Shown here: positions 1 through 38,457 of the stretch, piece after piece | Numbering within the stretch: the first letter of the stretch is position 1 | Layout: the number at the start of each line of letters is the position of its first letter | Assembly (NCBI GenBank): GCA_049969715.1 | Contig: JBMFOH010000018.1 | Span: 1 to 38,457 of the forward strand | Direction of reading: 5' to 3' | DNA from: JBMFOH01 sp049969715 [NCBI: bacterium] | GTDB lineage: Bacteria; DUMJ01 | DNA: 38,457 nt | Translations under genes and position numbers: made by a program | The notes under the pieces: generated by a model | Seen by the model: only the letters and a program-made list of their open reading frames with translations | Databases searched by the model: none | What the model was told of the DNA's origin: nothing

Positions 1-124
1 CTCTATCTCTTCCTACCAAACTCTTCACTGTGAAAAATATTATAATTGAAAATGACACCTGCGGAATGTAGGTTATAAGTATAAAGGATAGTATTATACT
101 TAAAAAATATATAAACCTTTTCAT
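1..124 (-). CDS. Small membrane protein, N-terminal part only (cobalamin-riboswitch controlled)
   Basis: The gene starts at ATG 124 behind a strong AAGGAGG site and runs off the left edge after 41 codons. The visible part is almost wholly hydrophobic (MKRFIYFLSIILSFILITYI, then PQVSFSIII and a basic VKSLVGRDR), so it is a signal anchor or first membrane segment. I do not recognise the family. It lies about 150 nt downstream of a cobalamin riboswitch on the same strand, so a role in cobalamin or cobalt uptake, or in a B12-replaceable function, is inferred from context only. Confidence 0.6.
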   Translation of the reverse strand, partial: MKRFIYFLSIILSFILITYIPQVSFSIIIFFTVKSLVGRDR

Positions 125-270
125 TATCTTTCCCTCCTTAAACTAAAGAATTACTACCCCCATAATACCTCAAAAAACGAAAAGGATTTATTTCTAAAAG
201 AATAATCTATGAAGTATTCAATCTCTCCATAATGCCAAGCCTCCTTTCCTCGAAGGATCTGGCATACATC

Positions 271-422
271 CTAATAGGCAGGTCTCCTGGCTTCCAGCAC
301 AAGTCCCACGCCTTCCCAGTTTCCCAGTGGCATCTTGTAGGACCCATACGCTGGTTACAGTAGCGGGACTGCAGCGGATTTTCACCGCTTTCCCTTTTAA
401 TCCCCTCAAGGGAACCTATTAG
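271..422 (-). promoter_or_regulatory. Cobalamin (B12) riboswitch
   Basis: Read on the minus strand, the segment shows the usual order of the cobalamin riboswitch. There is a GGGAAAGCGGTGAAAATCCGC-like core, CAGTCCCGCTACTG, then GCCACTGGGAA, then GAAGCCAGGAGACCTGCC. The closing P1 stem is eight perfect pairs between 415-422 and 271-278. It sits in the 5' leader of the minus-strand gene starting at 124. High cobalamin normally lowers expression downstream in this class. A hairpin at about 234-263 that includes an AAAGGAGG may be part of the expression platform. Confidence 0.95.
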
Positions 423-442
423 AACTATGCTTTTTGATTGAT

Positions 443-471
443 ATAATACTATTTGAAATTGATACAGTCAA
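443..471 (-). promoter_or_regulatory. Promoter of the cobalamin-riboswitch transcript
   Basis: On the minus strand there is a -35 TTGACT (471-466) and a -10 TATTAT (448-443) with a 17-nt spacer. The predicted start is near 436, just ahead of the riboswitch P1 stem, giving a leader of about 310 nt before the ATG at 124. Confidence 0.7.
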
Positions 472-534
472 GTGAAATGAACTGTAAAGTGTTGCTTTGA
501 TTTATAAGGTAATCAAAACTAATTTATAGACTTT

Positions 535-1164
535 CTAGATAATACCATTCTTTACCGCATACAAAACTGCTTCTGATCTGGTTTTTATATTTAACTTCTG
601 GAAGATATGTGAAATATGACTTTTAACTGTGCTTTCACTTAGGTATAACTCTTCTGCGATCTCCTTATTGGATTTTCCTCTAGCTATCTCTCTAAGAATA
701 TCTAATTCTCTAGAGGTAAGTTTATCACTTGTCTTTTGGCCTAAGGTTATCATCTTTAAGAGCTTACGAGATATATGTGGATTTATCATTGTAGTCCCCT
801 TGTAGACATTTTTTATAGCCTTAACTAGATTTTCTAGTGAGATATCTTTAAGGATATAACCAACTGCACCTGCCTGAAACATCTGTATAATAAGGTCATC
901 TTCCTCATATACAGAGATGGCAATAATCTGGATAGAAGGATTCTGATCTTTTATCACCCTTGTAGCTGATATGCCATCTATACCAGGCATCCTTATGTCC
1001 ATAAGGATTATGTCAGGCTTAAGTTGTTCTGCCTTCTCTATAGCCTCCTGCCCACTATAAGCCTTACCTACAACTTCCATGTCCTTTTCTCCTTCAAGTA
1101 GCTTGGCTATTCCGTCACATATTAGAGTCTGATCGTCCACGATAAGGACCTTTATAACCCCCAT
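535..1164 (-). CDS. NarL/LuxR-family response regulator
   Basis: A 209-residue two-component regulator. Residues 1-120 form the receiver (KVLIVDDQ with the acidic pair, phospho-acceptor Asp in LMDIRMPG, Lys in YILKDIS). The C-terminus is a LuxR-type helix-turn-helix (LTSRELDILREIARGKSNKE, then STVKSHISHIFQKL). The start is ATG 1164 because an AGGAGG site lies just upstream; longer versions reach back into the kinase gene. It follows the kinase by about 10 nt, so the two are co-transcribed and probably partners. The next operon upstream is the secretin locus, which makes that locus and its control region at 11.5 kb a natural but untested target. Confidence 0.93.
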   Translation of the reverse strand: MGVIKVLIVDDQTLICDGIAKLLEGEKDMEVVGKAYSGQEAIEKAEQLKPDIILMDIRMPGIDGISATRVIKDQNPSIQIIAISVYEEDDLIIQMFQAGAVGYILKDISLENLVKAIKNVYKGTTMINPHISRKLLKMITLGQKTSDKLTSRELDILREIARGKSNKEIAEELYLSESTVKSHISHIFQKLNIKTRSEAVLYAVKNGII

Positions 1165-1174
1165 CTGCTTCCTC

Positions 1175-2677
1175 CTATAAGGGAACATAAATCTCCACCT
1201 TAGTCCCTTTATGTGGGAAGCTTTCGAGTTTAAAAATACCACTCAAGGAGATTACTCTATCTTCCATTATTTTTATTCCAAAAGAGCTACTTTTGTTTTT
1301 ATACTGCTCATAGTCAAAACCCACCCCATCATCTTCAACTCTTATCCTTACTTCATCTTCTTCCACTTTACATTCCACATAAGCGTTATTAGCCATACTA
1401 TGGCGCCTTATATTTACTATCGCCTCTCTTACTATAAAAAAGAGATCTTCTTTAATACTCTTTGGTATTATTCTCTCATCTCCACTTAGGGTAAGGTTAA
1501 AGGTGATACCTGATCTTTTTTCTATCCCTTCTATATATTTCTTCAGGTCTTCGAAGAGACCCCCCTCCAAGACTATTGGCTTTTCTTCATAGATAACACA
1601 CCTAATATCATTTAATACACCTTTTAATAGGCTTTCCAATTCGTCTATTTCACTTAGGATATCTTTAGGTAACTTAAACTTCTTTATACACTCTATTCTC
1701 AAGATCCCTTCAGTCACACCCTGACAGATCCTATCATGAAGTATGTTAGTTATTCTGTCCCTCTCTTCCTGCCTTGTTATCTTTTTTACAGATAAGTAAT
1801 TTGAAAGATTCTTAATTATTAAAGTTACATCCCTGAGTAGGAGTTTCAACTTCTTTATCTCCCCAGGTTCAAGTAGTCCATTATCAAACCTCAGATAGAT
1901 AGCTCCAAATAGATCTTCCTTGCACAAAAGGGGAAAGGCTATAGAGTTCTCAACAGATATCTCTTCCTTATCTTTTAAGACTATACTAAAGAGATTATCT
2001 ATTTCACCTCTCAAATCTCGCGAAAATTCTTTAGGAAAGATATAGATTACTCTAATAGTATCTTCCTCATAAATTCCTATAGCTCCAAATGATGCCCTAG
2101 TAAACTTTATCAGACTCTGCAGTAGATATTTCATCATACAAGTTATACTTCTATATTTAGACATATTCCGTATTATCCTATATTGAGCTCTTGCTAGCTT
2201 AGTAGCATGTAAGTTTCTGTAAAAAGTCAAAATACCCTTCATAAAAGCAGTAAAGTATCTACTGAAGATAGTAGCTGTTTCTAAATCTTCTATAGAAAAT
2301 GCCTCTTTCCCAGGAGAACGGTTTATATTTATTACCCCAATTTTATTCTCCCCATCTATAATTGGTAATACAATGGAAGAACCAACATCACTTCTTGTGA
2401 GAGGACGTCCTAGAAGAATGTCACCGTTATTAAGTATAAGAGACACTCCATTCCTTAATGCATATCCAGCTATTCCTTCATCTAGTGATTCCTTTATGTC
2501 TTCCACCTCAGGAGAAATGCCTCTATAACTATTAACCTTAAGGACTTTTTCGATAGAATCCAACAACATAACAGAACCGCTATTAGCGTCCATTATATTT
2601 AAGATCATATCTAAAACTTGACTGGAGAGATTTCTAATCTCTCTATAGATTATACCCTCTACCTCCCCTATAAACAT
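1175..2677 (-). CDS. Cytosolic GAF-domain histidine kinase, NarX/DesK-type (HisKA_3)
   Basis: About 500 residues with no signal peptide or membrane segment. Two GAF-like sensor regions (about 1-160 and 165-290) precede a HisKA_3 dimerisation domain with the phospho-acceptor in ERDRITNILHDR (His about 314). An HATPase domain follows (N-box REAIVNIRRHS, G1 box VEDDGVGFD, G2 near SSSFGIKIMEDR). I place the start at ATG 2677; a TTG at 2683 is equally in frame and nearer the GGAGGAGG site, so the first two residues are uncertain. It is followed at once by its likely response regulator. The lack of a membrane anchor suggests an internal ligand or redox signal, which is inference. Confidence 0.92.
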   Translation of the reverse strand: MFIGEVEGIIYREIRNLSSQVLDMILNIMDANSGSVMLLDSIEKVLKVNSYRGISPEVEDIKESLDEGIAGYALRNGVSLILNNGDILLGRPLTRSDVGSSIVLPIIDGENKIGVININRSPGKEAFSIEDLETATIFSRYFTAFMKGILTFYRNLHATKLARAQYRIIRNMSKYRSITCMMKYLLQSLIKFTRASFGAIGIYEEDTIRVIYIFPKEFSRDLRGEIDNLFSIVLKDKEEISVENSIAFPLLCKEDLFGAIYLRFDNGLLEPGEIKKLKLLLRDVTLIIKNLSNYLSVKKITRQEERDRITNILHDRICQGVTEGILRIECIKKFKLPKDILSEIDELESLLKGVLNDIRCVIYEEKPIVLEGGLFEDLKKYIEGIEKRSGITFNLTLSGDERIIPKSIKEDLFFIVREAIVNIRRHSMANNAYVECKVEEDEVRIRVEDDGVGFDYEQYKNKSSSFGIKIMEDRVISLSGIFKLESFPHKGTKVEIYVPL

Positions 2678-2731
2678 TTTCAATTTTCCTCCTCCGAAAA
2701 GATAGGATTGACCCTATACTTTAATATCTAA

Positions 2732-2761
2732 ATTATACATTAATACTATTAACTAAGTCAA
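2732..2761 (-). promoter_or_regulatory. Promoter of the two-component operon
   Basis: Minus strand -35 TTGACT (2761-2756) and -10 TATAAT (2737-2732), spacer 18 nt, with a TG directly before the -10. The predicted start near 2725 gives a short leader to the kinase, so the kinase/regulator pair can be expressed apart from the secretin genes. Confidence 0.75.
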
Positions 2762-2781
2762 ATTCTTAGCGACAATACAAT

Positions 2782-4584
2782 TTACAATTTATACTCAACT
2801 CTAAAATACACACCCCTTCCATAAGAGGGGGTTATAATATTATCGAAATATTTAGAATCTCTATAATCATAGCCTATAGCAAAAGATAAAGATTTACTTG
2901 GTTTAAACTCTAATTCCATCCTAGCCGAAGAGAGTAATGTAATATCTAAAGTTCTAAAATATTCTAGTTTCAAAGTAGTGTAATCTGATATCTTATAACT
3001 AGCAGATAAATCTATGCCTATATCAGAATAAGACTTACCTTGAATACTGTCATTCATAAATAGTCCAAAGACCTTGCCTTTAAAAGACAAAGTTAAATAA
3101 GGATATGTCTCCTCCTCTATGGATATATTTAAGGCATCTATAGATAGATTTTTATCTCTAGCTAGCCTATAGGAGAGACCTGTTATGATATCAGATATTA
3201 GTCGATAGTTAAAACTCAAGCTTAAACTCTTTAGTCCATCTTGGATATAAATTCCATCTAGGAAGATCCTGCATCTACTATCTATTGGAAAACTACAGTT
3301 TAAATCTACCCCTGAGTTTACAGTCGTACCACTCAAGTTACTTGTTGAAATATCAATTACAGTGATTGGTCCACCAGAAATTACTAAACCCCTAGGATCT
3401 TCCCTTTTTACTCCCGGTAGCTTAGTCAAACTATAACTACTACTTTCTAAAACAGGCAGTACCCCCTTAACTAATTCTTCAGGCATCTCTCGAGCATACA
3501 TAAAGACGGTAAAAGAATCCCTTGACGATTCATCAGAACCTATGTATGGTTTGAAAACTCCAAATCTTTTAGATAATTCCCTATAATCAGTTACTCCACC
3601 GAGTATAGCTACATTATTAGAATCTAGAGACACCACTGTCTTAGTAGAGCCCAAAGATTTCTTCAGGTCTCCTTCTATATAACTAGCCAATAGCTCTAAC
3701 TCAAGCATTACTTTGTTATCTATAACCTCAGCTAGAATACCCATCTCTATATTCGAAGAAAAAGAGACTGTTGTAGTATAGTTTTCTATCACAAACTTTC
3801 TATAAGTCCTTTCCTCTAGTGAAAGACTAGAACTTTCTCTTTCTAGGACCAAGAACTTAAACCTAGCAGACCGCATAGCATTATCTTTACTCTTTAGGAT
3901 CTCCATAATAAGATCTATATTAGCAGTATTATTGTAAAAGTATCCAAGTTTTAAATCAGTAAAGTACATGCCAGTATCACTAACTCCAGAGTCCTCATCT
4001 AATTTCCATTCTACCTTTACTTCTGTGGGTAATAATCTACTTATATCACTGTAGGAGGTTTTGGCATAGAGAACATCTACATAGATAAGGCGTACTGGTT
4101 TATCTATCTCCTTAATCTTGGTCACTATATTATCTACCATAGAGTCTGGAGCAGTTATAGAAATTATATTCGATGAGCTATCAATCTTTATAAACTGAGA
4201 AAAAGAATCGCTTATCCTCTGCTTCATCGCATCTATAGATAGATACTTGGGTCTATAGAAGATGGTCTTTGATAAACCATTAAAAGTAAAGTTCTTTATA
4301 TCCGGAGAGCCTACCAGATAATATCCGTCCTTCTTGGCGAATACGTATCCATAATGGGATAAAAGTATATCCAAAGCTTTCTCCAAAGGAACATCCTTCA
4401 AGTCAGCAGACACAAAGCCTTCTACTGTATTATCAGCAACGATTACTACACCTGCTTGGCTTGAAACATCTCGGAGCGCCTGCCTGATATCCACATCTAC
4501 AAATACATTACTTACTAAGCTTTCAGCCATTACATCTAAAGGAAAGAAAAAAAAGATAAAAAAGACTATTAAAAACCTTCTCAT
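2782..4584 (-). CDS. Secretin-like outer-membrane protein with degenerate secretin domain and C-terminal beta-rich extension
   Basis: 600 residues. A signal peptide (MRRFLIVFFIFFFFPLDVMA) leads into an STN/AMIN-type periplasmic domain (DIRQALRDVSSQAGV, DNTVEGFVSADLKDVPLEKA) and an N1-like domain. This N-terminal half is closely paralogous to the gene just upstream, sharing for example the SPDIKN/LPDIKN segment. The secretin core is weak: only a GGVTDY remnant is recognisable and the usual VPILGDIPILGNLF block is absent. About 170 further residues of alternating beta-strand pattern end in YFRVEYKL, like an outer-membrane barrel terminus. The gap to the upstream secretin is only 9 nt, so they share an operon. 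It may be a partner or plug of the true secretin rather than a pore; that is inference. Confidence 0.75.
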   Translation of the reverse strand: MRRFLIVFFIFFFFPLDVMAESLVSNVFVDVDIRQALRDVSSQAGVVIVADNTVEGFVSADLKDVPLEKALDILLSHYGYVFAKKDGYYLVGSPDIKNFTFNGLSKTIFYRPKYLSIDAMKQRISDSFSQFIKIDSSSNIISITAPDSMVDNIVTKIKEIDKPVRLIYVDVLYAKTSYSDISRLLPTEVKVEWKLDEDSGVSDTGMYFTDLKLGYFYNNTANIDLIMEILKSKDNAMRSARFKFLVLERESSSLSLEERTYRKFVIENYTTTVSFSSNIEMGILAEVIDNKVMLELELLASYIEGDLKKSLGSTKTVVSLDSNNVAILGGVTDYRELSKRFGVFKPYIGSDESSRDSFTVFMYAREMPEELVKGVLPVLESSSYSLTKLPGVKREDPRGLVISGGPITVIDISTSNLSGTTVNSGVDLNCSFPIDSRCRIFLDGIYIQDGLKSLSLSFNYRLISDIITGLSYRLARDKNLSIDALNISIEEETYPYLTLSFKGKVFGLFMNDSIQGKSYSDIGIDLSASYKISDYTTLKLEYFRTLDITLLSSARMELEFKPSKSLSFAIGYDYRDSKYFDNIITPSYGRGVYFRVEYKL

Positions 4585-4593
4585 CTTTTCCCC

Positions 4594-5847
4594 TTATTTG
4601 GGAGATTCAAGGTCACTTACTATTTTACAGGTAAGAAGTATTACTATATCGCTAGTCTCCTTTGTTTTTCTCTTATTGGAAAACAAATTACCCAGGATAG
4701 GAATATCACCTAAGATAGGAACTTTATCTACAACTTCCCTTTCATTCTCCTGCTTCAAACCACCAATAACTACTGTCTGATTATCCTTTATCCTAATTGT
4801 AGTAGAAACTATTCTTCTTAATGCGGTAGGAGTCTCTACTCCCATCTGTATATCACTTACCTCTGTTGAGATAGTAAGAAACATATCATTAGGTTCATTG
4901 CTCTCTGACTCAATAACCCTAGGAAGGATCTTTAATATGATACCACCCTTTATCATCTGGAGGGTCCTAGTTAATGTTGTCTCCGTACCTGTAGTTATTA
5001 TCACATATTCTTCTCTACCTAGCTCTATGGATGCCTCTTTTCCATCTAACGTTGATATCTTTGGCGATGCCTTGACCTTTGCTTTTCCTTCTTCTACCAG
5101 TGCTTTTAACTTAAGAAGTATCTTCTGAGCGGAATCAAGGTTAAAAACGATACCACCGAGATAAGAATAATCAAGTCCTACTGTACCATTTGTTGTGGTT
5201 GGCTCTCCTATAGGAAATTTTATACCAAAACTTCCTTCTAGACTCTGTCCACCGCTTTCTGAAAGTTCTACTACCGCACCTTCAATAATTACCTGTTTTC
5301 TAGGTTTATCCAAATTAGTGATATCTCTTTTAATCCTCTCTATTATCTCTTTTGAAGATGTAACAGTTATTGTGTTATTTAAAGGGTCAACCTTTATGTA
5401 TGGGGTATAGAAATCACTCAATAATCCAGCAACAGACCTTGCATCAAGATACTTTATCTTTATATGTTCAGTGGTTGTAATACTATTAAAAGTAGCATTT
5501 TTTATATCTGGAAGTCCAACAAGGTAATAATCTCCCATCCACTTATATGTATACCCACCACCTGCTAGTACTATCTCTAGGGCTTTCTCTAGAGGAACAT
5601 TCTTAAGGTCTGCAGTTATCCAACCCTGAATTGTATTATCAGCAATAATGTTGACTCCAGCTTGAGCCGATATGTCCCTAAGGGCTTGACGAAGTTCCGT
5701 ATCAACAAAGACATTTGTTATAAGTATATTACTTGGGGATTTTTGAATTGTCTGTTGAAGCCCCTTTTCCATAACTGGGACATCAGCCATAACCTCTACC
5801 CAAGGCAGTAAAAATATTAGTAATAAAAGACATATTAACCTTCTCAT
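4594..5847 (-). CDS. PilQ/GspD-type secretin
   Basis: 417 residues with signal peptide (MRRLICLLLLIFLLPWVEVMA), an STN-type domain (ELRQALRDISAQAGVNIIAD), an N1 repeat (about 130-185, IKVDPLNNTITVTSSKE) and a complete secretin domain. The hallmark C-terminal block VPILGDIPILGNLF and a final beta-strand DIVILLTCKIV are present. Secretins form the gated outer-membrane channel of type II secretion and type IV pili; this one is short and lacks the AMIN repeats of a full PilQ. The start overlaps the stop of the two-unit Ig-like gene upstream (ATGA), which implies translational coupling. No pilotin, secretion ATPase or inner-membrane platform gene lies nearby. Confidence 0.9.
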   Translation of the reverse strand: MRRLICLLLLIFLLPWVEVMADVPVMEKGLQQTIQKSPSNILITNVFVDTELRQALRDISAQAGVNIIADNTIQGWITADLKNVPLEKALEIVLAGGGYTYKWMGDYYLVGLPDIKNATFNSITTTEHIKIKYLDARSVAGLLSDFYTPYIKVDPLNNTITVTSSKEIIERIKRDITNLDKPRKQVIIEGAVVELSESGGQSLEGSFGIKFPIGEPTTTNGTVGLDYSYLGGIVFNLDSAQKILLKLKALVEEGKAKVKASPKISTLDGKEASIELGREEYVIITTGTETTLTRTLQMIKGGIILKILPRVIESESNEPNDMFLTISTEVSDIQMGVETPTALRRIVSTTIRIKDNQTVVIGGLKQENEREVVDKVPILGDIPILGNLFSNKRKTKETSDIVILLTCKIVSDLESPK

Positions 5848-7475
5848 TCCTTGACCTCCTCTTTTTTCTCTATCTTAAATTCTTTTTCAAATGTTATCCA
5901 CCTCTTTTCTCCAAAATTCACCCTGACAGTTGCTATATACTCTCCGGATTCAAGAGGTTGTGTATAGAGAAGCACAAACTGTCTAGTACCATCGGGTAAG
6001 ACAACTACCTCCCCGTCAGAGAAGGGTATCTCTTCTACTATCACTTTAGACTTCTCTTTATCGGTCCCCTTTGTCTTTACTGTAAGGACTGCACTAGCCT
6101 TTAGATGGATATTTCCAGTATTTTTAAATAGAGTCAAAAACTGTGGGAAGGCAGATTCTCCAACCCCTACAAGTTTAATGTTCTGAACTTCTCCAGAGTA
6201 CTTTAAATCTCCAGGCACAGTAACTAGATACAAAGTATCCAAAGTAGTAACGAGTCCTTCTTTAGCGGATGGGTCTAAGACTTCAAATGAAACATTGGCA
6301 TATCTACCGCCAGGCTTTATATCTCTAGGGGGAGATATATTAACTCTTATAGAACGCCTCTCCTTTGATTTTAGAGTAAAACTATTAGTGTCTGTCTTTA
6401 TCCAATCTACACAGGAATATCTTGTATCTTCTGTCTCAATGATTTCTCCATCAGGTCCCAGGGCTACAGGCTTGGTATTAACCCTCACATTTACAGGTTT
6501 CTCTGTCATATTCTGGATGGTTATAACAGAACTCCTAAAAGAACCTGGAAGTGCATTTATTTCCTGAATAGAGGGTTCTGCCACAACATCTATACCTTTA
6601 CCTTCTGCTAATGTTCCAAGTTTAGCTTCACCTGTGGTAACACTAAATGGGATACTCGCCCTCAAAGAAGTTGGAACTCCATACCTTACATATGCATCTG
6701 CAATATACTCACCGGGAGGGAGAGGCCTTATAATACTTCTAAGTTCCGCTTCGGCACCGGGGAATAAAAGCCCCATACCTCCACCAAGAGGAATCTCTCT
6801 TATTCTCCTACCCAATCTTGACTTTATAACAAGTGTCCCTTTTGTCTGAACAGCAATGTTCCCTTGATTCTTAAGTAGAGCGGTAAACGCTATCATGTTA
6901 GTATTTTCCATCTTTACATTTTCTATACTAAATTCTTCCAGAGTTACTTTCCTATCAACCTTTCCTCCAGGGATTGTGACACTTACTATGCTTAGTATCT
7001 GTGTAGTAATAGTCAAACTTGCAATCCCTTCTTCACCTGTAGCAGATTTCTTTTCAGGTAAAAGCTCAAATAAAACTGCACAGTATCTACTTCCGTTTAC
7101 ACCTCTAGGAATAGTTACGGTACACTCAATAACCTTTCCTTCTTGACCCTTTAGTGTTACTTCGCTAGGATTTACCTTTACCCATTCGCTACAATCCCAA
7201 GGATTTATCTCATCTTTACCTAAGAGATCGAAATAGCCAGCTTTATTAACTCTTACAGGAATAGGTCTAATCCTAAAATTACCCACACTATTCGGGTCAC
7301 TTTCATTGACAAGTAGTATACTAAACTTCTTAGTTATTCCCGAATATAAAATTATCTCATTAAAAAGAGGAGTTACACTTATACTAACTGGTTGAGAAGG
7401 TAATTGCGATATAAAAGAAAAAAAGATTATTATAGTGACTAATATTACAAATAAAGCATAAGTCTTTTTACTCAT
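5844..7475 (-). CDS. Secreted/anchored protein with two tandem Ig-like units
   Basis: 543 residues. An N-terminal hydrophobic segment (FVILVTIIIFFSFI) serves as signal or anchor. The rest is an internal duplication: unit 1 at about 30-290 and unit 2 at about 300-535. Each unit carries a first beta-sandwich with a Cys-Trp motif (WDCSEWVKVNP; YSCVDWIKTDT) followed by a second sandwich that opens with LKNQGN or FKNTGN and closes with a PGEYIADAYV-like strand. The gene at 9725-10513 holds one such unit. The layout recalls the DUF916/DUF3324 pairing of WxL-interacting proteins and pilus-chaperone folds, but I cannot show homology by eye. A good GGAGG precedes the ATG, and the 3' end overlaps the secretin start. 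Confidence 0.7.
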   Translation of the reverse strand: MSKKTYALFVILVTIIIFFSFISQLPSQPVSISVTPLFNEIILYSGITKKFSILLVNESDPNSVGNFRIRPIPVRVNKAGYFDLLGKDEINPWDCSEWVKVNPSEVTLKGQEGKVIECTVTIPRGVNGSRYCAVLFELLPEKKSATGEEGIASLTITTQILSIVSVTIPGGKVDRKVTLEEFSIENVKMENTNMIAFTALLKNQGNIAVQTKGTLVIKSRLGRRIREIPLGGGMGLLFPGAEAELRSIIRPLPPGEYIADAYVRYGVPTSLRASIPFSVTTGEAKLGTLAEGKGIDVVAEPSIQEINALPGSFRSSVITIQNMTEKPVNVRVNTKPVALGPDGEIIETEDTRYSCVDWIKTDTNSFTLKSKERRSIRVNISPPRDIKPGGRYANVSFEVLDPSAKEGLVTTLDTLYLVTVPGDLKYSGEVQNIKLVGVGESAFPQFLTLFKNTGNIHLKASAVLTVKTKGTDKEKSKVIVEEIPFSDGEVVVLPDGTRQFVLLYTQPLESGEYIATVRVNFGEKRWITFEKEFKIEKKEEVKE

Positions 7476-7495
7476 CTTGTTACCTCCTTAAAATT

Positions 7496-7528
7496 CTTAA
7501 AAAATAGGGGCTCCTTTAGTGAGCCCCT
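7496..7528 (-). terminator. Rho-independent terminator between the small secreted proteins and the Ig-like/secretin genes
   Basis: A perfect 8-bp stem (AGGGGCTC at 506-513 with GAGCCCCT at 521-528 of the 7 kb region) is followed on the minus strand by ATTTTTT. It divides the minus-strand block into a promoter-proximal part (7548-11442) and a distal secretin part. Partial read-through would give more of the small proteins than of the secretin. Confidence 0.85.
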
Positions 7529-7547
7529 TGAAAAGCAGAACTACCTT

Positions 7548-8234
7548 TTATTTAAAATAGCCTGTCTCTGTATCTATCCAATCCTTAACTACTGTTAATG
7601 ATAGTGTTATCTCAGCATCATTCTGATATTCACATGCCCTTGTCTTAGGATAACCACCACTAGCGTCTTCTCTTACATTGATCTTTATCCACAGATAGCC
7701 TTCATTGTAGCAGAATGGAATAGTAGCAGAAGATGGTAACTCGGTTGCTTTGACCCAAGTAGTAGGTAATACAGGATTATTCGGATCATAGCTATAGGTA
7801 ATACCATACCATGTCTCTATAGCTTCACCAGAATTATTCTTTAGGTCATCAAATCCAGCTGCTGTTGCTAAAATATCTGCATTAGACTTGGTCCATCCCT
7901 TTATTGGTCCTGCAACATATATCCCTGGCTTTCTTACCTTGATGTTCCATCCTTGCGCTTCTAGCTCCCACTTTATCCATTGAGCGATAGATGCATGAGA
8001 AGCAACTCCTATCTCCCAGGTTTCTTTATTGCAGAAACCACTCTGTTGAGTCCCTTGATGCCAAGCCCTAGCATTAGCTGTAACATTACCCTTAGGTTCG
8101 GGGTACCAATTACCATTATCACCTAGTCTCCAAACTTGCGTCTCACCAAGTAAGGATAACTCATTTCCCCAAGCTAAACCTACTATACCCATCATCAAAC
8201 TTATTACTAGTAACACTAATAAACCCTTTCTCAC
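7548..8234 (-). CDS. Small secreted protein of the CNKxTW family, paralog A
   Basis: 228 residues with a signal peptide (MRKGLLVLLVISLMMGIVGL, cleaved near AWG). The mature part has a WRLGDNGNWYPEPKG N-terminal motif, the family hallmark SGFCNKETWEIGVASHASI, a central GFDDLKNNSGEAIETW stretch and a C-terminal WIKINVREDASGGYPKTRA segment. Conserved cysteines stand in GFCNK, PFCYN and RACEY. The start is GTG 8234, not the upstream GTG at 8243: it matches the paralog's MRK start and has proper spacing from AAGGAG. It is the last gene before a terminator. I recognise no family; it looks like an exported structural or adhesive subunit, which is inference. Confidence 0.75.
   Translation of the reverse strand: MRKGLLVLLVISLMMGIVGLAWGNELSLLGETQVWRLGDNGNWYPEPKGNVTANARAWHQGTQQSGFCNKETWEIGVASHASIAQWIKWELEAQGWNIKVRKPGIYVAGPIKGWTKSNADILATAAGFDDLKNNSGEAIETWYGITYSYDPNNPVLPTTWVKATELPSSATIPFCYNEGYLWIKINVREDASGGYPKTRACEYQNDAEITLSLTVVKDWIDTETGYFK
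7615..7677 (-). repeat. 63-bp segment identical to 8340-8402
   Basis: This part of paralog A, coding for the VREDASGGYPKTRACEYQND region, is identical base for base to 8340-8402 in paralog B. The flanking codons differ clearly. This points to recent gene conversion or strong constraint at the nucleotide level. Confidence 0.9.
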
Positions 8235-8266
8235 TTCAATCACACTCCTTTTATAAATTTTTAAAA

Positions 8267-8965
8267 CTACTCAGCAAAAATACCAAGCCCATTATTATCT
8301 AGCCACGGCTTGTACACTGTTACTGAAATCTTTACCGTGGCATCATTCTGATATTCACATGCCCTTGTCTTAGGATAACCACCACTAGCGTCTTCTCTTA
8401 CAACAATCTTTATCCATAGATGCGCATTGTGCTCGCAGTAAGGAACTCTAAGGGTCTCTTGGCCTAATGTCTTTGCCGGATACCAAACCATTGCTGAAGA
8501 AGGCATCTCTTCTCCAAAGGAATAGTATGTCTCTATAGCTTCACCAGAAGTATTCTTTAGGTCATCAAATCCAGAGAATGTTACTAAGACATCCGCATTG
8601 GACTTAATAGAACCAGAGATGCAATCTGCGATGTATGTCCCTGGCTTTCTCACATAGAAACGCCATCCTTGAGCATTAAGTTGCCACTTTATCCACTGAG
8701 CTATAGATGCATGTGTAGCAACATCTATAGTCCATGTTTCTTTATTGCAAAAACCACTTAGAGCTTCGCCCTGTTTCCATGCCCTAGTATTAGCAAGTCT
8801 ACTTCCTTTAGTTTCAGGAATCCAAGTCCACTGTCCTGTATATGGGTCTTTATCCCATTTCCAGACCTGAACTTCTTCACCAACATCCATTTCAGTTGCC
8901 CATGCTAGACTAACTATACCCATCAACAAACCTGCCACTAAGGTTATTAGTACAACTTTTCTCAT
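8267..8965 (-). CDS. Small secreted protein of the CNKxTW family, paralog B
   Basis: 232 residues starting at ATG 8965 behind AAAGGAGGTG; a longer in-frame version upstream has no ribosome site and would bury the signal peptide (MRKVVLITLVAGLLMGIVSL). The mature protein repeats the family pattern: VWKWDKDPYTGQWTWIPETK, SGFCNKETWTIDVATHASI, GFDDLKNTSGEAIETYY, and WIKIVVREDASGGYPKTRA. Cysteines occur in GFCNK, ADCIS, PYCEH and RACEY. It lies between the other two paralogs with short gaps. Function unknown; the aromatic-rich, tryptophan-rich, cysteine-bearing composition fits an extracytoplasmic beta-sandwich. Confidence 0.78.
   Translation of the reverse strand: MRKVVLITLVAGLLMGIVSLAWATEMDVGEEVQVWKWDKDPYTGQWTWIPETKGSRLANTRAWKQGEALSGFCNKETWTIDVATHASIAQWIKWQLNAQGWRFYVRKPGTYIADCISGSIKSNADVLVTFSGFDDLKNTSGEAIETYYSFGEEMPSSAMVWYPAKTLGQETLRVPYCEHNAHLWIKIVVREDASGGYPKTRACEYQNDATVKISVTVYKPWLDNNGLGIFAE
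8340..8402 (-). repeat. 63-bp segment identical to 7615-7677
   Basis: This is the second copy of the identical segment, in the C-terminal coding region of paralog B. Confidence 0.9.
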
Positions 8966-9069
8966 AATCTCACCTCCTTTCATTAGACTCTTCAAGATGA
9001 TCAACCTTTTATATAAACTGGTAGTAGTAATAGACTTACTACTACCTTCGTTAACCGCTATATTATTTT

Positions 9070-9735
9070 TCATAGTACAATCACCAATATTTCACCTGTA
9101 GTCACAGAATATCTAGTTTCACCAAGTGTATAATTCAATGTTGCACCTTTGTTTAGATAATATGTTCCAGGAGATGTATATTCCTGCTGACCTCCTGGAT
9201 TTAGTTTTGTATAGACCTTAAGTATTAATTCTGCGTCCCCAGAGAAGTTATTGCCTATTGTCCAAGTAATTGTAGTCTGACGTCCCGGACCTGGGGTATA
9301 ATTTACAGTTCCTCGAGAGACTTTTATAGGCGGATCTTGGATTCCAAGTTGTGGCTGAAAAATATCCGTGACAACTACATTATCTATAGGGATAGTAGAA
9401 GATAGTCTTATTATTATCTTCCATTCTGCGTACTGTTTAAGTGGGACTTTAAAGGTTCCATTAGGTAGTATCTCAATATTAGAAGTTATTGGTACTGCAA
9501 TCTTAGTAAAACTAAATTCAGGAACTTCTACCATTGCCTTCGTAGATACTTTTATCTCCCAGGTTCTCTTATTACAATAACCACTGACGCTCTCTCCTAG
9601 TGCCTCTGCAGAGCCATACTCATTAAGTCCTTCGAGTTTTACCCACTGACCAGTAGAAGCGTCATAGCGGTAGAGACTCATACCAAGTGTCAAAAACATA
9701 AAAAAGATTAATAAGAACTTTATGTTAAATCTCAT
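9070..9735 (-). CDS. Small secreted protein of the CNKxTW family, paralog C, with a different C-terminal domain
   Basis: 221 residues from ATG 9735. This start follows a GGGAAGGTGG site and opens a clean signal peptide (MRFNIKFLLIFFMFLTLGMS). The N-terminal part shares the family's YRYDASTGQWVKLEG and SGYCNKRTWEIKVSTKA motifs. From about residue 60 it differs from paralogs A and B: the segment VDVVVTDIFQP-like to the GRQTTITWTIGNNFSGDAELILKV part resembles the repeat domain often called DUF11, found on surface proteins. It overlaps the upstream Ig-like gene by 11 nt. The shared head and variable tail suggest a common export or docking module joined to different outer parts; that is inference. 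Confidence 0.75.
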   Translation of the reverse strand: MRFNIKFLLIFFMFLTLGMSLYRYDASTGQWVKLEGLNEYGSAEALGESVSGYCNKRTWEIKVSTKAMVEVPEFSFTKIAVPITSNIEILPNGTFKVPLKQYAEWKIIIRLSSTIPIDNVVVTDIFQPQLGIQDPPIKVSRGTVNYTPGPGRQTTITWTIGNNFSGDAELILKVYTKLNPGGQQEYTSPGTYYLNKGATLNYTLGETRYSVTTGEILVIVL

Positions 9736-10513
9736 AGCCCACCTTCCCAATAATTTTCTCTCCAATACAACCATCGCTACTGTAGTTTACTTTTAGGTAA
9801 GCTGTAAAATCTCCAACCTTTGGATGTCTCCAGACCGTACGTATTATTCTTCTCCCTTCAGGAAGTATTGTGCTTACATCTTTTAAAGGTATAGTCCTTA
9901 CCCTCTTACCTTGGGAATCTTTTATATTCACATTTCCTTCTATCTTTAGGTATGTATTCCCTAGATTCTTTAATACCATAGAAAAAACTACCTCTTCAGG
10001 TGTACTCTTCTCTATAGTAAAAGAGTCTAAAGCTAACTCTTTTCTCTCCGTAGATGGTATGGAAATAAAAATCAAAGTCCCTGTTCTAATCTTGACACCC
10101 ATACCACCTATAATTTCATCACTACTATTTATATCAAAGGTTACTGCTGAATATTTTCCCCCAGTAACGTCGGAAGGGACAGAGACTTTACCATTAACTG
10201 TATAGTTCTCCCTGGGAGAAATAGTAAAGTTTATATCTTCTAGAGTTATCCAGTCTTTACAGCTCCACTTATCGGGTTTATCAAGTATCACTAGTGTTCC
10301 ATTCTCTTCAAATGTAAATGGTGACACCTCACCTCTTACTCTCAATCTTAAAGTGCTTAGATTAGTAAGAGAGATAGAAAAACCATAAGTAGTCTTAGGG
10401 GCCAAAGAGAGCTCCATTATTGGAGGAGAGATGCTAACCTTTATCTCTTTTAATGGATCCTCTACCAGATATGATGAACTGAATAATCTAGTGCATATAA
10501 GTATCTTTTCCAT
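9725..10513 (-). CDS. One-unit Ig-like protein, paralog of the two-unit protein at 5844-7475
   Basis: 262 residues. The unit begins with VSISPPIMELSLAPKTTYGF, carries the Cys-Trp motif WSCKDWITLED, and continues with a second sandwich opening at LKNLGNTYLKIEG. It therefore equals one of the two units in the 543-residue paralog. The ATG shares one base with the upstream stop (TAATG), so translation is coupled. Its N-terminus (MEKILICTRLFSSSYLVEDP) is a poor signal peptide compared with its neighbours. Either export relies on another route, the start is wrong, or the 5' end was changed. Confidence 0.7.
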   Translation of the reverse strand: MEKILICTRLFSSSYLVEDPLKEIKVSISPPIMELSLAPKTTYGFSISLTNLSTLRLRVRGEVSPFTFEENGTLVILDKPDKWSCKDWITLEDINFTISPRENYTVNGKVSVPSDVTGGKYSAVTFDINSSDEIIGGMGVKIRTGTLIFISIPSTERKELALDSFTIEKSTPEEVVFSMVLKNLGNTYLKIEGNVNIKDSQGKRVRTIPLKDVSTILPEGRRIIRTVWRHPKVGDFTAYLKVNYSSDGCIGEKIIGKVGYEI

Positions 10514-11442
10514 TATTCCGACCCCTGGAATAAAAATTTTATGCTTCCTGCATATTCTCCAGCCAGGACAGACTCATCGGTCTTGAGTTTAAAACTCAGA
10601 GGTATTGTAAACTTCCCACTATTATTACCAGAGATTATAGTTCTGTAAGAATTAGATAACTGCAGATAGCTGACAGAATCTCCAACTTTAACATACAGAT
10701 AGTCTGGTGGAATAGGAGAAATTACTCTATTTTTATGTTTTTGAGATTCCTCATACTCTACTAGTTCCGTGGCGCTACACTGAACAGTCCAGTTCTTTTT
10801 ATTAGTCTTTACTTCTAAATTTAGAATCTCCCGAGACATCCACTCGCCAGGGTAGGGAACTAGAAAGGATAATGTACTTGGAGTTATATCCATGTAATTT
10901 TGCGGCTTTCTCGTTTCATTTCTAGGTACAGAAATTATAGTTACCGAAAATATTGGTTTTATTACTATAATAATAGGAATAGAAGCAAGTTTTACTATCT
11001 CTTCTTTTCCTTCCGAGATATATCTATAGCTAAAGATAAGATTACCTTGATATGTCCCGGGGTTATCTAACCAGCTAGGTATATATCTTATGTTTAATCT
11101 AGGAATAAAGACTGAAGCGTTCTTTACCCTCCTAGCAAGTCTTATCTTGCTAGTAAAAGGCGTATAGAAAGTATCAGTAGGATTTATACCACCTGCAAAC
11201 AGTATCCTCTCTTTAGGAATCCCTACTATATCCAATTCACAAAATAGTTCCCAGTCTTCTATATCTATGGAACCTGTTATATCTACCTGTTGTGTATAAA
11301 ATTTAGAGATATTATCTACTACAAATTCTATCTTAGGAGGGCTAAATGACATAAATGTTGATGCTCTATTTTGAGAAAAAGTACTTGGTATAATTAAGAT
11401 TATTAAACTGACAACCTCTAAAAATACCATCAATCTTTTCAT
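10513..11442 (-). CDS. Secreted beta-rich protein, first gene of the locus
   Basis: 309 residues from ATG 11442, chosen over an in-frame GTG at 11454 because it gives 5-nt spacing from GGTGGAGG. It has a signal peptide (MKRLMVFLEVVSLIILIIPS, cleaved near FSQ). The mature part seems to hold two beta-sandwich domains, each with one cysteine beside an aromatic residue (WELFCELDI; WTVQCSATEL). I recognise no family. It is the promoter-proximal gene of the minus-strand block and is coupled to the Ig-like protein behind it. A chaperone, adaptor or subunit role is possible from context only. Confidence 0.65.
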   Translation of the reverse strand: MKRLMVFLEVVSLIILIIPSTFSQNRASTFMSFSPPKIEFVVDNISKFYTQQVDITGSIDIEDWELFCELDIVGIPKERILFAGGINPTDTFYTPFTSKIRLARRVKNASVFIPRLNIRYIPSWLDNPGTYQGNLIFSYRYISEGKEEIVKLASIPIIIVIKPIFSVTIISVPRNETRKPQNYMDITPSTLSFLVPYPGEWMSREILNLEVKTNKKNWTVQCSATELVEYEESQKHKNRVISPIPPDYLYVKVGDSVSYLQLSNSYRTIISGNNSGKFTIPLSFKLKTDESVLAGEYAGSIKFLFQGSE

Positions 11443-11496
11443 CATTACCTCCACCTATAGGATAGACTAAAGTAGATGCGCTTACTATCGGTCAGT

Positions 11497-11573
11497 AGTA
11501 TGGTTTTCTATCATACTTTTAGGTATTCTTTTGAATCATACTAAAGTATGATAAATTTGACCTTTAGTATGAG
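11497..11573. promoter_or_regulatory. Cluster of CATACT/AGTATG half-sites (probable operators)
   Basis: Five copies of the hexamer lie within 77 bp. AGTATG occurs at 11497, 11545 and 11566; CATACT at 11512 and 11537. Two of them form the inverted repeat ATCATACT-AA-AGTATGAT (11535-11552), and the octamer ATCATACT recurs at 11510. The cluster lies just ahead of the first gene of the secretin locus, in a gap otherwise empty of genes, so binding of a dimeric regulator is likely. Which regulator is unknown; the NarL-type protein at 535-1164 is one candidate. Confidence 0.5.
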
Positions 11574-11599
11574 GGTGATGGGACTTGTCTTAAGAAAAT

Positions 11600-11640
11600 C
11601 TATAAAAAGAATTAAGGTCCCGAGGAAACCCCGAGACCTT
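11600..11640 (-). terminator. Minus-strand terminator or attenuator hairpin ahead of the secretin locus
   Basis: The stem runs 614-625 with 629-640 (offset 11000) and has a 3-nt loop. Read on the minus strand it is a continuous 12-bp stem using two G-U pairs; on the plus strand those two positions are mismatches, so the signal is strand-specific. A T-rich stretch (AATTCTTTTT) follows. No minus-strand gene lies upstream, so it is either an attenuator in a long leader or the end of a small RNA. Confidence 0.6.
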
Positions 11641-11657
11641 ATCCCTAGAGAGGAGGA

Positions 11658-11681
11658 TATACTATACCGGTCTATAGTATA
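11658..11681. promoter_or_regulatory. Perfect inverted repeat, possible operator
   Basis: TATACTATA and TATAGTATA form perfect 9-bp arms around CCGGTC. It sits in the divergent gap, between the minus-strand hairpin and the hydrolase promoter. A dimeric DNA-binding protein site is the simplest reading. Confidence 0.4.
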
Positions 11682-11721
11682 AGATACTCATAATCTTTTC
11701 ATAAAGTTCGATACATTACTG

Positions 11722-11730
11722 TGATAGAAT
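11722..11730 (+). promoter_or_regulatory. Extended -10 promoter of the alpha/beta hydrolase
   Basis: TGATAGAAT fits the extended -10 pattern TGn-TAGAAT. Start would be near 11738, followed by AAGGAGG and the ATG at 11772. No convincing -35 is seen. Confidence 0.4.
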
Positions 11731-11771
11731 AGATATATGATGTTTTAAGAGCGTTAAGGAGGTGGTTTAAG

Positions 11772-12605
11772 ATGGAATCATTTCTTACTAGCTTTGATGG
11801 GACAAAGATATTCTATAAATATGGCGGGAATTTAGAGGGTAAAAAGGCTTTTATTATAGTGCATGGGCTTTTGGAACACAGCGGTAGGTATACAGAAACT
11901 GTAGAAAGAATCTCTTCCTGGGGATTTCTTGTCTTTGTGCCAGACTTAAGGGGGCATGGAAACTCCGAAGGTACTAGAGGAGATGTTGAATCCTTTTTTC
12001 ACTATATACTAGACTTAAAAGCATTCTTTGATATGCTACTAACCTCTGGTTATAGAGAATTCTACTTAATGGGACATAGTATGGGAGGACTTATTGTGAC
12101 TAGATTCATTCAAGAATATCAAGAGTTTACTCAACAGATAAAGACACTAATTCTATCCTCCCCATTCTTTGGATGGAAAGACATATCACCTTTAAGACTC
12201 AATCTAGTAAGATTTTTATCTTTTATACTTCCTAAATTCTATCTTACCAATGTAGTTAATCCTGATTACCTAAGTCACTCTAAAGAAGTAGCAGAAAGTT
12301 ATAGGAGGGATCCTCTTATTCAAAATAGAATCACCGTCCGACTAGGGGTAGAGATAGATAAAAATATGAAACTTCTGAAAGAAAAGCTATCCGAACTGTT
12401 CCCCCCAATACTACTTTTAACCTCAGGAAAAGATTATCTAGTAAATACTGAGGAAGCCATAAATATCTTTAACTTATTCAACTCACCGCTCAAGAAGTAT
12501 CACATCTTTCCAGAAAGCTATCACGAGATATTTAATGAGGAGGATGTAAAAGAGACTGCATATAGTATGGTTAAGCGGTGGCTTGAGGAGATAAAAAAAG
12601 CATAG
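11772..12605 (+). CDS. Alpha/beta hydrolase, monoacylglycerol-lipase type
   Basis: 277 residues, cytosolic. The oxyanion region is IVHGLLEHSGRY, the nucleophile elbow is GHSMGG, the acid is Asp in LTSGKDYLVN and the catalytic His is in PESYHEIF. A PDLRGHGNSEG block is typical of the lysophospholipase/monoacylglycerol-lipase branch (Hydrolase_4). AAGGAGG lies 10 nt before the ATG. It stands alone, divergent from the secretin locus. Its 3' end supplies the T-run of the minus-strand terminator of the reductase operon that converges on it. Confidence 0.9.
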   Translation: MESFLTSFDGTKIFYKYGGNLEGKKAFIIVHGLLEHSGRYTETVERISSWGFLVFVPDLRGHGNSEGTRGDVESFFHYILDLKAFFDMLLTSGYREFYLMGHSMGGLIVTRFIQEYQEFTQQIKTLILSSPFFGWKDISPLRLNLVRFLSFILPKFYLTNVVNPDYLSHSKEVAESYRRDPLIQNRITVRLGVEIDKNMKLLKEKLSELFPPILLLTSGKDYLVNTEEAINIFNLFNSPLKKYHIFPESYHEIFNEEDVKETAYSMVKRWLEEIKKA

Positions 12606-12627
12606 CAGAGGCTTATAATTCTGCTGT
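12593..12627 (-). terminator. Terminator of the aldo/keto reductase operon
   Basis: A stem of AGCAGA with TCTGCT (604-609 and 620-625, offset 12000), lengthened by wobble pairs, is followed on the minus strand by TTTTTTT. The T-run lies inside the last codons of the convergent hydrolase. Confidence 0.65.
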
Positions 12628-12713
12628 ATCTCCCTTTCGGGTTGTATCTCAAAGATAGTTCCACCAATCTCTCTGTGAATTAGATTGGCAATTTTAAGGA
12701 TATTCTTAGACAT
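12606..12713 (-). pseudogene. Flavodoxin gene remnant
   Basis: Directly after the reductase stop, with a GGGGGAG site, an ORF begins MSKNILKIANLIHREIGGTI followed by FEIQPE. This resembles residues from the phosphate-binding loop through beta-2 of flavodoxins (usual pattern: S-x-N-T-x-K-x-A, then EIGG-x-x-FEIxPE). The first strand is missing and only about 36 codons remain before the reading frame enters the antisense of the hydrolase gene. I read it as a truncated leftover. It could be a very short real protein, and the match is by pattern only. Confidence 0.4.
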
Positions 12714-12715
12714 CT

Positions 12716-13738
12716 TTACTCCCCCAAATACTCTCTTACAAGTTGTGCACTCCTTTCTACCATATCAGGGATGGGAAGCTTATAAGGGCATCTTGGAAGG
12801 CATGTACCACACTTCGTACAGTTTTGAGCCTTTAAGTATGCATCGTAAAACCATCCACTACTAATTCCCTCTCTAGGAAGTCTCTTTATGAACGTATCTG
12901 CCCTAATAATAGTAGAGATAGGAATACCTTGAGGGCACGGCTGGCAATAGTCACATCTCCTGCAGAATGTTGGTCCCATTTCCTCTCTCATCTTTTCTAT
13001 CTCTTTCCACTCCTCTTCTGTCAGAGGCAAAAGCTCCATAGCAATTTTTACATTCTCTTCCACCTCTTCGATACTCTCCATTCCAGGGTCTGGAACTATA
13101 AATTCCTTCTGAAGGGCAAACTTCAATGCTAGTTTTGAATCTGTAAATACCCCTCCACCCATAGGCTTCATAGCAATGATCCCAATATCCTTTTCAAGAG
13201 CCATCGGGAATATCTTTTCTTCTACCTCTGTCTCTATAAAATTGTAACATAGCTGGATAACATCAAATTTATCAGTAACGATTAGTTCTTTTAATAGGTC
13301 AGTACTATGACTAGATACAGCTATAAAATCGATAAGTCCTTCCTCTTTTGCCTTTAAGAGTCCATAGTAAGCACCATCAGGAGAAAAGACCTTATTAAAA
13401 GAGTCCCTATCATTCACACCATGGAGATGATAGATATCTATCTTATCTACTCCTAAATTTTTTAGACTTGTCTTTACATCCTCATAGATACCATCTTTAG
13501 TCCTGTTTGAAGACTTTGAAGAGATATATATTCTTTTATTAAAACCTTTTATCGCCTTTCCAATCTTTATCTCACTGTCTCTATAACCTCTTGCAGTATC
13601 TATAAAATTAATCCCAAGCTCAATAGCCCTTCTTATAACTTTTATAGCACCCTCTTCTTTTACTCTCTGTATTGGGATTCCACCAAAACCTATAGGAAAG
13701 ACCTCGATATTTGTCCTTCCAAGCCTTCTATATTTCAT
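12716..13738 (-). CDS. Aldo/keto reductase with C-terminal 4Fe-4S domain
   Basis: 340 residues from ATG 13738, which has GGAGG upstream; a longer frame overlaps the promoter. The AKR barrel shows the catalytic tetrad: Asp and Tyr in DTARGY, Lys in ISSKSS, His in YHLHG. After about residue 275 come two cysteine groups, CRRCDYCQPCP and CTKCGTCLPRCP, typical of the ferredoxin-like tail of the anaerobic predicted-oxidoreductase branch of AKRs. It probably reduces a carbonyl substrate using both NAD(P)H and Fe-S chemistry. It is divergent from the glycoside operon, so sugar or sugar-derived aldehyde substrates are plausible. Confidence 0.9.
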   Translation of the reverse strand: MKYRRLGRTNIEVFPIGFGGIPIQRVKEEGAIKVIRRAIELGINFIDTARGYRDSEIKIGKAIKGFNKRIYISSKSSNRTKDGIYEDVKTSLKNLGVDKIDIYHLHGVNDRDSFNKVFSPDGAYYGLLKAKEEGLIDFIAVSSHSTDLLKELIVTDKFDVIQLCYNFIETEVEEKIFPMALEKDIGIIAMKPMGGGVFTDSKLALKFALQKEFIVPDPGMESIEEVEENVKIAMELLPLTEEEWKEIEKMREEMGPTFCRRCDYCQPCPQGIPISTIIRADTFIKRLPREGISSGWFYDAYLKAQNCTKCGTCLPRCPYKLPIPDMVERSAQLVREYLGE

Positions 13739-13772
13739 CCAAGAACCCTCCTTATCTAATGTATTTAGTAAA

Positions 13773-13803
13773 AGTATATTCCTTGGAGTTAACTCCAAGT
13801 CAA
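13773..13803 (-). promoter_or_regulatory. Promoter of the aldo/keto reductase
   Basis: Minus strand -35 TTGACT (803-798) and -10 TATACT (778-773), offset 13000, with a 19-nt spacer that contains most of the 18-bp palindrome. A regulator bound there would block this promoter. Confidence 0.55.
13782..13799. promoter_or_regulatory. Perfect 18-bp palindromic operator
   Basis: CTTGGAGTTAACTCCAAG is perfectly symmetrical about 13790/13791 and has no loop, so it is a DNA site rather than a terminator. It lies inside the minus-strand reductase promoter and just upstream of the plus-strand TATAAT of the glycoside operon. One dimeric regulator could therefore control both directions. LacI- or ROK-like factors bind sites of this kind, but none is encoded here. 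Confidence 0.7.
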
Positions 13804-13813
13804 CATCTTATAG

Positions 13814-13819
13814 TATAAT
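13814..13819 (+). promoter_or_regulatory. -10 element of the glycoside operon
   Basis: A TATAAT lies about 32 nt before the ATG at 13851, with AAGGAGA as ribosome site in between. The best -35, TTAACT at 13789, has a 19-nt spacer and falls in the palindrome. Confidence 0.55.
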
Positions 13820-13850
13820 AAAACCAATATAAAACTACAAGGAGAAAAAA

Positions 13851-16472
13851 ATGGTTGATCTAAATGGATATTGGGACTTTCAAATAACTCCTATAGGAAA
13901 ATTCTATACAAAGGTGGTAGGTCCATCTTGGGAGAAAATACCTGTACCATCTGCCTGGGAGAGCCAAGGAATAGATGTAAATATTGAAGGGGTAGGAACT
14001 TACAGGAAGATTTTTAATGTAAAAAAAGATGAACTAGAAAAGATAAAAAACAGGAAGAAGGTATTTATAAAGTTTAACGGTGTAAGTGCCTATTGTAGAG
14101 TATGGCTAAATGGTATTCCTCTAGAAGAACATCTTGGTATATGGGATCCATTTGTAATCGAAATAACTCCTTATCTGAAAGAAGAGAATGAACTTCTAGT
14201 AAAGGTTATTAAACCAGGGAAATATTTACCTTTGAGAGAAAGTCTTGCCGGATTCTTACCCGATATATATGCCCCCTTTGGTGGGATATGGCAACCTGTA
14301 GAGATCTTAATAAAGGAAAAGATATTTATAGATGATGTGTCTATAAGAACAGATAAAAATGGCAAGTTAAGTGTATATGTAAGGACCGATACTGATAACA
14401 GACATATGGAAGTTGAATTGGTATTAGATGCGCTAGACGGAGAAGAGGTTGTAGCAAGCCAATCTCATACTACTGACTTTTCAGCAAGTTTTGAGCTGTC
14501 TCTAAAGGGTCCAAAACTCTGGTCGCCCCAAGAACCTAACCTCTATACATTACGTATAAGGCTATTTAAAGACAAGATGCTCTTGGATGAATATAAAACA
14601 GAGACAGGATTTAGAAGCATCACTTACAAAGATCATCACATCCTTTTAAACAATACACCCATCTATCCTAGAGGTATACTCCACTGGGGATGGTATCCTG
14701 AGAGTATAAGTCCTTATCCAGATAGAGAGACAATTTCTAAAGAGATAAGAGAACTTAAGAGTCTTGGATTTAACCTCATAAAGTTCTGCCTCTTTGTCCC
14801 TCCTAAAGACTATTTTGAGATTGCAGATAGAGAAGGAATACTTATATGGCAAGAGCTTCCAATGTGGTTACCAAAAGTCACTCGTGACTTTAAAAGAAAC
14901 GCATTAACACAGTATAGAAGAATAGTTAAGAATCTTCATAGCCACCCATCTATAGTTATATGGACGCTAGGCTGTGAGATGAATAAAGATGTAGACGAGG
15001 AATTCATAGAGAGGCTCTTTTACACAGTAAAAAAGGATATTAACGGTGGACTTATAAAGGATAACAGTGGTTCAGGAGAATGTTATGGAGGATTACTAAA
15101 GGACTATGGAGACTTTTATGACTACCACTTCTATACCGACCCTCACTTCTATAGAGACCTTATAGACAGATTTGGCTCATCTTGGAGGGAGAAAAAACCT
15201 TGGCTCTTTGGGGAATTCTGTGATTTTGATACAGTAAGGGATATAGTTAGACTAAGAGAAAAACATGGAGGGGATCCATTCTATCTTAAGAAGCCAAAAA
15301 TCGGAATTGACTGGCCTGTAGACTACAAAAATCAGTATGAAAAATTAAAAGAAGAGGGCTTATTAGATAGACTTGATGAGCTAGTAGAGTCTTCTAAAGA
15401 AAAGGCATTCGCCTACAGGAAGATAGTGCTTGAGTTAGTAAGAAGTTATGAGAGAGTCTCTGGCTATGTCATTACAAGTATGAGAGACACCCCTATAGCT
15501 ACTAGCGGTATATTCGATGACCTTATGGAGAAAAAGTTTAAAGAGAGAGAATTCTTGAAGATAAACAATGATATAGTCTTATCTCTAGGATGGGACAATA
15601 AGAGAAACTGGATAAATGGAGGAGATAGACTAATAGAGTGGGATAGATTCAACTATTCAGCAAAGTCTCTAGTAAGGGCTCATCTAATACTGAGTTATTA
15701 CGGGACAGAAAAGGTAAAGAGTCTAGTATTGAAATGTCTAGTTAGAGATGGAAATAAAATTATATTCTCTAAGGAGAATCTTATTAGAAGGTCTATATAC
15801 CCTGGATACGTAGGAGAGATTGATGTTATAGAATTTATAGCTCCTAGGGTAGCAGCACCAAAGAGACTCAGGATAGAAGCCTCTCTAGAAGTCAACGGGC
15901 GCATAGTTGAAAACCATTGGTATATCTGGATATACCCTAATACCAACATAGATGATGTACGGATATTTGACCCTAAAGGTGTTATAAGATTTAACTTAGA
16001 AGAGCCTAAAGGAAGGGTATTTGTCTCTACAAGATTAGACGATTATATATTAGATACAATCTATAAAGGTGCCAGGGTACTATACATACAGCCTGAAGAT
16101 GGAGACTTACCTACAAGTTGTAAACCGTTCTTCAGAGAGTCTATTCAAGTATTATTTGAACACCCAGTTTTAAAGCGTTTCTCCCCTTATGGATTATCTA
16201 TAGAGCAGTGGTACTCTTTAGCTACAGATAGGGTCTTTCCTAAAGAAGTTATGAAAGAATACAATGCCAAAAGGATAATTTCAAGACTCGATACAAGGAC
16301 ATATATCCTAGACCACTACCTTATAGAAGTTAATATAGGTAAAGGAATTTTAATAGCAACAACATTGAGATTTAATGGAGGACTAGGAGACCAGGCAGAA
16401 AATATAGAGTATAACTCTGCAGGTAGATACTTATTAAAAAGCATAGTAAGATATCTGAGTAAAACCAGTTAA
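13851..16472 (+). CDS. Glycoside hydrolase family 2 (beta-galactosidase/beta-glucuronidase type)
   Basis: 873 residues with the GH2 order: jelly-roll sugar-binding domain (start LNGYWDFQITP; FNGVSAYCRVWLNG), an Ig-like domain (LWSPQEPNLYTLRI), then the TIM barrel from about residue 270. The putative acid/base is Glu in IWTLGCEMN (about 375) and the nucleophile Glu in LFGEFCDFD (about 455). The residue before the acid/base is Cys where most GH2 enzymes have Asn. About 300 residues follow the barrel. There is no signal peptide, so it acts on imported oligosaccharides. It leads a three-gene operon with a lectin-like protein and a GH127 enzyme, suggesting use of plant side-chain glycans. Exact substrate unknown. 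Confidence 0.88.
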   Translation: MVDLNGYWDFQITPIGKFYTKVVGPSWEKIPVPSAWESQGIDVNIEGVGTYRKIFNVKKDELEKIKNRKKVFIKFNGVSAYCRVWLNGIPLEEHLGIWDPFVIEITPYLKEENELLVKVIKPGKYLPLRESLAGFLPDIYAPFGGIWQPVEILIKEKIFIDDVSIRTDKNGKLSVYVRTDTDNRHMEVELVLDALDGEEVVASQSHTTDFSASFELSLKGPKLWSPQEPNLYTLRIRLFKDKMLLDEYKTETGFRSITYKDHHILLNNTPIYPRGILHWGWYPESISPYPDRETISKEIRELKSLGFNLIKFCLFVPPKDYFEIADREGILIWQELPMWLPKVTRDFKRNALTQYRRIVKNLHSHPSIVIWTLGCEMNKDVDEEFIERLFYTVKKDINGGLIKDNSGSGECYGGLLKDYGDFYDYHFYTDPHFYRDLIDRFGSSWREKKPWLFGEFCDFDTVRDIVRLREKHGGDPFYLKKPKIGIDWPVDYKNQYEKLKEEGLLDRLDELVESSKEKAFAYRKIVLELVRSYERVSGYVITSMRDTPIATSGIFDDLMEKKFKEREFLKINNDIVLSLGWDNKRNWINGGDRLIEWDRFNYSAKSLVRAHLILSYYGTEKVKSLVLKCLVRDGNKIIFSKENLIRRSIYPGYVGEIDVIEFIAPRVAAPKRLRIEASLEVNGRIVENHWYIWIYPNTNIDDVRIFDPKGVIRFNLEEPKGRVFVSTRLDDYILDTIYKGARVLYIQPEDGDLPTSCKPFFRESIQVLFEHPVLKRFSPYGLSIEQWYSLATDRVFPKEVMKEYNAKRIISRLDTRTYILDHYLIEVNIGKGILIATTLRFNGGLGDQAENIEYNSAGRYLLKSIVRYLSKTS

Positions 16473-16484
16473 AGGAGGCAAATT

Positions 16485-17114
16485 ATGATAGTAAGACTTA
16501 TAAAGAAAGAAGTAGATACTTCTAAAGGGAAGGTATTGTATGATTTGCCATTCAGTAATGAGGTCTTAGAAAGATATTGGAAGGTCTATACCGGAGAATG
16601 GTACCTTGATGGTGAATGGCTAACTGGAAAAAATCCAGGAAACTTTCCCGGTATGATTATTTCAAAGTTAGACTACCCTGGGAATGTAATTGTTGAGTTT
16701 GAAGCAAGAACTGTTCTTCCCTGTACTCATGATATAAACTTTATGTGGAATGGAAGCTGGGATGAAGAGAAAAATCAGAGAGGATACGCCTATGTAGCCG
16801 GTATTGAAGGCTGGTGGAATAGAAAGGTAGGAATTGAAAAATCTCCAGAGTACAGATTAACTGCTTGCACACCTCTATTTGAGTTTAAACCAGGGAAAAT
16901 CTATAGAATCTTGGGTGGTAGTATTGATGGTCACTGTTTTGTATGTGCAGATGATAGACTACTCCTAGAGGTCACAGACCCCGACCCAATAGATAACAAG
17001 AAGTACGCAAAGGTTGGCTTTGAAGCCTACTGTAGTCATATACAGATAAGGAATGTAAAGATTAGAGAAGCATTCTGGAGAGAGATAGAAGAACTCTATA
17101 CGCCTGAATTCTAA
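16485..17114 (+). CDS. Concanavalin-A-like jelly-roll protein (DUF1961/YesU-like)
   Basis: 209 residues, no signal peptide. The sequence has the look of the YesU/DUF1961 jelly-roll group: a long WKVYTGEWYLDGEWLTGKNP opening, FPGMIISK, VIVEFEARTVLPCTHDINF, and a closing VGFEAYCSHIQIRNVKI strand. YesU-type proteins occur in rhamnogalacturonan utilisation clusters. It sits 12 nt behind the GH2 gene with a strong GGAGG, so it is in the same operon. It could be a carbohydrate-binding protein or a weak hydrolase. The family assignment is by pattern only. Confidence 0.6.
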   Translation: MIVRLIKKEVDTSKGKVLYDLPFSNEVLERYWKVYTGEWYLDGEWLTGKNPGNFPGMIISKLDYPGNVIVEFEARTVLPCTHDINFMWNGSWDEEKNQRGYAYVAGIEGWWNRKVGIEKSPEYRLTACTPLFEFKPGKIYRILGGSIDGHCFVCADDRLLLEVTDPDPIDNKKYAKVGFEAYCSHIQIRNVKIREAFWREIEELYTPEF

Positions 17115-17140
17115 AAACTAATTAAGGGAGGATGAACTGT

Positions 17141-19051
17141 ATGTTTGCAAATCGAAAGCCGCTAGTAAGTATTCCATTTATTGAACTGCCTCTTGGTTCG
17201 ATAAAACCAGAAGGATGGTTGCTTAATCAGTTAATCATTCAGGCTAATGGACTGACGGGGAATTTAGAAGAGATTTGGGATTCTGTTGGACCAAATAGTG
17301 GTTGGTTAGGGGGAAGTGGAGAAAACTGGGAAAGGGGACCTTATTACTGTGACGGATTGATCCCTCTAGCTTATCTTCTAAATGATGAAAAATTGATAGA
17401 AAAGGCGAATAAGTGGATAAACTGGAGTCTAAATAGCCAGACAGAAGAAGGAAACTTTGGACCTCAGGATAACCTTGACTGGTGGCCTAGGATGATAATG
17501 CTAAAAGCATTTATACAGTATTATGAGGCAACACAGGATGATAGGGTCATAGAATTTATGAAAAGATATTTTATATATCAGAGGAAGAATATAGAGAAAA
17601 GACCCTTAGAGAGTTGGGCTATGGCAAGAGGAGCCGAAAATATATATTCTATCTATTGGTTATACAATATTATAGGGGAAGAATTTTTATTAGACCTTGC
17701 TGATATCATATTCAAACGGACCCTAGATTGGATAGAGCTATTTACTAATTTCCCCTATACAAGACCCATTAAGTATTACTATGACTGGAATAAATTTAAA
17801 GAACTAAAGTTTCACGAACTTATAAACTATCATTCTCACCATGTTGTTAATGTGGCTATGGGCATAAAATATCCTGCACTGTATTATCAGCTCAGTGGAA
17901 AAGAAGAGCATAAAAAGGCTATAGATTTAGCCATAGATAATTTAACCAGGTATCATGGTGTTGCCAATGGAATGTTCACTGGAGATGAGCACCTGAGTGG
18001 GAGAAGCCCTTCGCAAGGAACAGAGTTATGTGCAGTAGTTGAATTTATGTTCTCACTCCAAAACATAATAAAAGTGTCTGAGGGGAATATAAAATATGTG
18101 GATTTATTAGAAAAGATAGCTTACAATGCCTTACCAGCTACTTTTACAGAAGATATGTGTGCGCATCAGTATGACCAACAGGTGAATCAGGTCATAGTTT
18201 CAGTAGCAAAGAGAGACTGGTACAACAATAATGATGATTCAAATATCTTTGGACTAGAACCAAACTTTGGCTGTTGCACTGCAAATATGCATCAAGGTTG
18301 GCCTAAGTTTGTGAAAAATTTATGGCTTGCCACAGTAGACGGTGGCCTTTCCGCTATTGCCTATGCTCCCTCTAGGGTTAATACAAAGATAAATGGCGTA
18401 GATATATCAATAAAAGAAGAGACAGATTATCCGTTTAATGAGTATATTAGATTCTCATTAGAATGCAGGGAAAGGGTAACATTCCCCCTAAGGCTAAGGA
18501 TACCAGCTTGGTGTGAATCTGGTGAGATTAGAGTTAATGGAAAAAGATTTTCTAATATTACTCAGGGCAGATATTATAAGATTCTGAGAGAGTGGAATAA
18601 TGGAGATACTGTAGAGCTTCGGCTTCCTATGAGAATAAGGACTAATTCTTGGATAAATAATTCTATAAGTATAGAAAGGGGACCACTTGTATTTGCCCTA
18701 AAGATAGAGGAAGAGAGAAAAAAGATAAAGGGAAAAGATCCTTTCAATGATTGGGAGATATATCCTAAAAGTCCTTGGAATTATGCTCTTATCTTAGATA
18801 AGGAGAATCCTGAAGGATATCTCTCAGTAGAGGCAAGTGATATTCCTTTTCAGCCATTTAATCCAAATAATCCGCCTATATTATTAAAAGGAAAGGCAAG
18901 AGTAGTAGAGGAGTGGAAGTTAGAAAATAATTCTGCAGGGATACCTCCATTAAGCCCAGTTAGTACTGATAAACCTATAGAAGATGTAGTATTAATACCC
19001 TACGGAGGAGCAAAAATTAGAATAGCCCAATTTCCATATATTCAAAAATGA
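17141..19051 (+). CDS. GH127-type beta-L-arabinofuranosidase (DUF1680)
   Basis: 636 residues. I start at ATG 17141, which gives 9-nt spacing from GGGAGG; the ATG at 17132 overlaps the ribosome site. An (alpha/alpha)6 barrel region is followed by beta-sandwich domains. The zinc-cysteine catalytic set of GH127 can be traced: Glu-x-Cys in GTELCAVVE (about 294) and the Cys pair in NFGCCTANMHQGW (about 376). In the founding enzyme HypBA1 these positions are Glu338, Cys340, Cys417 and Cys418. No signal peptide. With the GH2 and jelly-roll proteins it suggests breakdown of arabinose-bearing oligosaccharides inside the cell. It converges on the ygiQ remnant with a 31-nt gap. Confidence 0.85.
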   Translation: MFANRKPLVSIPFIELPLGSIKPEGWLLNQLIIQANGLTGNLEEIWDSVGPNSGWLGGSGENWERGPYYCDGLIPLAYLLNDEKLIEKANKWINWSLNSQTEEGNFGPQDNLDWWPRMIMLKAFIQYYEATQDDRVIEFMKRYFIYQRKNIEKRPLESWAMARGAENIYSIYWLYNIIGEEFLLDLADIIFKRTLDWIELFTNFPYTRPIKYYYDWNKFKELKFHELINYHSHHVVNVAMGIKYPALYYQLSGKEEHKKAIDLAIDNLTRYHGVANGMFTGDEHLSGRSPSQGTELCAVVEFMFSLQNIIKVSEGNIKYVDLLEKIAYNALPATFTEDMCAHQYDQQVNQVIVSVAKRDWYNNNDDSNIFGLEPNFGCCTANMHQGWPKFVKNLWLATVDGGLSAIAYAPSRVNTKINGVDISIKEETDYPFNEYIRFSLECRERVTFPLRLRIPAWCESGEIRVNGKRFSNITQGRYYKILREWNNGDTVELRLPMRIRTNSWINNSISIERGPLVFALKIEEERKKIKGKDPFNDWEIYPKSPWNYALILDKENPEGYLSVEASDIPFQPFNPNNPPILLKGKARVVEEWKLENNSAGIPPLSPVSTDKPIEDVVLIPYGGAKIRIAQFPYIQK

Positions 19052-19082
19052 GATAAATTTCCCCCATATTAGAACTAGATTC

Positions 19083-20193
19083 TTAGAAAAGTTTCCCAAA
19101 AGGGAAGGGTACTTTATCTCTATATCTTAGGGGGAAGTGGCGTATAGTCTCCTGAATCTGCTCTAGATAATGTCCCATGTTAGGGAATAAACAATCTCTA
19201 TTAGTGCATGAGCCAGGAATTCCATAGAGTTTACACCTCAGCTTATACATATTAGCCGTAGGTCCACCTACATCATTAATGGTTCCCTTAAAGTCATTAC
19301 GTTTAGTCAAATTATAAACCTCTTCTAGTATAGACTCTTCACTTCTAGAGATTACTTGCCATCCTTGATGAAGATTGAGAGAACAAAAGGGACAGCTTCC
19401 AAAACGTCCTCTATGAGAAGTAATAGATGTCATTACTGTTTCTAATGCAGGAACCTTCTCTTTATAAGATGGATGAGGAAATCTCTGAAACGGTAAAGAA
19501 TAGATAAGATCAAGGTCCCAAGTAGTATATACAGGCGGTGGGTTTTGAATAATATACCTTCTTCCATCTCTTTGCACCAAAATCTTTCTTTTTTTCATAC
19601 CATCCAATAGTAACATCTGAAAATCAAAGTATCTGTCTTTATCCTGAGATACTTCTTCAAATGGAGGAAGTATTATATATTCTTTACCCCTAAAAAGTTC
19701 ATCAAATTCTCTCTCATTAAGCACATAAACAATCCCAGGAATCTGGTATATCTCATACCAAGGCTTCTCCAATGCAAAGCTTTTAGCAATCTCTACTATC
19801 TGTTTCTCCCCCATCCCATAAACAATTAACTTTGCTCTTGAATCCACGATGATAGAGTGTCTTACACTATCCTCCCAAAAATCGTAGTGAGAAAATCTTC
19901 TCAAACTAGCCTCAAGTCCACCTAATATAATAGGAATATCCGGATATATCTCGTGGACAACATTTGAATAAACTACTGTGGCCCTATCAGGTCTTTTCCC
20001 AGGGATTCCACCTGGGGTATAGGCATCTCTTTCTCTTCTCCTCAAATCCAAAATATTCTAAGACTCTTCCAATTACAGCCGAGCCAAAAGATGGGTAATC
20101 AATATAGGCGTCACCTGTAACTACTATTACATCTAATTCCTTCCAGCCTCTTCTTTTAGCCTCTTCCAAAGTGATAGGTAAGAAATTGGACAT
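19083..20193 (-). pseudogene. ygiQ: YgiQ-family radical SAM protein, decayed
   Basis: Two overlapping frames make one damaged gene. The first (20193 to about 19990) gives the YgiQ N-terminus: [37 protein letters not shown]. The second resumes at [20 protein letters not shown]. Some 50-60 residues that normally lie between them are missing and the frame is shifted. In the radical-SAM motif the first cysteine is replaced: HRGRFGSCPFC against the usual HRGCFGGCxFC, a CGT codon in place of TGT. The C-terminus stops near residue 320 of the second frame, well short of the family length of roughly 600. Three independent lesions argue for a real pseudogene. Confidence 0.8.
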
Positions 20194-20288
20194 CTATCCT
20201 CTTTAAATATAAGATCTTAATAAGATTTTATCATAGAGAATCAAGAGTAATATTTCACAGGAATATAATTATCTTTTAAAAGTGACCT

Positions 20289-20317
20289 TTGCAGGCTTGC
20301 TTTTTAAAAGATATTAT
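20289..20317 (+). promoter_or_regulatory. Promoter of the tRNA pair
   Basis: -35 TTGCAG (20289-20294) and -10 TATTAT (20312-20317), spacer 17 nt. A TATGAT and a GATAAT slightly downstream are alternative -10 elements. Confidence 0.5.
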
Positions 20318-20334
20318 GATAGGATAATAACAGT

Positions 20335-20411
20335 GGGGATGTAGCCAAGCGGATTAAGGCGGCAGATTGCAAATCTGTTATTCCTCGGTTCGAATCCGGG
20401 CGTCCCCTCCA
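20335..20411 (+). tRNA. tRNA-Cys (GCA)
   Basis: A 77-nt cloverleaf with acceptor GGGGATG pairing CGTCCCC, anticodon loop TTGCAAA on a CAGAT/ATCTG stem, T-loop GGTTCGAATCC and an encoded CCA end. The anticodon GCA reads cysteine codons. Confidence 0.95.
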
Positions 20412-20413
20412 GT

Positions 20414-20488
20414 GGGCGGTTAGTTCAGCGGAAGAACGCTTCGTTGACACCGAAGAGGTCAGTGGTTCAACTCCACTACCGCCCACCA
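20414..20488 (+). tRNA. tRNA-Val (GAC)
   Basis: A 75-nt cloverleaf two bases after tRNA-Cys. Acceptor GGGCGGT pairs ACCGCCC, the anticodon loop is TTGACAC on a CTTCG/CGAAG stem, the T-loop is GGTTCAACTCC and CCA is encoded. A TTTTTT run follows directly and may end the transcript. Confidence 0.95.
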
Positions 20489-20495
20489 TTTTTTG

Positions 20496-20504
20496 TGTTA
20501 TAAT
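20496..20504 (+). promoter_or_regulatory. Extended -10 promoter of thyX (leaderless)
   Basis: TGTTATAAT is a perfect extended -10 (TGn-TATAAT). Only 7 nt separate it from the ATG at 20512, so transcription should begin at or next to the start codon. No ribosome site is present. Confidence 0.65.
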
Positions 20505-20511
20505 ATTTTCT

Positions 20512-21168
20512 ATGGAGATAAACCTTTTACAATATACACCTGAGCCTGATAGGACGGTAGCTATAGCTGCAAGATTATGTTATTCTAAGAGAGGAATCTC
20601 AGAACTCTCGGAAAAGCTAACGGAAGATAAAACAAGAGAACTCATAAAGAAACTTAAAAGTTCTGGACACCTATCTCCATTGGAGCATGCCAGTTTTACC
20701 TTTGGTATAGAGGGGATCTCTAGGGTAACTTCTCATCAACTTGTAAGACATAGGATAGCAAGTTATTCCCAACAAAGTCAACGTTATGTAAGGGTTTCTA
20801 ATGCACTATTTGTAATTCCTCCCTCTGTTGAAAGAAATAGGGAGGCAAAGTTATTAACCGTTGAGATAAACGAGATGGCAAAAAAGACATATCAAAAGCT
20901 CATAGAGTTAGGTATTCCTGAGGAGGACGCTAGATATATACTTCCTCAAGGTATAACTACGAAGATAATAGTTACTATGAATGCTAGGGAACTCTTGCAC
21001 TTTTTCAATCTTCGCTGTTGTCTAAGGGCACAGTGGGAGATAAGGATGGTGGCTAATTCTATGTTAAAAGAGGTAAAAAAGGTAGCTCCGATTATCTTTG
21101 AGGATGCTGGACCATACTGCTTTAGTGGACCTTGTCCAGAGGAGGGACCCTGTAAGCTTAAAAGATGA
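20512..21168 (+). CDS. thyX: Flavin-dependent thymidylate synthase ThyX
   Basis: 218 residues. ThyX makes dTMP from dUMP using methylene-THF, FAD and NAD(P)H. The signature RHR-x7-S is intact in VRHRIASYSQQSQRY, preceded by HASFTF, and the C-terminal region has NARELLHFFNLRCC and AQWEIR. The length is standard. There is no Shine-Dalgarno sequence; an extended -10 promoter lies immediately upstream, so the mRNA is probably leaderless. Its last four bases overlap the next start (ATGA). It is the first gene of a long plus-strand series that also includes gcvT, another methylene-THF enzyme. Confidence 0.96.
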   Translation: MEINLLQYTPEPDRTVAIAARLCYSKRGISELSEKLTEDKTRELIKKLKSSGHLSPLEHASFTFGIEGISRVTSHQLVRHRIASYSQQSQRYVRVSNALFVIPPSVERNREAKLLTVEINEMAKKTYQKLIELGIPEEDARYILPQGITTKIIVTMNARELLHFFNLRCCLRAQWEIRMVANSMLKEVKKVAPIIFEDAGPYCFSGPCPEEGPCKLKR

Positions 21169-21386
21169 AACTTTTTATAGATAGATTCGAAGGAGATTGG
21201 GCAGTAATAGTAGGAGATAAAATTTCCTTTAATTTCCCTAGGTTCCTTCTTCCTAGGGATGCAAAAGAGGGGGATATAATAAAGGTAGAGATAGGGGTTG
21301 ATAAAACTTCTACAGAGGAGTTTAGAAAAGAGATAAAGAATATCATAAAGGGATTGAATGAAAAAGAAGGGGACATCTCTTTATAA
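21165..21386 (+). CDS. DUF3006 family small protein
   Basis: 73 residues with the pattern of DUF3006: IDRFEGDWAVIVGD near the start, then PRDAKEGDIIKVEI, ending in a charged helix. These proteins form a small beta-barrel and are often encoded beside ComEC-like metallo-hydrolases, as here. It overlaps thyX by 4 nt and the next gene by 29 nt, so all three are translated together. Molecular role unknown. Confidence 0.8.
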   Translation: MKLFIDRFEGDWAVIVGDKISFNFPRFLLPRDAKEGDIIKVEIGVDKTSTEEFRKEIKNIIKGLNEKEGDISL

Positions 21387-22275
21387 AAGATATCTCTTTG
21401 TATCTGTAGCTTTTCTATTTATAGTTTTCCTTTTTGGTTTTAGGGCGCTTGATGTCGATATATCTAGAATAAGGGTATATGTATTTGACGTAGGTCAAGG
21501 AGATAGCATTCTAATAAAGGCATTTGATAGGAATCTACTTATAGATGCAGGTCCAGAAAAGGACCTATGTCTCAGAAAGTTAGAAGGTTTTGGTGTAAAG
21601 AGATTAAACTTAGTGATAGCTACTCACCCTCATAGTGACCATATAGGAGGGATGAAGGCTGTAGTAGAGAGATATCTTCCGGAATACTATATGGACCCAG
21701 GGGTTCCCTATTCTTCTAAGATATATAAAGACCTTCTTAGTGCTATAAAAGAAAAGAAGATAAATTACTTGAAACCAAAGGGGCAGACTATTCATATAGA
21801 AGAGGCAATCCTCTTTGTATTTCCTCTATTGGAGGAAAGTGATGAGATGAACAATAACTCTGTTATAAGTAGACTCTCTTATAATAACTTTAGTATGCTT
21901 TTTCTTGGGGATTCAGAGAGGGAAGAACAGTCTTATCTTATAAATGTTTATAGGAATGAGCTGAAAAGTGATATAGTTAAGATAGCTCATCATGGTTCTT
22001 CTACAGGTACAAGTAAGGAATTACTAGATGCAGTGATGCCTAAAATAGGTATCATATCAGTAGGGAGGGGTAATTCCTATGGGCATCCTCATAAGGAAAC
22101 TATAACACTCCTTATGGCTAATAAAGTAAAGATATATAGAACAGATGAGGATGGTACTGTGGCTATCCTTTCTGATGGGAATGGCTATATGATAATAAGG
22201 GAGAATGGCCCTCTTTTAGAGAGGCTCCGTTTTATATTCTTACAGGGGAAGGAATTTCTTTCAGGGATATTTTAG
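21358..22275 (+). CDS. Membrane-anchored ComEC/Rec2-like metallo-beta-lactamase-fold hydrolase
   Basis: 305 residues. An N-terminal membrane segment (YLFVSVAFLFIVFLFGF) is followed by the hydrolase domain alone, without the Competence permease domain of full ComEC. The metal-binding motif is THPHSDHIGG; the FDVGQGDSILI entry strand, FLGDSE and IAHHGS complete the fold. The domain would face outside the cytoplasmic membrane. DNA, nucleotide or cell-wall substrates have been proposed for such stand-alone proteins; none can be chosen here. Pairing with DUF3006 is common. About 70 residues at the C-terminus follow the last motif. Confidence 0.88.
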   Translation: MKKKGTSLYKRYLFVSVAFLFIVFLFGFRALDVDISRIRVYVFDVGQGDSILIKAFDRNLLIDAGPEKDLCLRKLEGFGVKRLNLVIATHPHSDHIGGMKAVVERYLPEYYMDPGVPYSSKIYKDLLSAIKEKKINYLKPKGQTIHIEEAILFVFPLLEESDEMNNNSVISRLSYNNFSMLFLGDSEREEQSYLINVYRNELKSDIVKIAHHGSSTGTSKELLDAVMPKIGIISVGRGNSYGHPHKETITLLMANKVKIYRTDEDGTVAILSDGNGYMIIRENGPLLERLRFIFLQGKEFLSGIF

Positions 22276-22294
22276 AAAATATTTCGAGGTGAAG

Positions 22295-23341
22295 ATGGAG
22301 AAGATAACACCTATCTATCAGAGACACAAAGAATTGAACGCTCAATTTATCAATTTCTATGATTGGAAGATGCCTCTTTACTATAAGGGTATTATAGAAG
22401 AAGCCAAGGCGGTAAGGTCTACAGTGGGGATATTTGATATCTCTCATATGGCAAGATTTATCATCTTGTTGAATGATGTATCTTCTATAGATAGGCTCTT
22501 TACTAACGATCTAAGGCTTCTTTCTGTTGGCAGAGCCCAATACACCCTCCTATGTAATAGCGATGGAGGTATTTTAGACGATACTATACTCTCTAGATTA
22601 GATTTGTATAGATATTTATTAGTGGTAAATGCTAGTAATCGTTACAAGATACTCGATTGGTTATGCGCTCATAGAGATATAGGAATGAAAATAAGGGATA
22701 TAACTGAAAGGACAGGCTCCATAGCAATTCAGGGTCCAGAGGCAGAAAGACTTACTGAAAGGATATTTGGCACTAGCCTTTCTAGACTGAAAAGGTTCCA
22801 TCTCCTAGAGATAGATGATACCCTTATTTCAAGAACAGGGTATACGGGAGAAGATGGATTTGAGATTATTAGTCCTTCAGAAAAGATAATTAATTATTGG
22901 GATAAGGCAATAGAACTTGGAGTTATTCCTTGTGGTTTAGGTTCTAGGGATATATTAAGATTGGAGGCAGGATACTGCCTCTATGGAAATGAACTTACTG
23001 AGGAGAGAAATCCTATAGAGGCAGGATTAGAGAGATTTGTTAAGGTAAATAACAGAAACTTTATAGGTTCTGAAAGGATAAAGGATTTTCTGTATAATGG
23101 AACGAGAGAGAAACTTGTATGGTTTAAGCTGGAGGAAAAGACAGTCCCTAGAAAAGGAAATGAGATGATCTATGGTGAAGAGAAGATAGGAGTGGTTACC
23201 TCTGGTGGATACTCCCCTTTTTATAAAACTAGCATAGGTATGGGATATGTAAAAAGGCATCTGGCGGTAGAGGGTATCCATGTAGGCATAAGGATAAGAG
23301 ATACCATTAGGGAGGCGGTCATATCAAGGAGTAACATATGA
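22295..23341 (+). CDS. gcvT: Aminomethyltransferase (glycine cleavage T-protein family)
   Basis: 348 residues from ATG 22295 behind GAGGTG. The T-protein folds around THF and releases NH3 and methylene-THF from the lipoyl-bound aminomethyl group. Visible family blocks are STVGIFDISHM, YTLLCNSDGGILDD, QGPEA, RTGYTGEDGFEI and the conserved LRLEAGYCLYGNEL; the tail has GVVTSGGYSPF. The length is normal. No gcvH or gcvP lies in the window, so its partners are elsewhere or it serves another folate-dependent role. It precedes dnaG, whose promoter lies at the very end of gcvT. Confidence 0.92.
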   Translation: MEKITPIYQRHKELNAQFINFYDWKMPLYYKGIIEEAKAVRSTVGIFDISHMARFIILLNDVSSIDRLFTNDLRLLSVGRAQYTLLCNSDGGILDDTILSRLDLYRYLLVVNASNRYKILDWLCAHRDIGMKIRDITERTGSIAIQGPEAERLTERIFGTSLSRLKRFHLLEIDDTLISRTGYTGEDGFEIISPSEKIINYWDKAIELGVIPCGLGSRDILRLEAGYCLYGNELTEERNPIEAGLERFVKVNNRNFIGSERIKDFLYNGTREKLVWFKLEEKTVPRKGNEMIYGEEKIGVVTSGGYSPFYKTSIGMGYVKRHLAVEGIHVGIRIRDTIREAVISRSNI

Positions 23342-23347
23342 TATAAT
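23339..23347 (+). promoter_or_regulatory. Extended -10 promoter of dnaG (leaderless)
   Basis: TGATATAAT, a perfect extended -10, overlaps the gcvT stop. It ends 6 nt before the dnaG ATG at 23354, so the transcript should have no leader. This is the same arrangement as at thyX. Confidence 0.65.
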
Positions 23348-23353
23348 ATAATT

Positions 23354-25123
23354 ATGAATATATCTCAAAGGATTAAAGAAAAGATAGACATCGTAGATTT
23401 GATATCATCCTATGTAAAGCTTACAAGGTCTGGAAAGAATTATATTGGTTTATGTCCTTTTCATCCAGATCATAGTCCATCTTTTACTGTTAGTCCAGAG
23501 AAACAGTTGTTTTACTGTTTTGGTTGTAAAGAGGGTGGAGATGCAATAAAGTTTTTAATGAAGATAGAACATCTGTCCTACCAGGAGGCACTTACCCGGC
23601 TAGCAAAACAGGCAGGAATAGAGATAGATGAGCTATCTGAAGGTACAGGCGAAGTTTTTAAAGACCTATTTAAGATAAATGACCTGGTAACAAGGTACTT
23701 TCACTACGTATTGATAGAAACCCCTTATGGGAAAGATGCAAGAGATTATCTTGTAAAAAGAGGTATAAAGAAGGAAACTATTGAGATATTTAAACTTGGT
23801 TATGCCCCCCCAGGGTGGAATGTACTCCAGAAGTTCTTAGGAAAAAAAGGGGTAGGTATAGATATCCAAGAAAAGTTAGGACTTATTATAAGCGACTCTG
23901 ATACAAATAAGATTTATGATAGATTTCGTAACAGGGTGATGTTTCCTATACAAGATATTTCTGGGCATACTATAGGTTTTGGGGGAAGAGTGTTAGACGA
24001 TTCCCTTCCTAAGTACCTCAATACCCCTGAGACGCCTCTTTTCCACAAGGGACAGGTTCTCTATGGGCTTTACCAAACTAGGGATGAGATAATGAAGAAG
24101 GACCAAGCCATAATAGTAGAAGGATATATGGATTGTATCTCCCTCTATCAGGCAGGAATAAAGAATGTAGTAGCATCTATGGGTACCTCTTTTACTAGAG
24201 AACAAGGGCTGGCATTAAAGAGAATCGCAAAGGACATTATTGTTGCTTTTGATGCAGATATCGCTGGAGATATTGCAGTAATAAGGGGTGCTAATATCCT
24301 AAGAGAGGTTGGGTGTAATGTAAGAATAGCTCGATGGGATCAGTTTAAAGATCCAGATGAATTAGTCCGTAATAGAGGAGCTATTGGATTTTTAGATGTA
24401 ATAAATAATGCCAAACCATTCTTAGACTATATGATGGACCTCTTTATAAGAAGATATGATATCTCCACACTTGAAGGAAGGGTTCAGTTTTTCCAAGAGT
24501 TCTTTCCACTTTTAAGGATGGAACCACATATATCTGTCCAGAGGGCATACCTAGATAAGGTATCGGCTATAAGCAAGGTCCCTCCGGATGTCTTGTATAG
24601 AGAGTTTGATCTGTTTTATGTTTCGAGAAAGAAGGAGTTTGAGGTAACCTCTGTATCCGCTCTGGGTTGGATGCAGAGTAGTGACAGAAATACACTTAGA
24701 GAAAAATTAGAGCGACAATTATTGGCTTTTGCCCTTAACCATATAGACGCTTTAGATATAATAAAAAAATCATTCCAGCCAGATATATTTACCGTAAGAG
24801 AATATAAAGATATATATGAGCGTCTATTAAATTGGAACTTTGAAGAGGGGGATTTTGAGGTAGAGGATGAAAAACTCGCAAGTATCATTGCCCGGATCGT
24901 TATCTCTGAACCTGTAGAATACTCTGAAAATTCTCTATACGAAGTTATACACAGACTAAATGCCTTGATACTTCAAAAGAAAAAAGATGACCTTACAGAG
25001 GAGCTGAAACATGCACAAGAAAGAGGAGATATAGAAAGGGCAAGGGTGCTTATGAGTGAGATCCAGCAGTTAAAAAAAGAAATCTTGACTACAGGGGAAA
25101 GGAGAATATCTATAGATGGATGA
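23354..25123 (+). CDS. dnaG: DNA primase
   Basis: 589 residues. DnaG makes RNA primers at the replication fork. The CHC2 zinc ribbon is complete (Cys34, His37, Cys55, Cys58 in CPFHPDHSP and YCFGC). The catalytic TOPRIM core shows [13 protein letters not shown] and the acidic DADIAGD. The C-terminal helicase-binding region is present. No ribosome site is visible; an extended -10 promoter lies just upstream. Its end overlaps rpoD by 8 nt, the classical dnaG-rpoD arrangement of the macromolecular-synthesis operon, here without rpsU. Confidence 0.97.
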
Positions 25124-26252
25124 AGACCTCAGAGAAGAAAAAGAGATAGAGGAGCCTGATGAGGATAATCTTGCAGATGAGGAACTCTCTCAAAATATAG
25201 AGTCTCTTCTCGATAAGGGAAGAAGCAAGGGTTTTGTTACCCAAGAGGATATACTTAATGCCATACCTGATGTAGAAAGTGATATAGAACATCTAGATTA
25301 TCTCTATAAGTTACTCATAAATCTAGGCATAGGGGTAGAGTCGGGGGAAGAGGAAGAAAAGATAGGACCTCAAGAATTGGAAAAGGTAGAAGAAGAGATA
25401 GAGAGGGAAGAGTCTGTTCCTCTAGATGATGCCGTAAGACTCTACCTGAGAGAGATAGGAAAGGTGCCTCTTCTTACTCCTGAAGAGGAGGTAGAACTTG
25501 CAAAGAGAATAAAGGAAGATAAAGACCCTGAGGCTAAGAAAAGGCTTATTGATGCAAATCTAAGATTGGTAGTAAGTATCGCCAAAAAATATATAGGAAG
25601 AGGGCTATCGCTCCTAGACCTTATCCAGGAAGGTAACCTTGGCTTAATGAGGGCGGTAGAAAAGTTTGATTATAGAAAAGGATATAAGTTTAGTACCTAT
25701 GCAACTTGGTGGATAAGACAGGCTATAACTAGGGCTATAGCTGACCAGGCAAGGACGATTAGGATTCCTGTTCATATGATAGAGACGATAAATAGACTGG
25801 TAAAGCACTCTCGTCAGTTACTGCAGGAGTTAGGAAGAGAACCTACCATAGAAGAGATTGCAGAGAGGATGGGGGTGACGCCTGAGAAGATAGAGGAGAT
25901 TATAAGGACAGCCCAGGAGCCTATATCCTTGGAGACCCCTATAGGCGAGGAAGAGGATAGTAGATTGGGAGACCTATTGGAAGATACAACTACAGTAGCT
26001 CCTGCGGATACTGCTTCTCAGCATCTTCTTTCAGAGGATATTCAGGAGATACTAGAGGGACTTTCGCCTAGAGAAAGGGAGATCATAATACTAAGGTTTG
26101 GCTTAGGAGGAGAGAGGGCGCACACTTTAGAAGAGGTTGGTAAGCATTTTAATGTGACAAGAGAGAGGATCCGTCAGATAGAGGCTAAGGCGTTGAGAAA
26201 ATTAAGACATCCAAGTCGTGCCAAAAAACTCAAGGAATATCTGGAGGGATAG
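25116..26252 (+). CDS. rpoD: RNA polymerase primary sigma factor
   Basis: 378 residues. A short acidic N-terminal region 1.1-like part is followed by region 1.2 ([20 protein letters not shown]), region 2 ([32 protein letters not shown]), region 3 ([14 protein letters not shown]) and region 4 ([34 protein letters not shown]). All recognition helices of a housekeeping sigma-70 are intact. This agrees with the TTGACA/TATAAT promoters seen across the window. It is coupled to dnaG and abuts mtlD. Confidence 0.97.
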
Positions 26253-27383
26253 ATGTTTATTGTTCAGTTTGGAGCGGGGAATATTGGCAGGGGGCTTATA
26301 GGGCATATATTCTATAAGGCTGGGTATAAGATTATATTTGCTGATGTCAATAAGGATTTGATATCTAACCTAAGGAGAGAAGGAAGATATATAGTAAGAC
26401 TGATAAGTGATTCTGTTAGAGAAGAAGTGATAGATAACTTTGAAATATTTCATATAGAGGAAGATAGAGAGGTCTTGATAGACTTTCTCTCTAAGGCATC
26501 TATTATTTCTACTGCAGTAGGACCAAATATCTATCTATCGTTAGCCCCTATCATAGCAGAGGGATTAAAAAGGCACAGAAGGGAATTTGTAAATGTGATA
26601 GCAGGTGAGAATTTCTACCTCGCTACTACCCAATTAAGAGAAGAGATAAGTAAATTTATAAATCCTATTCCAGATTGGATAGGGTTCCCAGATGTAGAGA
26701 TTGCAAGGATTGTTCCCCCCGGAGAGAAAGGACAACTTACAGTAAGTGTAGAAGATTATGATGAATTTCTTATAGACAAAAGTTCTTTTGTTGGCCCTCT
26801 CCTTAACATCCCTGAGATAGAATTTGTAGATAATTTTGAACTATACTGGAGGAGAAAGATCTATACTATAAATATGTCCCATGCCATCTTAGGTTATCTG
26901 GGATATTTAAAGGGGTACTCAACAGTAATAGAATCGATAAGGGATAGCTGGATAAGAGAGATATTAGATGGGGCTCTAAAAGAGGTGATAGAGTTACTCT
27001 CTCTATTAGGGCTAGGAAGGATGTCTCTAGAGGAATACGCTAAGAAGGTAGTTTCTAGACTTTCAAATGAAAAATTAGGGGATACGGTAATTAGAGTAGG
27101 AAGGGACCCGATAAGAAAGTTAGGCCCAAACGATAGATTAGTAGGACCAGCATTAGAGTGTGAAAGGAGAGGACTTCCCTATGAATATCTAGCTACCGGG
27201 ATAGCAGGAGCCCTCCTCTTTGATTATCTCGAAGACGAGATGGCGATTAGACTTCAAGAAAAGATAAGAAAAGAAGGCATAGATAGGGTATTGAAGGATA
27301 TATGTAATGTTCTTCCAGACTCTTCCCTTGGGAAAAAGATAAAAGAGAAGTACTCCCTACTGAGCTCTATAAAGAGGCGATGA
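26253..27383 (+). CDS. mtlD: Mannitol-1-phosphate 5-dehydrogenase
   Basis: 376 residues. The Rossmann start FGAGNIGRGLIG with FADVN, STAVGPN and the catalytic-region Lys/His area near NMSHAILGYLGYLKGY match MtlD, which links mannitol 1-phosphate and fructose 6-phosphate. Length matches the family. The ATG follows the rpoD stop with no gap, and the next gene overlaps it (ATGA). No mannitol PTS is nearby. Here it may make mannitol as a solute or redox sink rather than feed on it; that is inference. Confidence 0.88.
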   Translation: MFIVQFGAGNIGRGLIGHIFYKAGYKIIFADVNKDLISNLRREGRYIVRLISDSVREEVIDNFEIFHIEEDREVLIDFLSKASIISTAVGPNIYLSLAPIIAEGLKRHRREFVNVIAGENFYLATTQLREEISKFINPIPDWIGFPDVEIARIVPPGEKGQLTVSVEDYDEFLIDKSSFVGPLLNIPEIEFVDNFELYWRRKIYTINMSHAILGYLGYLKGYSTVIESIRDSWIREILDGALKEVIELLSLLGLGRMSLEEYAKKVVSRLSNEKLGDTVIRVGRDPIRKLGPNDRLVGPALECERRGLPYEYLATGIAGALLFDYLEDEMAIRLQEKIRKEGIDRVLKDICNVLPDSSLGKKIKEKYSLLSSIKRR

Positions 27384-28462
27384 AGAGATTAGATTATAAT
27401 AATCCCAAGATTGCAAAGAGTCTTATTGACGAGATCTATTCGTTCTCTTCTAGAGATATAATTATAATGGAATTTTGTGGAACCCATACCCATTCTATAT
27501 TTAGATTTGGTATAAGGGAACTTTTACCTAAAAATATCAGTATGCTTTCTGGCCCAGGTTGCCCTGTATGTGTAACAGACGCTAGGGACATAGACTACTG
27601 TATAGCCCTTTCTTCTCTTCCAGATGTAATTATTACAACATTTGGTGATATGATTAGGGTTCCAGGGAGCTCTAAGAGTCTACAGGAGGTAAAGGCAGAA
27701 GGAGCTGATGTAAGGATAGTCTACAGTAGTATGGATGCTATAAATGTGGCTAGGGAAAATCCTAAGAAAAAAGTAGTTTTCCTTGGTGTCGGTTTTGAAA
27801 CTACAGCTCCTACTGTGGCTAGCTCTATCATAGAGGCAGAAAAAAATAATATAGACAACTATTTTGTCTACTCTATGCATAAGCTTACTCCGCCTGCTAT
27901 GGAGGCTATACTGAATTTAGGAGAGATAAGGCTGAACGGAATCCTTGGTCCAGGTCATGTGAGTACTGTGATAGGTTGGAAGGCATGGGAATTTGTCCCT
28001 TTAAGATATAGATTGCCTGTAGTGGTTGCAGGATTTGATGCGGTAGATATACTGTTGGGGATACTTAACATAGTAAAACTCTGTAGTGGAGATAAATTAG
28101 AAGTAGTAAATGCATATCAAAGGGCAGTAAAACCGTATGGAAATAGTTATGCTTTAAGCCTGATGAATGAGGTGTTTGAAAGAGATGATGCTCTGTGGAG
28201 AGGGCTAGGAGAGCTTCCTCAAAGTGGACTTCAAATTAAGAATAAGTATAAAAGATTCGATGCGAGGCTAGAGTTTCCTTTTGATATTCCTTCTAAGCCA
28301 AAGCCAAAAGGATGTAGGTGTGATGAAGTAATTAGAGGAGTAATCTCTCCGTTAGAGTGTTCTCTATTTGGGATTGCCTGTACTCCAAGCCATCCTGTTG
28401 GTCCCTGTATGGTATCATCTGAAGGAACCTGTAGTGCCTACTATATATACGGAGGTAAATAA
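27380..28462 (+). CDS. hypD: Hydrogenase maturation factor HypD
   Basis: 360 residues. HypD carries the Fe(CN)2CO precursor together with HypC during [NiFe]-hydrogenase cofactor assembly. Conserved motifs are MEFCGTHTHSI (Cys33), GPGCPVC (Cys61, Cys64) and the C-terminal cysteine cluster for the 4Fe-4S centre (GCRCDEVIRG, CSLFGIACTP, GPCMVSSEGTC). It overlaps mtlD by 4 nt and hypE by one base. HypA, B, C and F are not in the window, nor are hydrogenase structural genes. Confidence 0.95.
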   Translation: MKRLDYNNPKIAKSLIDEIYSFSSRDIIIMEFCGTHTHSIFRFGIRELLPKNISMLSGPGCPVCVTDARDIDYCIALSSLPDVIITTFGDMIRVPGSSKSLQEVKAEGADVRIVYSSMDAINVARENPKKKVVFLGVGFETTAPTVASSIIEAEKNNIDNYFVYSMHKLTPPAMEAILNLGEIRLNGILGPGHVSTVIGWKAWEFVPLRYRLPVVVAGFDAVDILLGILNIVKLCSGDKLEVVNAYQRAVKPYGNSYALSLMNEVFERDDALWRGLGELPQSGLQIKNKYKRFDARLEFPFDIPSKPKPKGCRCDEVIRGVISPLECSLFGIACTPSHPVGPCMVSSEGTCSAYYIYGGK

Positions 28463-29463
28463 TGGGTCAGATACTTCTTTCTTATGGAAGCGGAGGAAAA
28501 CTTACCCATCAACTTATAAAAGAGATATTCTTTAGATATTTTGGCAACCCTATTCTCTCTCAGATGAACGATTCAGCTGTCTTTTCTATTAATGGAAGGG
28601 TGGCTTTTACTACTGATAGCTACACTGTAGACCCTATATTCTTTCCCGGAGGGAATATAGGAGAATTGGCAATAAACGGAACAGTAAATGATCTCTCGAT
28701 GATGGGTGCAGTGCCCCTATATATAAGTATTGGTTTTATTATAGAGGAAGGATTTTCTATTGAGGACCTAGAACAGATTGCAATCTCTATAAAGAAAGCT
28801 TCTGAGGAGGCAGGGGTTGAGGTTGTAGCTGGAGACACTAAGGTTGTAGAGAAGGGAAAGGCGGATAAACTCTTTATAAACACCTCTGGCATAGGTATCA
28901 TTCCTGATGGAATAGATATAAGAGGAGATAATGCAAAGCCTGGAGATGCAGTAATTGTAAGTGGTACTATTGGTGATCATGGGATAGCCATCTTGAGTCA
29001 GAGGAAAGACTTACACTTTTCTACAGAGATAAAAAGTGATACTGCACCTCTAAATAGGATGGTAGAAGAGATGACAAAGGTAGTTAAAGAGGTTCATGTT
29101 CTTAGAGACCCTACAAGGGGAGGATTAGCAACAACGCTCAATGAGATTGCTCAATCCTCAAATGTGGGGATAGAGATATATGAGTCTGAGATACCTATAA
29201 GTCCTTCTGTAGAGAATGCCTGTAATCTATTAGGTCTTGATCCTCTATATATTGCAAATGAAGGAAAACTTATTGCCATAGCCCCTAAAGATAAGGCAAA
29301 TAAATTATTAGAAATTATGCATAAATTCCCTTATGGAAAAGAGGCAAAAATAATGGGAGAGGTCACCCAAGAACATCCTGGTATAGTGATTCTTCATACA
29401 AAACTCGGAGCTCATAGAATACTGGATATGCTTTCAGGCGACCCTCTCCCAAGGATATGCTAG
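28462..29463 (+). CDS. hypE: Hydrogenase maturation factor HypE
   Basis: 333 residues of the PurM/AIR-synthase fold. HypE turns the carbamoyl group on its C-terminal cysteine into the thiocyanate that gives the cyanide ligands of [NiFe]-hydrogenase. The C-terminus is the canonical PRIC. Other family blocks are SYGSGGKLTHQLI, FTTDSYTVDPIFFPGG and RDPTRGGLATTLNEIA. The start shares a base with the hypD stop (TAATG). The stop overlaps that of the convergent nuoF in a CTAG, so no terminator separates the two operons. Confidence 0.96.
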   Translation: MGQILLSYGSGGKLTHQLIKEIFFRYFGNPILSQMNDSAVFSINGRVAFTTDSYTVDPIFFPGGNIGELAINGTVNDLSMMGAVPLYISIGFIIEEGFSIEDLEQIAISIKKASEEAGVEVVAGDTKVVEKGKADKLFINTSGIGIIPDGIDIRGDNAKPGDAVIVSGTIGDHGIAILSQRKDLHFSTEIKSDTAPLNRMVEEMTKVVKEVHVLRDPTRGGLATTLNEIAQSSNVGIEIYESEIPISPSVENACNLLGLDPLYIANEGKLIAIAPKDKANKLLEIMHKFPYGKEAKIMGEVTQEHPGIVILHTKLGAHRILDMLSGDPLPRIC

Positions 29464-31094
29464 ACTGCTACTGAAAGAACCTCAGGTGATTTTTCAAAGT
29501 AACATCTACCTGTTCTGCATTTTCCATATACATGTTCGATAATTTCGTCTTTAAAGTATTTTATAGCTGAAGCAATTGGCATAATGGGAGATTGACCTAA
29601 AGCGCAGAAGCTTGTCTGCTGCATATAAGAGGCGATCTCTAATATTTTATCTATAACGTCTGGATTCCCAGTATTTATATTTGAAATCAGATTATAGAGC
29701 TTATCTCCTCCCACCCTACAGGGGGTACACTTCCCACAGGATTCCTTCCTGAAGAAATTCATTACCGAAGAGAGGATGTCTACTATGCAGGTGGAATCAT
29801 CCATTATGAGTATGGCTCCTGAACCCAAGGTAGCACTTAGTGGCTTAAGACTATCAAAGTCCATAGGGATATCTAGTGCATCTTCTCCCAAGAGGGCACC
29901 TGCTGTTCCTCCAACCTGAGCTATCTTAAAAGCTCTTCCGGTTCTTATTCCCCCACCATAGCCATATATTATCTCTCTTAATGTGACACCCATGGGAACT
30001 TCTATCAATCCAGCATTTGTAATGTGGCCTAGGATGGTATAGACCTTAGTTCCTGGAGATTTTTCTGTTCCAAAGCCTTTGAACCAGTCTGCTCCATTCT
30101 GTATGATGCTGGGGACATTTGCCAATGTTTCTACATTGTTTATAACTGTAGGCTTTCCCCAGAGCCCTGCATCAGTAGGATAAGGCGGTTTGAATCTTGG
30201 CTCTCCCCGTTTGCCCTCTAAAGATTCTATCAGTGCGGTTTCTTCTCCACATATATAAGCTCCAGCACCCTTCTTTATTACTATATCAAAGCTAAATCCT
30301 GTCCCAAAGATATCTTTACCTAAGAATCCGTACTCTTTCGCCTGAGAGAGGGCTTTCTCTATTCTCTCTATGGAGAGTTTATACTCTCCCCTAATATATA
30401 TGTAACCTTTCTCTGCTCCTATTGCATACCCGGTAATAATCATTCCTTCAATGATTTTATGTGGGTCTCCTTCAAGAATAAGTCTGTCTTTAAATGTCCC
30501 TGGCTCTCCTTCATCTGCATTGCAGAGTAGATACTTAGGGGTTCCTTTAGATTTGGATGCAAATTCCCATTTTAAACCAGTCGGAAATCCTGCCCCTCCT
30601 CTTCCTCTTAAACCAGATCTCTTAACCTCCTGGATGACATCCTGTGGTTTCATCCCTAGCACTACTTTTCCAAGCGCCTCATAACCACCTACAGCAATAT
30701 ATTCCTCTATAGAATCCGGATTTATAATACCTACATTCTTTAAGACTATACGTGGCTGTTTAGATATGTCAAACTTGGTAGGCTCCTTTACTACCACTCT
30801 AGGAATGCTAGCACTCATCATAAGCCTTTTTACTGGCCTTCCCTTTAATATATGCTCTTCTACAATTATAGGAACATCCTTTACAGTTACATTCCTATAC
30901 ATTATCCCTTCGGGGTACACAATAATTACTACCCCATCGCTACTAGAGCCAAGAGACCCTGTTTCTAAAACCTTTACTTCATCTTGTAGGTTTCTTTTGT
31001 TTAACTCTTTGGTCAGTTCTTGCATTACGTCTCTTGCACCAGCAAGGATAGAAGATCCATCTATACCTACGAGTATATGACTTCTTACAATCAT
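29460..31094 (-). CDS. nuoF: NADH-binding flavoprotein NuoF/HndC with a cluster-less thioredoxin-like N-terminal domain
   Basis: 544 residues. The thioredoxin-like domain (1-90) is followed by the FMN/NADH module (GRGGAGFPTGLKWEF, NADEGEPGTFKDR, GAYICGEETALIESLEG) and the 4Fe-4S site (ESCGKCTPCR with a later SFCALG). The four cysteines that bind [2Fe-2S] in related HndC/HoxF-like domains are gone: positions 10, 15, 47 and 51 are Gly, Ser, Ser and Ser (TGSLGSSSDG against the usual TGCxGxCxxG). The C-terminal double 4Fe-4S ferredoxin domain of HndC is also absent; only GKCRTGRC remains. It overlaps nuoE by 4 nt. The electron partner is not encoded here. Confidence 0.93.
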   Translation of the reverse strand: MIVRSHILVGIDGSSILAGARDVMQELTKELNKRNLQDEVKVLETGSLGSSSDGVVIIVYPEGIMYRNVTVKDVPIIVEEHILKGRPVKRLMMSASIPRVVVKEPTKFDISKQPRIVLKNVGIINPDSIEEYIAVGGYEALGKVVLGMKPQDVIQEVKRSGLRGRGGAGFPTGLKWEFASKSKGTPKYLLCNADEGEPGTFKDRLILEGDPHKIIEGMIITGYAIGAEKGYIYIRGEYKLSIERIEKALSQAKEYGFLGKDIFGTGFSFDIVIKKGAGAYICGEETALIESLEGKRGEPRFKPPYPTDAGLWGKPTVINNVETLANVPSIIQNGADWFKGFGTEKSPGTKVYTILGHITNAGLIEVPMGVTLREIIYGYGGGIRTGRAFKIAQVGGTAGALLGEDALDIPMDFDSLKPLSATLGSGAILIMDDSTCIVDILSSVMNFFRKESCGKCTPCRVGGDKLYNLISNINTGNPDVIDKILEIASYMQQTSFCALGQSPIMPIASAIKYFKDEIIEHVYGKCRTGRCYFEKSPEVLSVAV

Positions 31095-31558
31095 TTTAGT
31101 CCCTCTCTTTCTCTAAGATTCTCTATTATCTCTTTTACCTTTTCAGGAGTAAGGTTACCAAATGCCTCCTCATTTACTATCATAGCAGGAGCCACCCCAC
31201 ATATTCCAAGGCAACTTACCTCCTCTAAGGTAAACAGCCCATCTTCAGTTGTCTCTCCCGGCTCAATACCAAGGACTTCTTTTAGGGTTTCTATGATTTT
31301 TGGTGAACCTTCTACATGACATGGTGTTGAGACACATACCCTTACTATATACTTTCCTCTAGGTTCTGTACTGAAGAGTCCATAGAAAGTAGCTGTTTCA
31401 TAAATCTTTGAGACAGGAAGTCTAAGATACTCCGCTACCTTTACCATATCCTCATTAGAGAGATATTGGTTAGGTTTTGAATCCTGCAGATCATGAAGAA
31501 TCAAGAGGACATTCTCCATCTTCGGTTCATATCTATTCAAAATTTCTTCTACACTCAT
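31091..31558 (-). CDS. nuoE: NuoE/HndA-type [2Fe-2S] subunit
   Basis: 155 residues of the 24-kDa NADH-dehydrogenase family. The thioredoxin-like fold binds one [2Fe-2S] through Cys75, Cys80, Cys116 and Cys120 (CVSTPC and CLGIC), all present. It pairs with NuoF to pass electrons from NADH. It is the first gene of a two-gene operon with its own consensus-like promoter. As no NuoG, HydA or other complex subunit follows, the pair must serve a partner encoded elsewhere, such as an electron-bifurcating hydrogenase or formate dehydrogenase. Confidence 0.95.
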   Translation of the reverse strand: MSVEEILNRYEPKMENVLLILHDLQDSKPNQYLSNEDMVKVAEYLRLPVSKIYETATFYGLFSTEPRGKYIVRVCVSTPCHVEGSPKIIETLKEVLGIEPGETTEDGLFTLEEVSCLGICGVAPAMIVNEEAFGNLTPEKVKEIIENLREREGLK

Positions 31559-31604
31559 ACAATTCCTCCCAATCTATATAAAATCTTCACTCTTAATGTA
31601 GTCT

Positions 31605-31633
31605 ATATTAATAGATTAGGCTGAAATAGTCAA
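31605..31633 (-). promoter_or_regulatory. Promoter of nuoEF
   Basis: Minus strand -35 TTGACT (31633-31628) and -10 TAATAT (31610-31605), spacer 17 nt. Nine-base inverted arms AATAGATTA/TAATCTATT at 31610-31618 and 31663-31671 flank the -35 and could be regulatory. Confidence 0.65.
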
Positions 31634-31666
31634 GTTATACCTAGGCTTTATCTAGACCTTATTAAT

Positions 31667-33304
31667 CTATTCACATCCTTCTATCGGTGGAATACTTGTT
31701 TTCAATTGGGAACTTCTCAGACCTGCTTCAATGACACCAATTACTCGGCGAGCTTGTTCTGGTTTTACAATCAATTCTTCGTGCATTAATAGATGATCGG
31801 CTATATTACGATAGAATTCGCTCCAATAATTTTCCGTATCAGCTTTTAATAAACTATCCTGTTTTATTCCAGAGGTGTATGAGATGAGTCTTATCTCATT
31901 ATTCCAGTTTACTTCTATCGCTCCTTTTGCGCCTAGGATACGCCACTTAGGTCGTGCAATGGCTGATATATTAGATATTATAAAGTCAGCAGTAACTCCA
32001 TTTTTAAATCTGATAGATACTTGTCCATAATCCTCATTAGTTACCGAATGCCAAACTCTTTTCTGAAAGTCACCTGTTATCTGGGTAATTTGAGATGGTA
32101 CCAAATTTAGTATCCAATCGATAAAGTGAGACCCCCAGTCGTGCATTACACTGCCGCATATCTCTTTATCAGAACGCCACTGGAATCCAGGGTGCCCATA
32201 GTTTTCTGCCCCTGCCTCGATATGAAATATATCACCGATAAGTCCTCTTGAGATTATATCTTTAATCATTAAGTAATCACTATCCCAGCGACGATTATGA
32301 AATACACTAAGCATGCGCTGTTTTTCTCTAGCCTTATCAATCATAACATTAGCCTCTTGTACTGTGATAGACATAGGTTTTTCTACAACTACATGTTTAC
32401 CAGCCTCTAGGGATTTGAGTGTAGATGCTCTATGTACATTATGAGGAACTACTACAAAAACCAGGTCTAAATCTGGTAGAGATAGCATATCATCTAACTC
32501 TGTAAAGTAACCCTTAAGGTCAGAATGTTCTTGTCTCGCCATTTCAACCCTTTCTGGATTACTATCACATATCGCTATAAGTTTTAAGCCTAGAGTCTGA
32601 TTGATCTTTCCTGCATGAAATCTTCCCATACCACCATAGCCTAAGATACCACATGATATTGTCTTTTCGGTTAGGTTTTCTCCAGTAGTCCATGCTATAG
32701 AACGTATTAGTAGTTTCTGGAATTCAGGATGATTCCATACTTGGAGAGAATGTCCATTTGCTAGATAAGCTATACGTCCTTTCCCATATTCACGGATATA
32801 GACCATAGGAATCTCTTTTCCTTGCCATATAGTATAAGCTAGTAGTTTTACCTTGTTGGGGTCATAGCTCTGGAGATGGTACATTTCATCATAGAGACTA
32901 AAGTCAGGCATACGAGTAGTTAAATAGTGATTTCTATCTTTTATAAATACTTTAAATTCATGCTGAGGTGGATGGGTTAAGAATTCTCCTCCAATCATCT
33001 CTATGTAGGGACGGCTACCACGGAAACTGTCAGTTGCCGAATGAATTCCAACGAAACCACCGCCATTAGTAATAAAATCTAGGAGTCCCTTCTCCCTTTC
33101 AGAAATCAGGTCATTAGAAAAGCCAGTAGTATAAACTATTACAGTTGAGTAATCTCTATTAGGAAGATCTGTAAATACATCAAGGTTATTAGTCATTTCT
33201 AATTCAAATCGTCCATCACTTTCTAACAGAGTCTTCAGTATCTTTCCAGCAGATTCGGTAGGATGAAACTCTGGCCCACCGTACACATATAAGATCTTCT
33301 TCAT
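31667..33304 (-). CDS. ThuA-like domain fused to Gfo/Idh/MocA oxidoreductase
   Basis: 545 residues in two parts. Residues 1-210 form a ThuA-type domain of the glutamine-amidotransferase-like fold (YVYGGPEFHP, GGGFVGIHSATDSF, YDEMYHL, GKGRIAYLANGHS). Residues 215-545 form a Gfo/Idh/MocA NAD(P)-dependent sugar dehydrogenase (GILGYGGMGRFHAGK, then VVVEKPM carrying the catalytic Lys, and HDWGSHFIDW). Stand-alone neighbours of this kind are common in sugar catabolism, and the fusion suggests direct channelling of a keto-sugar product. No signal peptide. It ends next to the nuoEF promoter and starts behind AAGGAGG after the cold-shock terminator. Confidence 0.9.
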   Translation of the reverse strand: MKKILYVYGGPEFHPTESAGKILKTLLESDGRFELEMTNNLDVFTDLPNRDYSTVIVYTTGFSNDLISEREKGLLDFITNGGGFVGIHSATDSFRGSRPYIEMIGGEFLTHPPQHEFKVFIKDRNHYLTTRMPDFSLYDEMYHLQSYDPNKVKLLAYTIWQGKEIPMVYIREYGKGRIAYLANGHSLQVWNHPEFQKLLIRSIAWTTGENLTEKTISCGILGYGGMGRFHAGKINQTLGLKLIAICDSNPERVEMARQEHSDLKGYFTELDDMLSLPDLDLVFVVVPHNVHRASTLKSLEAGKHVVVEKPMSITVQEANVMIDKAREKQRMLSVFHNRRWDSDYLMIKDIISRGLIGDIFHIEAGAENYGHPGFQWRSDKEICGSVMHDWGSHFIDWILNLVPSQITQITGDFQKRVWHSVTNEDYGQVSIRFKNGVTADFIISNISAIARPKWRILGAKGAIEVNWNNEIRLISYTSGIKQDSLLKADTENYWSEFYRNIADHLLMHEELIVKPEQARRVIGVIEAGLRSSQLKTSIPPIEGCE

Positions 33305-33336
33305 TCTATAAAACCTCCTTTATTTCCTAAAAATTA

Positions 33337-33360
33337 AGGCTCTGGCTTAAGCCAGAGCCT
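33337..33360 (-). terminator. Terminator of the cold-shock gene
   Basis: The 24-bp perfect palindrome has arms AGGCTCTGGCTT and AAGCCAGAGCCT and is followed on the minus strand by TTAATTTTT. It ends the csp transcript 19 nt after the stop codon. Confidence 0.85.
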
Positions 33361-33378
33361 ATTCTTTCTAGGTTATCG

Positions 33379-33582
33379 CTATCTCAATACACTTACATTC
33401 GCTGCTTGTGGACCCTTCTCTCCCTGAACTACATCAAACTCAACCTTTTGACCTTCTTCTAGGGCGCGATAGCCTTGGCCTTTAATGGCAGAATAGTGTA
33501 CGAACACATCTCCTCCGTCATCTCGAGTGATGAATCCATACCCCTTCTGGGCATTAAACCACTTCACTTTACCTGTTACCAT
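33379..33582 (-). CDS. cspA: Cold-shock domain protein
   Basis: 67 residues, a single OB-fold. RNP1 (KGYGFITRD) and RNP2 (DVFVHYSAI) motifs and the KWFNAQKG start are intact. Such proteins bind single-stranded RNA and DNA and act as RNA chaperones. A perfect sigma-70 promoter and an individual terminator make it a strongly expressed one-gene transcript with a leader of about 43 nt. Confidence 0.95.
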
Positions 33583-33631
33583 TTACAATACCTCCTAAAA
33601 ATTTAAAAACTGGACATAACATCCATTGTTT

Positions 33632-33660
33632 ATTATACTGTTTATATAGAAGGTTGTCAA
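33632..33660 (-). promoter_or_regulatory. Perfect consensus sigma-70 promoter of the cold-shock gene
   Basis: TTGACA (33660-33655), exactly 17 nt, TATAAT (33637-33632). This is the strongest promoter in the window and begins directly after the hcp stop codon. Confidence 0.88.
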
Positions 33661-33663
33661 CAG

Positions 33664-34974
33664 TTATTTGAGGATCATTTTAATGTCTTCCTCTGGTTCA
33701 CCAATGAGTTTTAGACCATAATTTTTCTGAAGGACTTCTAATATATCGCTATTTACCCATGCTGGAAGTATTGGCCCTACATATATGCCTTTAACTCCAA
33801 GGGCAAGAAGGCTCCACAGGATAGCTATAGCCTTTTGTTCCATCCAACTTAAAACAAGAGTAAGAGGAAGTTCATTTATATCTACACCAAAAAGCTGACT
33901 TAAGCTTTGAGCTATCTCTATTGCAACTATAGAATCATTACACTGCCCCAAGTCTATAAGCCTAGGGATACCATCTATCTCCCCTAGGTCCAAGTCATTT
34001 ATTCTAAATTTTCCACAGGCAAGGGTAAGAACTACTGTATCTTTCGGCAGTCTTTCTACAAATTCTCTATAGTACTGGCTTTTTCTCAATGGGGCATCGC
34101 ATCCACCAACAAGGAAGAAGTGTCTTATCTTCCCTTTTCTCACCAGTTCTTTTATCTTATCAGCTAGAGAGAGAACTACAGATTTTGAATACCCAGTTGT
34201 AAGATATAACCCCTCTGGCTCATCTTCTAGGTCGGGTAGAGTCTTAGCCTTCTCTATAACTGGAGAGAAATCATACCCATCTATATGTCTTACCCCAGGT
34301 AGTCCTGTTGTCCCTGTTGTAAACATTCGGTCTTTATATGTATCCTGAGGGATCAAAACACAGTTTGATGTTCCAAGAATAGCTACAGGATACTTTGAGA
34401 ATAATTGCCTCTGGTCATGCCAAGCCTTGCCTAGATTTCCTACAAGATGAGGATACTTCTTTAGCCCAGGATACCCATGGGCAGGAAGGAGCTCAGAATG
34501 AGTGTAGACATTAATCCCTGTCCCTTCTGTCTGTTTTAGAAGCTCTTCAAGTGCCTTTAAGCCATGTCCCGTAACTATTATCCCTTTTCCTTTTACTGTA
34601 GTAGTTCTCACCTTAGTAGGTACAGGTTCTCCATATGTCTTTATGTGCGCCTCTTTAAGAAGTTTCATTGTTTTTATAGCCATTTCTCCTGATTTAAGGG
34701 CAAGTTTTATAAATTTTTCTGCGTCAAAGTTTACATTAGTTAATGTAGAGTAGAAAGCTTCCTCCAAAAAGGCATCTACTTCTGGGTCAGTATATCCCAA
34801 TTCTCTAGCATGGTATAGATATGCGGTTATCCCTTTTATAGAGAATAAGAGATTATCTTGTAATCTTGCCACTGTAGGAACCTTGCCACATGTGCCTTTT
34901 ACTGTACATCCAGTACCATTTACCGTCCAAGAGCATTGATAACAAAACATATCAAGGGGTTCTTTTTCAGCCAT
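33664..34974 (-). CDS. hcp: Hybrid-cluster protein (hydroxylamine reductase), short class
   Basis: 436 residues, lacking the inserted helical domain of the longer enterobacterial type. The N-terminal cluster motif is Cys11-x2-Cys14-x8-Cys23-x5-Cys29. Hybrid-cluster ligand regions are visible as [31 protein letters not shown] and LSWMEQKA. Hcp reduces hydroxylamine and nitric oxide and guards anaerobes against nitrosative or oxidative stress. It has GGAGGG before the ATG. No hcr reductase gene adjoins. It stands between the methyltransferase genes and csp. Confidence 0.95.
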
Positions 34975-35045
34975 TTTATTCCCTCCGATCTAAATAGAAT
35001 TTTTATCTCCATTTTAGATAATTATATAATAAAGAGGATTCAATT

Positions 35046-36770
35046 TCATCTATGAAAGGCTTTTCTTATCTCTTGCCAAGATTTTCCACTGCTTGCAGCA
35101 TCAGCAATTAGTGGTCCATTTACTGCCTTACCCCCATATATTCCAAATTTAAAGCCTTCGCAAAATTCTTGGTTTACTGCCCCACCACCGCAAGCAAAGG
35201 GGATCTCTATCCCTTCTTCTTCTAGTCTCTTAGCTATCTTGGGGAATGCAGACATAGTAGTAGTCATAAGTGCACTACCAGTAAGAAGACAAGGCTTATA
35301 TTCCTTTACTGCCTCGATAACTCTTTCTACTGGGACATCTACTCCTAAGTCTATTACCTCATATCCATGGGCAATAAGTAAAGATTTTACAATATCCTTT
35401 CCTATTGTATGGACGTCACCTTCTGCTACGTGCATAACAATTCTACCCTTTTTCTCTAAGGTATGTCCCATCTTCTCTTCACACAGCTTCATTCCATTCT
35501 GTAGTGCATCAGCCGAAATGATAACCTGAGGGAGGAAATATTCTCCATTATTCCATAGCTCACTGACTATATTCATACCCTCTACAAGCCCTTTATTTAT
35601 CACATCTAAGGGGGGATAAACATCTAAGGCTTTCTTAACTGTTTCCTTGACCTTTTCACCGTTTCCTAAGACTACCGCTTCTCTTACTTCGTCTAGTATA
35701 TTGGATACACTCCGTTTGCTAGATTCTTTACCCTCTCTATACAGGTCATATCTAGTAAAGACATCTACAGGCTTATATGCTAATCTAGAGACCTGAGTTT
35801 TAGGAAGTTCTATACTCTTAAGGGCAATGACATTCTCAGTAGGCGTCCCTAAAGCCAAACTACATCCAGGAGCTAAGACATCTATCCCATTCGCTAGAGA
35901 TTCGTTTGCAGTCTTTATAATATCCTCTGGTCTTCCCTGCAAAAGTCTACCTACTGGGTCTAGATTTCCTACTAGAGTAACCCTGTCTTTTACTTCAATA
36001 GCCTTAGATAGATTTAGTTTATGGTCTATACTTAGAGCATCTGCTCCGCTGTCAGCCATATAAGAGACTATTGGAGTAACATCACCACAGATATGAAGTA
36101 CAGTAATACCCCTATTTAGTGCATCAAACAGCCTTTTATGGTAAGGTAATACTAAATCCCTATATGTCTGAGGACTTATCATATCTGTACTTGCACTCAT
36201 ATCTTCTACGCATATCACAGATGCCCCAGCTTCTGTTAGTGCATTACCATAAAGTATCCCTATTTTAACCCCTAATTCTAGGAATGGCTTTAGTGATTCA
36301 GGATCAGAGAGTGTAGAAATAAGCAGCTCATTAAGCCCCAATAAATATCCTGCAATACTAAAAGGACCAACTATTCCAGATATGACAGCTACCTCATCAC
36401 CTACATTTTTTGCAAGTCTCCTAGTAGCTTCAATCACAACAGGGACCCTACCCCTTGAAAGAAAACCTTCTGGAAGTTCTAAAGGCGGCTCATCTAATTT
36501 GTAAGGATGCGAAACTACTGCTGGAAGATTATTATCATCACCTAAATTTACTTTACAACCTAATGCCTCAGCCTCTACCGTCTGGCAGAACGGGACTCTT
36601 ACATTATCTAATCCAAGAATTTCTACTGCTCCAATAGAAAGCTTAGCCATCTTCTCTGGGTCGATATGAGCAGATGGAAAATGAACATCAAGACGTTTAA
36701 TTTGCTCTATAGTAACTGTCTGATTTACACAGGCTACTGGTACCTTATCTATAAGTTTAGAACCTAACAA
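35046..36770 (-). CDS. Fused methylcobalamin:thiol methyltransferase (MtaA-type) and corrinoid protein (MtaC-type), 5' end frameshifted
   Basis: 574 residues in the open frame. Residues 1-330 are a uroporphyrinogen-decarboxylase-fold methyltransferase of the MtaA/MtbA group (zinc site His/Cys in LHICGDVTP, second Cys in PGCSLALGTP). Residues 345-574 are a corrinoid protein: cap domain, then the B12 His ligand in GDVHTIGKDIV. MtaA and MtaC are normally separate proteins. The open frame begins inside the family's N-terminus (MLGSKLIDKVPV). The true start appears to be ATG 36799, overlapping the mtaB stop, but that frame closes after six codons; one extra A in a run of six restores MTPKKRLIKALLGSKL. 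Confidence 0.85.
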   Translation of the reverse strand: MLGSKLIDKVPVACVNQTVTIEQIKRLDVHFPSAHIDPEKMAKLSIGAVEILGLDNVRVPFCQTVEAEALGCKVNLGDDNNLPAVVSHPYKLDEPPLELPEGFLSRGRVPVVIEATRRLAKNVGDEVAVISGIVGPFSIAGYLLGLNELLISTLSDPESLKPFLELGVKIGILYGNALTEAGASVICVEDMSASTDMISPQTYRDLVLPYHKRLFDALNRGITVLHICGDVTPIVSYMADSGADALSIDHKLNLSKAIEVKDRVTLVGNLDPVGRLLQGRPEDIIKTANESLANGIDVLAPGCSLALGTPTENVIALKSIELPKTQVSRLAYKPVDVFTRYDLYREGKESSKRSVSNILDEVREAVVLGNGEKVKETVKKALDVYPPLDVINKGLVEGMNIVSELWNNGEYFLPQVIISADALQNGMKLCEEKMGHTLEKKGRIVMHVAEGDVHTIGKDIVKSLLIAHGYEVIDLGVDVPVERVIEAVKEYKPCLLTGSALMTTTMSAFPKIAKRLEEEGIEIPFACGGGAVNQEFCEGFKFGIYGGKAVNGPLIADAASSGKSWQEIRKAFHR

Positions 36771-36784
36771 GGCTTTAATTAACC

Positions 36785-36799
36785 TTTTTTAGGGGTCAT
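36785..36799 (-). other. Homopolymer frameshift at the start of the mtaA-mtaC gene
   Basis: The coupled start (ATG at 36799-36797, GGAGGG upstream) is followed by ACC CCT and six A residues (36790-36785), and then runs into TAA. Seven A residues would keep the family-like N-terminus open into the long frame. Sequencing error, slippage-based switching or mutation are all possible. Confidence 0.7.
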
Positions 36800-38100
36800 T
36801 AATATCCCTCCAGTCCATAAGAATCTAACCTAAAGCTACTAACAGTGTCTCTGTACTTATCTATACAGCTTGATATAAATTCTTCCTGATCTTCTGGTAA
36901 TTCGTCTATAATCTTACCGCATTGGGCTAGGACCTCTTTTTCATGCGAAGAGAGCTTTAGTGTACCATTCTTTTGAGCCTTATCTAATTCATCATAAGCC
37001 TTTCTTAAGCCAAAAAGAGCCCTTTCATAATAGTTGTTACCCTCTACAATACTGGAAGCTATATTATATGCAATTCTGGGAGAAATAACGAAGGATTGTG
37101 GATCACGAAGCTCATCTGATGCAATAAAAATATCTCTTAACACCTTCTCATACCCTAATTTCAATGCTGTATTCATTTGAGCAACATCATACCCAAGAAT
37201 CTCAGTAAAAACAGCTGGGGTTTTACCACCAAACACCTCGGCATACTGAACGGCTTCATTGCTCCATAGGTCACATACTGCTGCAGATATATTTCCCATC
37301 AAGTCAGAGTGTGCACAGGCACAACTCTTCCCTTCCATAGATATCGGATAACCAGTAATAGCCTTTATTATAGTCCCCTCATATCCACAGTCCTTATCTG
37401 GACCTTTAGCTCCCATATCGAAGGCTACTAAAGACCTGGCAGCTCCTATTGCCCTTATTAGAGCTGCAAATATATGAGAGAGTTCATTACTCGTATATCC
37501 TCCTGCTAAAAACATTGCAGAATTTGAGTGAGCACAGTCTGTATCTCCTCCAGGGATAATATTATAGTCTTTGGCTATCTTCACAATATCTCTCCAAAGA
37601 TATTCCATATCTAGAGAACCTAAGATTCCTACCGCAAAAAGACAGCCTATAAGGTCCTGCCTAGTAACTGCATAGTTAAAGACTTCTTTCCCACCGGTAG
37701 ACTCTATAGATAAGATATCTGCACCAGCATCTGCTGAAGCTACGAAATTCTCTATAATCTTTTCATACTCTTTTGAATTCCTATAACCATTTTCTGCCTT
37801 TCTTATATCTGCAACCGTAACTCTTACCGCTCCCCTAATGCCGAAATTGTCATAGTATTCCTTCAAAAGCCATTTCGTCATATGAGTAATCTCTCTTCCT
37901 TTAAAAAGAATTTTCCCCTTAGTAACTTTATATCTAGGATGCCCCATAAGGGTGTAAGCTAATGTACTTTTACCTGTACCATTCGGTCCCATCAGGGCAT
38001 AAACCTTACCCTTTTCTATCTTAAGGTTAATCCCCTTAAGGATCTCTTTGTCCTCAACATCTACATATAAATCTTCTATATTAAGCAACTCTTCCTCCAT
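36799..38100 (-). CDS. Chimera: SufC N-terminus joined to methanol:corrinoid methyltransferase MtaB
   Basis: 433 residues. Residues 1-74 match the start of SufC, the Fe-S assembly ATPase: LKGINLKIEKGKVYALMGPN with Walker A GPNGTGKST, and HPRYKVTKGKILFKGREI. There is no Walker B or signature motif. From about residue 75 the sequence is MtaB, with zinc ligands Glu in SIESTGGKEV, Cys in GDTDCAHSN and Cys in CACAHSDLMGN. The first 100 or so residues of MtaB, including the first barrel strand, are missing. The join is in frame with no linker. It is transcribed from the sufC-type promoter and coupled to the MtaA-MtaC gene. Confidence 0.85.
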   Translation of the reverse strand: MEEELLNIEDLYVDVEDKEILKGINLKIEKGKVYALMGPNGTGKSTLAYTLMGHPRYKVTKGKILFKGREITHMTKWLLKEYYDNFGIRGAVRVTVADIRKAENGYRNSKEYEKIIENFVASADAGADILSIESTGGKEVFNYAVTRQDLIGCLFAVGILGSLDMEYLWRDIVKIAKDYNIIPGGDTDCAHSNSAMFLAGGYTSNELSHIFAALIRAIGAARSLVAFDMGAKGPDKDCGYEGTIIKAITGYPISMEGKSCACAHSDLMGNISAAVCDLWSNEAVQYAEVFGGKTPAVFTEILGYDVAQMNTALKLGYEKVLRDIFIASDELRDPQSFVISPRIAYNIASSIVEGNNYYERALFGLRKAYDELDKAQKNGTLKLSSHEKEVLAQCGKIIDELPEDQEEFISSCIDKYRDTVSSFRLDSYGLEGY

Positions 38101-38130
38101 TGCAGATTTCTTAGTATCTATACAAATATT

Positions 38131-38159
38131 ATCATATTACTATACATTTTACAAGTCAA
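38131..38159 (-). promoter_or_regulatory. Promoter of the sufC-mtaB chimera
   Basis: Minus strand -35 TTGACT (38159-38154) and -10 TATGAT (38136-38131), spacer 17 nt. It probably belonged to a suf operon and now drives the methyltransferase pair. Confidence 0.7.
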
Positions 38160-38237
38160 GCAGAATCGGCTCTATAAACTTTTGCGTGGAATTTAAAAGG
38201 GGGAATTACCCCTCTTGAAAAAGGGATATTTCCCCAG

Positions 38238-38457
38238 ATGAAAATACAACAATTGTTAAAATATTTCAAGCACGATATAGAGGTTTTACACAAAAACAAG
38301 GCTTCTTCTCCAAATAATACTGTAGAGATAAGGCTTAAGAGAAAGGAAGTTATATGTAAGCACTGTGGAGCTGTAATGAGGCCCCATGGCTTAGGTAGAG
38401 AAAAAAGATCTACCGCAGGAGAAGATTTTTATTTAAGTTACTATCCTCTAAGATATA
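38238..38457 (+). CDS. Probable transposase, N-terminal part only
   Basis: An open frame of 73 codons starts at ATG 38238 and runs off the right edge. It begins MKIQQLLKYFKHDIEVLHKN and contains a zinc-ribbon half (VICKHCGAVMRPHG) followed by basic residues. Such a head is usual in ISL3-like and related transposases, but the family cannot be fixed. No clear ribosome site is present. Short GGGGAATTACCCC-type palindromes in imperfect tandem lie just upstream (about 38197-38235) and might be part of an element end. Confidence 0.45.
   Translation, partial: MKIQQLLKYFKHDIEVLHKNKASSPNNTVEIRLKRKEVICKHCGAVMRPHGLGREKRSTAGEDFYLSYYPLRY

What the first reader, a model, noticed from the sequence alone, without database searches (positions are those of the whole stretch)
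2782..11442. Secretin-linked surface locus without ATPase: a candidate undescribed export or assembly system
Eight consecutive minus-strand genes, most with signal peptides, combine a full secretin, a secretin paralog with a degenerate core, two Ig-like proteins built from one shared unit, three small proteins with a common SG[FY]CNK[ER]TW head, and a further beta-rich protein. Start-stop overlaps couple several of them. No secretion ATPase, platform, prepilin or peptidase gene occurs. Seen directly: gene order, signal peptides, motifs. Known: secretins are outer-membrane channels and Ig-like periplasmic proteins often act as chaperones. Inferred: the small proteins are substrates, the Ig-like proteins escort them, and the secretin lets them out.
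Basis: partly seen in the sequence, partly recalled or inferred. Interest (0 to 1): 0.85.

Follow-up and report, generated by a model that had tools for sequence, protein, structure and literature searches.

The report
Chaperone-and-secretin surface protein export locus
A conserved set of bacterial genes looks like a machine that folds small surface proteins with helper proteins and passes them out through its own dedicated outer-membrane ring instead of the usual fibre-assembly pore; this is inferred from sequence and still needs experiments.

Summary
In detail: eight minus-strand genes (2782-11442) plus a two-component pair. The three genomes held from the phylum of the nearest relatives carry the locus (in one it is split by contig ends). 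Its core, subunit(s) - Ig-like F - short secretin G - a further gene with an H-like C-terminus, recurs in other lineages, chiefly one that I infer to be Thermotogota: in 20 of 20 further regions fetched (19 from that search) a G-type secretin lies within 2.5 kb of F; 17 of 20 have D/E-type genes. Seven G secretins form one clade apart from seven other secretins (100/99). The F family is related to WxLIP (PDB 9i1y, E 8e-10) and its unit to the pilus chaperone EcpB (E 7e-6). A low-confidence model of D resembles chaperone-usher pilins (CsuA/B, Z 8.1). No usher or ATPase gene is in the locus, but all six genomes tested hold T2SSE-family ATPases. Best reading: strand-donating chaperones escort incomplete beta-sandwich subunits to a dedicated secretin that takes the place of an usher. 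Transport and filament formation are inferred. It is a candidate answer to the reported absence of known secretion systems in Thermotogae (PMC4793230).

The parts
10513..11442 (-). Gene A, 309 aa, signal peptide, by inspection two related domains, no Pfam match; profile-matched by two shorter neighbouring genes in lineage G341
   Evidence: A profile hits L086 ORFs at E 4.6e-9 and 1.5e-8
9725..10513 (-). Gene B, 262 aa, one Ig-like (WxLIP/EcpB-like) unit; no signal peptide in this phylum
9070..9735 (-). Gene C, 221 aa, signal peptide, SGYCNKRTW head, different body; candidate subunit
9559..9585 (-). SGYCNKRTW motif of C
   Evidence: sequence
8267..8965 (-). Gene D, 232 aa, signal peptide, CNK head; candidate fibre/layer subunit, pilin-like low-confidence model
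8732..8758 (-). SGFCNKETW motif of D
   Evidence: sequence
7548..8243 (-). Gene E, 231 aa, GTG start, paralogue of D (57% identity)
8016..8042 (-). SGFCNKETW motif of E
   Evidence: sequence
5844..7475 (-). Gene F, 543 aa, signal peptide, two Ig-like units; relative of WxLIP; candidate periplasmic chaperone
4594..5847 (-). Gene G, 417 aa, short secretin (N0-N1-core), start overlaps the stop of F
2782..4584 (-). Gene H, 600 aa: N0-N1 (weak Pfam matches), diverged secretin core, C-terminal part with outer-membrane-strand periodicity
1175..2683 (-). GAF-domain histidine kinase; a corresponding ORF follows H in three relatives
535..1188 (-). Response regulator with LuxR-type HTH; a corresponding ORF in three relatives
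11535..11552 (.). Palindrome ATCATACTAAAGTATGAT about 100 bp upstream of A; identical in L047, partly kept in L001 and L002; candidate regulator site

Best explanation
The locus encodes a chaperone-dependent surface-protein export and assembly pathway whose outer-membrane exit is a dedicated short secretin rather than an usher. C, D and E are exported by Sec and are incomplete, pilin-like beta-sandwich subunits with a conserved N-terminal strand of alternating hydrophobic residues. F (and B) are two-domain Ig-like proteins that stabilise the subunits by donating a strand and hand them to G, which forms the channel. H, a secretin-like ring subunit with its own C-terminal barrel, is a partner or gate at the same site. 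Outside the cell the subunits join by swapping strands into a fibre or layer. The two-component pair probably regulates the operon. Shown: gene content, conservation, homologies. Inferred: strand donation, transport, filament formation, regulation.
For: Conserved linkage: window and three relatives; G341 with order A-A-B-D/E-F-x-G, F adjacent to G in G195, F and G about 1 kb apart with one small secreted ORF between in G275; 20 of 20 further regions have a G-type secretin within 2.5 kb of F, 19 of 20 with a gap or overlap of at most 35 bp, 17 of 20 with a D/E-profile gene. Seven G-type secretins are one side of a branch against 7 others (100/99); F and G distances correlate (Mantel r 0.956, 0 of 2000 permutations). 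F family: WxLIP structure 9i1y E 8e-10, PF06030 in 14 and fn3_5 in 15 of 18 members at E<=0.01; a 40-unit Ig alignment against EcpB E 6.8e-6, prob 84.6, EcpB residues 34-202 of 222, with ykgM, matA, fimE at E 0.47-0.67. In PMC10599100 section 2.4 an AlphaFold complex has a WxLIP strand completing the WxL sandwich. D model: best match CsuA/B Z 8.1; by title 38 of 50 rows are subunits of chaperone-usher pili or archaeal pili, threads or cannulae. H: beta alternation z 2.1-4.0 in 21 of 22 complete C-termini; the last residue is F/W/Y in 15 of 17 complete genes that follow G in the 20 regions, against 37 of 300 ORFs overall, these included.
Against: The D model is weak (pLDDT 57.6, pTM 0.50), no Foldseek hit reaches E 1e-3 and its top rows are lambda tail fibres, Z near 8 can be a common arrangement (tool note), and the 50 rows are redundant (many entries of type 1, P and CFA/I pili). 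No sequence match of D/E to a solved structure or pilin. FimC gave E 0.052, no better than FimG 0.054. B lacks a signal peptide in 4 of 4 species, which a periplasmic chaperone needs. All 6 genomes tested have T2SSE ATPases and at least one further secretin, so the pathway could borrow type IV pilus power. The H model failed (pLDDT 32). Only 7 of 18 genes that follow G in the 20 regions match the G-family profile at E<1e-3; the others are H-like by place and C-terminus alone. In the window's own phylum only 1 of 4 H proteins ends in an aromatic residue.
Confidence: 0.58

Rival explanations
1. G is an alternative secretin of the type IV pilus, and C/D/E/F are accessory proteins or cargo exported by the pilus machinery (PilB/PilT/PilC). 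(The rivals are not mutually exclusive, so the odds need not sum to one.)
For: A pilC-like gene lies about 1.6 kb, and pilT and pilB 3-5 kb, beyond the response-regulator gene in 3 of 3 relatives; 6 of 6 genomes have T2SSE ATPases (the control rings in 14 of 14 genomes); G scores best with the PilQ model among NCBIfam secretins, below its cut-off.
Against: G001 has its own PilQ beside prepilin-like and pilMNOP-like genes, and the G-type secretins form a separate clade. No PilB- or PilC-profile ORF at E<1e-10 lies in the G341, G195 and G275 regions L086, L088, L095; in the 20 further regions the only PilB-profile hit at E<1e-3 is a 102-aa ORF. In the relatives the pil genes run convergent to the operon. 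By inspection the subunits have Sec, not prepilin, leaders.
Confidence: 0.2
2. A WxL-like surface complex or envelope tether: F binds the small proteins and peptidoglycan, and G/H are structural rings or anchors (for example of a toga-like sheath); nothing is exported through them.
For: F is closest to WxLIP, described as a peptidoglycan-side binder of WxL domains (abstract). The largest group of relatives is inferred to be Thermotogota, which have a sheath-like toga (PMC4793230, PMC5637354, passages).
Against: No WxL-domain match in 18 D/E members; window F has no C-terminal membrane helix (sequence). G keeps a full secretin core, which a mere tether would not need.
Confidence: 0.17
3. A protein-export pathway in which D/E are secreted soluble proteins (binding proteins or adhesins) rather than fibre subunits.
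For: Signal peptides and conserved cysteines; weak D model; resemblance to hexosaminidase and GH123 chains in 9 of 50 rows, plus CEP192 in one.
Against: 38 of 50 rows are filament subunits by title; C and D/E share mainly the N-terminal head, as expected for a shared assembly strand.
Confidence: 0.15

Closest known systems
Chaperone-usher pathway, alternative (EcpB) and archaic (CsuC-CsuA/B) branches
   Same: Ig-like periplasmic proteins whose unit profile matches EcpB; subunit model nearest CsuA/B; chaperone-like, subunit-like and outer-membrane exit genes adjacent
   Different: No usher; the exit would be a secretin plus an H protein; F carries two tandem units; FimC not matched
WxL / WxLIP (DUF916-DUF3324) clusters of Gram-positive bacteria
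   Same: F family is a sequence relative of WxLIP; small secreted partners beside it; strand insertion predicted for WxLIP
   Different: No WxL domain found, no membrane helix on window F, secretin present
Type II secretion / type IV pili (GspD, PilQ)
   Same: G is a PF00263 secretin with N0-N1 domains
   Different: No ATPase, platform, prepilin or peptidase among the eight genes; G-type forms a separate clade from PilQ
   Same: Homologous Ig unit near small secreted genes; 4 of 11 of the large proteins tested match the secretin-type N domain PF13629, 2 of them over its cut-off
   Different: Large protein instead of a secretin: of 27 regions examined 23 had an Ig hit at E<1e-8; 13 of these have a gene of 770 aa or more among the next three downstream, 3 have a G-type secretin, none both
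TasA/TapA and archaeal filaments (AbpA, Saci_0406, cannulae)
   Same: Archaeal ones are among the structural matches of D; TapA donates a strand as a chaperone (PMC10151520, passages)
   Different: No sequence match; that these systems lack a secretin is recalled

Membership tests
Chaperone-usher pathway | usher (PF00577-type) gene in the locus | tested here: not met
   No usher match in any of the eight genes in Pfam or NCBIfam at E<=1
Chaperone-usher pathway | PapD/EcpB-like chaperone | tested here: inconclusive
   EcpB hhalign prob 84.6, E 6.8e-6; FimC E 0.052; PDB EcpB E 0.087
Chaperone-usher pathway | subunits with incomplete Ig fold and N-terminal donor strand | tested here: inconclusive
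   D model pLDDT 57.6; CsuA/B Z 8.1, rmsd 2.6, 113 residues
T2SS / type IV pilus | secretin | tested here: met
   PF00263 E 1.9e-37, 128.9 bits against a cut-off of 27.5
T2SS / type IV pilus | cognate ATPase and platform protein in the locus | tested here: not met
   None among the eight genes; none at E<1e-10 in L086, L088, L095; 20 further regions: only a 102-aa PilB-profile hit
T2SS / type IV pilus | machinery elsewhere in the genome | tested here: met
   T2SSE in 6 of 6 relatives' genomes, but also in 14 of 14 controls; no whole genome is held for the window
T2SS / type IV pilus | substrates with prepilin (class III) leader | tested here: not met
   C, D, E have Sec-type leaders by inspection only
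WxL cluster | WxLIP PGBD (PF06030) | tested here: met
   14 of 18 F members at E<=0.01; window F itself below the curated cut-off, 21.6 against 27.3 bits
WxL cluster | WxL domain in partner proteins | tested here: not met
   0 of 18 D/E members; window C, D, E none
WxL cluster | C-terminal membrane helix on WxLIP | tested here: not met
   Window F ends ...EKKEEVKE, no hydrophobic segment, by inspection
Export of C/D/E through G | secretin-dependent surface localisation | not testable with these tools
   needs experiment

The most novel reading that the evidence does not exclude
A distinct class of outer-membrane export pathway: strand-donating, WxLIP/EcpB-type chaperones deliver strand-exchange subunits to a dedicated secretin, without its own ATPase and with a secretin-barrel hybrid partner. 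It is present across Thermotogota and several other lineages, and it builds a surface fibre or sheath component in bacteria reported to lack all known protein secretion systems.
Probability: 0.42. Interest if true: 0.92.

Novelty: new variant of a known kind. Interest (0 to 1): 0.8.

Why it matters
Abby et al. 2016 (PMC4793230, passages read) report that among diderm clades only the Thermotogae lacked all the protein secretion systems they searched for, and suggest that systems adapted to the toga envelope may have evolved. If the clade inferred here is Thermotogota, this locus is a concrete, conserved candidate with a dedicated secretin, and it makes that question testable by gene deletion. 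It would also suggest that usher-like barrels and secretins are alternative exits for chaperone-escorted subunits, which fits the secretin-type N domain found in 4 of 11 of the large proteins that accompany the same Ig unit elsewhere. It could change the meaning of secretins annotated as PilQ in such genomes.

Tried and rejected
H structure prediction (A13, three rows) gave pLDDT 32 and was discarded. The viral structure library gave one hit under E 1e-3, an unnamed protein, not informative. Scans of viral contigs with D/E and with G found no relative. PDB sequence searches with D/E, C and A found nothing at E<=5, the expanded D/E profile nothing at E<=10, and a three-row F profile only MukF at E 0.05-0.11. 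A programmed frameshift joining A and B was considered to explain B's missing signal peptide; by eye the junction DNA of four species shows no shared slippery run, only a shared stop-start overlap. Direct homology of H to the 396-aa third gene of L088 failed (hhalign E 0.19); that gene matches the G family weakly (E 0.0017, prob 15). D/E profile against FimA, FimG and EcpA: no match. PF06030 as a genome search was insensitive: 4 of 8 genomes that all have F.

Papers: the ten searches listed no title or abstract start that describes this system; only open-licence full text was searched, and lists were cut at 5-15 entries. Abby 2016, the RQ7 genome paper and the TapA paper were seen as passages, the WxLIP paper as abstract and section 2.4, all others as listings.

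Rows dropped: 4 of 27 regions had no Ig ORF at E<1e-8 (L050, L053, L055, L099). L050 has an Ig hit that my ORF picker missed and a secretin about 6 kb away; that secretin was placed among the seven others in the tree. In some searches the truncated L169 gene was left out of the H counts.
Full report
Observation. The eight genes A-H lie as described. G is a short secretin: PF00263 and Secretin_N over their cut-offs, the N0 (STN) match just below (solved PilQ and GspD relatives). H aligns with G through N0-N1 and a diverged core and then continues; it is 600 aa against 417. F contains two copies and B one copy of an Ig-like unit. C shares its head, D and E share head and body. By inspection seven of eight carry Sec signal peptides; B does not, in this and three related species, whereas the B-like protein of G341 does (sequence). 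A GAF-domain histidine kinase and a response regulator follow H.

Conservation nearby. A genome-contig scan with D/E found two MAG loci that carry all eight genes and the two-component pair in the same order; H is 68-69% and F 80-82% identical to the window. The phylum that the tool gives for the first relative (G001) holds three genomes, and all three have F and H. In the third the locus is split across contig ends, so D/E are not seen there (the first D/E profile counted 2 of 97 genomes). No whole genome is held for the window, so its place in that phylum is inferred from identity. About 1.6 kb past the response regulator, after two other ORFs, these three species have a pilC-like gene followed by pilT and pilB, in convergent orientation; the window shows no such neighbour before its edge. 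G001 also has a separate PilQ with prepilin-like and pilMNOP-like genes by inspection.

Conservation far away. An Ig-unit profile hit 41 of 386 genomes at E<=1e-4. In 20 regions requested from these (L086-L105, one of them a 237-bp contig end) an F-type gene lies near a G-type secretin in three further lineages, G341, G195 and G275; G341 keeps the order A, A, B, D/E (E 8.8e-24), F, extra gene, G (E 3.2e-95). Three F-profile searches at E<=1e-10 on overlapping sets hit 37 of 386, 75 of 390 and 37 of 386 genomes. I fetched 20 further regions, mostly the strongest hits and so not a random sample. All 20 have a G-type secretin within 2.5 kb of F, 19 of them with a gap or overlap of at most 35 bp (in L170 and L171 it is cut by a contig end; in L172 it is 2.5 kb away on the other strand); 17 have at least one D/E-profile gene at E<1e-3, some of which lack the CNK motif; 18 show a further same-strand gene after G. 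Nineteen of the 20 come from the search around G195. I infer that this clade is Thermotogota. The RQ7 genome paper lists two secretins for T. maritima, TM0088 and TM1117, with pilC as TM_0094 (PMC5637354, table passage). From recall of neighbouring sugar-transport genes TM1117 may be the G homologue; this was not tested.

One system, not chance neighbours. Seven G-type secretins form one side of a branch with support 100/99 against seven other secretins, six of them from the same genomes; some end branches are long, and the root is not inferred. F and G distances over 18 loci correlate with r 0.956; none of 2000 permutations reached it. Shared ancestry of the hosts contributes to this.

What the parts are. 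F: the 18-member family profile finds the solved WxLIP sequences 9i1y (E 8e-10) and 9i25 (E 1e-9), then EcpB 5dfk (E 0.087); fn3_5 matches 15 and PF06030 14 of 18 members. A 40-unit alignment matches EcpB with E 6.8e-6 (prob 84.6); ykgM, matA and fimE do not match, nor do FimA, EcpA, FimG (0.054) and FimC (0.052), and FimD gave a short weak match (E 0.008 over 30 columns). In PMC10599100 section 2.4 a WxLIP strand is predicted to complete the WxL sandwich. D/E: the AlphaFold model from nine rows has pLDDT 57.6. Foldseek gave nothing at E<=1e-3; its first two rows are the lambda tail fibre, then CfaB, AbpA and FimG, with unrelated proteins among the rest. The second-look aligner placed CsuA/B first (Z 8.1, rmsd 2.6, 113 residues). 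By title 38 of its 50 rows are subunits of chaperone-usher pili or of archaeal pili, threads or cannulae (that all of these assemble by strand exchange is recalled), 9 are glycosidases, one is CEP192, and two I could not classify; the rows are redundant. In the 18-row alignment QW, PGxY, SN and a late Tyr are invariant, and the CNK cysteine is present in 16 of 18. The mature N-terminus keeps an alternating hydrophobic strand, as in VQVWKW or LTVWKQ, in most D/E and in C, which would suit a donor strand; that is inference. H: among 17 complete genes that follow G in the 20 regions, 15 end in F, W or Y, against 37 of 300 ORFs overall, these included; 7 of the 18 such genes match the G-family profile. 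Beta alternation in the last 170 residues is z 2.1-4.0 in 21 of 22 complete proteins (the other 1.0), against -1.3 to 1.8 for their N-terminal parts and 0.5-1.2 for three control stretches. Pfam finds the secretin STN domain in 6 of 14 H-type proteins.

Context. Of 27 regions examined 23 had an Ig-type ORF at E<1e-8. In 13 of these one of the next three same-strand genes encodes 771-1070 aa (12 regions) or 1618 aa (one); 3 have a G-type secretin; none has both, and 7 have neither, some of them cut by contig ends. Of 11 such large proteins tested, 10 carry SdrD_B and 4 match a secretin-type N domain PF13629, two of them over the curated cut-off. This suggests two alternative exits for one chaperone module.

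Mechanism. Shown: the modules and their linkage. Inferred: strand donation by F/B, passage through G, a role for H as a gate or second ring, and assembly outside. Power may come from strand exchange alone, as in chaperone-usher systems (established principle), or from a pilus motor; each of the six genomes tested has T2SSE-family ATPases, as do 14 of 14 controls.

Verdict. A real and conserved gene set, not described in the papers that I searched. It is likely to work like a chaperone-usher pathway but is not filed as a member of it, since no usher is present; nor of type II/IV systems, since no ATPase or platform is in the locus; nor of the WxL cluster, since no WxL domain was found.

Noticed in passing
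window 36799-38100: ORF joins an ABC-transporter N-terminus (residues 21-77) to MtaB from profile position 96 on; looks like a chimeric assembly or a gene fusion.
   Followed up: no
window 260-434, minus strand: Cobalamin riboswitch (RF00174, 123 bits) with no gene of its own before the window edge; relatives have other ORFs at this place.
   Followed up: no
window 11613-11641, minus strand: Terminator-like hairpin (13 pairs, T-run) about 170 bp upstream of A, a similar one visible in L001; possible leader, attenuator or small RNA.
   Followed up: partly
window 9725-10513: B has no signal peptide in 4 of 4 species of this phylum although its N-terminus MEKILICTRLF is conserved; unexplained.
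   Followed up: partly
window 19083-20051: A radical-SAM-like (YgiQ-type, by recall) ORF looks shortened, 322 aa.
   Followed up: no
L163:12262-12567: A 102-aa ORF matches my two-sequence PilB profile at E 2.5e-8; too short to be an ATPase.
   Followed up: no
L054, L055 (Deinococcus plasmids): Adjacent genes for a small secreted protein, an Ig-like protein, a ~190-aa protein and a ~1015-aa protein, all annotated hypothetical; in L054 the large one carries SdrD_B.
   Followed up: partly
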